Assembly: GCA_019120295.1 (NCBI GenBank)
Contig: DWVI01000009.1
Location: 44,161-108,160 of the forward strand
Source: Candidatus Onthoplasma faecipullorum
Lineage (GTDB): Bacteria; Bacillota; Clostridia; Christensenellales; UBA1242
Direction of reading: 5' to 3'
DNA: 64,000 nucleotides
Part shown: piece after piece, positions 1 through 64,000 of the stretch
How the letters are laid out: every line of letters begins with the position of its first letter
How positions within the stretch are numbered: position 1 is the stretch's first letter
Translations under genes and position numbers: made by a program
Notes under the pieces: model-generated
Seen by the model: the letters and a program-made list of their open reading frames with translations, nothing else
What the model was told of the DNA's origin: nothing
Database searches by the model: none

Positions 1-3000
1 TTGACGAATAATCCATTTTAACTATTTGACTAGTTCCTTCTATATAATAGTAGGTTGACTGCAAATTGTATAATGAATTTGTTGTTCCAGTTGAACTGAA
101 TGTTACAGTGCGCAAATGATAGGTGTAATTAGTTGAATCGCCCGTGTTAACAGTAAGAGTTGCCAAATCCGTTGTTGATGGTGTTACTGTGAATGAGCCA
201 TTAGATGCTGTTGATGTTGAGTTATTATAAATGTGAGCCCAAGTGCTTACTGGAGTTCCTACACCTATAATTTGAACAGCCATTGCATCTTCTATTGAAC
301 TAAAGCCGTTTAATGAACTAATCTCACTTGATAAGAACATATCACCTAATGTTATATCGGTTGTGTTTGCTCTTATTTCTGTTGAAGCAACCAATCTAAA
401 TCCTACACCGTCTGTGTACGCTGGAATACCAATTTCACGCTCGCCACTATTCATTACGACGTCTAAATCTGCAACTAAACTATTGTTGAATTTAAGTGGA
501 GTACTATTATTTCCAGAATTTGCAAGTAATTTTATACCAAATCTACCATTTTCAATATAGTCTAAGCCTAATGTAACCACACCATTAGTTGAAGGTGTAT
601 CATCATCTAAACCAGAAATAATTCTAAATTGAATTGAATCAATATTTACAATGAAATCTCTAAAATCTACTATAGAATTGAAACTACTTGTAAATAATGA
701 ATTAATATTATTACTTGTATATCTGCTTGATATATTTATATCATCGTTACCGTACTCATAAGAAATGTAAGTTTCTTCATTATCGCCTTCTAACCTTATT
801 CCATAAATATTTTCCCTTGTTAGTTCATATCTTGTTGTGTTGTTAGAATCTTCACTAACAAAAGTAATATTTCCACCAATTATTTCAGACTCAATATACT
901 TTTCACGGTTTGTATCTTCACCGTATTTGTATTTTTCCATAACAATGTTGTAACTATTATCTTCATCTTTTTCCAAGTAAACTTCAAATATGTATGTTCC
1001 TTGTTCTTCTGTCGTTCCAGCGGCAGATTCGGCTGATAAAGTTGTTGTATAAGTGGTTTTATAATAGAATAAATCTAAATACTGTTCTCCATTATTATTA
1101 TGTAAATTTGTGTCTACATTCACTGTGCTATCTTCTGCGCTTGTTACAGATTGATTGTTGTACACTAGATAAGTTACATAATAATTATCAGTTGAATTAT
1201 TTAAATAAGTTAAATTTACTCTATAAACAACCAAATAATATGTGCGGGTTGAACTCAACGATTGAGTTACACGTGGGAGTGTTACAGTGATGTTATTTCT
1301 ATTGTTGGATATATCAACTGTTGCCGTTGCAGTTTGTATGTCATCTTCACTCGCCCCTTCAAATAATTCAACCGCATTAAAGTTATACTGATATTCTTCA
1401 TAAGGTAAAATTAAATATTCTGTGCTTGGAGTTATAGAACCAATATCATTATTAGTTCCAGTTACTCTATTGGTGTTAGACATGTACAACCCACTTTGAG
1501 TTGCCAAATCAGATGCATCAACTGCTAAATTTACAGTTGTGTTTGATGTGAAGCCTTCACCGTTGTTTCTTATAATTGCATTAGAACCTGCGGTTGCAAT
1601 ATATTCTAGATTAATAAAACCACGAATATTGATGTTCCAGTTTACGGTGTATGTGCCGTTGTCTGTGTCCACTGTTAATGGAACTATCAAAGTTCCGGTA
1701 ATATCTTTTGGTAATATTATACTATAGTTTTCATTATCAAAAGTTACACCAAAATTAGATAACTCTCTTTCTATTGAAACGTTGCTTAATCTAATATCTG
1801 TGCCGGTTGTTCTATCTCTTAACTTTAATTGCAATGCTGTGTTGTATGTGATACCACCAAATTCTACTGTATTTATAATATCATCATTTCCTGCATTATA
1901 CGACATTTCGTAGAAACCAGTTCCACTAGCGCCTGACGTAAGATTTGCATTTGTTAAAATGTAATTTGTGTTAAATGCTGAATTTCCACTTGGAAGAGTA
2001 TTGCCATTTATAACAAATTCAAAATGAACATTTATATCAAAGTTATATTGCATAATAGCAACAACATAACCATTTCTATCTCTAACTTCAATGGTTAGCG
2101 TTACATACACAATATCGCCAACGGCATTGGTTTTGATTATATTTGTTGTGTCGTCATATTCAAATAAATCATTAGTAAGATTTACAATTTCATGCCTATC
2201 AGTTCCGCCAATGTTGTAATAAGATGAACCATCTGTTCTAATACTTGCATTTTCAGCAGATAAACTTTTTGTGGTTGCATCTGTATTAGAGTCAATTTTT
2301 ACGTCATTTAATAGGTATATTTCACTTGTTGCATACACTTGTTTGTGTGATGTTTGATAATCTGACGAAATAGTGTAGTTATACAAAATTACATTGTACG
2401 TATCATAAGATATCTTACCACCTGTTCCGTAGATTGTAAACGTCATATCTAGCACGTCAAATGCCTGCATATTTTGCCTTGTTGCACTAATATAGAACCT
2501 GTTATCAGTGCCCAAACGAAGTTTTACAACTAGACGTTGTGAGCCGTCAACATATGTAAACGTGTAAGTTGTGCCATCTGTGACATCATATTCTTTGCTA
2601 GAACTAAATGATTCAGTTGAACCATCATTTTGGTTGGAAATAACAGTATTATCTCTTGTAAACAAAACATTAGATATAAACATATCTGCACTAATGCCTT
2701 CTTTGGTTGAACCAATCGCTGTTTCAGTTAAAATTGTGATTTCTTCATTTGAAGTTTCTGCAGTGTCATTTACTAAAATTGTTGCATAGTCTGTGTGTGT
2801 TGTTACATCTTCGTTCGTTTTTGAAACGTGGCCTGCTGTATCAGACATAGCGTTTATACCCGCCACCGTATCTGATGCAATAATTCTATAAGTGTAACTT
2901 ATATTAACGCCTGCTTCATTGCTTATGCCTAAGTTTGTTTGTGTATTACTTGTTAAACTTTGAGAAATTTGCAAATTATTTGTAATTATCGAACCTTCTT

Positions 3001-6000
3001 CATTTGTTGATAAACTAGAATAATTTCCTGCATTAAACGTCAATCTATTTGGATTTCCAGAAGTGTTAAATCCTATATTTGTAATCATGTCTTCTGTTAA
3101 CTCAATATATTCACCATCTAGATTTTCAAGGTATATTCTCTTTGTGTTTAAGAATTCGCCACCCGCAACATCTGTTAATGAACTAATACTGCTATCACCA
3201 GAGTTACCTGGTGCACCATTAGGATTTTCTAATAAAAGTGTACTAACTAAATCATTTATTGTGCTACCGCGAGCCACATTTTCATATAATGATGTTGCGT
3301 TTGAATTGCTTACTAGGTAACTTGCTTGCAAACCATTATATGTTTTTGAAATTTGAACATAGAATGTGATTGTTTGTTGTTGGTCGCCATTCATATAGTA
3401 GGTTTCAGAATTTGTGTCACCTGACTTAATGCGAATTGTGATTGCTATCACCCTATCTTGTGCAGTATGCACAAAATTCACTGTATTTTTAGTTTCGCCA
3501 ACACCATTGAATGTATAGATACCTGTTATATCTAAATCATTAACATAATTTCTATCACCTTGTGCAAACACAAATTCAAGTGAACTTTCTGCACTTGTTT
3601 TAATAGACAAACCACCAATAGTGTATTCACGATATTGGAGATCACGAGTTGCAGTATCTTCGTTTAATTTATCACTACCTTCTATTGTGATGCTACTACC
3701 ATTCACGGTGTAACCTTCTATCGGTGTTGAAGGTAACGGATTTGTACTGCTTGACCCTATGTCACCAGAAGGAAGGGATACATAAATTCCGCTAACAACG
3801 TTTGTATACACAGTTTTTGACATGGTTTCGCCCATCATATCATTGAATGTTACTTCAAATGATTTTGTGTAGGCTTGAGTTGACAAGCCAAATTCTAGGT
3901 ATGAATTGCCTGTTGTTTCGTCGAAAACATAGGTTACTGCGCCTTCACTTTCAGTTGGAGTTGAAGCAAAGATTTCATCACTATAGCCTTCTTCATTAGG
4001 CTCTATTGAATTTATTGCACCATTTGATAAATCAATAATTTTTCCATTTATTGTGATTGTTTTCTTATAATCTCCAACAATTTGGTTTAAATTGACGCGG
4101 TTATTAAATATTTCATTATTGAATGCACCAATGTTGTTGATTGTTACTGTGCTATTATCAATTTCTAACTCGTTATATGTGTAATGAACAATTACAACGA
4201 ATGTTTGAGCCGTTTCCCCTTCACCGATTGTGTAGGTGTACATCACACTAAATTGCAAGTTTTCATTTCTAACATATTTTTCGAGCGTGATAATATTGGT
4301 TTCGTCAATGCTAATAATGTTGTCGCCATTATACGTTATTGATTTATTGTCTTCACCAATTTCATAACCAGAAGATAAACCATCGGTTAAAATTGTTGTA
4401 GATAAAGTTACGTTTTCTGTTATAGGACTTTGGTCATTTCTATTTAATAAACCACTAAATGGAACATTTATTTCATTTTCATTGATTGTGATTGTGCGAG
4501 TGTACTCACCATTTGAAACACCTTCTATTTGATGCTCTAAATTATTGTCGCTAACCACTTCTTCATAGATTGGTTGAATATAGAAATTCAAAACACCTAA
4601 ATTTAAAATTGACCTTGCTGAATTTCTTAATACCACACCTATTTTGATATTTGCATAATTTGTTAATTCTCTGAGTGTTGAAGCGTCGGTTAATTCGCTA
4701 AATTGAGTGATATTGTCGTCAAAGAATACACTACCGTCCAACATTTCGGCTGATAAAATATAGAAGTGTAAATTTGCAAAATCATTTGCTGTAAACTGCA
4801 ATAAAGCAACGTCGGTTGATGTGTAATCTGTTGGTGGATTTGTTGTTGTGTTTGTGGTTAAATCAACACCGAGCACGGCGCCGTTAGTTCTATCAATAAA
4901 GTTAATACCACTCTCTGCTTCGTATGTTAGCACTGTTTCTGATGTTGCTGTTGGATATTCGCTTGTTTGATTATAGATTTGAACAAAGTAATATGCAACG
5001 TAGCCCGATGTTGATGTGATTTTAAACACAACATAACCATACGAACCAGAGCCAAACACTGCGTTAGACGCTGGATTGAATGTGATTGTGTTGTTTACAT
5101 CGTCTATTGATATATTTCCACCAGTAACATAATTGGTGATATTAGTTCTATTTTGCCAGCCTGCTATCTCAATAGTGAAATTGTCGTCAATAACGCTATC
5201 ATTTTGTGTTGCATCTGTTACAACCAAACGCGAAACATTCATAATTTCGTCGTAATCTAAATCAATGGTTTGATTTATCATTACTGGTTCAAAATCAAAG
5301 TTAAGAACCGAATAAACGAAGTAATTGCCCGCAGTTGAAATATAATTACCGTTGTTTTCACCGTCCGTTTGATTGGTAAAGTACATAGTTGTACCACTTT
5401 GATTTTCGTCTATCATTCCAGCAAATGGATAACTAACTTGAATAGACTGTCTATTCACTATTGTTAAATCACGGGTAAATGTGTAAGTGTACGTTTGACC
5501 ATTTACGCTATATGTGATTTGATAGGTTATAGTAACATCTTTACTTGCCCCTTCAATCTCTGCAAAGTTTACACTCAAACCAGTTTGAGTTTCGCTACCA
5601 TTAACAAAACCGCTGCCAACAAAACTTGTGTTTGAACCAACAAAAGCAGTTGGGTCGCTAACATTTGTAACTAGAAAACTTGTTATGATGCTATTCACAT
5701 TATCTAAATTATATATATCATTTAGTAAATCATATTGATTGTTTGAGTATGCGGTGGCTATCTCGTTATTTTCACTTGGAACGTATGGTGAAATTGTGAT
5801 GCCGTCTGCTTCAGTTGTATAATAAACTAATGTTCTAGATGCTCCTGCTGAGAAAGTAAATCTTAAAATTGCATTAGAAATTGGTTCAATTTGACCAGTT
5901 GTTGTTGTAAAACTGAACATTTTTGTTTCTGGGTTGTAAGTAACGCTAATTTGAGTGGCTGTTGGTGGAACGTACTCAACTGAAACTAGTTCGTAACCTG

Positions 6001-9000
6001 ACATATTAGTATTATTCGTGTCGCTATCAGTTGTAAAATCTATAGCCGTTTCTGCCATAAAGTCTTTAACTAATAACTCATAATAATACTTATTTTCTGC
6101 CGTGACTTCTATTGAGCCAAGGCTGTAATTACGATTTACAGTATTATCTTCACTCCTATAATTGTAGTGGAATGTTAACGTTTCACTTACGCTTGAACCA
6201 ATTCGTTCTATCCAGCCTGTTGATATCTTAAAGTCTGTCCTATTTAGTGTAAATAGTGAATTCGTGGTTAAATTTGAAGACATTGTGATAATGTTGTTTT
6301 CATCATTAAATACTGTTGAGTAGTCTTCCACAACATTTAAGTTATCTGACGAATAGATTTCGCTTGTACCAGTTCCGTATATCACACTTGTAGCAGTGTC
6401 ATATGCACTAATTGTTATAAATTGACTTAAATCGTATGTAGTATCACTAACAACTCGCAAAGGTTCGTCGTCTTCGCTAATTAAATTTCTTTCTAAAATT
6501 AAATTTGGTTCAACTGTGAATGATAACTCTTCAATTTGTGTTTCACCATTGCTGAAAGTTACGCGGTAAGTGCCAAGTTTTTCTAGAACAATAACATTAT
6601 TATAGCCACCAGATGTTCCAAGTTCAACAGTCCTATTATCTGGGTCAAGGACACTAACAGTTAGTCCCTGCTCTTGTGTTGTAATTCTAAAAATTGAGTT
6701 ATTTGTAAAGGTTCCAGTTGAACTTGTTTCAAATAACAAAGCGCTAATGCCTTGATAATAATTTGTCCAATTTGAGTTTTGATTAATTCTAATTGAAGAA
6801 TTGAATGTTATGTTTGATGTTACACTACCTGTTAACGTTACCACATCAAACGAAACATTTAAACTAACCGTTTGATATCTAACACGAGTGAATGTCCAAC
6901 CAGCGTCGGTTTTTCTAATTTCTAAAACAGTTTCTGTTTCTTGCATATCTGACGCCACAGTTTGAACATCAAACCCATCGGTAACGGCAACAACTTCAAC
7001 CTGTCTTCCGCCACCAAAATAAGGTACTGTTACATTTTGAATATTAACCCTACTATTATTTAAAATGCTGGTTTCTAAATATGTGTATGATACAACTTCG
7101 CTTAAATTGAAACTGCTTGAGTTAACTTCTGAACTAACTCTAGTTAGAGAGAAATTACCATTGTCCACAATCTGAACTCTTAAATATCTTGTTATAGCGC
7201 CAGATTGAATTGCTATTACCACCGAACCTGTTGAATTTGGTGTTACTATATTTTGTCCTTCTACTGTTGAAAATGACAATATATCGTTATTTAAACTCGT
7301 GTAGGTTAAAGACTGCGTTTTACCTGCAATTACAGGAGATACAATAAAACCATTAGTTGTTGTAGAGTCTGAAATTGTGTTAAAGTATGAAGTGCCAATA
7401 GGATAATTTCCATTAGATGTAACTAATTGATATGTGAAAGTGTAATCATTATTAATTACACTGTCATAACCGACTTCAATCTCAATGTAGGTTGAACCAG
7501 ACTGAGCATTATCAATGTTTAAATATAAATCAAATGTAGTTGTTGTAGGTTCTTCACCTTCTGCCTCGGTATAAGCAAATTCAATATCGGTTGGTGCTGT
7601 GCTTGTGATATAAATTGGTGCACTTTCAACCGCAACTCCATTGTATGTTAAACATACCTTTAAATAATAAGTTGGGTCCACTAAGCTAGTTACAATGTCG
7701 TAATTTACAATAAGTGCTGACCTATTTTCACTGAGATTAACATTGTTCACAACTAGGCTTCCAACAAAATTGTCGTTTAATAACTCACCACTTGCATTGT
7801 ATAAGCGCACCGAAATATTAGAACTACTAAAGTTCGTATTAAACATATTTTCAATCATACCTTCAACATCTGAATGTATGGTTAATGTGTGATTTGTTGT
7901 GTCTTCAACTATGTGGATGTTGCCTTGCTCATCTTTTGTTATATATGAGTCGCCACCTAGTTCGCTTTGCTCGTTATAGGCAAATTCAATTTCTTCAGCA
8001 ATTATTGAATACCTAGTGTTAACAGTGATTGCACGTGAAGATAATATGTATGCATCCACAACGTCTGCAACACCTTCACTTGCTTCTGCTGATTTATCTG
8101 ATAATAAAACGTCTATACCACCCGCACCATTATCTATAAAGAACTTCACTAAATCTGGGTTTGTTAAAGTTTGACCATTAGATAAGGTTATTACAAGATT
8201 TCCGTTTGTTATTGTGGCGCTTGTTACATTTACATCAACACTATTTACTAAATTTGCAGTAAGTGTAATTTGCTCATTTTCTATTGAATAACCAACATTC
8301 ACAAGTTCAGAAGTTGACTCGCCTTCGCCTAAATCAAGGATAAATTCATATTGTGCAACAACATCTTCACCAAATAGCACGTCGTTTATATACTCTTCTG
8401 CTGTTTGTTGATATGCGTTTCTAAGTTGAATTACATATAGGGTTGTGCCAACATTAGTTGAACCGTTCCTTGCATGCACCACATTGTGATAACTACCACC
8501 TTCAAACGTGCCAACTAAAACGTATGAGTTGCCTGTTCTATCAATGAATGTTACCCCATTTAACACTTCAACATCATAATTACCGTCTGCGCGGTATGGA
8601 GTTACAAACACGCAAGCATCGTAACTACCGGCTGTGACGCTGATTATTTCGTCAAAGTTTAAACTGTCATAAACTGTAACATATTGCTCTTCAATTAATT
8701 CATAACCAATATCTAATGTTACTGAGTTACCTGAAACATTAGAGAAAACCAGGTCTTGTGCTTGAATATTTACGCTAACATATGCAAAATGATTTTCACC
8801 ATTTCCGTTTACAACCATTGCACCAAGCACTAAATTTTCATTTTCGCCAAGTTCTGGTATGTTTTGCATAACTAGGTTAAATGTTTTTTCTCTTCCGCTT
8901 CCAAGAGATGTTACTGAATAATTTAAAGTGTCACAACGAACGAATGTGTCAGTTAAAACGTTGTGAATGTAAAACTCTAAATAACTACCAGTGGTTAGTT

Positions 9001-10555
9001 TTGTTATTGAATTTGAACTTTCACCTAAAACTATAAATGCAGAACCAGAAGCCGATGTTAAATTAATTGTTATATCATTATAGTTACAGGTTAATCTATC
9101 AACTAATATCCTATTCAAATTAACTGTGCCAAGGTCGTCAACTGAATGCTCTAATGCAATGTTTGAACCAACTAATGTGAGCGTCATTATCACGTTATTA
9201 GGTCTATCTAACTCATGGATAACTAGGTCATACACATTATCTTCTTCGCCAGATGTACTTAAATTAATCACGTACCCAAATATATTATTAGGGTTATTTG
9301 GTGTTTCATATTCAGTAAAACCACTTAAAACGGCTTGATTTACTCCGCCTGATTGACTTAATGTAATTGAATATTGTTCGTCGGCTGATTCAAACACAAT
9401 ATTAGAATTTTCCCAGTTTGCGCTGTTATTTAATGTAAAATCAACTTCATTAAAGCGTGAGAATGTTTCCCTACCGTCCTGTATCATATAAAGACCAAGG
9501 TTGTTTGTGGCTGTTGAAGATGTGCTTGAAAGCACAATGCTAGACTCATTGTACAAATTAAATGCCACACCAGTTGAATTCATACCAATTCTTTCAACGT
9601 CTGAATTGATAACATTAAACACAACAGTTGTGTTAACCATGTTGTTTATACGTTCAAAATTACTATCATTATTGTGTGATGCGTCATTTAAATACTCTTC
9701 CCTTGATGCGTATGTATCAAAAACGGCAATTTTGAATGTGTATGTTCCAGCGAATTCACTTTCAAAATAGATTTGATTAGTGTTTGAGTCTATGTGCAAA
9801 AATTCATAATCTAAAATTGTGTCGTCGTCTATAAGTATGTAGTTCCTACTGTCAAAATAGTAAATTTCAACAATCTTTGCATCTAAATTACTAATTGGGT
9901 GCAACGAATAATTAGGAGTTGATATAACATTGAAATATTCGCTTATCTCCAAACCTATTGGAATAGTTTGCACTATTTCGTTGCCGTCTACGCTCACTTC
10001 ACCAGCGATTATTGGAGTTTCGCCATTATATTCACCAAGGTAAACTTCGTTAATTTGTCTATCAACCCAAATTGTTAGTTGGTTGCTTTGAACTTGACCG
10101 CGTTCGTCACGCGCTTGAATTAAAATTCTTCCGTATGTGTCGTCATTAAAATGTGAAGAACTAATCTCTCTCAACCTATAATAAATTCTATCATTACAAT
10201 TAATTTGGTAGCGGTTAGGGTATCTATTTCCATTGTCGTCTTGATATTCGCTTAAAGGAGTGCCGTCGAAAGAGCAAAGTTGAATTAAATCTGTTCCGTC
10301 CAAAACGTCAATAAAACATGTTCTTTGGTTGACTTCGTATTCATTATTGGAATATCCGTTCAATATGAAATAATACAATCCGTTTTGATTGTCATTTATT
10401 ATTGTTTGTTCGCTATCAACAAATTCCAAACGCGTTGGATAAACAACAGGTGTTCTAAACCTGCCCATTAACGCGTAAACACCAAGCACGGCACCCACAA
10501 ACACGGCAACCGAACCTAAAACTATTCCAATAATTGCAAAAACTTTTTTTACCAT
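1..10555 (-). CDS. Giant secreted/surface protein, C-terminal part beyond window (partial, >=3518 codons)
   Basis: Minus-strand ATG at 10555 preceded by AGGTAGGGG. N-term MVKKVFAIIGIVLGSVAVFVGAVLGVYALMGRF looks like a signal/TM anchor. The frame was translated at the start, near 5000 and at 1-60 and is open at each; Thr/Ser/Tyr/Asn-rich. Not in the ORF track, presumably because it lacks a stop inside the window. I did not translate every codon. Confidence 0.8.
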   Translation of the reverse strand, partial: MVKKVFAIIGIVLGSVAVFVGAVLGVYALMGRFRTPVVYPTRLEFVDSEQTIINDNQNGLYYFILNGYSNNEYEVNQRTCFIDVLDGTDLIQLCSFDGTPLSEYQDDNGNRYPNRYQINCNDRIYYRLREISSSHFNDDTYGRILIQARDERGQVQSNQLTIWVDRQINEVYLGEYNGETPIIAGEVSVDGNEIVQTIPIGLEISEYFNVISTPNYSLHPISNLDAKIVEIYYFDSRNYILIDDDTILDYEFLHIDSNTNQIYFESEFAGTYTFKIAVFDTYASREEYLNDASHNNDSNFERINNMVNTTVVFNVINSDVERIGMNSTGVAFNLYNESSIVLSSTSSTATNNLGLYMIQDGRETFSRFNEVDFTLNNSANWENSNIVFESADEQYSITLSQSGGVNQAVLSGFTEYETPNNPNNIFGYVINLSTSGEEDNVYDLVIHELDRPNNVIMTLTLVGSNIALEHSVDDLGTVNLNRILVDRLTCNYNDITINLTSASGSAFIVLGESSNSITKLTTGSYLEFYIHNVLTDTFVRCDTLNYSVTSLGSGREKTFNLVMQNIPELGENENLVLGAMVVNGNGENHFAYVSVNIQAQDLVFSNVSGNSVTLDIGYELIEEQYVTVYDSLNFDEIISVTAGSYDACVFVTPYRADGNYDVEVLNGVTFIDRTGNSYVLVGTFEGGSYHNVVHARNGSTNVGTTLYVIQLRNAYQQTAEEYINDVLFGEDVVAQYEFILDLGEGESTSELVNVGYSIENEQITLTANLVNSVDVNVTSATITNGNLVITLSNGQTLTNPDLVKFFIDNGAGGIDVLLSDKSAEASEGVADVVDAYILSSRAITVNTRYSIIAEEIEFAYNEQSELGGDSYITKDEQGNIHIVEDTTNHTLTIHSDVEGMIENMFNTNFSSSNISVRLYNASGELLNDNFVGSLVVNNVNLSENRSALIVNYDIVTSLVDPTYYLKVCLTYNGVAVESAPIYITSTAPTDIEFAYTEAEGEEPTTTTFDLYLNIDNAQSGSTYIEIEVGYDSVINNDYTFTYQLVTSNGNYPIGTSYFNTISDSTTTNGFIVSPVIAGKTQSLTYTSLNNDILSFSTVEGQNIVTPNSTGSVVIAIQSGAITRYLRVQIVDNGNFSLTRVSSEVNSSSFNLSEVVSYTYLETSILNNSRVNIQNVTVPYFGGGRQVEVVAVTDGFDVQTVASDMQETETVLEIRKTDAGWTFTRVRYQTVSLNVSFDVVTLTGSVTSNITFNSSIRINQNSNWTNYYQGISALLFETSSTGTFTNNSIFRITTQEQGLTVSVLDPDNRTVELGTSGGYNNVIVLEKLGTYRVTFSNGETQIEELSFTVEPNLILERNLISEDDEPLRVVSDTTYDLSQFITISAYDTATSVIYGTGTSEIYSSDNLNVVEDYSTVFNDENNIITMSSNLTTNSLFTLNRTDFKISTGWIERIGSSVSETLTFHYNYRSEDNTVNRNYSLGSIEVTAENKYYYELLVKDFMAETAIDFTTDSDTNNTNMSGYELVSVEYVPPTATQISVTYNPETKMFSFTTTTGQIEPISNAILRFTFSAGASRTLVYYTTEADGITISPYVPSENNEIATAYSNNQYDLLNDIYNLDNVNSIITSFLVTNVSDPTAFVGSNTSFVGSGFVNGSETQTGLSVNFAEIEGASKDVTITYQITYSVNGQTYTYTFTRDLTIVNRQSIQVSYPFAGMIDENQSGTTMYFTNQTDGENNGNYISTAGNYFVYSVLNFDFEPVMINQTIDLDYDEIMNVSRLVVTDATQNDSVIDDNFTIEIAGWQNRTNITNYVTGGNISIDDVNNTITFNPASNAVFGSGSYGYVVFKITSTSGYVAYYFVQIYNQTSEYPTATSETVLTYEAESGINFIDRTNGAVLGVDLTTNTTTNPPTDYTSTDVALLQFTANDFANLHFYILSAEMLDGSVFFDDNITQFSELTDASTLRELTNYANIKIGVVLRNSARSILNLGVLNFYIQPIYEEVVSDNNLEHQIEGVSNGEYTRTITINENEINVPFSGLLNRNDQSPITENVTLSTTILTDGLSSGYEIGEDNKSITYNGDNIISIDETNIITLEKYVRNENLQFSVMYTYTIGEGETAQTFVVIVHYTYNELEIDNSTVTINNIGAFNNEIFNNRVNLNQIVGDYKKTITINGKIIDLSNGAINSIEPNEEGYSDEIFASTPTESEGAVTYVFDETTGNSYLEFGLSTQAYTKSFEVTFNDMMGETMSKTVYTNVVSGIYVSLPSGDIGSSSTNPLPSTPIEGYTVNGSSITIEGSDKLNEDTATRDLQYREYTIGGLSIKTSAESSLEFVFAQGDRNYVNDLDITGIYTFNGVGETKNTVNFVHTAQDRVIAITIRIKSGDTNSETYYMNGDQQQTITFYVQISKTYNGLQASYLVSNSNATSLYENVARGSTINDLVSTLLLENPNGAPGNSGDSSISSLTDVAGGEFLNTKRIYLENLDGEYIELTEDMITNIGFNTSGNPNRLTFNAGNYSSLSTNEEGSIITNNLQISQSLTSNTQTNLGISNEAGVNISYTYRIIASDTVAGINAMSDTAGHVSKTNEDVTTHTDYATILVNDTAETSNEEITILTETAIGSTKEGISADMFISNVLFTRDNTVISNQNDGSTESFSSSKEYDVTDGTTYTFTYVDGSQRLVVKLRLGTDNRFYISATRQNMQAFDVLDMTFTIYGTGGKISYDTYNVILYNYTISSDYQTSHKQVYATSEIYLLNDVKIDSNTDATTKSLSAENASIRTDGSSYYNIGGTDRHEIVNLTNDLFEYDDTTNIIKTNAVGDIVYVTLTIEVRDRNGYVVAIMQYNFDINVHFEFVINGNTLPSGNSAFNTNYILTNANLTSGASGTGFYEMSYNAGNDDIINTVEFGGITYNTALQLKLRDRTTGTDIRLSNVSIERELSNFGVTFDNENYSIILPKDITGTLIVPLTVDTDNGTYTVNWNINIRGFINLEYIATAGSNAIIRNNGEGFTSNTTVNLAVDASDLATQSGLYMSNTNRVTGTNNDIGSITPSTEYLILPYEEYQYNFNAVELFEGASEDDIQTATATVDISNNRNNITVTLPRVTQSLSSTRTYYLVVYRVNLTYLNNSTDNYYVTYLVYNNQSVTSAEDSTVNVDTNLHNNNGEQYLDLFYYKTTYTTTLSAESAAGTTEEQGTYIFEVYLEKDEDNSYNIVMEKYKYGEDTNREKYIESEIIGGNITFVSEDSNNTTRYELTRENIYGIRLEGDNEETYISYEYGNDDINISSRYTSNNINSLFTSSFNSIVDFRDFIVNIDSIQFRIISGLDDDTPSTNGVVTLGLDYIENGRFGIKLLANSGNNSTPLKFNNSLVADLDVVMNSGEREIGIPAYTDGVGFRLVASTEIRANTTDITLGDMFLSSEISSLNGFSSIEDAMAVQIIGVGTPVSTWAHIYNNSTSTASNGSFTVTPSTTDLATLTVNTGDSTNYTYHLRTVTFSSTGTTNSLYNLQSTYYYIEGTSQIVKMDYSS

Positions 10556-10944
10556 AACCCCTACCTAAATTTTAGATAAACAACGATTATTGTTATTATC
10601 TACAAATTAAAACAAAATAATTACATTCATGCTAGAAATTTTGTGTCCCACCTAACGTTTTACAAAATTCGACATTAAATGTAAGAAGCCCCATTTTTGA
10701 TTTTAAAATCTAAAAATTTAAACCGAACAAAATTAAATCAAAATTTACTTCTAGTAAATTATAATATTTTTATGTTTTTAAAGTCAAATAAAATCATCTA
10801 AAATAAAAAAGAAAAAACAAGCAAAAATACCTGTTTTATTTAAAATGACAAAATTAAAAAATATAATAAAAATTTAAAAAATTTTATAAAATTTGCTAAA
10901 AATTTAATATTTTTCATTATTTTTTAGATTTTTTTATTAAATTT

Positions 10945-11736
10945 TTATTTATTTTGATTTTTTAAATCATTAAAAATATTTATAAAATTTTCAACGCTGA
11001 TTTCTTCTGGTCTTACAGTTTGAAGATAACCATACTTTTCAAGCGCTTTGATTACGCTTTCTTTATCAAAGTTATTTTTTAAATTGTTAATAAGCGTTTT
11101 CCTTCGCATTGAAAAACATAAATGCACAAATGATTTAAAATCTTCAAAATTAGAAATTTTATATTTGTTATGCGGTATCATTTTAACGAGTGCGCTATCA
11201 ACTTTTGGGCTTGGAGTGAAACACTCTTTTTTCACAACTCGTGGAATTGAAACGTCAAATATAGATTGCAAAATCACACTTGTTATGCCATACTCTTTTC
11301 CACCGCAGTTTGACGCAAATCTCTCTGCCACTTCTTTTTGAACTAAAATTAAAATTGACTTAAATTTTTCAATATGGTCAATTAACTTGAAAACAATAGG
11401 CGTTGTTATATAATAAGGAATGTTTGCTATAACGCGTGCTGAAACTAAATTTAAACTATCAATATTCACTTTCATAAAGTCTTGAAAATGGAATTCAATA
11501 TTTTTATGTTTAGTGTTTAATTCTTCAAGTGTTCCGCGCAAGTTTTCGTCTATCTCAAATGAAATTACTCTATCTGACATTTCAGCAAGCACTTCGGTTA
11601 ACGTTCCAGCACCCGCCCCAATTTCTAACACAGTGTCCGATTTTTCAACGTCGCCTGCACGAGCAATAGCACGCAATAAATTTTTATCAAATATGAAATT
11701 TTGCCCCAAATTTTTCTTAAAATTGAATTTTTCCAT
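10945..11736 (-). CDS. rsmA: 16S rRNA (adenine(1518)-N(6)/adenine(1519)-N(6))-dimethyltransferase
   Basis: KKNLGQNFIFDKNLL, VLEIGAGAGTLTEVL, VIANIPYYITTPI motifs of RsmA/KsgA. Confidence 0.95.
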   Translation of the reverse strand: MEKFNFKKNLGQNFIFDKNLLRAIARAGDVEKSDTVLEIGAGAGTLTEVLAEMSDRVISFEIDENLRGTLEELNTKHKNIEFHFQDFMKVNIDSLNLVSARVIANIPYYITTPIVFKLIDHIEKFKSILILVQKEVAERFASNCGGKEYGITSVILQSIFDVSIPRVVKKECFTPSPKVDSALVKMIPHNKYKISNFEDFKSFVHLCFSMRRKTLINNLKNNFDKESVIKALEKYGYLQTVRPEEISVENFINIFNDLKNQNK

Positions 11737-11753
11737 AATTTTTTATTCTCCTG

Positions 11754-11782
11754 TTGACAAATTTTGTCGAATATGGTATAAA
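11754..11782 (+). promoter_or_regulatory. sigma-A-type promoter TTGACA-N17-TATAAA
   Basis: TTGACA 11754-11759, 17-nt spacer, TATAAA 11777-11782. Confidence 0.6.
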
Positions 11783-11822
11783 TAAATTATACAAAAGAAA
11801 AACAAAAGAAATTCTAATGATA

Positions 11823-11848
11823 AAGCGGCTTGATGCCGTTTTTTTCTT
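11823..11848 (+). terminator. Rho-independent terminator-like hairpin
   Basis: CGGC-ttgat-GCCG followed by TTTTTTT. Confidence 0.5.
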
Positions 11849-12127
11849 TTTTATGCTTTTCATTATAACACAAAAGCAAGAATAAAGATAGTAAATTTAT
11901 AAACTTAATTGTGCCAATAAGGCAAATTTAATTTTATCTAACTTAATAACCAAAACAAAATTCTATTTAAAAAATTAAAAAATTTTTTGAAATTTAACAA
12001 AAATTTTAAGAAATTTACTGAATTTTTTATATTTTTTTAAAAATTTTTTATTATTTTTATTGTTTCAGTGAAATTTTATAACGACTTAATTAAAAAGGAA
12101 ATCAAAAAAACTAAACCATACAAATTG

Positions 12128-12156
12128 TTGACATTATTTAAATTCTATGTTAAAAT
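12128..12156 (+). promoter_or_regulatory. sigma-A-type promoter of the valS T-box leader
   Basis: TTGACA 12128-12133, 17-nt spacer, TAAAAT 12151-12156. Confidence 0.65.
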
Positions 12157-12159
12157 GAA

Positions 12160-12575
12160 GCCGAGAAACGTTATAGAAGTTTGAGGAGTAACTAACGAGC
12201 GCCTTATAGAGAGAATTGCCATTGGCTGGAAGCAATTTAGGTGGTTATTAGCGAAGGTAGCAAACGAGTTCGGGCGAAGAAGAATAGTAGACCGTCCGCG
12301 TAGTTGAAAAGATACGTTAGTTTGAAATAAGGAGCGTTTTACCTTTAACATTTCAATTCATTATCACGCTATTTTATCACAACGTAATTAGTTATTAAAT
12401 TTACTTAACAACCTTAGCGATTACTATAAATAGTTAATTCATTGATTTAGCAATTTGTATTTCATTATTAATTAAATAGATATGATTTGAATTGGTTATT
12501 ATAAAAATAAAAAACGCTTGAAGTAAGGTGGTACCACGATAAATTCGTCCTTGCATTATGCAAGATTTTTTTATT
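12160..12575 (+). promoter_or_regulatory. T-box riboswitch (tRNA-Val sensing) upstream of valS
   Basis: T-box motif AAGGTGGTACCACG (12525-12538), GC-rich Stem-I-like region 12165-12330, terminator hairpin CTTGCATTATGCAAG-ATTTTTTT (12550-12571), directly upstream of valS. Candidate specifier GTA at 12257-12259 (tentative). Confidence 0.9.
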
Positions 12576-12589
12576 TTTAAGGAGAGTTT

Positions 12590-15217
12590 ATGTTAGATAA
12601 ATCGTATGAACCACAAAAAAATGAAAGTTTAATTTACAAAAAGTGGGAAGAAAATAAATGTTTCAAACCACGCTCAGATTTTGATAAAAATTTTAGTGGT
12701 GAAAATTACACTATTATTATGCCACCGCCTAACATCACTGGGCAATTGCATATTGGTCACGCGTTAAACAATACCACGCAAGATTTTTTAATTCGTTATA
12801 AGCGTATGCACGGTTATAACACACTTTGGGTGCCAGGTACGGACCATGCATCAATTGCAACCGAAGTTAAAATTATTGAAGCGCTAAAAAAAGAAGGTCT
12901 AACCAAAGAGATGTTAGGTCGCGAAAAATTTTTAGAACGTGCATGGCTTTGGAATGATAAGTTCGGCGGTAGAATAAAAACGCAACTTAAATCGCTCGGT
13001 TGTAGCCCTGATTGGGATAGATGTGCGTTTACTATGGACGAACAAAGGCAAAAATCTGTTTTGCACGTATTCAAAAAACTATACGATGAAGGTTACATTT
13101 ACCGCGGTGAAAAACTTATAAACTGGTGCCCCACTTGTAAAACCGCGTTGTCTGATGCAGAAGTTGAACACGTGGACGAAGACTCTTCTCTATGGTATAT
13201 CCGCTACCCTTATGAAGATAATTCAGGTTATTTAGTTGTGGCAACAACAAGACCGGAAACCATGTTTGGCGATGTTTGTGTTGCAGTAAACCCAAATGAC
13301 GAAAGATACAAGGACAAAATAGGAAGATTTGTAATTCTTCCTATTAAAAATAAGAAAATTCCTATTGTTGCGGACGATTACGTTGAAAAAGATTTTGGTA
13401 CTGGTGTTGTTAAAATCACACCTGCACACGATTTTAACGACTATGAAGTTGGAAAAAGGCACAATTTTGAACCTGTTAAAATTATGAACCTAGACGGCAC
13501 AATGAACGAAGAATGCGGAAAATACAATAATTTAGATAGGTATGAGTGCAGAAAAAAACTTATTGAAGAGTTGAAATCACTTGATTTAATTGACAAAATC
13601 GAACCTTATCGTTTACCAAAAGCCACTTGTTATAGATGCCACAATGCAGTTGAACCAATGATGAGTAAGCAGTGGTTTATGTCTATGCAGGAAATGGCAA
13701 ATCTAGGGCTTGACGCACTGGAAAACGACGAACTCGAAATTATTCCAAACAGAGTTGAAAAAATTTACACACATTGGCTTGAAAATATTAAAGATTGGTG
13801 TATTTCAAGGCAATTATGGTGGGGGCATAGAATTCCTGCATATTATTGTAAGGACTGCGGTAATATGATAGTTGAATTAGAAAAACCAGATAAATGCAGT
13901 AAATGTGGAAGTGTTAATATTGAACAGGACACAGACGTTTTGGACACTTGGTTTAGTTCTGCCCTTTGGCCTTTCTCAACACTTGGATACCCTGATAATA
14001 CAGACGATTTACAAAGATTTTTCCCAACTAGCACACTTGTTACAGCGCAGGATATTATTTTCTTCTGGGTGGCAAGAATGGTTATGCTATCTAAAAAGAT
14101 TATGGGTAAAACTCCGTTTAGCAAAGTGCTAATTAATGGTATCGTGCGAGATGATGAAGGCAAAAAAATGAGCAAGTCTTCAAACAATGGTGTTGACCCT
14201 ATTGAAATTATTGAAAAATATGGTGCGGACTCGTTAAGGCTATCTCTCCTATTCGGAAACGGCACTGGAAACGATTTTAGATTTAGTGAAGAAAAGATTT
14301 TGGAAGATAGAAAGTTTATAAATAAGGTGTTTAACTCTGGTAAATTTTTGGAACTTGTTTTTAGCCAAACATATGAAACTAAATTGGACAAATCTAAATT
14401 AAACATATTTGATAAGTGGATATACACAAAACTAAGTGACACAATTGATGAAATAAACAAATTGGTTGACAATTTAGATATCTGCCAAGCGGTGAATAAA
14501 ATGTATTCATTTGTGTGGGACGATTTCTGCAACTATTACCTTGAATTTACAAAACCATATGTTTATAGCGATAATCAGGAAACTCGAGCAAACGCGTGTG
14601 CAATTTTAAAAGATGTTTATTTAAATATTTTAAAATTACTTCACCCTATCATTCCTTTTATAACTGAAAATATTTATTCAAATTTCACAAATGAATTGTT
14701 GATAAATCAATCTTATGCGTCTTCACTTGGTAAGTTCGAAACTGAATGTGAAGATGTTGAAAAAATAATTTTGTTAATTCAAAAAATAAGAGAAACAAGG
14801 TTAAGTTATAACGTTGCTCCGTCAAAGAAAATTGCTCTTGTTGTTGATAAAAACAACGTAGCAAATAACACATTAAAAATTATTGAAAGTGCAAAATTAG
14901 TTTTATCTAAAATGACAAATATTGAACGTGTTGACGTGGTTGAAAATATCAATTCAGATTGCATCAAACTTGTAACCGAATTGGGCGAATTTTATTTCTA
15001 CAAAAACGAAGTTGTTGACACTGAAAAAGAGAAAGAAAAAATCAATAAAGATATAGAAAAAATTGTTGCCGAAATTAAGGTGTTAGAAGGACGAATAAAA
15101 AACCCTAACTTCGTTACTCGCGCACCAAAAGAATTGGTTGAAAAAGAACAATCTAGATATGAATTTTTATTATCAAGCAAAAACTCACTTGAAGAAAAGT
15201 TAAAAGAATTAAGTTAA
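12590..15217 (+). CDS. valS: Valyl-tRNA synthetase
   Basis: PPPNITGQLHIGHALN, KMSKS, WCISRQLWWGHRIP, C-terminal coiled coil. Confidence 0.97.
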   Translation: MLDKSYEPQKNESLIYKKWEENKCFKPRSDFDKNFSGENYTIIMPPPNITGQLHIGHALNNTTQDFLIRYKRMHGYNTLWVPGTDHASIATEVKIIEALKKEGLTKEMLGREKFLERAWLWNDKFGGRIKTQLKSLGCSPDWDRCAFTMDEQRQKSVLHVFKKLYDEGYIYRGEKLINWCPTCKTALSDAEVEHVDEDSSLWYIRYPYEDNSGYLVVATTRPETMFGDVCVAVNPNDERYKDKIGRFVILPIKNKKIPIVADDYVEKDFGTGVVKITPAHDFNDYEVGKRHNFEPVKIMNLDGTMNEECGKYNNLDRYECRKKLIEELKSLDLIDKIEPYRLPKATCYRCHNAVEPMMSKQWFMSMQEMANLGLDALENDELEIIPNRVEKIYTHWLENIKDWCISRQLWWGHRIPAYYCKDCGNMIVELEKPDKCSKCGSVNIEQDTDVLDTWFSSALWPFSTLGYPDNTDDLQRFFPTSTLVTAQDIIFFWVARMVMLSKKIMGKTPFSKVLINGIVRDDEGKKMSKSSNNGVDPIEIIEKYGADSLRLSLLFGNGTGNDFRFSEEKILEDRKFINKVFNSGKFLELVFSQTYETKLDKSKLNIFDKWIYTKLSDTIDEINKLVDNLDICQAVNKMYSFVWDDFCNYYLEFTKPYVYSDNQETRANACAILKDVYLNILKLLHPIIPFITENIYSNFTNELLINQSYASSLGKFETECEDVEKIILLIQKIRETRLSYNVAPSKKIALVVDKNNVANNTLKIIESAKLVLSKMTNIERVDVVENINSDCIKLVTELGEFYFYKNEVVDTEKEKEKINKDIEKIVAEIKVLEGRIKNPNFVTRAPKELVEKEQSRYEFLLSSKNSLEEKLKELS

Positions 15218-15228
15218 AAAAGTTAAAT

Positions 15229-15257
15229 AAAAAACGAACACAATCTGTTCGTTTTTT
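15229..15257 (+). terminator. Rho-independent terminator after valS
   Basis: AAAACGAACA-CAATC-TGTTCGTTTTTT. Confidence 0.8.
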
Positions 15258-15532
15258 GTTTGGTTTATTTTTTTAATAAACAATTTTTTATTGTTAAATT
15301 TTTTTAGATAATATTTTAATAAAAATTATCATAAAAAAACGAAAAATTTTTAAAAATTTATAAAATTTCATTAAAAATTGCGATTTTTTTATTATTTTTT
15401 TAGCAAATTCATTTATTTTTTTAATTTTTTCTTAAATTTTATTTAATTATTAAAATTATTTTTTTATATGTTTATTTTATTCTACTTTACTTATTTTTTT
15501 ATAAACGTTTTTTATTTTAATCTAATAAAATT

Positions 15533-17128
15533 TTATGAGTTTTTGTTATCTATGCATTCTGCAACAACGCACTCGGTTGTGAGCATTGTGGACGCAACAC
15601 TTACAGCGGTTGAAAGTGCGGTACGGGTTACTTTAAATGGGTCGATTATTCCTAGTTTTATCATGTCGCCATACGTATCATTTTTTGCATCATAGCCATA
15701 GTTTATATTGTTATTATTTTTAATTTTTTCAACCACAACTCCGTCGTCCACACCTGCATTTTTTGCAATTTGTCTAGCTGGTTCTTCGAGCGAATTTATA
15801 ACAATTATTTTTCCAAGTTTATCATCGTTTTCAGTTTCATTTTTTATCTTTTCGATTAAAGCGAATTTCGCTTTTAGAAGAGCCACTCCACCACCTGCAA
15901 CCACGCCTTCGTCGATTGCTGAACGAGTGGCATTTAATGCATCTTCAATTCTTAATTTTTTCTCTTTTAATTCTATCTCAGATATTGCCCCAACTCGAAT
16001 GTTTGCCACCATACCGCTAAGTATTGAAATGCGTTCGTTTAATATTTCTTTTTCATAATTATCTTCTTGAGTATTTAATTCTTCTCTTATCTGTTGCACG
16101 CGTGCATCAATTTCATTTTTATCACCTTTTGCACCTATTATTGTGGTTGTGTCCTTATCCGATTTGATTTTTTCAGCTCTACCTAAATCTGATAATTCAA
16201 TAGTGTTGAAATTCGTGTATAAATCTTGTGAAAAATATTTTGCTCCAACAGCAATCGCAATATCTTCTAGTTCTAATTTTCTACGTGTGCCAAAATGTGG
16301 GGCTTTCACACCTAAACAGGTGAACGCTTTTCTCATATTGTTTAGGGCTATTGTGGTGAGTGCGTCGCCGTCCAGGTCTTCTGCGATTATCAATAATTCG
16401 CCACCAGCATTTGAAACCTTTTCCATAACCTGCAAAATTTCATTTATATTGGTTATTCTTTTGTCCGTTATAAATATGTATGGGTTATTTAATTCTGCCA
16501 CTAGTTTATTTGTGTCTGTGCACATATATGGGCTAATGTAACCACGATTTAAGCGCATTCCTTCAACTATTTTTAAGTCTGTTTGCATATTAGGGCTATC
16601 AGACAATGTGATAATTCCATTTAACCCCACTTTTTCAAAAGCATTTGCAATTAGTTCTCCAGTTTCTTCACTGCCACTTGAAACGCTGGCAATCTGTTTA
16701 ATTGCGGTGTTATCTTCAATTTTTAAAACGTTTGCTTTTACATTTTCAATCACAAAATCGGCCGCTTTTTTCATGCCTTCACGAAGCATTATCGGGTTTG
16801 CACCAGCATTTAAATATTTAATGCCTTCGCTAAAAATTTTTTGTGCAAGTACGGTTGCTGTTGTTGTGCCGTCGCCTGCAATGTCGTTAGTTTTAACACA
16901 TGCACCTTTTATTATTGACGCGCCTAAATTTTCAACAGGGTCGCTTAAACTGATTTCTTTTGCAATTGTAACACCATCGTTAGTAATAAGCGGACTATCA
17001 TAAGGTCTATCAATCACAACGTTCCTACCCTTTGGACCAAGCGTTATATTCACTGCATTGCAAAGAGTGGTTGCACCCTTTAACATTTTAGCGCGTGCAA
17101 CATCATTAAATTCTATTAATTTACTCAT
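15533..17128 (-). CDS. groEL: Chaperonin GroEL (60 kDa)
   Basis: VNITLGPKGRNVVID, GDGTTTATVLAQ, DEGVVAGGGVALL; no GGM tail. Confidence 0.96.
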   Translation of the reverse strand: MSKLIEFNDVARAKMLKGATTLCNAVNITLGPKGRNVVIDRPYDSPLITNDGVTIAKEISLSDPVENLGASIIKGACVKTNDIAGDGTTTATVLAQKIFSEGIKYLNAGANPIMLREGMKKAADFVIENVKANVLKIEDNTAIKQIASVSSGSEETGELIANAFEKVGLNGIITLSDSPNMQTDLKIVEGMRLNRGYISPYMCTDTNKLVAELNNPYIFITDKRITNINEILQVMEKVSNAGGELLIIAEDLDGDALTTIALNNMRKAFTCLGVKAPHFGTRRKLELEDIAIAVGAKYFSQDLYTNFNTIELSDLGRAEKIKSDKDTTTIIGAKGDKNEIDARVQQIREELNTQEDNYEKEILNERISILSGMVANIRVGAISEIELKEKKLRIEDALNATRSAIDEGVVAGGGVALLKAKFALIEKIKNETENDDKLGKIIVINSLEEPARQIAKNAGVDDGVVVEKIKNNNNINYGYDAKNDTYGDMIKLGIIDPFKVTRTALSTAVSVASTMLTTECVVAECIDNKNS

Positions 17129-17411
17129 TTGTTATCACTCCAATTATATCTATTTGGCGAAGTATTATGTGGTCAACGTCGTCAATTTTTACGTCTGCAC
17201 CAGCATATTTATTAAAAATCACAGTGTCGCCAACACGTACTTTCATTTCAACTTTGTTTCCGTCAAAATTTTCGCCGTCGCCAACTGCCACAACCTTACC
17301 TATTTCTGGGCGTGCTTTATTGCTAGACATAAGCATAATTCCAGATTTTGTTACATTTTCAATTTGTTGTGGTTTAATAAGTACCCTATCAAAAATTGGT
17401 TTAATTTTCAT
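17121..17411 (-). CDS. groES: Co-chaperonin GroES
   Basis: MKIKPIFDRVLIKP, VGDTVIFNKYAG; 8-nt overlap with groEL start. Confidence 0.95.
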   Translation of the reverse strand: MKIKPIFDRVLIKPQQIENVTKSGIMLMSSNKARPEIGKVVAVGDGENFDGNKVEMKVRVGDTVIFNKYAGADVKIDDVDHIILRQIDIIGVITNE

Positions 17412-17509
17412 TTTCTCTCCTTAACCATATGATTATACGCCAAAAATTTTTAAATTTAACCTGAACCTGCCATTTTTCATAATTTTAGACAAGTTTAAAT
17501 AATATAAGT

Positions 17510-18340
17510 ATGCAAAGAAATAGTTATGATAGATATTCAAAATATTCTTATTATAGAAACAACATTAATTCTATTAACAACGAAATAGAAAGTTTAGGTG
17601 TGGATAGTTTAGCAGTGAATTATTCATACAGTTCGCCATATTACAAGCAAAAAAATAAAAAACAAATTAGCATTACAATTTTGATTTTTTTAATTATAAT
17701 TTTGCTTGCTGTTGCTGTTTTTTTGATTGAAAGAAAGGAAAAGAAAACTTATTTTTATTTTCTTCAAGCAAACGAATTTGTAAATTATAAAGATGCAACA
17801 AATCTAGCAAGTGAAATACAGGCAAGACAAGGCGCAGGTTACATTTATTATGACGGAACATATCACGTTTTAATTAGTTACTACTCAACCAAAGAAGAAG
17901 CGGAAAGCGTTTTGGAAAATGTAAAAAGTGAATACTCAAATGCGTCCGTTTTTGACATCTCTGCTTCTACATTTAGAGAAAACACAAATTATACGGACGA
18001 AGAAAATAAAGAAATTAAAAATATGATTTTAACAAATGAAGGTTTAATTGAGCGCACTTACACACAAGTTTTATCCTATGATAAAAATGAAATATCAATC
18101 AATATTTTACAAACAAACACAAAAAATATTTTAGACGAATATGAAAAAAAATTTGAAAATTTTAAAAATAAATTAAAAAATAACAAAAAATATGCGATTT
18201 TTTTGAAAAAAACAACAAAAATTCATGAAAATTATAAAAATTTATATGAATACACAAAAAATGAATTTCAACCTTATCAATTAAAATACGAACTGGCAAG
18301 CATCGTGAATTATCATGTTTCGTTTTTATCATGTTTATGA
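17510..18340 (+). CDS. Single-TM protein with SPOR-like region
   Basis: TM helix IFLIIILLAVAVFLI followed by SPOR-like YFLQANEFVNYKDATNLASEIQARQGAGYIYYDGTYHVLISYYSTKEEAESVLENV. Confidence 0.6.
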   Translation: MQRNSYDRYSKYSYYRNNINSINNEIESLGVDSLAVNYSYSSPYYKQKNKKQISITILIFLIIILLAVAVFLIERKEKKTYFYFLQANEFVNYKDATNLASEIQARQGAGYIYYDGTYHVLISYYSTKEEAESVLENVKSEYSNASVFDISASTFRENTNYTDEENKEIKNMILTNEGLIERTYTQVLSYDKNEISINILQTNTKNILDEYEKKFENFKNKLKNNKKYAIFLKKTTKIHENYKNLYEYTKNEFQPYQLKYELASIVNYHVSFLSCL

Positions 18341-18388
18341 TAATTAGTTGTGTTTTTGATTTTAACACTCGTTAATAATGATTGAAGT

Positions 18389-18805
18389 TTAATTTTGTTC
18401 TTTATTTGGTTCATTAGCGTTTTTCATTTTGTTTTTATCTTGTTTATTCTTTTTTATCATTTCTATTAGTTGCCAAATTGCAAGCCCTATTAAAAAGACA
18501 GCAAATAAATTTTTCAACACACCGCTTGACATGTGGTTTGCAACAAGCGCCCCAATCAAACTAAAAGCACTTCCAATTAATGCTAACAACCAGGTTTCTT
18601 TAAATGCTACTAAATGATTTTTTGCGTGAATTATAAGTGCCACAACACTCATTGGCAAAAATGCTATTAAATTTATTCCTTGTGCTTGCAGTTGCTCATA
18701 TGATAAAAAAATAGTTAGAATTGGAATTGTGAGTGTTCCGCCACCCATTCCCATTCCGCCGACTATTCCACCAAGTACTCCTGCTAAAATTTCTAAAAAT
18801 ATCAT
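18389..18805 (-). CDS. TauE/SafE (TSUP) family half-transporter
   Basis: LAGVLGGIVGGMGMGGGTLTIPILTIFL repeat motif plus TM helices, 138 aa. Confidence 0.8.
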   Translation of the reverse strand: MIFLEILAGVLGGIVGGMGMGGGTLTIPILTIFLSYEQLQAQGINLIAFLPMSVVALIIHAKNHLVAFKETWLLALIGSAFSLIGALVANHMSSGVLKNLFAVFLIGLAIWQLIEMIKKNKQDKNKMKNANEPNKEQN

Positions 18806-18809
18806 ATTA

Positions 18810-19172
18810 TCACCAAATCAACATTCCTATTCCACCAAGGAACATGAAGAAAATAAATATACCTTTTACTACCTTATTATTGAGTTTATTTAGCGCGGTT
18901 GCACCTATCACTCCACCTAAGATTATTCCAACGATAACTGGCCAACCAGATTTAAAATCTATTGAGTTGTAGCACATGTAAACTATTGTGCTAACTAAAC
19001 TAATCGGAAGAATTACAAATAGTGTAGTTGCCTGTGCTTTTTTTTGCTCTAAACCAAAGAGTTTGTTTAAAAGTGGCACAACCACCATACCACCGCCGCC
19101 ACCAAAAAAACCGTTTATAATACCTATAAGTGCGCCAAAAAGTATGATATGTAATTTTTTAACCTTTTTCAT
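18810..19172 (-). CDS. TauE/SafE (TSUP) family half-transporter
   Basis: LIGIINGFFGGGGGMVVVPLL repeat motif, 120 aa, adjacent to the second half. Confidence 0.8.
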   Translation of the reverse strand: MKKVKKLHIILFGALIGIINGFFGGGGGMVVVPLLNKLFGLEQKKAQATTLFVILPISLVSTIVYMCYNSIDFKSGWPVIVGIILGGVIGATALNKLNNKVVKGIFIFFMFLGGIGMLIW

Positions 19173-19276
19173 ACGGATATTATTGGTTAGTTTGTTAAAT
19201 TTATTTGCATTTTTTCCAACTTTATATTATAATTATTTAGTTTATAGCAATAATTATTAAATTGGAGTTACTTATA

Positions 19277-22200
19277 ATGAAAACAAAAAAACAAAGAATT
19301 ATTAAAAACACATTTAGTTACCTACTTGCATTTACGCTTTTTATTTGTGCAAACTTTGGTTTGATAAGCGTTTTAATGCCTGATTATGTGAGTTACGCAG
19401 CAAATACTACAAACCCTAACGAGATAACAATAAGCAATTCAAATTTTGATAGCAACACAAGCAATAACTATCCTTTCTCACCAGATAATTTCACCCCTTC
19501 ACTAGATGAAGACAATGCTGGTGTTGAAGCAGGTGTTATCAATCTGGAAGCGGACGATTATAAGGATATTTACACTCAAAATCCAATGTCGGACGACCCA
19601 TACGTTTTAATGATTAAAAGCGAAAATGCTGGCAGTGATTTTAGTTACACAACCGATGAAGCGGTTACGCTTAACAAATCATCTAACTACATGTTCACTG
19701 TTGACGTTTACACTGATAACAACAACGGCATCGTAAATCTTTATTTAATGCAAGACGATATTATATACACATCAATGACTGATTTATCTTCACAAAATGG
19801 TTGGACAACTTATCATTTCTTTATTTCAACCAATGATGTGGACGATTTTAGTTTAAATTTAAGATTAAATGCAAAAAATGTTGGTGTTGCATTATTTGAT
19901 AACATTTCATGTTTTGAACTTAATGATAGCGAACTTGCTACACGCATGAAAATTGACGCTTCGCTCTACAATTATGTGGACGAATCAGAAAAATATGAAA
20001 CCTCAACAATCGATTTATCTCAAAATGGAGTGTTCTCAAACTTCTCTTCTGGTAATGGGCAAATTGCTGATGGTACTGCACAAGACGCCATTGCATTTGA
20101 CGGTAGCGTAAATCGTGCGTTTAAAATTAAAAATGAAACAGCAACTTATTCTAAATACGAAACAGCAGACGATTTTATAACTATTGAACAAAACAAAATT
20201 TATAAAATCACACTAATGGTTAAAACTAGAAATCTATCAGGAAATGCTAATCTTCAACTAGTTGAAACCAATTTAGAAGAAGGTGTTGAAGGCAACGACC
20301 TTACTACAATTAGCATTACATCTAACACTTCTTCAACATTATATAATGATTATCAAGAATATTCATTCTATATATTCGGTTACGCTGATAGGGACACAAC
20401 ATATAAACTCATTGTTGGCCTTGGTGATGCGGACGACGAAACAATGACATCTGGTGAATTATATCTAACAACCGCTAAGATTTCAAATGTTACCTACTCT
20501 ATATTTAATGATGTTTCAACCGGTTCAGGCAATGAAAAATTAAATTTGAATGCTCTTACCACATCAAGCACAGATATTTACCTAACCAATGGTCAATTCT
20601 TCCAATTTGAAACGACCGACCTTGAAAACCCTTACCCTGCAACACCTTCTTCTTGGACTGTTACAGCAGGCACTGGTGAACAAAAGTATGGTGTAGTTAA
20701 CACATCAATTGACGAATGGAACGAATTTAGTTCAAAAAATCAATTATCTAACCTATCTAACCCAAACCCAAATAATGAAAATAATAATGTGCTAATGATG
20801 TACAATGCTGGAAATGACACATTATCTTACACAAGCGCTACAACAAGTTCAGCATTGTCTGCAAAAACTTATCATAGATTTAGCGTGCGTGTTCAAACTC
20901 AAAACGCACCTGCAACAATCTCACTTGTTACAACAAATGATAGTTCAGAAGTAACCTTATCTTCAATTACTGTTGACACTAATTACACATGGCAAACTGT
21001 TGAATTGTATTTATACACTGGTTTCTCAGAAATTACTCCGGCTTTGAAAATTACACTTGATAGTGACGCGTGGGCATATTGTTATGTTGACGATGCAACG
21101 TTTGATTACTTCGGTCAACCAACTGCTGATGAATTCAGCGAATTGACTAATTCAAACACTCGCGTTGTTACTGATTTAACTGATTTACTCGCTTCAAATT
21201 CAACTTCTAACTGGGCAAATGCTAATTTTATTAGTACGTCAAATGATGGAAATGTTCGTTATGGAATATCAAACCTTAACAATTCAAATTTAAGGCAAGA
21301 AGTGGTTCAAAACGAACAAGATTATGTTAGATTTATTTCCCTTGATAGTGAAAATAAAAACGTGTTTGGAATACGCGCGTATGAAGACACTAATTTCACA
21401 GCCGCTACCCTTGTTGGCTACAAATTGACTGGTGGAAGTTATTATAGGCTATCTGTTTCTGTGTTCACAAAAAATCTTCAAATTTTAAATGAAGAAAACA
21501 TGCCAGAAGCAGATGAAAATGGAAATATTCATTTTGGTGCTGGTCTATCACTCACTGGTTTTGATAATAGTTTCACAAACATAGTTTCAGACGGTGATTG
21601 GACAACTTACACCTTCTATATCAACCCAACGGACGATACAACAACCTATCTTCAATTTTCACTTGGTAGTGCTTTAACTCCTGTTACAGGTGATGTGTTC
21701 TTCGGCGGAATTGAATTTGTGGACGAAGGCATTGACACAGTGTTTGATAGTGTTGTTGAAGATGGTCACACCTTAAAATTACAAACCACCACTGAAACAA
21801 CTGACGAAGAAGAAAGTGACACATCGGAAGATGCAAACAACAACGGTTCGGTTAACTGGTTATATATCCTTCCAAGTTTGGTGTTTGCCTTAGCGATTGT
21901 TATTGCAGTTGTTGGAATACTTGTTCGCAAAGTTAAATGGAAAAAGCCAACTAGAAAATCTAAAACTGAATATGATAGAAATCGCACAGTTTCAAAACAA
22001 ATTTATGAAAGAAAAGCCACAACCATTCGTGAAGAAAAGTTAAATGAATTAAATAAAGAATTATTTACTCTAACCGAAGAGCGCACAAAATATGAAGAAA
22101 ATTATAAGCGCGATATAAATAAACTCAGAGATATGAAAATTAAGCGCGCTAGTCAATCTGAAATCAATAAACTTAATAAAGATATGAAAAAAGACCAAAA

Positions 22201-22423
22201 ACTTGCTGCAAATTTGGGCGTTTCAATTAGTAGAATTGAATCTGAAATTGAATTTGTTAAGTCTGATGGTTACATCAAGTCTTTAATTAGAAAACTTGAA
22301 AGAGAAAGCATTGTGCAACAAAATCAACCAGAAGTTGAAAACGCAGAAGAAAAAGTAGTAACCACAAAAACTAGCAAAGCAAATAAGTCAAAATCTAAAA
22401 AAGTAGATAATGATAATAACTAA
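19277..22423 (+). CDS. Large secreted, membrane-anchored surface protein with carbohydrate-binding-like beta domains
   Basis: Signal-like N-terminus (MKTKKQRIIKNTFSYLLAFTLFICANFG), repeated Y..SV.V.T.N..., C-terminal TM (WLYILPSLVFALAIVIAVVGILV), Lys/Glu-rich coiled-coil tail. Start moved to ATG 19277 behind TTGGAG. Confidence 0.75.
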   Translation: MKTKKQRIIKNTFSYLLAFTLFICANFGLISVLMPDYVSYAANTTNPNEITISNSNFDSNTSNNYPFSPDNFTPSLDEDNAGVEAGVINLEADDYKDIYTQNPMSDDPYVLMIKSENAGSDFSYTTDEAVTLNKSSNYMFTVDVYTDNNNGIVNLYLMQDDIIYTSMTDLSSQNGWTTYHFFISTNDVDDFSLNLRLNAKNVGVALFDNISCFELNDSELATRMKIDASLYNYVDESEKYETSTIDLSQNGVFSNFSSGNGQIADGTAQDAIAFDGSVNRAFKIKNETATYSKYETADDFITIEQNKIYKITLMVKTRNLSGNANLQLVETNLEEGVEGNDLTTISITSNTSSTLYNDYQEYSFYIFGYADRDTTYKLIVGLGDADDETMTSGELYLTTAKISNVTYSIFNDVSTGSGNEKLNLNALTTSSTDIYLTNGQFFQFETTDLENPYPATPSSWTVTAGTGEQKYGVVNTSIDEWNEFSSKNQLSNLSNPNPNNENNNVLMMYNAGNDTLSYTSATTSSALSAKTYHRFSVRVQTQNAPATISLVTTNDSSEVTLSSITVDTNYTWQTVELYLYTGFSEITPALKITLDSDAWAYCYVDDATFDYFGQPTADEFSELTNSNTRVVTDLTDLLASNSTSNWANANFISTSNDGNVRYGISNLNNSNLRQEVVQNEQDYVRFISLDSENKNVFGIRAYEDTNFTAATLVGYKLTGGSYYRLSVSVFTKNLQILNEENMPEADENGNIHFGAGLSLTGFDNSFTNIVSDGDWTTYTFYINPTDDTTTYLQFSLGSALTPVTGDVFFGGIEFVDEGIDTVFDSVVEDGHTLKLQTTTETTDEEESDTSEDANNNGSVNWLYILPSLVFALAIVIAVVGILVRKVKWKKPTRKSKTEYDRNRTVSKQIYERKATTIREEKLNELNKELFTLTEERTKYEENYKRDINKLRDMKIKRASQSEINKLNKDMKKDQKLAANLGVSISRIESEIEFVKSDGYIKSLIRKLERESIVQQNQPEVENAEEKVVTTKTSKANKSKSKKVDNDNN

Positions 22424-22427
22424 AAAT

Positions 22428-22455
22428 AAAAGCCACCTATTATGGTGGTTTTTTT
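22428..22455 (+). terminator. Rho-independent terminator
   Basis: AGCCACC-tatta-TGGTGGTTTTTTT. Confidence 0.75.
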
Positions 22456-22511
22456 ATAAATATTCTTTTATTTGAATGATTTTTATTAATAACATAAATA
22501 TTTAATTATGT

Positions 22512-22823
22512 TTAATTATCTTTATTGTAAATTTTTAAAATTTTACCTATAAATAGTGGTGTTTTATCTAAATCGTTGTCTGATATAATTTTTTCAGCTG
22601 GAACATTATATAGTTTAGATATTTTTTCAATATTTTCAGTTGGTTTAACAATGTGAGTTGTGTAATCATTGATTTTAACATACACCCATTCACCTTTATG
22701 GAATTTTACATTTTTATCATTTCTAACAACATTTTCTTTATCTGTGTTAAATTTTTGATAAAAGTTTTTTTCATTTTCGTCTTCAACCCTATAAAAAAAT
22801 GATGGTGAGATTTCAATTTTCAT
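22512..22823 (-). CDS. Small LysM-domain protein
   Basis: THIVKPTENIEKISKLYNVPAEKIISDNDLDKTPLFIGKILKIY resembles LysM. Confidence 0.65.
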   Translation of the reverse strand: MKIEISPSFFYRVEDENEKNFYQKFNTDKENVVRNDKNVKFHKGEWVYVKINDYTTHIVKPTENIEKISKLYNVPAEKIISDNDLDKTPLFIGKILKIYNKDN

Positions 22824-22966
22824 ACTAATATATATGTTTTTTTGTTTTAATTTGTTTTTTATTGTTTTATTTTAATCGTATTAAATTTTGGTTAAATCCA
22901 TACACTCATAAAATCAATTTTAGCATATAAACGACAAAAATTTTATATATTAGGTTAGGACAAGTT

Positions 22967-24484
22967 ATGAAATCATTATTTAAAGCGGTTGCGATTGTTA
23001 GTATTTTTTCTATAATAACTAGATTATTAGGTTTCTTTTTTAGAATATTTTTATCACGTAAACTGGGCGCGGAAGGTTTAGGGCTTTTTCAAATGGCAAC
23101 GAGTGTGCTAGGTATTTTCACCACTCTAATTTCAAGTGGGCTTCCGCTTACAACTGCAAAACTCGTTTCAAAATATGAAGTAAACAACGAATTAAAGCGC
23201 CGAAATCAAGTGGTCACTTCTGCTCTTATACTCGCGTTAGGTATTGCCGTTTTAAGTTCGCTTATTATCCTAATTTTAAAGCAAGTTTGGGGAATAATTT
23301 TAACAGATAGTAGAGCGGTTGAACTTCTTATTGTTTTAATTCCGTCAATTATATTTAGCGCAATTTATGCAATATTTCGTGGTGCATTATGGGGTCAAAA
23401 TGACTATTTCAGTTGCGGTTTAACCGAACTTATTGAACAAATTGTGCGCTTTGCTCTCACCTTTATAATGTTATTCACCATTACGGATATGTTTGAAGCA
23501 ACTAGAAACTCAGCAATAGCGTTTAACATAACCTGTTTAATTTCTGCAATTATTACTATGATTATCTATTTTAGGCGTGGAAAATTAAAATTTTCACGTA
23601 CTGAATTTAAACCTGTTTTGAAAAGCGCCATGCCAATTACTGGTGTAAGGCTTGCAAACTCGCTTGTTCAACCGCTCACTACCCTAATAATACCTAATAT
23701 GCTAATAATGATTGGATATTCTGCAAGTGAAGCGGTGGCAAGTTTCGGCGTGATTATGGGCATGACCTTCCCAATGCTATTTGTTCCTATGGCGGTGATT
23801 GGAAGTATTAGTATGGTGCTTATTCCGTCAATTAGTTCGATGTTATCTAAAAATGAATACACTTCAATTCAAAATAACATTACAAAATCGCTAGAAGTGT
23901 CTATATTTATAAGCATGCTATTTATTCCGCTATACTTGTCTGTTGGTGATTTGATTGGAATTGTGTTGTATGATAATCAAATGTCTGGAATATTGCTTCA
24001 ATTATCTGCTGTTTGTGTGTTGCCTATCACTTTGTGTAACCTTACAGGTAGCATTTTAAATGCTTTAAATTTAGAATTAAAATCATTTGTAAATTATTTA
24101 ATTGGTTCGGTTGTGTTGTTTGTGAGTTTAATTGTTTTAACTCCACTCGTTGGTATAAATTCAATTATAATATCGTTCTTCCTATCTATGGCAACAATTA
24201 CACTTTTAAATTTGCGTAAGATTAAAAAGAAATTGCCAAACTTTGAATTTAATCTCGTGCCAATACTTTCAAAATATACTATTGTTACTATTATTTCAAG
24301 TTTAAGTGGGCATTTTATATCAAATATTTTATTACATTTTATAAACAACTTCTTCACTGCCATTATTGCAGGTGGAATAAGCATTGCTATTACACTTGTG
24401 CTTTGCAAAGTGTTTAATCTATACGATTTAACAACATTATTTTCACTTATAAAAAAGAAAAAACAAACAAAACTAAAAAACTAA
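22967..24484 (+). CDS. Polysaccharide biosynthesis/lipid flippase (MOP superfamily, SpoVB/MurJ-like)
   Basis: FSIITRLLGFFFRIFLSRKLGAEGLGLFQMATSVLG, about 14 TM. Confidence 0.85.
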   Translation: MKSLFKAVAIVSIFSIITRLLGFFFRIFLSRKLGAEGLGLFQMATSVLGIFTTLISSGLPLTTAKLVSKYEVNNELKRRNQVVTSALILALGIAVLSSLIILILKQVWGIILTDSRAVELLIVLIPSIIFSAIYAIFRGALWGQNDYFSCGLTELIEQIVRFALTFIMLFTITDMFEATRNSAIAFNITCLISAIITMIIYFRRGKLKFSRTEFKPVLKSAMPITGVRLANSLVQPLTTLIIPNMLIMIGYSASEAVASFGVIMGMTFPMLFVPMAVIGSISMVLIPSISSMLSKNEYTSIQNNITKSLEVSIFISMLFIPLYLSVGDLIGIVLYDNQMSGILLQLSAVCVLPITLCNLTGSILNALNLELKSFVNYLIGSVVLFVSLIVLTPLVGINSIIISFFLSMATITLLNLRKIKKKLPNFEFNLVPILSKYTIVTIISSLSGHFISNILLHFINNFFTAIIAGGISIAITLVLCKVFNLYDLTTLFSLIKKKKQTKLKN

Positions 24485-24504
24485 AATTGCTTTTAGTTTT
24501 TTTT
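24478..24504 (+). terminator. Rho-independent terminator
   Basis: AAACTAAAA-ttg-CTTTTAGTTTTTTTT. Confidence 0.75.
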
Positions 24505-24553
24505 ATTTTTTATTTAAAATTTGTTATTTTTAACGCTAACAAAAGATTTTTAA

Positions 24554-25159
24554 TTATTTAGTAACTTTCTTTTGCCAAGATTTTTTATTACATTTTGGGC
24601 ATTTCATATATCTGGTGCGTCCGTAATGCATAGAAAATAAAACCTGTTTATATGTTGGAATATATTTATTATAGCAATGTGCACATTCATAGTAACCTGC
24701 GTCCTTTTCAATGCACAGGCAAAAATGAATTGCAACAACAAACTGAATTAAACCAATGGCGATTAAAACTATTCTAAGCCACGTGGCCATATCTATAAAC
24801 GAAGCGACAAAAATGAGTATCATAAAAGTGATAGACGCCATATAACCAAGTACAGTTTCAACAGTTAATAAAAACTTATAACTTCGTTCTTGCTCTGATG
24901 TAAGTTTGATTAGATTGTCTTCTGCAAGTTGTTTGTATTCATTTGTTGTTAATTTTTTACCTGACAAAAGTTCATTTGCTGAAATATCTAGTTCTTTGCA
25001 AAGCGGAAGCATAAGTGATGTGTCTGGAAAACCATTACCACATTCCCATTTTGAAATTGTCTTTTCGCTAACGTTTAGTTTTTCAGAGAGTTGTAATTGT
25101 GTTAGTTCTTTTGCTTTTCTTTGTTCTTTTATAAATTTTCCAATAATTTGTAAATCCAT
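24554..25159 (-). CDS. XRE-family HTH regulator with TM segments and C-terminal zinc ribbon
   Basis: IGKFIKEQRKAKELTQLQLSEKLNVSEKTISKWECGNGFPD; CAHCYNKYIP...MKCPKCNKKSW. Confidence 0.85.
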   Translation of the reverse strand: MDLQIIGKFIKEQRKAKELTQLQLSEKLNVSEKTISKWECGNGFPDTSLMLPLCKELDISANELLSGKKLTTNEYKQLAEDNLIKLTSEQERSYKFLLTVETVLGYMASITFMILIFVASFIDMATWLRIVLIAIGLIQFVVAIHFCLCIEKDAGYYECAHCYNKYIPTYKQVLFSMHYGRTRYMKCPKCNKKSWQKKVTK

Positions 25160-25407
25160 TTTTCACTCCTTTCATGCCTTCATTATAGCACAAACCCAAC
25201 GCAAATAACTCCCACTAATCGTAGAGTTTTGGTCATTTTTGTATACTAACTGATTGAAATTTTAATTTTTTAGCTATATTTTTAAAATTATTGCTCTTTT
25301 TAATTATTATTTTTTCATTTTTAAATTTTTTTTAAAATCTATTAAGATTATCTTTTTATGAAAAATGAATTGCGCATATTTTTACTTTTAATGCAAATAA
25401 ATAGAGT

Positions 25408-26121
25408 ATGTTTATTATATTTTTACGCGTTTTAATTATATATATAATCGTTTTGGTGTTCTTGCGCCTTATGGGCAAACGCCAAATCGGTGAAATGCAA
25501 CCATATGAAGTTGTTATAACACTTATAATTGCGGATCTTGCCACAATTCCTATGAGTGACACAAACATACCGCTTATGAATGGAATTTTACCGCTTGCAA
25601 TACTTGTGTTAATTCACTTTTTTATCACTCTGCTCACACGCAAAAGCATTAAAATTAGGCGACTTATGAGTGGTTCACCTGTTGTTGTGATTAGCCCAAA
25701 GGGAATTGAGTATACCGCGTTAAAACAACTAAATATGAATATAGACGATTTATTAGAAGCAATTAGGCAATGCAACTATTATAGTTTTGACCAAGTGTTA
25801 TATGCAATAATTGAAACAAATGGAAAAATGAGTGTTATTCCAGTGAGTTCTAATGCCCCTGCAACGGCGCAAGATGTTAAAGTTAACAACCCACCAGCGC
25901 ACCTTCCACACGTCATTGTAAGTGACGGAAAGTTAATTAAAGACGAAATGAAAGAATTATCTCTAAATAATGAAAAATTTAATCAAATTCTGCAAACTTT
26001 AAAAATTAATTCAATAAAAGATTTAATTATTTTTAGTATGGATAGTAAAGGTAAAGTTTACTATCAATTAAAAGGAGAAAATTATAAAATTATAGATAAC
26101 ATTCAGGAGATATTAAAATGA
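25408..26121 (+). CDS. DUF421 (YetF-like) membrane protein
   Basis: VFLRLMGKRQIGEMQPYEVVITLIIADLATIPM. Confidence 0.9.
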   Translation: MFIIFLRVLIIYIIVLVFLRLMGKRQIGEMQPYEVVITLIIADLATIPMSDTNIPLMNGILPLAILVLIHFFITLLTRKSIKIRRLMSGSPVVVISPKGIEYTALKQLNMNIDDLLEAIRQCNYYSFDQVLYAIIETNGKMSVIPVSSNAPATAQDVKVNNPPAHLPHVIVSDGKLIKDEMKELSLNNEKFNQILQTLKINSIKDLIIFSMDSKGKVYYQLKGENYKIIDNIQEILK

Positions 26122-26507
26122 AAATTTGGGTAGCAATGATAACAATTTTGCTTGCCGTTACAGGTATTTGTGTCTATGACGGCATACATACAAAAAATGT
26201 TTTTGAGCACATGCAAAGCGAAAGCAATATAATTTCAACGGCATTAATTGACGGCACTGAAATTACTAACGACGCTTTATCAGAACGCATTCAAAACCTT
26301 ACTGATTATTGGACAGATAATATGGACATGTTATGCCTTTCAATTTCACGAAAAGACATGCAACCAATTAGCGATTATCTTCAATACTTAAACTCAGCAA
26401 TAATAAATGAAAGCCAAGAAGACGCAATCACCTATTCCCTACTTTTAGATTATAATATTCAGGGTTTAACACAATCAACCGGAATAAGTATTTTGAATTT
26501 ATTTTAA
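26118..26507 (+). CDS. DUF4363-like protein
   Basis: 129-aa protein with N-terminal TM, overlapping the DUF421 gene by 4 nt; DUF4363 is a known neighbour of DUF421. Confidence 0.65.
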   Translation: MKIWVAMITILLAVTGICVYDGIHTKNVFEHMQSESNIISTALIDGTEITNDALSERIQNLTDYWTDNMDMLCLSISRKDMQPISDYLQYLNSAIINESQEDAITYSLLLDYNIQGLTQSTGISILNLF

Positions 26508-26529
26508 AGTGAACTAATTATAAAAATAA

Positions 26530-26555
26530 AAAAATACCTATTAAGGTATTTTTTA
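26530..26555 (+). terminator. Rho-independent terminator
   Basis: AAAATACCT-atta-AGGTATTTTTTA. Confidence 0.7.
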
Positions 26556-26671
26556 ATTAATTATTTAATAAATTTAGATTTTTATTTAATTATTTATATT
26601 TTTTTTAATAATTTTCGAAATTTTATTTTTAATATTATTTTTTTATTTTATTTTTTGTGTATTTTTTAAAA

Positions 26672-26989
26672 TTATAACATTGCTAAAAACGTGCCTGCAC
26701 ATATAATTATTGCTATAAGCAGACTAAAACCAAGGGTGGATAAATCATAGGTTGTGGTTCTATAAAAAGGGGTTGGTTCGTTTGAGTTATCGTGCACTGA
26801 AATATAGGCTAAAATTTGATTTGTTGCACTATTTACTTTATCTATTTTTTCAGCGTAAGATTTGCCCCTTTTTATTCCTTTTGCGCGCAAAACTTTTATC
26901 AAAACTCTTTGCCTTGATTTAATATCTTCCACGCTTGAATTATATTCCAAATTCATAAAATCAAATAATTTTTTTATTTCTTTTGGCAT
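26672..26989 (-). CDS. Small tail-anchored protein, possible J-like fold
   Basis: 105 aa; C-terminal TM FSLLIAIIICAGTFLAML. Confidence 0.5.
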   Translation of the reverse strand: MPKEIKKLFDFMNLEYNSSVEDIKSRQRVLIKVLRAKGIKRGKSYAEKIDKVNSATNQILAYISVHDNSNEPTPFYRTTTYDLSTLGFSLLIAIIICAGTFLAML

Positions 26990-27094
26990 TTTGTCCCCTT
27001 ATTTTTAAGAAAATATTATTTTTTTATTTATTTTTTTGATTTTTTAATATTTATTATAAATTTAACATTATTTTTAAAATTATAAAATTATTTT

Positions 27095-29923
27095 TTATTT
27101 ATTTTTATCTCTTTCTAATATTTTCTTTAAATATAGCCCTGTGTAACTACCTTCAACTTTTGTTACTTCTTCTGGTGTGCCGGTTGCAACAACTTTTCCG
27201 CCACCTTCTCCACCTTCTGGCCCCATATCAATAATATAATCGGCTGTTTTAACAATATCTAGGTTATGTTCAATCACAACGACTGTGTTTCCGTTGCCAA
27301 CAAGTCGTTGCAAAATGTTCACTAATTTTTTAACGTCATATGAGTGAAGACCAGTTGTTGGTTCGTCCAAAATATAAACGGTGTTGCCTGTATCTCTACG
27401 AGTGAGCTCGCTAGCGAGTTTTAATCTCTGCGCTTCACCGCCTGATAATGTGGTTGCGCTTTGACCTAGTTTGATGTAACCTAGACCAACGTCCACAAGT
27501 GTTTGCAAAATATGTTTTATATTTGGAATAGCGTCAAAGAATTCATATGCTTCGTCGATGGTCATTTCAAGCACATCGTAAATTGATTTACCTTTATATT
27601 TAACTTCCAAAATTTCACGCGAATAACGTTTTCCGCCACACACTTCGCATGGCACAAACACGTCCGCCATGAAATACATTCTAAGGCGTTTTACACCATC
27701 ACCGGAACATGCTTCACATCTTCCGCCTGGCACATTGAAACTAAAATGCGTTGATGTTAGCCCACGTTCTTTTGCACTTGGTGTGGACGCAAACAATTCA
27801 CGTATTTTTGTAAACAATCCTGAATATGTTGCTGGGTTACTACGCGGTGTTCTTCCTATTGGTGTTTGGTCGATTTGAATAACTTTGTCAATGTCTTCTA
27901 TTCCTAATATTTCACCAATATTTCTATCCTTATCTCGTTTGTTAAGTTTATTAAATAGTGCGCGGTAAAAAATGTCGTTTACTAGGGTTGATTTACCACT
28001 TCCGCTAACACCTGTAACGCAAGTTAAAACTCCACGTGGAATTGCAACGTCTAGCCCTTCAATGTTGTGTTCCCTGCAATCAAGAAGCCTAATATAACCT
28101 TTTTCAATAGGTCGGCGAGTGGTTGGCACTTCAATCTTTTCTTCACCTGATAAAAATTTTCCTGTGATTGAGCGTGGGCTTGCAATTAAATCTTCAACGC
28201 TTCCACATGCAACCACTTCTCCACCATGCACGCCTGCTTTTGGACCAATATCCACAATATAGTCGGCTGAACGAATTGTGTCTTCGTCATGCTCAACCAC
28301 GATTAGTGTGTTACCTAAATCGCGAAGGCTTTTAAGTGTGTCAATCAACTTATCGTTGTCGCGCTGGTGAAGGCCAATGCTTGGCTCGTCCAAAATATAC
28401 AAAACGCCACTTAGTCCGCTTCCAATTTGTGTTGCAAGCCTAATACGTTGGCTTTCACCACCAGATAGTGTGCCCGCCCTACGTGATAAATTTAGATAAG
28501 TTAAACCTACATTTACTAAGAAACTAAGGCGCGACAAAATCTCATGCAAAATACTTTCTGCAATCATTTGTTCGGTCTTGGTTAGTTTTAACTCTTTTAA
28601 AAACGCATATAATTTTATAATAGACATGTCGCATAAATCGGCGATGTTTTTATTTTCTATTTTGATTGATAGAGCGCTTGGGTTTAGGCGTTTTCCTAGG
28701 CACTCTGGGCAAGTGTCTTCACTCATGAGTTTGTATATTTCTTCTTTTACGTACTCGCTTGTGCTTTCTTGAAATCTTCTAAGTAAATCAGGAATAATTC
28801 CCATAAAAAGCGCGTCTTTTTGCACTAAATATTGGTGCAAATTTGGGGCAATCATATCTTTATCACCTTTTTCACCATTAATAAGCGCTTCTCTTCCTTC
28901 CTTACTTATTTTATAATATGGTGTGTCGGCTGTAAAACCATATTTTTTGCCAAGTTTAATAAGTGCTTTTTTAGTTAGCCCCGTTGCATCAATATTAAAG
29001 CCCATAACTGCAAGAGCCCCTTCATTTATTGACAATCTATCATTTTTAACAATCGCATTTTCACCTATTTTTATAACGTAACCAAGTCCGCCACACTTTG
29101 GGCATGCACCTGCGTGGTTATTAAAACTAAACAACGTTGGTTCTATATCAGGGATAGAAATTCCACAGTCAACACAACTATATTTAACGCTATATAATTT
29201 ATCTTCGCCGTCAACATTTACAATCACTATTCCGTTAGCCATTTGCAAACATTTATCAATTGACTCGGTAAGACGCGAAACAATACCTTCTTTTTTAACT
29301 ATTCTATCTACAACAACATACACGTCGTGACGTTTATTTTTATCAAGTGCTATTGCATCGTCGAGTGAATAGATTTGTTTATCTATCATAACGCGGACAA
29401 ATCCGTCCTTTTTTAACCCTTCAAGCGTCTTTTCATGCGTACCCTTTTGCGCGCGTATGATTGGCGCCATTATAAGCATTTTGGCGCCGTCCTTTGCTTC
29501 CATAACCCTATCAACAATCTGGTCTAGCGTTTGAACGGTGATAGGTTTTCCACAATTTGGGCAATAAGGCTTTCCAATTCGTGCAAAAAGCAAACGAAGA
29601 TAATCATATATCTCTGTTATAGTGCCAACTGTTGAACGTGGATTATTGTTGGTGCTTTTTTGGTCTATTGAAATGGCAGGGCTTAGCCCGTCAATGCTTT
29701 CAACATCTGGTTTTTGCATTTGACCTAAAAATTGGCGAGCATAACTTGACAAACTCTCCATATATCTTCGTTGACCTTCTGCAAAAATTGTGTCAAAAGC
29801 AAGTGTTGATTTGCCACAACCGCTAACTCCCGAAAAAACAACTAGTTTATTTTTTGGTATAACTAGGTCAATATTTTTTAAATTGTTTTCTTTTGCACCC
29901 TTTACAACAATATTTTCTAACAT
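27095..29923 (-). CDS. uvrA: UvrABC system protein A
   Basis: GVSGCGKSTLAFDTIFAEGQRRY, two ABC ATPase domains, Cys zinc fingers. Start moved to ATG 29923 behind GGAGAAAA. Confidence 0.97.
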   Translation of the reverse strand: MLENIVVKGAKENNLKNIDLVIPKNKLVVFSGVSGCGKSTLAFDTIFAEGQRRYMESLSSYARQFLGQMQKPDVESIDGLSPAISIDQKSTNNNPRSTVGTITEIYDYLRLLFARIGKPYCPNCGKPITVQTLDQIVDRVMEAKDGAKMLIMAPIIRAQKGTHEKTLEGLKKDGFVRVMIDKQIYSLDDAIALDKNKRHDVYVVVDRIVKKEGIVSRLTESIDKCLQMANGIVIVNVDGEDKLYSVKYSCVDCGISIPDIEPTLFSFNNHAGACPKCGGLGYVIKIGENAIVKNDRLSINEGALAVMGFNIDATGLTKKALIKLGKKYGFTADTPYYKISKEGREALINGEKGDKDMIAPNLHQYLVQKDALFMGIIPDLLRRFQESTSEYVKEEIYKLMSEDTCPECLGKRLNPSALSIKIENKNIADLCDMSIIKLYAFLKELKLTKTEQMIAESILHEILSRLSFLVNVGLTYLNLSRRAGTLSGGESQRIRLATQIGSGLSGVLYILDEPSIGLHQRDNDKLIDTLKSLRDLGNTLIVVEHDEDTIRSADYIVDIGPKAGVHGGEVVACGSVEDLIASPRSITGKFLSGEEKIEVPTTRRPIEKGYIRLLDCREHNIEGLDVAIPRGVLTCVTGVSGSGKSTLVNDIFYRALFNKLNKRDKDRNIGEILGIEDIDKVIQIDQTPIGRTPRSNPATYSGLFTKIRELFASTPSAKERGLTSTHFSFNVPGGRCEACSGDGVKRLRMYFMADVFVPCEVCGGKRYSREILEVKYKGKSIYDVLEMTIDEAYEFFDAIPNIKHILQTLVDVGLGYIKLGQSATTLSGGEAQRLKLASELTRRDTGNTVYILDEPTTGLHSYDVKKLVNILQRLVGNGNTVVVIEHNLDIVKTADYIIDMGPEGGEGGGKVVATGTPEEVTKVEGSYTGLYLKKILERDKNK

Positions 29924-30066
29924 CTTTATAATTTTCTCCGTTTGTATTAAATTTATAAGCGTATATATTATAACAAATTGCAACTATTTTTTCAAGTGTT
30001 AACATTTAAAGATTAAAAAATTAACTATGAGTTAAATAGAAATATTATTTCTTTCAATTACAAATT

Positions 30067-30092
30067 AAAAAACTCCGATATGGAGTTTTTTA
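30067..30092 (-). terminator. Rho-independent terminator (bidirectional)
   Basis: AAAAAACTCCATATCGGAGTTTTTT. Confidence 0.65.
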
Positions 30093-30103
30093 ATTATTTA
30101 AAT

Positions 30104-30529
30104 CTAACTTCTTCTTGGAATAGTTACAACTAACAATAGTGCGAGCACTCCCACGCCTATTGTTACCCACATTCCCACTTGGTTAGTTGCAACGTTCACT
30201 TCTGTGTCTGTAATAGACAAAACTGTTGGCATATTTATCTGGTACATATTAGATATCGCTAATTTCATATCGTTATCATCAAAAGTTTCGTCGTCACTAA
30301 TAATAACCTTATTTCCGCTTAGTTTGTAAAAATATTCGGTTGTTGTCTCAGTTGCACTTGTGCTAACTGTAACCTTACCGTTAAAACCGAATTTATAAGA
30401 TGTTGTGACTTCTTCGTCGGCAATAGTTGTTGTGTAGTTATACGTGCCGAATGGAAGAATAAAACATGGATATCCGTAGCAAACCACAACAAAAGCAATA
30501 CAAATTATTAATAAAATTTTTCTTAACAT
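30104..30529 (-). CDS. Small exported/membrane protein of unknown function
   Basis: N- and C-terminal TM segments; extracytoplasmic-like middle. Confidence 0.55.
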   Translation of the reverse strand: MLRKILLIICIAFVVVCYGYPCFILPFGTYNYTTTIADEEVTTSYKFGFNGKVTVSTSATETTTEYFYKLSGNKVIISDDETFDDNDMKLAISNMYQINMPTVLSITDTEVNVATNQVGMWVTIGVGVLALLLVVTIPRRS

Positions 30530-30771
30530 ATTTGTTTCTCCTTATTTTGATTATATCACCTAAAAATTTAATTGTCAATAATACGACAAAGTTCGCAGAA
30601 ATTTTATAAATCTTTATTTAGAGTTAATTATTGAAACACATCAAGTAAATTACTATATTAACACAGTGATATGTGTTATTTTATGCTATATTGTCAATTA
30701 TTATATATCAGTGTTTAACGCTTGACCAAATTTATGAAAAATTTTAAAATATACATCGGTAGGAGTGTGAA

Positions 30772-32541
30772 ATGAAAAAAAGAAGTCAAATAGCGAATGA
30801 ATATAAATGGGACTTGTCGTCCTACATCAAAAATGAAAGTGAAATCAATCGAATTTTTAGTTTAATGGAAGAATTGCCAACAAAACTTTGTAAATACAAT
30901 GGCAAATTGAATGATAAAGACTTATTATTTGAGCGCCTAAACAGTTTTAATGACGAATTTTGTGAGATAAACATTTTGGCGTCTTACATTGGAAATTCTT
31001 TACATGTGAATTCAACGGACACTGAGATGTTAAAATACTCACAAAAATTTGATAATTTATACCAAAAAATCAGTGTTGCCAATTCATATTTTATTCCGCA
31101 AATGTATGAGTTGGATACTGAATATTTGAATAGTTTATTATTAGACAAACGAATTGGCAATAATGATAATTTTATTAAGGATATAATAAAATCAAAATCG
31201 CATAAGTTGGACGAAAAAACTAATACTTTGTTATCTCAAATGGGCAAATTTTTATCCCCTGGTTCTAATTTGCACGCACAAATGATAGACGAAATAAAAT
31301 ATGCAGATATTGTTGACGAAAAAGGAAAAACTTATAAATTAGATAACGCCAACATTTCAAAGTTTTTGCAAGGAAAAAATAGAACTCTTAGAAAAAATGC
31401 GTATTTCTCTCGACTTAATGCGTACAAACAATTTAACAAAACTTTTGCTGAACTTTATATAACCGACCTTGAAGAATGCAGTTTTAATAGTAAACTTACT
31501 AATTTTAAGTCAACATTGGAAGCAGAATTATTTGAAGACGATATTCCACTATCTGTTTTTGAAAATAATATTCAGGTTGTAAATTCAAATATAAAAATAC
31601 TAAAAAATTTCATAAAAACACTGAAAAAACTATCAAAATTAAAAGATTTTTTATATTTTGACTTACTTGAAGATAGCGGTCTAAATAAAAAATTCACGAT
31701 TGAAGAGAGTAAAGAGATTATACTAAACGCCCTTGCCCCACTTGGAAAGGAATATTTATCTATTGTGAAGAAAAAGTTTTCGGACAAGTCAATAGATTAT
31801 CTTCCATGTGAGCATAAATCAACCGGCGGATATTGCTCTAACACATACAAGGCAAAAACTGTTATTCTTATGAATTTTGTGGACGATTTTAATTCACTTA
31901 GCACGTTAATTCATGAAATGGGTCATTGTGTGAACGCGGAATATTTTAATAGTGCACAACCTTACGAAAAATCTGGTATAACGATTTTTGCTGCTGAAAT
32001 TGCAAGCACTGTAAATGAAATTTTACTTAATTTTTATATGCAAAGCCATGCTAAATCAAAACGCGAAAAATCATACTATCTAAAACAATTATTAGATAGT
32101 GTAAATAACACTATATTTAGGCAAACACTATTTAGCGAATTTGAACATTTTGCACACACTAAAATTGAAAACGAAGAAAATTTAACATATGAAGATTTAA
32201 ACAATAAATATTTGGAATTATCTAAAAAGTATTATGGTGGCGCATGCATTGTTCCAAGCGCTCAACAGTATGAATGGATGCGTGTCCCACACTTTTATTC
32301 TTCTTATTATGTGTTCACTTACTCAACTGGTATGCTCACTGCAATAACCATTGCTAATAAGTTACTAAATGATAACACGTTTAAAGATAAGTACATTTTA
32401 TTCTTAAAAAATGGCACAAACAAGCCAGCTACTGAAATGTTAAAAGAAATTGGAATTGATGTAACCAAAAAAGAAACATTTTTAGATGCTTTTAAGTTTA
32501 TTGAAAATCAGCTTCAAACATACATTGACATCAATAAATAA
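30772..32541 (+). CDS. M3-family oligoendopeptidase F-like metallopeptidase
   Basis: LIHEMGHCVN zinc site (HExxH), PepF/M3 architecture. Confidence 0.92.
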   Translation: MKKRSQIANEYKWDLSSYIKNESEINRIFSLMEELPTKLCKYNGKLNDKDLLFERLNSFNDEFCEINILASYIGNSLHVNSTDTEMLKYSQKFDNLYQKISVANSYFIPQMYELDTEYLNSLLLDKRIGNNDNFIKDIIKSKSHKLDEKTNTLLSQMGKFLSPGSNLHAQMIDEIKYADIVDEKGKTYKLDNANISKFLQGKNRTLRKNAYFSRLNAYKQFNKTFAELYITDLEECSFNSKLTNFKSTLEAELFEDDIPLSVFENNIQVVNSNIKILKNFIKTLKKLSKLKDFLYFDLLEDSGLNKKFTIEESKEIILNALAPLGKEYLSIVKKKFSDKSIDYLPCEHKSTGGYCSNTYKAKTVILMNFVDDFNSLSTLIHEMGHCVNAEYFNSAQPYEKSGITIFAAEIASTVNEILLNFYMQSHAKSKREKSYYLKQLLDSVNNTIFRQTLFSEFEHFAHTKIENEENLTYEDLNNKYLELSKKYYGGACIVPSAQQYEWMRVPHFYSSYYVFTYSTGMLTAITIANKLLNDNTFKDKYILFLKNGTNKPATEMLKEIGIDVTKKETFLDAFKFIENQLQTYIDINK

Positions 32542-32590
32542 TTATCAAAAGATTGCAAAAAATATTTTCAGGTGGTATAATAGGGGTGAT

Positions 32591-32959
32591 ATGCTAGATA
32601 AAAAATCGACGGCAGTTTTAAAAGCATTGAACAAACTAGCAATGAACAGTGCATACAAAGTGGTTACAAGTGACGAAATTTTGTCAACTTTATCTCAAAA
32701 ATCACAATTTGACGCTGATAGTATAAACGAAATAATATCTTACCTTGAAAAACAGGAATATATCAATATCAAATTTAGTGAAGAAAACACTTATTGCTAT
32801 TCACTGCTCCCAAAAGCTAGGATATTTTTGGAGCAAGAAGGTGGAAAAGTTAAACCAAAAAAGTCAACTCTCCCCTTTTTGAATTATATCTACATTTTTA
32901 TCGCATCTTTTTTAGGTACTATGCTTGCGTTAATAATTTTCTTTGCGATAACTTTATAA
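32591..32959 (+). CDS. Small winged-helix-like protein with C-terminal TM
   Basis: Start moved to ATG 32591 (MLDKKSTAVLKALNKL...); wHTH-like N-term, TM YIYIFIASFLGTMLALIIFFAITL. Confidence 0.6.
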   Translation: MLDKKSTAVLKALNKLAMNSAYKVVTSDEILSTLSQKSQFDADSINEIISYLEKQEYINIKFSEENTYCYSLLPKARIFLEQEGGKVKPKKSTLPFLNYIYIFIASFLGTMLALIIFFAITL

Positions 32960-32969
32960 GGACAAAGGT

Positions 32970-33329
32970 ATGCTAACATTTAAAGAAAAATACGTAATGG
33001 AATATGTTTATCAGAAATGCCAAGGCAAGAAATCTTGCCTTATTTCGCCGCGCGAAATTATTTCGCACGCATCAGATAAATACGTTATTTATCCGGACGA
33101 ACTCGAAAAAATTATGACAAATCTTAGTTATGATAACTATATTGAATTATTTAAGTCGGATAAAAAAGGTAGCCCTGTTTTCTGCGTTTCATTAAAAATT
33201 AAGGGTGAAGGCTTTCACAGGGAATTATCAAACAATAAACGTAACTTCTTTCTCTTGCTTGGTCGAACCATTGCGTTTGCAGCAATAAGTGCCTTAATAG
33301 GTGTGTTAATTAGATTTATTTTCTTATAA
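32970..33329 (+). CDS. Small winged-helix-like protein with C-terminal TM
   Basis: Same layout as the preceding gene; directly upstream of uvrB. Confidence 0.6.
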
Positions 33330-33336
33330 GGACGGT

Positions 33337-35295
33337 ATGGAATATAGAGATTTTGAATTAGTTTCTAAATATAAGCCCACAGGTGACCAACCAGAAGCGA
33401 TTGAGAGCCTTGTGGAAGGTGTTAAAGACGGACTAACTGCGCAAGTGTTAAAAGGTGTTACCGGTAGTGGTAAAACGTTTACAATGGCAAATGTGATTGC
33501 AAAACTAAACCGTCCCACCCTTGTTCTTGCGCATAATAAAACTTTGGCTGCACAGTTGTGTAATGAATTTAGGGAATTTTTCCCTAACAACCGTGTGGAA
33601 TTTTTTGTTTCATATTATGATTATTATCAACCAGAAGCGTACATCGTTTCTAGTGATACATATATTGAAAAAGACATGAGTGTAAACGACGAAATTGATA
33701 AACTTCGCCACAGTGCAACTAGTAGTTTATTGGAGAGAAGTGACACAATCGTTGTGGCATCGGTTTCATGTATCTATGGTTTAGGTGCACCAAAAGAATA
33801 TTTTGACTTGCACATTTCACTTCGCATTGGGGATAAACTAACTCGTGAAGATTTAATAAAAAGGCTTATAAACATTCAATATACGCGCAACGAAATTGAT
33901 TTTACGCGTTCAACTTTCCGTGCGCGCGGTGATGTTGTGGATATTTTTCCAGCAGATAGCAGTGACCACGCTATAAGAGTGCAGTTTTTTGACGACGAGA
34001 TTGAAGAAATTTCCGAATTTGAAGTTGTAACCGGAAAAGTTACTAATCGATTAAAACATGCTTCAATCTTCCCTGCTAGCCACTACGCCGTTGGTAGTGA
34101 AAAATTAAATAATGCCCTTGAACAAATTAAACATGACGCGATTGAACGTGAACAATACTTTACGCGTGAAGGAAAATATATTGAAGCGCAAAGAATTAAA
34201 GAGCGCACAAATTATGATTTAGAAATGATGCGTGAAATGGGTTATTGTTCGGGTATAGAAAACTATTCACGGTATTTTGATGGTAGGCGCCCAGGTGAGC
34301 CACCTTACACCTTACTCGATTATTTCCCAGACGGCTTTTTATTGTTTGTGGACGAAAGCCATATAACTCTCCCACAAATTCGTGGTATGTATAATGGTGA
34401 TAGAGCGCGCAAAACAAGCCTTGTGGACTATGGTTTTAGGCTTCCTAGTGCATTTGATAACCGCCCACTTAACTTTGAAGAATTTAACGCGCGAATTGGT
34501 CAAGCAATTTACGTTTCAGCAACACCTAACCAGTATGAGTTGTCGCTCGCTGGTAATGTTGTTGAGCAAATTATTCGTCCAACATATCTACTCGACCCTG
34601 AAATTGAAGTGAGACCAAGCGTTGGTCAAGTTGACGATTTATTTGACGAAATAAATAAAAACATTGAAAAACACGGAAAAGTGCTTATTACAACGCTAAC
34701 CAAAAAAATGGCGGAAGATTTGTGCGCATACTTTGGTGAAAATGGCGTTAGAGTTAAATATTTGCACAGTGATATTGACACATTAGAGCGTGTTAAAATA
34801 ATCAATGAACTCCGCTCAGACGAATTTGATGTGTTAATTGGTATTAACCTACTACGTGAAGGATTGGACCTTCCAGAAGTTACACTCGTTGCGATTTTAG
34901 ATGCGGATAAAGAAGGGTTTTTACGTAGTGCAACGTCGCTTATTCAAACTATTGGTCGTGCTGCGCGCAACAGTGAAAGTAAGGTTATAATGTATGCAGA
35001 TAGAATGACAGATAGCATGAAAATAGCAATAGACGAAACAAATTACAGGCGTGAAAAACAGCAAGCATATAACATTGCGCATAATGTTAAACCACAGACT
35101 ATTAAAAAAGACGTTGTTGACACATTAAAAATAACAATGGACGCAAAAGAAGAAAAAATGGATAAAAAGGATATCACTAAAAAGATTGAACAACTAAAAG
35201 GAATGATGTCAACCGCCGCTAGTCAATTAGACTTTGAAACAGCAATAAAACTTCGCGAAGAAATAGCAAAATTAAAACGCAAATTAAGAAAATAA
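33337..35295 (+). CDS. uvrB: UvrABC system protein B
   Basis: [42 protein letters not shown] motif at the C-term. Confidence 0.97.
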
Positions 35296-35296
35296 T

Positions 35297-35327
35297 AAAA
35301 AAAGTTGAGAATTATCTCAACTTTTTT
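35297..35327 (+). terminator. Rho-independent terminator after uvrB
   Basis: AAAAAGTTGAGA-attat-TCTCAACTTTTTT. Confidence 0.8.
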
Positions 35328-35332
35328 ATTTT

Positions 35333-38300
35333 TTATTCAACTTCACCTGATTTTGGTTCGTCGTCATTAGTTTCGGTTGTATCCTTAACTTCAACATTTT
35401 CTTCAACGTTTTCTTCAACTACTTCAGTTGATTTTTTACCTTTCTTGCTTGTTCCACCTTTTTTACCAGTGAATGTGAAGAATAAGATAACTCCTGCTAA
35501 AATTACTAATGAAACTACGATTAGGACAGTTCCAACGATTGTGTCGTTATTATTTTGTTCTGGTTCAGTTTCGCTAACAACATTGAAACTAATTTCTTTT
35601 GTTCCAGTGTTAGAATAACTATCTGTCATAGTTAAAGTTAGTGTGCACTTACCTGTGCCTGAAATGAAGTATTGACCAGTTTCTTCACCTGATGTTACAA
35701 TGCCATTTTCACCTGTTAACTCAACAGTTAAATTTGACCAACTTGTCATCATTCTGCTTGAACCGCTATCATCTCTATCCCAGATTTCTAGACCTGTGTC
35801 GTGAGTGTAAATAGTTGTGTCACCATTTTTAACTACGATTTCAAGTGTGTTTCTAGACCTATTTAAATTGATTTGATATTCAATTTGTGTTTCGCCGTCA
35901 TATACAAGTTCTTGCTCTAAAACGTCTTGACCAATAATTGTGAATGTTGGAGCAACGTTATCACCAACTTTAATTTCGTAAGATTGTTCGATTGAACCGT
36001 TGGCAGTTGTTGCGGTGTATGTTACACGGTATGTTCCCTTTGAATTTTCATTTGTTGTGAACACCCAAACTGCTGAGCCATTTCTGATTACACGTTGAGC
36101 ATCTCCTGCAACAGGAGTGTGACCGTCTGGGTCCAATACTGTAACAGTTACTTTTGCAACTTCTTTACCTTGGTGAGCAGTCATATCTGGAAGAATTATT
36201 TCTTGACCAGTACGCGCTGTGGTTTGAACTGTGATTGTGTTATCCCAAGTGATTTCTGGCATGGTGATATTAACATAAATCACTCTTTCTACTGCTGTTC
36301 TACCATCGTATGAACCTGAAATTCTAACTGTGTAACTACCTGCACTATTGAATGTGTAAGTGTTTTCTTGACCAGTAGGTTCATAATTTAAACCGCCATT
36401 ATCGTCGATTGTGATTTCAATGCCATCACTTGGCAATCTTTGAACGCCGTCTGAAGCATAAAGTGTAGGAGCGAATGTGATTGATGTTCCAACTTCTGCA
36501 CTTACAGTGTTACCAGATTTTGAAATTTCGTCTTCGTCTGTTGCACCTGTAACTTCAACGTTTAAGATTGGGTCTGAACTATCTTCAACTGTGAATGTAA
36601 AGTAAACACTAGTTGTGTTACCAGCATCGTCAGTTGCTGTGTAAATTACATAATATGTTCCAACTTGATTAGTTTTGATTGTGCCACCAACAATTGAGTT
36701 AGCACCAAATGATTTTCCACTAGTTGAAAGGTATTGTAGACCTGCGCTTTCACTTTCAGGTGAATTTACATAGTAAACTACATTCATTGCAAGTGAACTA
36801 TCAGCATCTGTAAATTGTATTGCTGGAAGAATAACGTCTGTTGCTTGATTGAACACCTTATCAGTTGTAACAGTTGTGTTACTTTCAATCAAATCGCCAT
36901 ATGTTCCGTCTGATAATTGAATGATGCTAGCAACCGGAGCACTTGTTTCGGTTGAATTTTCAATAGTAAGGGTTCTTGTGTCAACTCCTATTCTATTATA
37001 GTCATTCAAACTTACTGCAACTATTGTGATATTAGGTTGTTCAGCATAACCGGCATAGTCAATTTCAAATTGAGTGCTATTAACTTCGTCTTGTGTTGCA
37101 ATTGCAAAACCAGTGTAACCATAACCTTGCATTAAAGTTATGATTTGTGGGTCGTCAAGCAAGTTGCAAAGGTGTTTGTTTGTGTCACTTTCGTCGTCTG
37201 CTAAAACTGCATTCATTGCAGTTTTTAAATCTTGCTCAAAACCATTTCCTGATGTTGTGCTATAATAGTAGAATACAACATTTTTAAGTCTGCTATCGCC
37301 TTCGTCTGTTGCTGACATGTAAACAGTTAAAGGACTATTGCTACTTACTGTTGCTCCTTCTCTAATATTGCTAATAGAAGTTGTTGGAGTTGTTGCTTCA
37401 CTATCTTCTGTGCCAACTGTTGCACGTGATAAAACGTTAAATGAATATCTAGTTGTACCAGAAGAATATAGGTTAGTTTCTTGAGTTTTTACTGTGTTAG
37501 AGTAAACATAATAACCTAATGTGTATTCACCAGCGTAACGTGAAATATCGCTTTCTTCACCATCTGCTGTGAATTGGAATTTAACTGCTTTGTTATAATT
37601 TCTATAACCTGGGTTAGTTGATGTGTCTACTGCATAGTTGTAACCAGTTTCACCTTCGGTAACTTGAACCAACTCGCCGTCTTCAAATTTATAGTTATCT
37701 AGATAATAAATAGTTCTAGTGTTAGTGTTTTGAATATAACGAACGAATGTAAAATCACTGTAACTACTTACGCTATCTTTTGCATAAATAGCAGGGAACA
37801 CAAGTTCTGAATAACCGTAATTTGCTTTTAAATCTACTGCATAATTTGTGTTAACGTCTTCAACTGTTTCGCCGTCAACAACTGTGGTTGTAGGAGTTTG
37901 GCTACCTGCTTCACCTTGCAATTCGTAATCATAAGCCATATAGATTGTTGGAGCAGTATTATCTGTTACGTTAGATAATCTAACTTCAATAGACTTTTCA
38001 TTACCATAAGCATCTACGATTGTGTATTTAACAAGGTAGTTACCAACTAAATCATTATAATTTGTTACATTTTCAAAACCACCAACGCCTGTTGTCATGT
38101 TAAATGTGTAAGTATTATTAGTAAGTGTTTGTTTGATTTCAGTGTTATTGGCTTTTCTTATTTCAATAGATTTTAAGTTAAATGATGCATTGTTAGAAAC
38201 ACCGTCGCTAACTGTGATTGAAGGAAGAGTTACATCTGTATCTCCCAATTCAACTGTTGGCATTGATTGAACAGTTAAAGTTAAATCATTGACAGTTGGA

Positions 38301-39151
38301 GCAACAAAATCTTCTGAAACGTCAATTACAAACGTTTGAGTTGGGCGATTTGCACCATTGTTATATGTGTATTCAATAGTGTATCTTCCTTCTGCGCCCG
38401 GAATTAAATAGTATTTTTGAGTATCTTGATCAAATCTAACTGCGCTTCCTGGTTCATTCTCGTCTTGAATAGCACCGTTGTAGTAAACAACTGGTTTAAT
38501 CATTTCACTTAGTTCAACGTAGTCGCCATCTTCGCCAGCAATTTTAACGTTAGCAACAGGAAGTTCAATTTCTTCACTTGTTGGTGCCATATTGCTTGGA
38601 AGAAGCATATTCATACCAGCATTTTCACCTTCTCTGATTGTGAAATCTAGTTCGTATGAAACGTTTTTAACTTCAACCGAATAAGTGTTTGAATAATAGG
38701 TTTTTTCACCAATTGTAACAATATAAACAACTGAGTATGTTCCGCTATTTTGAACATTAACTTTTAAACCTTCGCTTAAATTTGAATCGTCAAAAAACGA
38801 ACCTTCTTCTTCACTAGAAGTTAAACCTTCTTGCACTGCATAATCGTGGTTTTGACCTGCTGGGTCGATAACACGGATAGTGTAATCATGAATGCCTGAA
38901 TTTGCACCGAATGACGAATTTAATAGCGGAATTCTAAATTCTTCGCCTTCAACCGACAAATCAATTGTTCCTTTTGGAACTTGAATTGAATTCATGAATA
39001 GGTTGTAAGTTGCAACCGCATAATTCATAGTTGATTCATAATTCATTGCAGCATATGTTGTGAAAACTGGGCTAACAGCAAAGATAAAACTTATCACAGC
39101 AAATGCTATAAAACTCATAATTAATTTAAAATATTTCTTAAAAGTTGCCAT
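35333..39151 (-). CDS. Large secreted, membrane-anchored protein with repeated Ig-like domains
   Basis: Signal peptide, repeated G.Y.V.YTATDDAGN..S..F.V motifs, C-terminal TM plus Lys-rich tail. Confidence 0.8.
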   Translation of the reverse strand: MATFKKYFKLIMSFIAFAVISFIFAVSPVFTTYAAMNYESTMNYAVATYNLFMNSIQVPKGTIDLSVEGEEFRIPLLNSSFGANSGIHDYTIRVIDPAGQNHDYAVQEGLTSSEEEGSFFDDSNLSEGLKVNVQNSGTYSVVYIVTIGEKTYYSNTYSVEVKNVSYELDFTIREGENAGMNMLLPSNMAPTSEEIELPVANVKIAGEDGDYVELSEMIKPVVYYNGAIQDENEPGSAVRFDQDTQKYYLIPGAEGRYTIEYTYNNGANRPTQTFVIDVSEDFVAPTVNDLTLTVQSMPTVELGDTDVTLPSITVSDGVSNNASFNLKSIEIRKANNTEIKQTLTNNTYTFNMTTGVGGFENVTNYNDLVGNYLVKYTIVDAYGNEKSIEVRLSNVTDNTAPTIYMAYDYELQGEAGSQTPTTTVVDGETVEDVNTNYAVDLKANYGYSELVFPAIYAKDSVSSYSDFTFVRYIQNTNTRTIYYLDNYKFEDGELVQVTEGETGYNYAVDTSTNPGYRNYNKAVKFQFTADGEESDISRYAGEYTLGYYVYSNTVKTQETNLYSSGTTRYSFNVLSRATVGTEDSEATTPTTSISNIREGATVSSNSPLTVYMSATDEGDSRLKNVVFYYYSTTSGNGFEQDLKTAMNAVLADDESDTNKHLCNLLDDPQIITLMQGYGYTGFAIATQDEVNSTQFEIDYAGYAEQPNITIVAVSLNDYNRIGVDTRTLTIENSTETSAPVASIIQLSDGTYGDLIESNTTVTTDKVFNQATDVILPAIQFTDADSSLAMNVVYYVNSPESESAGLQYLSTSGKSFGANSIVGGTIKTNQVGTYYVIYTATDDAGNTTSVYFTFTVEDSSDPILNVEVTGATDEDEISKSGNTVSAEVGTSITFAPTLYASDGVQRLPSDGIEITIDDNGGLNYEPTGQENTYTFNSAGSYTVRISGSYDGRTAVERVIYVNITMPEITWDNTITVQTTARTGQEIILPDMTAHQGKEVAKVTVTVLDPDGHTPVAGDAQRVIRNGSAVWVFTTNENSKGTYRVTYTATTANGSIEQSYEIKVGDNVAPTFTIIGQDVLEQELVYDGETQIEYQINLNRSRNTLEIVVKNGDTTIYTHDTGLEIWDRDDSGSSRMMTSWSNLTVELTGENGIVTSGEETGQYFISGTGKCTLTLTMTDSYSNTGTKEISFNVVSETEPEQNNNDTIVGTVLIVVSLVILAGVILFFTFTGKKGGTSKKGKKSTEVVEENVEENVEVKDTTETNDDEPKSGEVE

Positions 39152-39280
39152 TTTGTCTCCTATAATATATAAGTCTAGTTAATTCTAATAAATATAGAAA
39201 ATTTTGTCAAACAAAATAATGGTAATTTTTCAAAGTTTACACAAATAGTTTAATGAAAAAATTAAAATTTATAATGAGAA

Positions 39281-39323
39281 AAAAAACTAGTTATGTCGAT
39301 ATATGACGACTTAACTAGTTTTT
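39281..39323 (-). terminator. Terminator-like hairpin downstream of 39327-39851
   Basis: AAAAAACTAGTTAAGTCG...CGACATAACTAGTTTTTT on the minus strand. Confidence 0.6.
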
Positions 39324-39326
39324 TGC

Positions 39327-39851
39327 CTACAATTTTTTAATTTGCTCGTCGGCGTACTCTTTTGTAATGAAATTAAATTCGTCACTACTTGCTAAAAAAT
39401 ACTGCCTTTCCCTATGCTTTTTTAATTTAGTTAAAAAGTTGTTATCCAACATTTTATACCTATCAATGAGTATGTTGTTTAATATCTCAAAGTCAAGGCT
39501 ATTAATATCTAGCAATGCGTGTTTATTTTCAATTGCCCACTCTATTGGGTTTACATTAGACGTGTTAAAATCGCAAAGTATGTTCATATCTTCAGGTGTT
39601 GTTACAACGCGTGTGATAAGTTTAATTTTCTCATAAATTGTGCGTGGAAGTTCTTTAACTGCGTTTGCGTCCAAATAATAAAATTCGCACAATTTTTGTG
39701 GTTCACCAAAAATGGCTTCGGCGTGCTTTTGACGTTTTAATATAACTCTATCACCATACACACCGCGACCACGTTTATATTCTACAATTTCATAGAAATT
39801 ATTTATCAAAAAGTCTAGTTGTGGCCAATTCGCCAGATTAACCTTTGTCAT
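39327..39851 (-). CDS. Hypothetical protein, 174 aa, co-oriented with the HicB-like gene
   Basis: 12-nt gap to upstream HicB-like ORF; no family recognised. Confidence 0.6.
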   Translation of the reverse strand: MTKVNLANWPQLDFLINNFYEIVEYKRGRGVYGDRVILKRQKHAEAIFGEPQKLCEFYYLDANAVKELPRTIYEKIKLITRVVTTPEDMNILCDFNTSNVNPIEWAIENKHALLDINSLDFEILNNILIDRYKMLDNNFLTKLKKHRERQYFLASSDEFNFITKEYADEQIKKL

Positions 39852-39863
39852 ACTAACCTACTT

Positions 39864-40136
39864 TTAAGCCAATGCATCTACTAATAAAACAATGTTTTTC
39901 TTTCCATACTCTTTGTATACTTTTTCAAAATCAGTTGGGGACTCAATCTCACAATCAAATTTTATTGCGCAGTCAACAAGCGAACACAAATCACCTTTCG
40001 CTTTAATATACGCACTTTCCACAGTTTCACCATCTGTTATAATACCTAAATCTGGTATTTTAATAGTGTACCAACCGGTGTTTGTGCCCTTTTCGTCGTC
40101 TTTAAATAGTATTGCAGGATAAACTAATTCTTTCAT
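39864..40136 (-). CDS. HicB-like antitoxin-family protein
   Basis: MKELVYPAILFKDDEKGTNTGWYTIKIPDLGIITDGETVESAYIKAKGDLCSLV; start moved to ATG 40136. Confidence 0.75.
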   Translation of the reverse strand: MKELVYPAILFKDDEKGTNTGWYTIKIPDLGIITDGETVESAYIKAKGDLCSLVDCAIKFDCEIESPTDFEKVYKEYGKKNIVLLVDALA

Positions 40137-40365
40137 TTTCCACCTTCTTTGTTCCAAAATTTATTATATTCAAAAATCTAGTTAATCATTACAATTATAA
40201 CATAAAAAATTTTTTATGTAAAACAAATAAATTGTAAATTTAAAAAAATAATTGTAGATTTTTTTGCGTAGAATTTGGTTTTAAATTTGAATGACTACAA
40301 TATTTATGGTTATAAAATTCAAAATTTCAAGGTATTCAATTTAATAAAAGCATGTTGAGATAACA

Positions 40366-40396
40366 ATAAAAAAATTCTCACACTTGGTGAGAATTT
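40366..40396 (-). terminator. Rho-independent terminator
   Basis: ATTCTCACC-aag-TGTGAGAATTTTTTT on the minus strand. Confidence 0.7.
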
Positions 40397-40400
40397 GATA

Positions 40401-40736
40401 TTAGACTACTAGGCCTTCTGTTTCTTCTTTATCAACTCTTGCTCTAGCATTTTTAGCGCGCCTTTCTTCCATCATGCGCTCTAACATTCTGCTTGAAATT
40501 TTGCGCTTTTTAGATTTCTTTAGTAACTCTTGAACCATGTTTTTTATATCATTATTGTTTTCCACATTTTCAGCGAAAACTTCTCTTACTGCTCGAGTTG
40601 TTGCAGGAGATGTTCCATTAACAACATCAGCATTAGTTAACATACTTTTGAATTCATTTTCTCTTTCATTCATTGCTTTAAGGCGTGACCTATTGAACTC
40701 TATTCTTGCTCTTAACATATTTGCTGGGTTATTCAT
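40401..40736 (-). CDS. Small charged helical protein of unknown function
   Basis: 111-aa ORF with own terminator. Confidence 0.5.
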   Translation of the reverse strand: MNNPANMLRARIEFNRSRLKAMNERENEFKSMLTNADVVNGTSPATTRAVREVFAENVENNNDIKNMVQELLKKSKKRKISSRMLERMMEERRAKNARARVDKEETEGLVV

Positions 40737-41028
40737 ATCTCCCTCCTATTTATGACTACATAATATCATAAAAATTTTTATTTGTAAATAGTTTTTGCAA
40801 CATTTTTTAAATAAATTTAAAATATTATTTTAATAATATTTAAAATTCAAAAACTACCTATAATATAGGTGATTTGAAAGTTTTTGATAATTATTTTTTT
40901 AATTTTTTTTATTAGTTTTTCGTGTTATTTTATTAAAAAGATTAATTTATTTAAGTTACTAATTATTGTATTTTTTATTTTACAAAAAATCAAAAAAAAA
41001 TGACTAGATTAAACTAGCCATTTTTATT

Positions 41029-44000
41029 TTATTCTTCTTCAATATCGTCGAATTTAATATCAACGTCTTGATTTACAGCCAAATTAGCATCGTCTTTAAC
41101 TTGCTTTGGAAGAAGGTTCCTATAAATTGGAGCACCTGTACCTGCTGGTATCATTTTACCAATTATAATGTTTTCTTTCAAGCCTTTCAAGTGGTCAACC
41201 TTACCTTTTAATGCGGCTTCTGTTAACACGTTGCTACTTTCTTGGAATGAAGCAGCAGATAAGAAACTTTCAGTGGTGAGCGATGCTTTCGTGATGCTTT
41301 GTAATTCACGTTTAGCAGTTGCTGGAACGCCACCTTCTTGAAGTGCTTTCAAGTTTGCTTCTTCATAAACTCTTAAATCAACAGTGTCACCTGGAAGAAG
41401 GTCGGTGTCACCTGGGTTTTCAATCTTAACCTTTCTTAGCATTTGTTTAATGATAATTTCAAGATGTTTTGCGTTGATTGAAACGCCTTGTGATTTATAC
41501 ACTTGCAAAACTTCGTTTAACAAGTATTCTTGAACGGCTTTTACACCGCGAGTGCGCAACACGTCTTTTGGATTTAATGGTCCGTCGGTTAGTGCCGTTC
41601 CTGGTGTTACAACATCGCCGTTTTTAACCTTCAATGTTGAACCGAATGGAAGCAAGTAACTTTCTTCGGTTGTGCCTTTGATTGTAACTTCATAACGTTT
41701 GTCGATTTGATTGATTGTAACTTTACCGCCAATCTCACTCATAACAGCAGCACCTTTTGGATTACGTGCTTCAAAGATTTCTTCAACCCTTGGTAGACCA
41801 GTTGTTATATCACGAGATGCCACACCACCACTGTGGAAGGTACGAAGCACTAACTGAGTACCTGGTTCACCGATTGATTGAGCAGCAATAACGCCGACTG
41901 CTTCACCAACGTGAACAATGTCGTTAGTTGACATATCTCTACCATAACATTTAGCACAAACGCCAGATTTTGCTTTACATGTGAGTGCACTTCTAATTGA
42001 CACTTTTTCAATACCTGCGTCAACAATTTGTTTAGCAAGTTCGTTTGTGATAAACACATCTGCACCACAAATTTCTTTCTTTGTTTTAGGGTCGATAACA
42101 GGAGCGGAAGTAAATCTACCAACAATTCTGTTTTCAAGTGTTTCAACAACTGTGCCGTTTTGTTCGATTTTGGTTACATCAATACCTTTCACGCTTTCAC
42201 CAAGTGTTGCAAAACAATCTTCTTCTGTGATTGTGGTATCTTGTGCAATATCTACCAAACGACGAGTTAAATAACCTGAGTCGGCTGTTTTTAACGCTGT
42301 ATCCATAAGTTGTTTACGGCTACCACGCGCTGCACTATAATATTCAAGTGTACTTAAACCTTTACGATAGTTAGATTTAACTGGAACGTCCGAAGTTGGA
42401 CCACTTGCTGCATCCATTATGCCTAACATACCGCTAAGTGTTTGATATTGACCGTCGTTACCACGCGCACCTGATGTTAAGATAATCTTTAATGGATTAA
42501 ACTTATCAGCAGCGTTTGCAGTTTCTTTGGTTATTTCTTCACTGACTTTTGCCCATAATTCAGAGTTTTTGTTAGCCTTATCTTTATAACTCATGAAACC
42601 TTGCATATATAATGCGTCGTTTTGTTTTGCAAGTTCGTTGGCTTGAGCAATTTTTTCGTCTCTATCTTTTAATTCTGTTATATCAAAGATTGAGAATGAC
42701 ACACTTGACAATGTTGAATATTTGTAACCCATATTTTTAAGATTATCAATCATTTCAACAGTTATATTTGTGCCGTGTTTTCTATAACATGTTTCTATTA
42801 GTTTTGAATAGAAACCTTTTTTAACTTCAACATTAACTTCATATTCAAAAGCGTTTTCACGTTTAGTTCTATCAACATAGCCTAAATCTTGTGGAATGAT
42901 GCTATTGAATATAATTCTACCTAATGTGGTTTCAGTTCTACCTGTTATCATTTTGCCTTCAAATTCAACTGTTCTTCTAACAGTTATCTTTGCTTGCAAT
43001 GATAAATCGCCATTTTCGTAAGCAAGTTGCGCTTCGTCTGGCGAACTGAATATCATGCCTTCACCCTTAGCGCCTGGTCTAATAACTGTGATATAGTAGT
43101 TACCTAATATCATATCTTGGCTAGGCACCATATTTGGTGCGCCGTCACTTGGTTTTAACACGTTGTTTGATGCAAGGAGTAACATTCTTGCTTCTGTTCT
43201 TGCTTCAACAGACAAAGGCACGTGAATACTCATTTGGTCACCGTCGAAGTCGGCGTTAAAGCCGGAACAAGCCAAAGGTGGAAGACGGATTGCCTTACCT
43301 TCAACTAGAATAGGTTCGAATGCTTGCACGCTTAGTTTGTGCAAGGTTGGCGCACGGTTAAGTAGCACTGGGTGACCTTGAACCACTTCGGTTAAAATGT
43401 CGTATACGATAGGACGTTCTTGGTCTATCATACGAGTTGCTTTCTTTAAGTTGTTTGTTGCGTTTAATTCAAGCAATCTCTTTATAATGAATGGACGGAA
43501 CAATTCAAGTGCCATCATTTTTGGAAGACCGCATTGATAAATTTTAAGTTCTGGACCAACGACAATAACGCTACGACCAGAATAGTCAACACGTTTACCA
43601 AGCAAGTTTTGACGGAAACGACCATGTTTACCCTTCAAACTTGCTGTTAATGACTTCAAATCACGTTGACGGCTACCTTGAACAGCACGACCACGTTTTC
43701 CGTTATCAAATAATGCGTCAACTGCTTCTTGAAGCATACGTTTTTCGTTTCTTACAATGATTTCAGGAGCGCCTAATTCCATAAGTTTTTTCAAGCGGTT
43801 ATTTCTGTTGATTACCCTACGGTATAGGTCATTTAAGTCGCTCGCTGCAAACTTTCCGCCGTCTATTTGAACAAGTGGACGTAAATCTGGTGGGATAACT
43901 GGAATAACATCTAATATCATCCAACTTGGTTTGTTGCCACTCTTTATAAACGCTTCAATTATTTCCAACTTTTTAGTTGCTTTTAATTTTCTTTGACCTT

Positions 44001-44598
44001 TTGAAGTGTTCATGATTTTAGTGAGTTCGTCACGTTCTTTTTCAAGGTCAACTGCTTCCAAAAGTTCTTTTATTGCTTCTGCTCCCATGCCTGCACGGAA
44101 ACCATCTGGACCGTATTTTTCAAGCGCTTCGCGGTATTCTCTATCACGAATAACTTGTTTATAGGTGAATTCAGTGTTTTTAGGATCAAGCACAACGTAA
44201 CTAACATAATATAAAACTTCGTCTAGTTGCTTTGGGCTCATTTCAAGAACTAAACCAATTCTACTTGGCACGCCTTTAAAGAACCAAATGTGGCTAACTG
44301 GGCAAGCAAGTTCGATGTGACCCATACGTTCACGTCTAACCTTGCTACGAGTTACTTCAACACCACACTTATCGCAGACAACGCCTTTATATCTCACTCT
44401 CTTATACTTACCGCAGTGGCATTCCCAGTCTTTTTTAGGTCCAAAAATACGTTCGCAAAAAAGACCGTCTTTTTCTGGTTTTTGTGTGCGGTAATTGATT
44501 GTTTCTGGTTTGGTAACTTCTCCCCTTGACCATGACCTAATCATTTCAGGGGAAGCGATACCAACACGTATTGAGTCAAAATTGTTTAATTCAAACAT
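41029..44598 (-). CDS. rpoC: DNA-directed RNA polymerase subunit beta'
   Basis: [16 protein letters not shown], zinc finger [23 protein letters not shown]. Confidence 0.98.
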
Positions 44599-44630
44599 TA
44601 CTATTTCTCCTAAAAACTCTCTTTACTTTT

Positions 44631-44831
44631 TTATTTGGTTAAACCTTCATTCTTTTCTTTTTCGTCTAACTCGTAAACTGCTTCTAAATCTTTTAAATAC
44701 CTATCGTATTGTTCTTTGTTTATGATTGTATTATTTAAGTGTAACCACTCAAAATACTCATATTTTGCGAACAATCTAAGTGATTTTGGGTCTAGATGCA
44801 ATATAACTCGTTCTATTTCACTATATTTCAT
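44631..44831 (-). CDS. 66-aa protein encoded between rpoB and rpoC
   Basis: ATG starts 2 nt after the rpoB stop; rpoC start follows after 32 nt with its own RBS. Confidence 0.7.
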   Translation of the reverse strand: MKYSEIERVILHLDPKSLRLFAKYEYFEWLHLNNTIINKEQYDRYLKDLEAVYELDEKEKNEGLTK

Positions 44832-44833
44832 AA

Positions 44834-47800
44834 TTACTCGTCTAAATCGTCAAATAGTTCAGATTCGTCAAATGCGGTACGATTGACGTCGTCTTCAAAA
44901 TTATTTTGAATATCGTCAAATTCAAGTGTAACATCGTCAAGCGCTTGCTTATTAACAGGTTCAACTGCGTTATATTCTTCGCCTTCTTCACTAACTTCAT
45001 TGATTGTGAGTTCGTGGTTATCGGCGGTTAAAATTCTAACGTCTAAGCACAAGCCTTGCATTTCTTTAACCAATACTTTGAATGATTCAGGCATACCTGG
45101 TTCAGGAATTGGTTCACCCTTAACGATTGCTTCGTAAGTTTTAATACGACCTTCAACATCGTCTGATTTAATTGTTAACATTTCTTGAAGTAGCCTTGAC
45201 GCACCGTATGCTTCCAATGCCCACACTTCCATTTCACCGAAACGTTGACCACCAAGTTGACCACGTCCACCAAGTGGTTGTTGAGTGATAAGTGCGTATG
45301 TTCCAATACCACGTGCGTGAATTTTATCTTCAACCATGTGGTCTAGTTTTAACATATACATTACGCCGACTGTTGTTTTATTTTCAAAAGGAAGACCAGT
45401 TCTTCCGTCGTATAACTGCATTTTGCCGTCTTCTGGAAGACCGTTTGCTTTCAATAATTCTTTGATTTCTGCTTCTTTTGCACCATCGAATGCAGGAGTT
45501 GCAACTTTCCAATCAAGTTGTTTTGCAACTAAACCTAGGTGCATTTCAAGCAATTGTCCTAGGTTCATACGTGAAGGAACACCTAATGGGTTCAACACGA
45601 TATCAACCGTTTCACCATTTGCCATGTATGGCATATCTGCTTCTGGTAAAACCACAGATACAACGCCTTTGTTACCGTAACGACCAGCAAGTTTATCACC
45701 AACTTGAAGCACACGCTTTTGTGCAATGTAAACTTTAACTACCATGTTTACGCCTGCGTCTAATTCATCTTTATTCTTTCTAGACAAGATTTCAACGCCG
45801 ACAACCACACCTTCGTCGCCATGTTTAACTTTAAGGCTTGTGTTTTTAACTTCTTTTGTCTTTTCACCGAAAATGGCTTTAAGTAGTCTTTCTTCTGGGG
45901 TTAAGTCTGTTTCACCTTTTGGTGTAACTTTACCGACCAAAATATCGCCAACTCTAACTTCTGTACCAATACGTACAATACCATTTTCGTCTAGATTTCT
46001 AAGTGCGTCTTCACCAACACCTGGGATATCTGCTGTGATTTCTTCATCTCCAAGTTTTGTGGTGCGCGCTTCTATTTTAACTTGTTGAATACTAATTGAT
46101 GTGAATGCATCGTCACGAACTATACGTTGGTTAACAAGTATTGCGTCTTCGTAGTTATAACCTTCCCAGTTCATAAAGGCAATTGTCATATTTTTACCAA
46201 GCGCCAATTCGCCTTTATCTGTTGAAGCACCGTCTGCTAGCACGTCACCCTTTTTAACTTTTTCGCCTTTAACAACGATTGGTTTTTGGTTGAAACATGC
46301 TTTTTCGTTGGTACGCTCAAACTTTCTAAGTTTGTGGTTAACTATTGAACCGTCTGCATATTCCATAGTGATGTAGTCCGCTGAAACGTACTTACAAACA
46401 CCGTCTTGTTCGGCTAAAATCATAGCACCAGAGTCAACAGCAACTTTATGTTCAATACCTGTTCCTACGATTGGGCTTTCAGACCTAATAAGTGGAACTG
46501 ATTGACATTGCATGTTAGTACCCATCAATGCACGGTTACCTGCGCAGTGTTCAACGAAAGGAATAAGACCTGCACCAACTGATAAAAGTTGTCTTGGGCT
46601 TAAATCAACAAGGTCCACCATGCTTGAATCAATGTGAACAGTTTGTCCATATGCTCTACAATCAACAAAACCTGGTTTGATTACATTGTTTTCGTCAACA
46701 TCAATAGTTGCTTGACCAATATAATGACCTTTTTCTTCATCAGCCATTAGATATACAATGTCGTTTGTGATTTGATGTGTTTTAGGGTCAACTTTTCTAT
46801 ATGGAGTTTCAATAAAACCATATCTATTAACGCGCGCATATGCTGCAAGCGAAGTCATAAGACCGATTGATTGACCTTCTGGTGTTTCAACCACACAAAT
46901 ACGTCCATAGTGTGATGGGTGAATATCACGAGTTGCAGGAGTTGCACGCTCTTTCTTAACACCACCTGCACCAAGTGAACTTAAACGACGTTTATGTCTT
47001 AGGCTTGCTGCTGGGTTAATTTCGTCCATCAAACCACTTAATTGGCTAGTTGCCATAAATTCTTTGAAGGCTTTGTTAATTTGCCTTGCGTTTACGATTT
47101 GACTTGGGGTTGCGTCGGTTAAATCACGGCTTTGAAGTGCTTCACGAACTTGTGTTTGAAGTTTTTTCATACCGCTTCTAAATTCGTCACGTAGAAGTTC
47201 GCCACAAGTTGCAACTCTCTTCATTGTTAAACTATCAATTTCGTCTGTTTCACCTAAACCGTCAATCAAATTTAAGTGATAACTTACAAGTGCAATTAAA
47301 TCGTCCAAAGTCATTTGGAAATCAACTAATTTTCTAGCATTTTGTTGAATTGCGTTCTTTAAACCTGCTTCGTCGTCCTTATACTCTTTCATTATCTCTT
47401 GAAGAAGTGGCAAATAAACGAGTTCTGTTATTCCAAACTCTTCTGGGTCTAATTTTGCGTACACTTTAAGGTCAACACGTTTGTTACCAACAACACGCAC
47501 CAATTTTTCACCAACTAACACGTCAACTGAATTGATACCAGCGTTTTGAATAGCAACAGCCATATCGTGTGTGATAAAATCACCTTTCTTTGCGTAAACT
47601 TTCTTTCCAAGTTTTATATCTTCACCTGCAATTTGGTCCGTGATACGATTTGCAAGCGATAATTTTTTATTAGTTTTAAATCTTCCTGCTAACTCTAAAT
47701 TGTAGTTTTGTGGGTTGAAGAAACGGTCGTTGATATATGCCAAAGTGTTGTCTGGGTTAGGAATTTCACCAGGACGAGTGCGACGACCAAATTCAATCAA

Positions 47801-48508
47801 TGCGTCTTCTTGTGTGATTTGTGGTTCTTTTTCCAAAGTGTTAACCATAAAGGGATGATTAGCAAAAATAGATAAAAGTTCTTCGTTTGTGTAACCAAAA
47901 CATTTAAGTAACACACCAAGGCTCATTTTGTATTTATTTTCAACCATAACGCGCAATGTATCGCCAGTAACTTGCTCAGTTTCTACCCTTATTCCGTGGT
48001 CTGGGGCTAACATTCCGTGATAGTCCATTCTACCAAATTTATTTATTTCTCCGTCAAAAATAACACCAGGAGATTTTTTGAATTGGTTTAATATAACACG
48101 CTCAACACCATTCCAAATAAATCCACCGTCGTTTGACATATATGGCACATCACCAAGGAACACGTCTTGGTCCATAACTTGACCAGTTTCCTTAACAAGC
48201 AAACGAACAGTTACTGTCAATGGAACTGTGTAACTAAGTTGTTTAGTTTTGCAAGTCGCCCATGAATATTTTGGTGTGTCGCCAACTGTATATGCCAAAA
48301 AAGACAACTCTGCTTTATTAGAGTAGTCTATAATCGGATTATATTCGTTCAAAACCTCACCAATGCCAACGTCTTTAAACCAAGCGTAACTTTGTTTAGG
48401 TATGCTTAACCAATCTTGCACTTCATATGGAATAACCTTTTTGGAAAAGTCGTGGCGAACAGCCTTTCCATTCTTGACTTTTTTAATGTTGAGTATGTTT
48501 GAATCCAT
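44834..48508 (-). CDS. rpoB: DNA-directed RNA polymerase subunit beta
   Basis: MNWEGYNYEDAILVNQRIV, LRHKRRLSSLGAGG, GRYGNKGVVSVVLPEADMPY. Confidence 0.98.
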   Translation of the reverse strand: MDSNILNIKKVKNGKAVRHDFSKKVIPYEVQDWLSIPKQSYAWFKDVGIGEVLNEYNPIIDYSNKAELSFLAYTVGDTPKYSWATCKTKQLSYTVPLTVTVRLLVKETGQVMDQDVFLGDVPYMSNDGGFIWNGVERVILNQFKKSPGVIFDGEINKFGRMDYHGMLAPDHGIRVETEQVTGDTLRVMVENKYKMSLGVLLKCFGYTNEELLSIFANHPFMVNTLEKEPQITQEDALIEFGRRTRPGEIPNPDNTLAYINDRFFNPQNYNLELAGRFKTNKKLSLANRITDQIAGEDIKLGKKVYAKKGDFITHDMAVAIQNAGINSVDVLVGEKLVRVVGNKRVDLKVYAKLDPEEFGITELVYLPLLQEIMKEYKDDEAGLKNAIQQNARKLVDFQMTLDDLIALVSYHLNLIDGLGETDEIDSLTMKRVATCGELLRDEFRSGMKKLQTQVREALQSRDLTDATPSQIVNARQINKAFKEFMATSQLSGLMDEINPAASLRHKRRLSSLGAGGVKKERATPATRDIHPSHYGRICVVETPEGQSIGLMTSLAAYARVNRYGFIETPYRKVDPKTHQITNDIVYLMADEEKGHYIGQATIDVDENNVIKPGFVDCRAYGQTVHIDSSMVDLVDLSPRQLLSVGAGLIPFVEHCAGNRALMGTNMQCQSVPLIRSESPIVGTGIEHKVAVDSGAMILAEQDGVCKYVSADYITMEYADGSIVNHKLRKFERTNEKACFNQKPIVVKGEKVKKGDVLADGASTDKGELALGKNMTIAFMNWEGYNYEDAILVNQRIVRDDAFTSISIQQVKIEARTTKLGDEEITADIPGVGEDALRNLDENGIVRIGTEVRVGDILVGKVTPKGETDLTPEERLLKAIFGEKTKEVKNTSLKVKHGDEGVVVGVEILSRKNKDELDAGVNMVVKVYIAQKRVLQVGDKLAGRYGNKGVVSVVLPEADMPYMANGETVDIVLNPLGVPSRMNLGQLLEMHLGLVAKQLDWKVATPAFDGAKEAEIKELLKANGLPEDGKMQLYDGRTGLPFENKTTVGVMYMLKLDHMVEDKIHARGIGTYALITQQPLGGRGQLGGQRFGEMEVWALEAYGASRLLQEMLTIKSDDVEGRIKTYEAIVKGEPIPEPGMPESFKVLVKEMQGLCLDVRILTADNHELTINEVSEEGEEYNAVEPVNKQALDDVTLEFDDIQNNFEDDVNRTAFDESELFDDLDE

Positions 48509-48587
48509 TCATTAACTCCTTATTAAGTTGTATTACCGCCACCCATTCACAATATCTAGAACTAGCGATAATTATTCATACTAGACG

Positions 48588-48616
48588 AGTTTAACACAAT
48601 CTTCAACTAATGTCAA
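48588..48616 (-). promoter_or_regulatory. Candidate rpoB promoter
   Basis: Minus strand TTGACA-N17-TAAACT, 80 nt upstream of rpoB. Confidence 0.5.
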
Positions 48617-48727
48617 TAGTTTTTCACAACTTTTTTAAAAGAATTTTTCATGATTGCTTCTCAAACATGATACAGACCAAATATTGTCAATACTTATCCC
48701 ATATTTCTACGGTAAATAAACCAAAAC

Positions 48728-49033
48728 TCAATTTGCAAAATTTTCTTTATAATATTTCTTTGCTAAATCAATTGCTGTAAAACATTTATTTTTGGATAAT
48801 AAAATAATATTTTTATTATCCCGCCAAAATTTTTTATATTGATTTAAACTCATTTTGTTTGCTCCGCCCATATAATCAGGTTTATTATCTTGAATACCAT
48901 CGGCTTCCCAACCGCAAACATTGCAAATACTATGAAAATATTTTATTTTCTCCAAACCGCATACTTTACACTTATATGGTGGATAATTAACATCTTCTTT
49001 TATTTCATTTATATACTTTATTTTTGAACTCAT
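48728..49033 (-). CDS. CPCC-like cysteine-rich zinc-ribbon protein
   Basis: YPPYKCKVCGLEKIKYFHSICNVCGWEADGIQDNKPDYMGGANKMSLNQYKKFW resembles the CPCC family. Confidence 0.75.
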   Translation of the reverse strand: MSSKIKYINEIKEDVNYPPYKCKVCGLEKIKYFHSICNVCGWEADGIQDNKPDYMGGANKMSLNQYKKFWRDNKNIILLSKNKCFTAIDLAKKYYKENFAN

Positions 49034-49053
49034 AATTTATCTTTATTTTATAA

Positions 49054-50283
49054 CTAAACTTCCACTCCTGCGCGGTTTTCTTTTAGGATTTTCACTTCTT
49101 TTATTATTTCTTTCGGATTTGCTAAAAATACATAATTTTTATTCATTTTGCTAGTACTCTTTGCAATATCGCAAAATTCATTCCACGTTAAGTCTTTATA
49201 TACTTGCAAGCATAGTGCGTACATTCCCACCGCCTGTGGAATAGTCCATGAATAACAACTCACTTGTTCGAATTTATAACCTGTGTCACTGCAAAACTCA
49301 GGTACAACTTTTCCACCGCAAACTAATGTTGCAGGTTTATATGATTTTATGCTGGCAATATCTTTTTCAGTAGGATTTTTAGGAAAAAACTGATCTGGAT
49401 AATGATAATTTTCAGGATTGTTGTAATCGTCATAATATTTAATTTCGCAACAACTGAATGATAATTCAAATTTTAGAGAATCTACCAACACACAACCAAG
49501 TCTTTCTAATTCATCCACTTTTAAAAGCACTTTTTCAAAATTTTCAATGCTTCCATAGGCTGTTATTATTTCTTCTTTGCACCAATTTTTATCTTTATAT
49601 TTTTCATAAACATCTCGTGAATATAAGGCACCACTTCTAATAAGGGCTTTTATGGGTATTCCTGATTTGATTTTGTTTATAATATCATCTAAATACCTTG
49701 TGTATAATTCGATAAATTTTTCACCACGCCAAAAATGCACCGCATAATAATAGCATTCAACATCTGGCGCAACACCGATATTTTTGCCTAGCAGATTCGA
49801 TAAAACTCCTTCGCCGTGAAAGTTTGGTTCTTGTTTTACTTCATCTTTAATATGTATGTTAGCATTGCTAAATTCAATGTGTGAATTATTTAAGCAACTA
49901 TCCATACATGCAACAACTATTCCCTTACCCGTTATTCCTTGCTTGTGCAGTTCACGAATGCCAAGCATAGGGTTTTTGCCACGTTCTAATATCACTTGCG
50001 GATTAAAATCTTTTGGCATTTTGTCTGCACTTGGCCAAATTGTGGACGAATTAAAGGTTAGCATCGCCATATGTTCTTTATCTAACTTAGATAAATCGTA
50101 CTTGGACATATCTTTATTGCAAAAGCCCCAGCGCCAAATCATTTCCCAATCGGTTTCATCAGGATTTTCAGAATTTTTCCACTCATTATACTTTTTATCT
50201 ATCCATTCGTTAGTGATAACTAACGGAAATTTTATTTCATCTTCAAGAAATTCAGTCCATTCTTCTTTGCTTGTATTTTTCAT
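49054..50283 (-). CDS. Intracellular subtilase (S8)-like protein with degenerate motifs
   Basis: GITGKGIVVACMDSCLNNSHIEF (Asp), HGEGVLSNLLGKNIGVAPDVECYYYAV (His), CYSWTIPQAVGMYALCL (Ser); no signal peptide. Confidence 0.7.
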   Translation of the reverse strand: MKNTSKEEWTEFLEDEIKFPLVITNEWIDKKYNEWKNSENPDETDWEMIWRWGFCNKDMSKYDLSKLDKEHMAMLTFNSSTIWPSADKMPKDFNPQVILERGKNPMLGIRELHKQGITGKGIVVACMDSCLNNSHIEFSNANIHIKDEVKQEPNFHGEGVLSNLLGKNIGVAPDVECYYYAVHFWRGEKFIELYTRYLDDIINKIKSGIPIKALIRSGALYSRDVYEKYKDKNWCKEEIITAYGSIENFEKVLLKVDELERLGCVLVDSLKFELSFSCCEIKYYDDYNNPENYHYPDQFFPKNPTEKDIASIKSYKPATLVCGGKVVPEFCSDTGYKFEQVSCYSWTIPQAVGMYALCLQVYKDLTWNEFCDIAKSTSKMNKNYVFLANPKEIIKEVKILKENRAGVEV

Positions 50284-50729
50284 AATTTATCCCTTCATTT
50301 TTTGTTTGTTGCTTATAATCCTAAGTTAGTCAAAACTTAAATATGCGAACAATCTCAATTGAATTTATTAGTTAACAACTAATAGCGAATAAAAAAACAA
50401 TGTAAATCGTATGTTTTCATTTTACCTTATTGTAGCAATATTGTCAAATAACCAAGGAAATTAAATCAGGTTGTAACAAAATTTTAGGTTTCAAACTAAA
50501 ATGTAGTATACAAAGGATAAAATTAGGCGCCAAAGATAAAACTTTTGTAAAGTACATATTGCATTGACACTAAATAGGTTTAGCACACAAAACTAAATAT
50601 GAAATGGTTTGAGTTGAAAATTAAAAACAACCTTAACATATTTTGATAAAAAATATTTTGTGTGCATAGTGGTTATACCAATTTAAGTTAACGCAACGAA
50701 AAACAACAGAAATACATTCAGGAGGAAAT

Positions 50730-50936
50730 ATGTTTAACAAATTTTTTGGTGGCAACGACTGCGGTTGCAACAACGACTGCGGATGCAACACTGGTTGCAA
50801 TGATTGCACTTGGTTAATAGTATTGATTTTAATATTATGCAATTGCGGTTGCAAAGTTGACCCTTGCTTACTTATAATAATCTTATTAATCTTATGCGGC
50901 TGCGGCTGCGGTAAAAAAGACAACTGCGGTTGCTAA
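50730..50936 (+). CDS. Small Cys/Gly-rich hydrophobic protein (15 Cys in 68 aa)
   Basis: RBS AGGAGG at 50720-50725; MFNKFFGGNDCGCNNDCGCNTGCNDCTWLIVLILILCNCGCKVDPCLLIIILLILCGCGCGKKDNCGC. Confidence 0.8.
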   Translation: MFNKFFGGNDCGCNNDCGCNTGCNDCTWLIVLILILCNCGCKVDPCLLIIILLILCGCGCGKKDNCGC

Positions 50937-51125
50937 CAGATAATAAAAGCTAAAAACACATCAACTTTATTTACTGCCACATAAGATTTTCCCCCAACCT
51001 ATTGGAAAGGGAGCAATGAGGGGAAATACCCATAGGGTGTCCCCTCATAAGAAGGAGCAAACAAGCAAAAGGCTTATGGTTGCAAACAAAGTGCGCAACC
51101 TAGCAAAAGTGCAGTTTGCTCCGCG
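50897..51125 (+). other. Insert unit E1: second copy of host gene 3' end plus structured RNA-like segment
   Basis: Bounded by near-identical copies of the host gene end. Segment 50976-51125 contains a junction-complementary 13-mer and hairpins 51016-51048 and 51054-51122. Confidence 0.75.
50898..50947 (+). repeat. Direct repeat copy 1 (functional C-terminus of the Cys-rich gene)
   Basis: 45/50 identity to 51127-51176; all coding differences synonymous. Confidence 0.9.
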
Positions 51126-51126
51126 T

Positions 51127-51176
51127 GGCTGTGGCTGCGGAAAGAAAGACAACTGCGGTTGCTAATAAATAATAAA
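51127..51176 (+). repeat. Direct repeat copy 2 (GCGCGKKDNCGC* downstream of the insert)
   Basis: 45/50 identity to 50898-50947. Confidence 0.9.
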
Positions 51177-51267
51177 CTTAATACCAAAATAAGTTAAAAA
51201 CTAAAATAAAAAATTTTACCAAATTATAAAACTCAAAATTTTATAATTAAAGAAAAATTTTAAGTAA

Positions 51268-51300
51268 AAAAAGACCTACTAATTTAATAGGTCTTTTTTT
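51268..51300 (+). terminator. Rho-independent terminator
   Basis: AAAAAGACCTA-ctaatttaa-TAGGTCTTTTTTT. Confidence 0.8.
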
Positions 51301-51488
51301 GTATTTTATTTTAAAGTTTATATAAAAAATTTAAATTTATAACAAATTTTTGTCAAAATCTAACAAAAATATCATATTTTTTATTATTTTTGCGTATTTT
51401 TTAGAAAATTTTTAAAATTTTTATAATATTTTGTGTTTTTGCTTTATTAGGTTTTATCATTAAAATTAGAAAAATTTATTTTCATATT

Positions 51489-52577
51489 TTAATACTTTCC
51501 GAGTTTTTGTTTAATCATTTGTTTTAATTGCGGTACGTTTTTACCGGTTCTAGCAACTATATAGCAAGTATCAAATGGGTATGATTTTAATTCGTTTAAT
51601 TCGTCTTTGTTGATTTTATCTATTTTATTATAAACTAGAATAACCTTATTTAAATCGACTTTTTGATTTTTAAGTTCTTCCATAACCACATCAATTTGTT
51701 CGTACTTATGTTTATCACTTGCATCAACCACCACTAGCAACACGTCTGCGTCCATTGTCTCTTCTAGTGTAGCCGAAAAGGCATAAACCAATTCGTGTGG
51801 AAGGTTGCTAACAAAACCAACTGTATCCACCACCACGTATTCCACACCATCGTCCCACACGCGTTTTGTTAACACGTCAAGAGTTGCAAACAATCTATCG
51901 TCTGCATAAGTGTCCGCCTTTGCAATTGCATTCATAAGGGTTGATTTTCCAGCATTAGTGTAACCAACCAGTGCCACACTTTTCATAGTGTTTAATCTTT
52001 GTTTACGTGTGGTTTGCCTACGCCTTTGAATGTCTTTTATTTCTCTTTCAAGTTTAACAATTCTATCTTGCACTTTTCTTCTATATAATTCTAGGCGCGA
52101 TTCACCTGCTCCTTTTGCTCCACTACCCCTTCCTTCACTTTTGTTATATTCATGAATAGTAGATAAGCGTGGAAGTGAATATTTTAGTTCTGCAAGTTCA
52201 ACTTGAAGTTTACCTTCACTAGATTTCGCGCGAGATGAGAAAATCTTTAAAATTAACATTGTCCGATCTATCGCTTTAATTCCCATTGCGTCTTTTAAAT
52301 TTCTAAGTTGCGAACCGGTTAGCGGACAATCAAAAATAACCACATCTGCTTCAAAATCTTTAACTTCGTCTGCTATCTCTTCAACTTTTCCTGAACCAAA
52401 ATAGGTTTTAGCGTTAAGTTCTTTAACTAAAAAAACATTTGTTTTAACAATTTCAAGCCCGCAAGACTCAGCAAGCAATTCCAATTCTTTTGACCTATAA
52501 TCTGCGCTATCTAAACTTAGATAAGGGCAAACTAAATACGCTTTTTCTTTTTCTATTTCCATTTCTCTCATAATCAA
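51489..52577 (-). CDS. hflX: GTPase HflX
   Basis: ELAELKYSLPRL, GRGSGAKGAGESRLELYRR, VALVGYTNAGKSTLMNAI. Confidence 0.94.
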   Translation of the reverse strand: MIMREMEIEKEKAYLVCPYLSLDSADYRSKELELLAESCGLEIVKTNVFLVKELNAKTYFGSGKVEEIADEVKDFEADVVIFDCPLTGSQLRNLKDAMGIKAIDRTMLILKIFSSRAKSSEGKLQVELAELKYSLPRLSTIHEYNKSEGRGSGAKGAGESRLELYRRKVQDRIVKLEREIKDIQRRRQTTRKQRLNTMKSVALVGYTNAGKSTLMNAIAKADTYADDRLFATLDVLTKRVWDDGVEYVVVDTVGFVSNLPHELVYAFSATLEETMDADVLLVVVDASDKHKYEQIDVVMEELKNQKVDLNKVILVYNKIDKINKDELNELKSYPFDTCYIVARTGKNVPQLKQMIKQKLGKY

Positions 52578-52929
52578 CTCTCCTTTTAAATAATAAATTT
52601 TTAAATAGATTTTTCACAATGCAATTCAATCAAATTAAAGAAAAGTTGCTAAAATTTTTTAATTTTTGCGTATTTTTCTTAAAATTTTGCGATTTTTAAT
52701 ACTTTTTTCTTAAATTTATAGAATTTTCTATGAAAAGTATATTACATTGTGAGATTTTTTAAATTGCTCATCTCACACCTCCAAACAAGTTTATTTTACC
52801 AAAAACCAAACAAATTGTCAATAAAAAACTAATTTGTTTGCCTTTAATAAGTGACATTGACGCTTAACAAAAATTAGCAAATTGTTATAAATTATTGCAA
52901 AAAATTTTCTAATTTGATAAAATGCGCGT

Positions 52930-53730
52930 ATGCGCGTGTGCAATTTAGCAAGTGGAAGCAGTGGAAACTGCACATATATTGAAAGCAAGCAGGCAAAGAT
53001 TTTAATTGACAATGGAAAACCGCTTGCTTATGTTTTAAATGCCCTTAACGAATTAGGGGTTGCACCAGATAGTATTGATGCAATACTAATCACTCACGAA
53101 CACAGTGACCACATCAAAGGAATAGAAAAATATTCGCGTTCGTTTTCCACTCCAATATATGTGCACAATGAAATTAAAGAAATTATCAAAAATCAAATTC
53201 ATGTTGATAGTGAACTCTTTAACTTTTATGATAGTGATTTTTACATCAAAGATTTACATATACAACCATTTCCACTTCCACATGATAGCAAATACTGCGT
53301 TGGATATAGAGTTGAAGAAGAAGACGCCGTCGTTTCCGTTTGCACCGACCTTGGTTTTTTCAGTGACGAAACTTTTGAAGCAATCAAATCTAGTGCTCTT
53401 GTGTTTTTAGAAGCAAATTATGACCCAGAGATGTTAATGTCCTACCCTAACTATCCAATATTTTTAAAGCGAAGAATAAATGGACCAAAAGGTCATTTAT
53501 CTAATATAAATTGTGCAAAAGCAATTGAACGATTGGTGCACGCTGGCACTCGGCTTGTTGTGTTATCGCATATTAGCGAACATAGCAACACTGTTAACCT
53601 AGCCGTTAACACAATCGCAAATTATTTAGAAAGCAAAAACATAATTCCAAACGTTAACATTCGCCTAGACATCGCCCACCATGAAAAGCGCGGAACAATA
53701 TTTAAAATCACCCCAACTAGCCAAAAGTAA
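52930..53730 (+). CDS. MBL-fold hydrolase, WalJ/YycJ-like
   Basis: MRVCNLASGSSGNCTYIES, ITHEHSDHIKGIE. Confidence 0.88.
   Translation: MRVCNLASGSSGNCTYIESKQAKILIDNGKPLAYVLNALNELGVAPDSIDAILITHEHSDHIKGIEKYSRSFSTPIYVHNEIKEIIKNQIHVDSELFNFYDSDFYIKDLHIQPFPLPHDSKYCVGYRVEEEDAVVSVCTDLGFFSDETFEAIKSSALVFLEANYDPEMLMSYPNYPIFLKRRINGPKGHLSNINCAKAIERLVHAGTRLVVLSHISEHSNTVNLAVNTIANYLESKNIIPNVNIRLDIAHHEKRGTIFKITPTSQK
53673..53730 (+). repeat. Direct repeat copy 1 (functional C-terminus of the MBL gene)
   Basis: 56/58 identity to 53912-53969; both differences synonymous. Confidence 0.93.
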
Positions 53731-53911
53731 TACTTAATTTAAAAATGGGCGATGTCTTTTTGGGGGTCCCCATAAGACAAAGTTGCAATGGGGTTTAACT
53801 CGGGGTCCCCACGAGAGTCGAAGAACTCGCAGTGGGGAAAAGGAGCAACCGATTAAAGGTTCAGGCACCGCAGTGTAACAAGGTGACTAACAATAATGAG
53901 TGTTGCGACGC
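53673..53911 (+). other. Insert unit E2: second copy of host gene 3' end plus structured RNA-like segment
   Basis: Bounded by near-identical copies of the host gene end. Segment 53746-53911 contains a junction-complementary 12-mer, hairpins 53768-53793 and 53807-53837, and a 3' domain 53841-53911. Confidence 0.75.
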
Positions 53912-53969
53912 CGCCCATCACGAAAAGCGCGGAACAATATTTAAAATCACCCCAACTAGCCAAAAGTAA
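53912..53969 (+). repeat. Direct repeat copy 2 (AHHEKRGTIFKITPTSQK* downstream of the insert)
   Basis: 56/58 identity to 53673-53730. Confidence 0.93.
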
Positions 53970-54242
53970 ATTGAAAACAACATTAATTTTTTTTAAATTT
54001 AGTTATTTAATCTGTAACTAAATTTTTTATTTCTTTGAAAATTTTTAAAAATAATATTTTATTTAATTTTAGGAAAATTTTTGAAAATATTATAAATTTA
54101 CATTAAATTTTTTGAAAAATATTGATTTTTTTGTTGATTTTAAATAAATTTTTTAATTTATTTTGATTAGATATAAAAAATAGGCATGCATAAATTAAAT
54201 GTTAACATGTCTATTTTTATTATTGTTGAATGATTATATTTA

Positions 54243-54833
54243 TTAGTTTATTGAAAAATCAATTCTAAAATATCCTTGACCCATTTTGCAAAGTGGACAC
54301 GTTTTTGGGGCCGATTTATCTAAAATAATTGTGCCACATTCATCACATTTAAAAGCATGTTTACCTGACGAACATTTATATAAACTATTTTTAGATAATG
54401 CGTTGTGTAGTTCTAGTAATGTGCGTTGGTGCGTGAGTTCAACTTTACTAACCATATCAAACAATTCGGCAACATCGTTAAAACCTTCATCACGCGCAAT
54501 GCTTGCAAATTTAGGATATATACTTTCACCACTCATTCGCTCATTTTCACTTTCGTTATATAACACTTGCTTTAATTCACCCGACTTAAACGGATAACCT
54601 GCTTTTATTTCAATGTTTTGCGTTTGATTTCCGCCAAGTTCCACAATTTTGTTAAAGAATTGTTGTGCGTGTGCCATTTCGTTATGTGCAAGCGTTCTAA
54701 TTAGCATACTCATATATTGATAGCCTTCCTTCTGGGCCATTTTTGCTAAGAATTGGTACCTTGCCCCTTCTTGACATTCAGATGCAAATGAACGCGCTAA
54801 ATTTTCCTTTGTTATAGATGATTGAAAATCCAT
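54243..54833 (-). CDS. Rubrerythrin
   Basis: Ferritin-like ExxH motifs plus C-terminal rubredoxin-like CDECGTIILDKSAPKTCPLC; start moved to ATG 54833 behind GGGGGA. Confidence 0.9.
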   Translation of the reverse strand: MDFQSSITKENLARSFASECQEGARYQFLAKMAQKEGYQYMSMLIRTLAHNEMAHAQQFFNKIVELGGNQTQNIEIKAGYPFKSGELKQVLYNESENERMSGESIYPKFASIARDEGFNDVAELFDMVSKVELTHQRTLLELHNALSKNSLYKCSSGKHAFKCDECGTIILDKSAPKTCPLCKMGQGYFRIDFSIN

Positions 54834-55138
54834 AATTCCCCCTTCGAAAAAATGATACCCAAAAATAAAAAATAAATACCTGCAAACATAAAACAATCTT
54901 AATCACAAATGTAATTTTTAAAAAACAAAATAAAAAAACATATTGAAAACTATAATCAATATGTTCTTTTACTTTTAATCAATTATAAATTTTTTTTATA
55001 CATAAAAACCAAAACTCACAAATGTCTATTAATAAATTAAATTTGAAAACCACATAATTTATAAAAATTTTTAGTTTTTAAATTTTTTAATATTTTTTAT
55101 AAAATTTTTATATTTTTTTGCCGAATTTAAATAATTTT

Positions 55139-58100
55139 TTATTTATTTTTTATTTTTTGTTTAGTTTTTTCTTTATTATTTAATTGCGATTTTTTATTAT
55201 CCTGATTATTATTTTTTGTTTTTGGTTCATTTTGATTTGCTTTTGATTTATCTAAAATTTCAGTTTTTATTTCACTTGATTTTGGTTTGGTATACTTCTT
55301 TAAATTTGCATTTATGACTTTTACGATATTAGATATTACTTTATTTTTATTGAGCCACCAATCTCTACTCCAAACTCGCATAATATCCCAACCGCGCGAT
55401 TTTAAGAATTTGTTTCTATAAACGTCGCGTTCCAAAATTGAGTCGCTACTCTTGAATGCTGAATAATCACATTCAATTCCAAGCAAATATCTATCCAATT
55501 TTTTATTGTAAATCGCAAGGGATAATTTATAATCGGTGTTTCCAAGGTTAGTTTCAACTGTGTAGCCAAGTTTAATGAGTTCGTCTTTAATTTCGTTTTC
55601 TAATTGACCGCCAATAAATGTTTCTTTTGTTTCAGGCAATGCCGATTTGAAACTATCCAAAATAAAGCCTGCTTCTTTGTTGTTTTTATTTGAAATTGCT
55701 CGCACGTATTTTAAATAACTTTTGAAAATTTTTGGACCAGCGTTTTTGCTACCTTCAACCACAAGTTCTTCTGGTTCAATACTTGTGACAACATAAATTT
55801 TTTCCTTAGCACGAGTTATAGCAACGTTTAGTCTGTTTTCTCCACCTTCTTGTGACAATGGACCAAAATGCGCCACAACTCTACCGTATTCGTTTTGTGC
55901 ATAACCTATGCTAAATATTATAATATCACGTTCGTCACCCTGAACATTTTCAAGGTTTTTAATGAAAATTGAAGTGTCTTCATTATTTTCTTTTCTGTTT
56001 TGTTCGCGAATATAGGAATCTCTAAATGCTGAATCTTTTTGGCATTCGTTGTCAATAGCATCTTCTATTGCTGTTTCTTGCTCTGTGTTAAATGTGATAA
56101 TACCGATTGAAGATTTATTACGTTTATTTTTTATTAACTTTTTTAATAATTGCACAATCGCTTGCGCTTCTTCTTCATTTTTTCTACCTATCCATCTACC
56201 ATTAACTTTGATGCGTTCAATAGGTTTATTGCCAATATTCTTTGTTACATTTGGTGCAACTTGCAATTTGCCGTCATAGAACGCGTAGTTAGAAAAATTA
56301 ATTAGTTCTTCGCTCTTACTGCGATAATGATAAGTTAAATTTGTGCTACTTAACCTACTTGTTGAAAGGTCTAGCAAACTTTCAACTTCTAGTGCGGCTT
56401 GAGTTGCCAAATCTAGTTCCTCATCACTATCATTACCCATATAGCGCTTCACAAACGTTGCACTTGGTCGCAATTGTTTTGAGTCGCCCGCCACCACAAT
56501 ATGTTTACCACGATATATTGTTGGGAGAGTGTTCTCTATAAACACCTGACTCGCCTCATCAAATAAAATAATATCAAACATTTCCTTTTTTAGTGGGAAA
56601 ATTGTGGAAACACTTTCAGGTGAAAGCAACCAACAAGGGAACAACTTTAACAAAAAGTCGCCATACAAATCCATCATTCTACGAATTGAAAGCAAATTTT
56701 GTTGTTTTGTTATTTGATATAGGTAGTTTTTGCTTTCTTCGCTTGAATTAAAGTAGTTTATGTAATCATTTTTAAATTTGTTTAAACAAATATTGGCTGA
56801 AATCTCTTTTTCGTCCTTTTTAAGTGATAATATGCGATTTGTAATATTTTCAAAATCAATTATTTTTGAAAGTTTGTTTTTATATAATTCTTCATATTTA
56901 ATTGTTTCGTGATAAATTCTAATTTGCAACAATTTATCCACAATTTCACGATATTGCCTTGCTGTTTTACTATTTTCATACGCAAAGTTTAAAATAATGC
57001 GTTCATCGTCAGTTAAACCTTTTAATGCGTAGTTTACATCTCTAATTTCAATATAATCATTTAATGCGTTTAATAATAGTTTTAAAAAGATTGTGTTACC
57101 GTTGACGATGTTATCTATTGTCATTAAATAACCCTTTTTATCAAGCACCTTTGTTAGAAGGGAATAATCGCTTATATAACTTTTTATCTCTTGCATGGTG
57201 CGTTCAAAGTCTATTGCGATTTCTTCTTCTTTTTGATTTAGTTTATGTTTTACAAACGGATATGCTGGGAAAAAGATTTTAGACCATTTGAGTGAGTTGT
57301 GTAATTTCTTATCTTCAACCGTTGAAATCATTCTAATTAGCGGTTTCATTTCCTTCACATCTTCAACGTCATTTTCAAGTGAATAGACCATCAATTGCCT
57401 TGCGTGTGGGTGCTTTGCTGTGTCAAACGGAACAATGTTTCGTTGAGTTAAATCTTTTAGATATGTTTTCATTTGGTTGATAACGTGAATTTCAACATCA
57501 GGTTTTATGTGGTCTACTAGTGGATTTGTGTTTTTTAATTCAATGTAACGATAATATAAGTTTGCCTTGTTTTTATCCTTTATAAGGCGCAAGGTTGAAG
57601 ACAATCTATTATAATCCATAGCCATCAAGTTTTTGTTTTTTAGCATGGACTTATAAAGCACGTAATCTGTGCTAGTTTTGCCAATTCTTGACGAATTTGC
57701 ATACATCTCTTGCAAACTTAAACCAAAAGGTGTTTTTGTAAACAATGTGTTTGATATGGTTTCCAATTCACTTATTTCAGCCTGAATGTTTGCTTCAACA
57801 CTATCAAAATCCTTATTGGACTCTTCAACTAAACCGCCGTTGATTACTGCTTGGTGCATTTGGTTGCAACGTTCATAGAATGCAACTTTATTTTTTTCCG
57901 CGTCCGTTATAAACATACATTTTGAATTTAAGTTTTTAAGTCGGTTAAACACAACATCTAACGCCGCTTTTTTCTGAGAAACAACTAGCACTCGCTTATT
58001 TTTGCAAAGTGTGTCTGAAATAATATTTACTATTGTTTGCGATTTACCTGTGCCTGGTGGACCATATATCACTAGGTTACCATACTCATTTAATTTATGA

Positions 58101-59089
58101 ATGGCACTTTCCTGCGCGTAGTCTAAATCATTGATTATGTACGTGTGGTCGTCTAACTTTTTATTCTTTTTTGCCTTTTTACCCTGCAACAACTGCTCTA
58201 TTGCTAGCGAAGATAGGTGTTTCTTTTCAAGCATTGTGTAATCATTATAAATGGCGTTTGCAAGTGGGAACCTTCCAATTACACATGAGTTTACAATTTT
58301 TAAATCGCTTGTAAATTCGTCTTCTCTAATATCTGAAAATTTTGTAAAACCTTTATCAAAATTTTTGTCTACTTCAAATTTAAAACCAAATGACGCAAGG
58401 TAGTCTAACACATCTTTTACGTTTTTTAATTTGTAATCAATTAGATTATCAAATTCCATTACCATACCGTCATAATTTAGGCGGTGTTGCTTGGCGTATG
58501 CGAGCAGTAAAACCTTGTTGAATTGGACAAACTCGTCATTTTTTGCTTCAATTGAAACGGTTGTGTCACTCTCAACATTGATAACAACAGGGAATAAAAT
58601 GAGTGGCGCTTTAATGGTTAAATCTTTATTTAAATTGCCTGTTACAAATGGGTAACCAACAAATAATTCGTATCTACCCGTTTCTTTTGCGAACTCTTCG
58701 ATTTCACGCTTTAAATTTCTTAAAGCGGTTACTTGTGAACTGATAATTTTTTTGCCTTCTTCACGTTTAATGCGCTCTCTTCTAAGATTTTCGCTTCGCT
58801 TTTCTTCTGGAGATAAATTTTCTAAATCTTTAAATTGTGATTTTAATTTAGCGTTTAATCCAAAAGTGGTAAATAATTTTTCTTTTTTCTCTTTTTCAAT
58901 TAGTGCGTAACTAGTGCGTTTACCTTTCCAAAGGAACGTGAAAAACTCTTGGAAATCGTCTTTATCTCGACCTATGATTTCACCAATGTCATACGAATAC
59001 TTTTTGCTAATCTTTTTTGAATATAAACTTCTATTTTTTCCGCTTATTTCAATTAGACGTTCTTTATAGTATTTGTAAATTGACTTCAT
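55139..59089 (-). CDS. DUF4011-like / SF1 helicase / C-terminal restriction-endonuclease-fold protein
   Basis: YYKERLIEISGKNRSLY N-term, Walker A GPPGTGKSQTIVNII, LFDEASQV, C-term LLGIECDYSAFKSSDSILERDVYRNKFLKSRGWDIMRVWSRDWW. Confidence 0.82.
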   Translation of the reverse strand: MKSIYKYYKERLIEISGKNRSLYSKKISKKYSYDIGEIIGRDKDDFQEFFTFLWKGKRTSYALIEKEKKEKLFTTFGLNAKLKSQFKDLENLSPEEKRSENLRRERIKREEGKKIISSQVTALRNLKREIEEFAKETGRYELFVGYPFVTGNLNKDLTIKAPLILFPVVINVESDTTVSIEAKNDEFVQFNKVLLLAYAKQHRLNYDGMVMEFDNLIDYKLKNVKDVLDYLASFGFKFEVDKNFDKGFTKFSDIREDEFTSDLKIVNSCVIGRFPLANAIYNDYTMLEKKHLSSLAIEQLLQGKKAKKNKKLDDHTYIINDLDYAQESAIHKLNEYGNLVIYGPPGTGKSQTIVNIISDTLCKNKRVLVVSQKKAALDVVFNRLKNLNSKCMFITDAEKNKVAFYERCNQMHQAVINGGLVEESNKDFDSVEANIQAEISELETISNTLFTKTPFGLSLQEMYANSSRIGKTSTDYVLYKSMLKNKNLMAMDYNRLSSTLRLIKDKNKANLYYRYIELKNTNPLVDHIKPDVEIHVINQMKTYLKDLTQRNIVPFDTAKHPHARQLMVYSLENDVEDVKEMKPLIRMISTVEDKKLHNSLKWSKIFFPAYPFVKHKLNQKEEEIAIDFERTMQEIKSYISDYSLLTKVLDKKGYLMTIDNIVNGNTIFLKLLLNALNDYIEIRDVNYALKGLTDDERIILNFAYENSKTARQYREIVDKLLQIRIYHETIKYEELYKNKLSKIIDFENITNRILSLKKDEKEISANICLNKFKNDYINYFNSSEESKNYLYQITKQQNLLSIRRMMDLYGDFLLKLFPCWLLSPESVSTIFPLKKEMFDIILFDEASQVFIENTLPTIYRGKHIVVAGDSKQLRPSATFVKRYMGNDSDEELDLATQAALEVESLLDLSTSRLSSTNLTYHYRSKSEELINFSNYAFYDGKLQVAPNVTKNIGNKPIERIKVNGRWIGRKNEEEAQAIVQLLKKLIKNKRNKSSIGIITFNTEQETAIEDAIDNECQKDSAFRDSYIREQNRKENNEDTSIFIKNLENVQGDERDIIIFSIGYAQNEYGRVVAHFGPLSQEGGENRLNVAITRAKEKIYVVTSIEPEELVVEGSKNAGPKIFKSYLKYVRAISNKNNKEAGFILDSFKSALPETKETFIGGQLENEIKDELIKLGYTVETNLGNTDYKLSLAIYNKKLDRYLLGIECDYSAFKSSDSILERDVYRNKFLKSRGWDIMRVWSRDWWLNKNKVISNIVKVINANLKKYTKPKSSEIKTEILDKSKANQNEPKTKNNNQDNKKSQLNNKEKTKQKIKNK

Positions 59090-59248
59090 TTTTCGCTCCC
59101 TTTATCTATTTTTACCTTTCAGCCAAATTATAACAAAAAACTACAAAATATTCAACCGAATTCTGCCAATATCACACCTATTATGTATAACAATTTTGTT
59201 ATAATATATTTTTTTAATAAAACAGATGAAAGATAATTTAATACTAAC

Positions 59249-59965
59249 CTATATTAGTAACTTTTCTAATGCTTTGCATTTTGCTTCGTCCATATCTTCA
59301 ACACCTTTTAAGCGGTATGGAATTTTAAGGTCTGAGTATTTATGAACGCCTATTGTTTTATATGGCAAAAGTTCCACTTTTTCAATATTTTTTAGTTTTG
59401 TTACAAAATGTTTTAGTTTTAAAACACTTTCCTTTGTGTCATTTAAATTTGGAACAATAACTTGCCGTATCCACATTTTTTTATTCAGCCTTACACAGTC
59501 GGATAAAAACTTATTAAATGCGTCCATATTAAGCCCTGTAATTTTTTTATAGTCTTCTTTATCCACCGCTTTAACGTCTAAAATAACAAGGTCGGTGTAA
59601 TTTAAAATTTCGTCGTATTCACCAAAGCCAACACCTGCTGTGTCGATTGCTGTGTTAATATTATTTTGCTTGCATAATTTTAAACATTCAAGCAAAAACT
59701 CTGGTTGCAAAAGTGGTTCGCCACCTGAAAATGTAACTCCGCCATCGTTTCCAAAATAACTTTTAAAGCGGATAATTTTTTTGATTAAATCGCTTGGAGT
59801 AACACTTTCGCACTTCCTATTTATATCCCACGTTTCAGGGTTGTGGCAATACAAACATCTTAGTTTGCACCCTTGCAAAAATACGACGTAGCGAATGCCT
59901 GGCCCGTCCACAAGCCCCATACTCTCAACACTATTAATATTGCCAATAATCTCTTTATTTGTCAT
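59249..59965 (-). CDS. pflA: Pyruvate formate-lyase activating enzyme
   Basis: Radical SAM GCKLRCLYCHNPETWD; next to pflB. Confidence 0.95.
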   Translation of the reverse strand: MTNKEIIGNINSVESMGLVDGPGIRYVVFLQGCKLRCLYCHNPETWDINRKCESVTPSDLIKKIIRFKSYFGNDGGVTFSGGEPLLQPEFLLECLKLCKQNNINTAIDTAGVGFGEYDEILNYTDLVILDVKAVDKEDYKKITGLNMDAFNKFLSDCVRLNKKMWIRQVIVPNLNDTKESVLKLKHFVTKLKNIEKVELLPYKTIGVHKYSDLKIPYRLKGVEDMDEAKCKALEKLLI

Positions 59966-60132
59966 TTTAATTTTTTATTAAAACCATTCTCTTTTGTTTC
60001 AACTAAAACAATTTAACATTTTAAATTTTTTAATAAATTTTAATATTTTTTTAAAATTATATTAAATTTTTCATTATTTTTTAATTTTTTTATGAAAAGT
60101 AAATTAACAATTAAAATTATAGTTTGATTAAA

Positions 60133-62409
60133 TTATCTTTTATCATGGAAGGTGCGCGCTATGACTTCTTCTTGGTGAGCGCGAGATAATTTATTAAAGT
60201 TAACTGCATAACCTGAAACACGAATTGTTAAAGTTGGATATTTATCTGGGTGGTTCATTGCGTCAATCAATTTTTCTCTATCAAGCACGTTAACATTTAT
60301 GTGTTGCGCCTTTTGAATAAAGTAACCATCCAAAATTTTAACAAGGTTATTCACTCTACTATCCATATCATGGCCTAGCGCGTTTGGAATGATTGAGAAT
60401 GTGTTTGAAACACCGTCTTGACAACAATCAGCATAAGGAATTTTTGCAACTGAATTTAGGGAAGCCAACGCACCTGAACAATCTCTACCATGCATTGGGT
60501 TAGCACCAGGAGCAAAAGCATCTCCTGCTTTTCTTCCGTCTGGTGTTGCACCTGTCTTCTTACCATACATAACGTTTGACGTTATAGTTAAAACAGATAA
60601 TGTATGTTTAGCATCTCTATACAATTTGTGTTTTTTAAGGGCCGTTATAAAATGTTCAACAATTTCAACAGCGATTTTGTCCACTCTATCGTCGTCGTTA
60701 CCATATTTAGGGAATTCACCGTCAATTTTAAAGTCAACAGCAATACCTTCTTCATTCCTAATTGGGCTAACTTTTGCATACTTTATTGCAGAAAGTGAGT
60801 CGGTTGCAACGGAAAGTCCTGCAATACCAAACGCCATTAGGCGCTCAACATGAGTGTCATGCAACGCCATTTGACCTGCTTCGTATGCATATTTATCATG
60901 CATGTAGTGAATTATATTTAGCGCGTCAACATAAGTTTTTGCAACTTTATCAAGGATTGCAAAATATGCTTTTTTAACCTTTTCATAACTTAGCACTTTG
61001 TCGGTCATTTTTGCAATACCGTCAACCACTTGCGCACCACTCTTTTCGTCCTTACCTTCGTTGATGCTATATAAAAGTGATTTTGCAAGATTGCAACGCG
61101 CACCAAAGAATTGCATCTGTTTTCCAACTTTCATAGCACTTACGCAACATGCAATAGCATAATCATGACCATAAATTGGGCGCATCACATCGTCATTTTC
61201 ATATTGAATACTATCCGTTAAAATAGATATTTTTGCGCAATATTTTTTGAAATTTTTAGGAAGTTTCGTTGACCATAAAATAGTCAAATTTGGTTCTGGG
61301 CTTGGGTCTAGATTGATTAACGAATGCAAAAACCTGAATGAGTTTTTGGTTACCAAACTGTGTTTTTCATCAAGCATTCCGCCTATGCTTTCAGTTACCC
61401 AAGTTGGGTCACCGCCAAAAATTTCGTCATAATCTGGAGTTCTAAGGTGGCGGACTAGGCGGAGTTTAATTGTAAATTGGTCAACTAATTCTTGTGCGTC
61501 AATTTCGGTTAGTTTTCCTTCTTTTATGTCCTTTTCAAGGAAGATATCTAGGAAAGTTGAAACTCTTCCTAAACTCATAGCCGCGCCATTGTTTTCTTTA
61601 ACCGCTGCAAGGTAGGCAAAATAGGTCCATTGGAACGCTTCGCGTGCGTTTGTTGCAGGAAGCGAAATATCAAACCCATACCTACTTGCCATTGATTTTA
61701 TCTTTTCAAGTGCGCGAATTTGCTCGCTAACTTCTTCGCGTAGTCTTATCTTTTCTTCGCTATCTATTATTAACATTTCAGGTTTTAATAGGTCCGCTTT
61801 TTTATCTTCAATTAACCTATCAATACCATATAGTGCCACACGCCTATAATCACCAATAATTCTACCCCTACCGTATGCGTCTGGTAAACCTGTGATTAAA
61901 CCTGCTTTCCTTGCTTTACGAATATCTGGAGTATACGCATCAAAAACACCGTCATTATGTGTTTTTCTAATGCCTTGGTCAAAGATTAGTTCGTTAAACG
62001 CGTCCATTTTTTTGTTGTACGCTTTAAGTGCATTCCTAGCCATACGAATGCCACCATACGCGTTTACAATACGTTTTAGTGGTGCGTCCGTTTGAAGACC
62101 TACCACAACTTCGTTTTTCTTATCAATATAACCTGCTGGGAAGTTATCTATGCCAGATAGGTGCTTTAAATCAACGTCAAGCAAGTGGACTTTCGTTTCT
62201 TTTCTAATAAGTTTTTCACAAATTGACCAAACTTTATCCGTGCGTTTACTTTTGCCCACTAAAAAACTATCGTCACCCTTATACTCGGTGTAATTTTCAT
62301 CAATAAAGTCGGAGACATCAATGCTTTCTCTCCACTTTTTACCTTTAAATTTAGAATAATACTCTTTAACTTTTTCTAAATTTTCATTGACCATAACATT
62401 ATCACTCAT
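60133..62409 (-). CDS. pflB: Formate C-acetyltransferase
   Basis: IACCVSAM active site, RVSGYAVNF glycyl radical motif; start moved to ATG 62409. Confidence 0.97.
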
Positions 62410-62668
62410 TTTCTCCCCCTTGTGTACGCTTATTATACCACTTTCGACAAATATTAACAAATATTTTTCATAACATTATTAAACTTAAAATTATTAAAAG
62501 AAAAAACACGACTCGCGTGTTTTATACGTGTTTTATAAAATTTATTAAATCTCAACAATAATAGTATTTATTATATCCTAATTTAACACTAAGTAAATTT
62601 TAACTGATACTAACATATTACACATTATAGAATTCGTATACTAAATTTAAATTCTAGTTATATTGGAA

Positions 62669-63154
62669 TTATTGTGATACGTAACTATTAATCAATTCTT
62701 TAACTTTATTAACTTTTGTTTCGTCATAAACATATGGTTTTCTAGGCTTTACAAAGTTTTTAGAGCCCCTTTCTTCGTTTTTGTACCTTGGAATAAGTTG
62801 AACATGGTAGTGGTTCATAGGTCCGTCACTCATAGTGCACAAATACACCCTTTCACAACCATAAACCTTCTTTAAAATAATCGTAAATTGTTTTGCAAAT
62901 TTGATTATTTTAGCGTTCAATTCGTCTGATGCTTCACTCATATCATGATAGTGAGTTTGCGTTGAAATCATCATATGCCCAACCGCCCTAGGGTTTGCAA
63001 CAAACAAACATTCAATGTCTTTATCTTCATAAATTTTAAGTTGTGAGTCGTCACCAAAAACTGCACCATTATATTTTCTATTTAAACATGTTGGGCAAAC
63101 TCCCAAATCGGTTAACTCTTTTGGTGATAATTTTAATAAATCTTTTTCTTCCAT
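62669..63154 (-). CDS. HIT-superfamily-like protein
   Basis: MNHYHVQLIPRY (HxHxQ), CPTCLNRKYN zinc-like Cys pair, VANPRAVGHMMISTQTHYHDM. Confidence 0.75.
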   Translation of the reverse strand: MEEKDLLKLSPKELTDLGVCPTCLNRKYNGAVFGDDSQLKIYEDKDIECLFVANPRAVGHMMISTQTHYHDMSEASDELNAKIIKFAKQFTIILKKVYGCERVYLCTMSDGPMNHYHVQLIPRYKNEERGSKNFVKPRKPYVYDETKVNKVKELINSYVSQ

Positions 63155-63259
63155 GGTTATCCTTATTTATGGTCTAATATTATCATGTTTCTATAAAAAA
63201 TGAAATAAATTTTTAATTTTTTAAAAAAATTTAATAAAATTATGAAAATTTAATAATTT

Positions 63260-63784
63260 TTAAGCGCTTTTCTTTGGAAATTTAAATTTTGATGTGTCGT
63301 GCCCTTCAAGTTTTAAAAGAGCCAACTTTTTATCAATTCCGCCTGCATAACCGGTTAGATTTCCACCTGTTCCTAGCACTCTATGGCACGGAATAATTAT
63401 TGAAATTGGGTTATGTGAAACTGCTCCACCAACCGCTTGCGCTGAAACTCGTTTCCCTGTTTTTTCTTCTATTTGCTTTGCCATTTCACCATATGTTGTA
63501 GTTTTACCAAATGGAATTTGAGCTAAGATATCCCAAACCATTTTTCTAAATTGTGACACACTCTTTAGTAAAATTGGTGGTGTAAATTTTGGGGCTTTTC
63601 CTGAAAAATAAACGTCTAACCACTTTTTTGTTTTTTCAAAGATAGGTAAATCTATGTATTTACTCTCTAATAAATTTTTATCTATGTATTTTTGCCCTTC
63701 AAAATAAAGGCCAGTTAAACATTCTCCATCACTTGCAATTATAATTGTTCCAATCGGTGAATTGTATTTACACACAAAACTCAT
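63260..63784 (-). CDS. ogt: Methylated-DNA--[protein]-cysteine S-methyltransferase
   Basis: PIGTIIIASDGECLTGLYF, QAVGGAVSHNPISIIIPCHRVLGTGGNLTGYAGG. Confidence 0.93.
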   Translation of the reverse strand: MSFVCKYNSPIGTIIIASDGECLTGLYFEGQKYIDKNLLESKYIDLPIFEKTKKWLDVYFSGKAPKFTPPILLKSVSQFRKMVWDILAQIPFGKTTTYGEMAKQIEEKTGKRVSAQAVGGAVSHNPISIIIPCHRVLGTGGNLTGYAGGIDKKLALLKLEGHDTSKFKFPKKSA

Positions 63785-64000
63785 ATCATTCTCCTATGAA
63801 TATTTTACCATAAATTTATAATTTTTGTTAGCAATGGGTATGCAGTTTATTAAATTTTTAAAATGCTATAAAATTTGCTTGACTTAGACTTAACTCCAAA
63901 TCTTATAATTTTATTAGGTGACTAATATAAACCAAATTTTTATGTGTTAGATTTAAATTTATCAACACATTTAGCACTATAAAAATTATAAAAAATTTGT

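Follow-up and report, generated by a model that had tools for sequence, protein, structure and literature searches.

Small palindromic repeats are common in bacteria, and how most of them move is an open question. The double-hairpin elements, or GC clusters, of fungal mitochondria are GC-rich paired hairpins scattered in an AT-rich genome; IS200/IS605 elements (Y1 transposases of the HUH type) have hairpin ends and internal guides of a few bases that pair with the cleavage site, and are not known to make a target duplication; and in group I introns a short internal segment, the internal guide sequence (IGS), pairs with both sides of the junction (P1/P10). CGTC-tagged REPs are single hairpins of 20–40 bp with 8–9 bp stems, are located downstream of genes, and have no known dedicated transposase (PMC3733652). 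The nearest system in the literature surveyed is YPAL (RU-2) of Yersinia, a short non-coding palindromic mobile element that is not AT-rich and is flanked by variable duplications of 3–26 bp (PMC2229807).

The element described here was found in a 64,000-nucleotide stretch of Candidatus Onthoplasma faecipullorum DNA (the window), and it is a family in a genus of small-genome gut Clostridia, with dozens of copies. It recalls the fungal mitochondrial GC clusters in having GC-rich hairpin pairs in an AT-rich genome, although those clusters are organellar and we know of no ~50-nt duplication or antisense breakpoint copy in them. With YPAL it shares internal inverted repeats, target duplications of variable length, and insertion beside dyad symmetry (PMC2229807). 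However, the duplication here (T) is of about 30–65 nt and is accompanied by a ~14-nt antisense copy of the target (t′), whereas the consulted text on YPAL mentions no inverted breakpoint copy, the two being compared by description (PMC2229807). Like the CGTC-tagged REPs the element is palindromic and lies 3′ of genes, and its end (..GACG) corresponds to CGTC in reverse complement, but it is a ~105-nt double hairpin and the REPs are without a long target duplication or t′; identity with them was rejected since hairpin size and number differ and just the GACG/CGTC end agrees.

The first insert, E1 (50897–51176), is a GC-rich double hairpin between duplicated 3′ ends of a gene for a Cys-rich peptide, with the following parts.

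50730–50936, + strand: host gene for the 68-aa Cys-rich peptide, present in 33/34 genus genomes, with weaker matches elsewhere in the family
50888–50896, + strand: L_end, the gene bases immediately left of the breakpoint
50897–50947, + strand: T1, the gene-preserving target copy (end of the reading frame, stop and early 3′ UTR), 45/50 against T2
50948–50975, + strand: spacer x, which separates T1 from t′ and has no copy found after T2
50976–50988, + strand: t′, a 13-nt antisense copy of L_end plus T_start
50989–51125, + strand: body E (covariance model match at 51007–51124, 61.6 bits; 98% in G026 C24)
51016–51048, + strand: hairpin H1, a variant of ATGAGGGGA..TCCCCTCAT
51054–51122, + strand: hairpin H2, GGAGCAAAC..GTTTGCTCC, with an inner hairpin GGTTGC/GCAACC
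51126–51176, + strand: T2, the second target copy, beginning at the breakpoint

The duplication and the two hairpins, both reported in a first-pass annotation of the sequence, are present as described; the copies (50898–50947 and 51127–51176) are 45/50 identical and lie 229 nt apart. The 301-nt region has fold z-scores of −5.5 (+ strand) and −5.0 (− strand), and since these are similar, foldedness alone is no proof of an RNA. The t′ sequence GCCACATAAGATT, taken in reverse complement, agrees with the joined junction AATCTTATG|TGGC at every base (13/13) but with the present upstream copy at 12/13, as the annotation had remarked, and the ortholog in the sister species G026 accounts for the difference. 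There the element is at the same place (98%), t′ is CACAGCCACATAA and the gene reads ATCTTATGTGGCTGTG. From this comparison the ancestral t′ probably matched AATCTTATG|TGGCTGTG perfectly over ~17 nt, and in the present genome (G000) the upstream gene copy has probably changed since from TGT to TGC; the better fit to the joined junction arises because the upstream copy has mutated. Both t′ and T2 have drifted in this older insertion, and are therefore not under strong constraint.

Could chance have produced the antisense match and the duplication at E1, in intergenic DNA that is rich in repeats? Intergenic DNA here is AT-rich, and palindromes are numerous in the genome. However, in the shuffling test, which the annotation had listed among the grounds for giving up its reading, dinucleotide shuffling of the insert produced the 13-nt match to the joined junction in none of 5000 trials (9/1000 reached the observed score against the present upstream junction), and the same rule holds in dozens of elements. 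We regard chance as a negligible explanation.

A second insert, E2 (53673–53969), follows the same plan, with TGGGCGATGTC antisense to GACATCGCCCA across its breakpoint.

53673–53730, + strand: T1, the 3′ end of an MBL-fold gene (52930–53730); the G026 site is empty and single-copy
53746–53756, + strand: t′, TGGGCG|ATGTC, antisense across the breakpoint 53672|53673 (0/1000 shuffles)
53757–53911, + strand: body, with two H1-type hairpins and one H2 (model match 53799–53911, 57.4 bits)
53912–53969, + strand: T2, the second copy of the MBL-fold gene end

DNA searches identified related inserts elsewhere in the genome (gene names at insertion sites being read from the sequences rather than from database searches): 3′ of a DegV-like gene (C1:35.5 kb) and of a PPDK gene (C3:68.3 kb), before a metallophosphatase gene (C2:81.6 kb), ahead of a TatD-like gene (C2:69.9 kb), and at tRNA-Arg (C1:136.8 kb), tmRNA (C2:34.9 kb) and other tRNAs. 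With the covariance model described below there are at least 24 copies in this genome. The catalogue of copies covers the stretches around matches in MAG assemblies and is not complete. The E1 site is occupied in G026, but insert-free sites are present there for E2 and for the DegV-like, metallophosphatase, TatD-like and tmRNA insertions, and the inserts are therefore mobile. Mobility had been proposed from E1, and the dispersed copies, the empty sites in the sister species and the target duplication all bear it out. Another hairpin module, TTTGTAATCG-stem-CTTCATTTAT, is repeatedly found next to elements and near the tmRNA terminator (L022, L024, L078, L080, L098), and its outer stem often matches the adjoining gene end.

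An alignment and covariance model were built from 20 bodies. The model, a search of the kind the annotation had recommended, recovers E1, E2 and relatives across the genus, and places the element in 33/34 genus genomes, a count not independent of the training set, as well as in 33 genomes outside the genus, from other genera and families in its order. A search of Rfam with the element at standard and permissive thresholds gave no match. Bacteroidales and other phyla were left out of the family, as the H1+H2 model is at best weak or partial there. We note that Bacteroidales MAG contigs (L127, L151, L158, L105) contain H1-like GGGGTCCCCACAAG..GCAGTGGGG copies, with H2 not seen; some are in tight tandem arrays, apparently within coding sequence and with short flanking direct repeats.

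The stems covary strongly, with 457 double-change cells versus 137 in shuffled alignments (113 distinct sequences), and the signal is lost when stem partners are slid by 1–3 columns. In 21/26 bodies the + strand is the better folded of the two. However, the well-aligned helices contain 23 G-U and 22 A-C mispairs; these near-equal counts give no indication that an RNA strand has been under selection, and they weaken the argument from folding energy. The unpaired segments of H2 and the 3′ end of the element are conserved.

All of the clear cases in the family have the order L–T1–x–t′–E–T2, with L inside a gene and the sites at gene ends and at tRNA, rRNA and tmRNA genes. T1 leaves the host gene whole, x is a short spacer, and T2 starts at the breakpoint, where E joins. 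The duplication covers about 30–65 nt; t′ is 10–18 nt (~14 nt), is antisense to L_end plus T_start, and is centred on the breakpoint; and the body is about 96–140 nt (~105 nt), with the two hairpins and a preferred 3′ end ..GACG. The breakpoint is usually 7 nt into t′, and in 18 of 23 events it falls 6–8 nt into the t′ complement. Complement and t′ lie 44–50 nt apart in ten events, 62–63 nt in two and 76–88 nt in seventeen, so that the usual spacing is about 48 or 82 nt. Examples include the DegV-like t′ CATATC|TTCGACTAC (15/15), those at tRNA-Leu in G012 (GACGC|ACAAGAC, 12/12), tRNA-Arg in G026 (GGAACC|ATTAGT) and 5S rRNA in G018 (TCGTCTC|CAACCAA), and the TatD-like AGGAGAA|AATTTTGAT.

For curated duplications with a matching t′, 0–3% of about 65 control flank windows each match as well as t′ does. 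We also scored 106 model-located elements in the stretches around matches, which are model-match loci unfiltered for t′ and include model-building bodies, hot-spot loci and sites common to several species. A t′ score of ≥10 was found in 33 of the 106 versus 2.9 expected with swapped flanks, although because of the shared sites, hot-spot searches and training bodies in the set these are not 33 independent events. A T2 score of ≥16 against upstream sequence was found in 34 of the 106, versus 0.7 expected. The junction-spanning antisense segment first seen at E1 thus follows a rule that holds across species. About two thirds of the model-found elements have no recognisable t′; these may have lost it by decay, have entered in another way, or have landed in other palindromes. 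Several elements are inside another dispersed palindrome, GTCATTGCGAG...GTGGCAATCTC (L280, L195, L207, L184, L221). Alignments to the empty G026 sites, made to see which of T1–x and T2–R is the native continuation, did not score above shuffles.

The layout of the units bears on whether the insert is an excised RNA, as the annotation had supposed, or a self-splicing one, in which T1–x–t′–E would be a group I-like intron and t′ the internal guide that aligns L and T2 for ligation. The pairing of t′ with L_end and T2_start is what an IGS does in P1/P10, and removal of 50897–51125 restores the reading frame. Against this, T1 and x are target-derived rather than constant intron sequence, and the gene end is already complete through T1, so excision is unnecessary. 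Many insertions are also antisense to the host gene (e.g. L046, with tRNA-Leu on the − strand and E on the +). At tRNA-Leu, tRNA-Arg, tRNA-Ser, the metallophosphatase gene and the TatD-like gene the unit is 5′ of the gene and antisense, and the host transcript cannot splice it out. The body is merely two hairpins, with neither a group I core nor an Rfam match, the 5′ part of the unit comes from the target, and G-U and A-C mispairs are equally frequent. Excision by splicing, a part of the annotation that is not supported, is very improbable.

Informative evidence on the origin of t′ comes from sites that have been used repeatedly. At least 12 species carry an insertion at the 3′ end of the DegV-like gene and others, G026 among them, have the site empty; in 12 species t′ matches the occupied species’ own version of the gene, synonymous differences included. 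The 3′ end of the Cys-rich gene is likewise an insertion hot spot (G000/G026, G004, G011/G020, G015, G023), and tRNA-Leu, tRNA-Arg, 5S rRNA and PPDK genes are also repeatedly used. Between non-sister species, body identity is 0.479 at the same site versus 0.474 at different sites, values at which saturation is possible, and within one genome there are bodies 90–91% alike at unrelated sites with unrelated flanks. Because near-identical bodies lie at unrelated sites, and same-site bodies are no more alike than others, t′ is not inherited with E; apparently it is copied from the target on insertion.

The same observations complicate a model in which the element is RNA-guided, t′ (~14 nt) being a 5′ guide on an H1/H2 scaffold that pairs across the target, with the DNA cut mid-guide and the RNA copied in by a reverse transcriptase. 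The arrangement is guide-like, with t′ directly before H1 and the breakpoint near its middle, the + strand is the better folder, and self-targeting of the intact L–T1 site would account for tandem arrays. But a t′ that is site-specific while near-identical bodies occupy unrelated sites requires the guide to be rewritten at every jump, and the mispair counts and the Rfam result also count against this model. A reverse transcriptase domain is present in 8/34 genus genomes versus 33/34 for the element, and no TnpB-type nuclease (PF07282) is over the cut-off in any of the 34 genus genomes, and the element was on this ground not assigned to the TnpB/Cas12f-type OMEGA systems. We consider RNA guidance unlikely.

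Nor do the candidate movers follow the element, and Y1 transposase, reverse transcriptase and TnpB-type domains were rejected in this role because their occurrence is out of step with it. The element resembles IS200/IS605 in its hairpins and in a short internal segment that pairs at the site, but a domain search for Y1 transposase (PF01797) found none in G000 or G026, and membership of IS200/IS605 or of RAYT-mobilised REPs was rejected on this ground. IS200-type Y1 transposase genes are present in some species of the genus (L163, L164, L166, L170); they have their own terminal hairpins and look like separate IS200-type insertions, unrelated to the element. The one reverse transcriptase of this genome sits in a cassette (L245 1365–4850; G000:C1:195.8–201.0 kb) with a 136-aa Avd-like ORF, the 351-aa reverse transcriptase and a 585-aa protein whose end is lectin-like; the cassette looks like a diversity-generating retroelement (DGR). 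In G012 a 65-nt direct repeat (L241, 875 and 2525) beside a reverse transcriptase gene is probably the template/variable repeat pair of another DGR. In the stretches around matches there is no autonomous copy between long direct repeats, the best match being a DGR-type repeat.

Tandem T–x–t′–E units are present in six genomes (G005, G006, G011, G015, G020, G031). Some arrays end in T followed by a t′-like sequence alone (G014, G017) or by t′ and H1 only (G009), and these partial units suggest that writing would proceed from t′ towards H2. There are also mosaic arrays with several H1 copies. Arrays of this sort might be expected if the elements were passive products of replication, GC-rich palindromes stalling forks in an AT-rich genome and being spread and amplified by fold-back and template switching with no dedicated enzyme; stem covariation would then reflect palindrome correction rather than selection. 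The equal G-U and A-C counts and the insertion of elements within other palindromes fit such an origin, as do the tandem and partial units. However, the unpaired segments of H2 and the 3′ end are conserved, and unrelated bodies reuse the same sites, which points towards specific machinery. The fixed length and centring of t′ and its two preferred spacings also count against it, and we consider passive spread quite unlikely. These last features are more like enzyme geometry than plain template switching too, and suggest that a dedicated enzyme is involved.

We think it somewhat probable that E1 and E2 belong to a single family of mobile DNA elements, small and non-coding, that spread by copy-and-paste and are inserted by template-switching DNA synthesis. 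Extension of a DNA strand through T would be followed by brief inverted copying at the breakpoint, which gives t′; a switch to an E donor would allow E to be copied, and synthesis would resume at T_start, thereby duplicating T. An enzyme would select the sites and determine the two spacings. Failure to resume would leave T–t′ or T–t′–partial E, and repetition or unequal exchange would yield (T–x–t′–E)n arrays. As the new T1 keeps the host gene whole, the insertion would be tolerated. The observed order of parts supports this template-switch reading, the switches themselves being inferred; no microhomology was established at the switch points. More tentatively, and with less than even confidence, these may represent a new class of mobile element in which a ~14-nt, cut-centred antisense copy of the target is written into every new insertion. 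The mover would be an enzyme not yet described, which sets its distance from the target complement at about 48 or 82 nt, and the copy may serve as a fresh guide for re-insertion in the same gene, giving rise to arrays and repeated occupation of orthologous sites.

Being multi-copy and non-coding at unrelated places, with target duplications and empty sites in relatives, the element agrees with a broad definition of MITEs and small palindromic repeats, and it broadly belongs with small palindromic mobile repeats. It was rejected as a classical MITE, as it has two internal hairpins without terminal inverted repeats and no autonomous copy in the stretches around matches. A limited search of the open-access literature turned up no element in which a ~50-nt duplication accompanies a breakpoint-centred antisense copy; the element appears undescribed, and we found no known mobile element reported to carry such an antisense target mark. 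These insertions record their own history, in the inverted breakpoint copy, the fixed geometry, the empty sister sites and the repeated hits in the same genes, and this makes the question of how they are mobilised directly testable. They may reveal an unseen mechanism of mobility or a target-copying enzyme.
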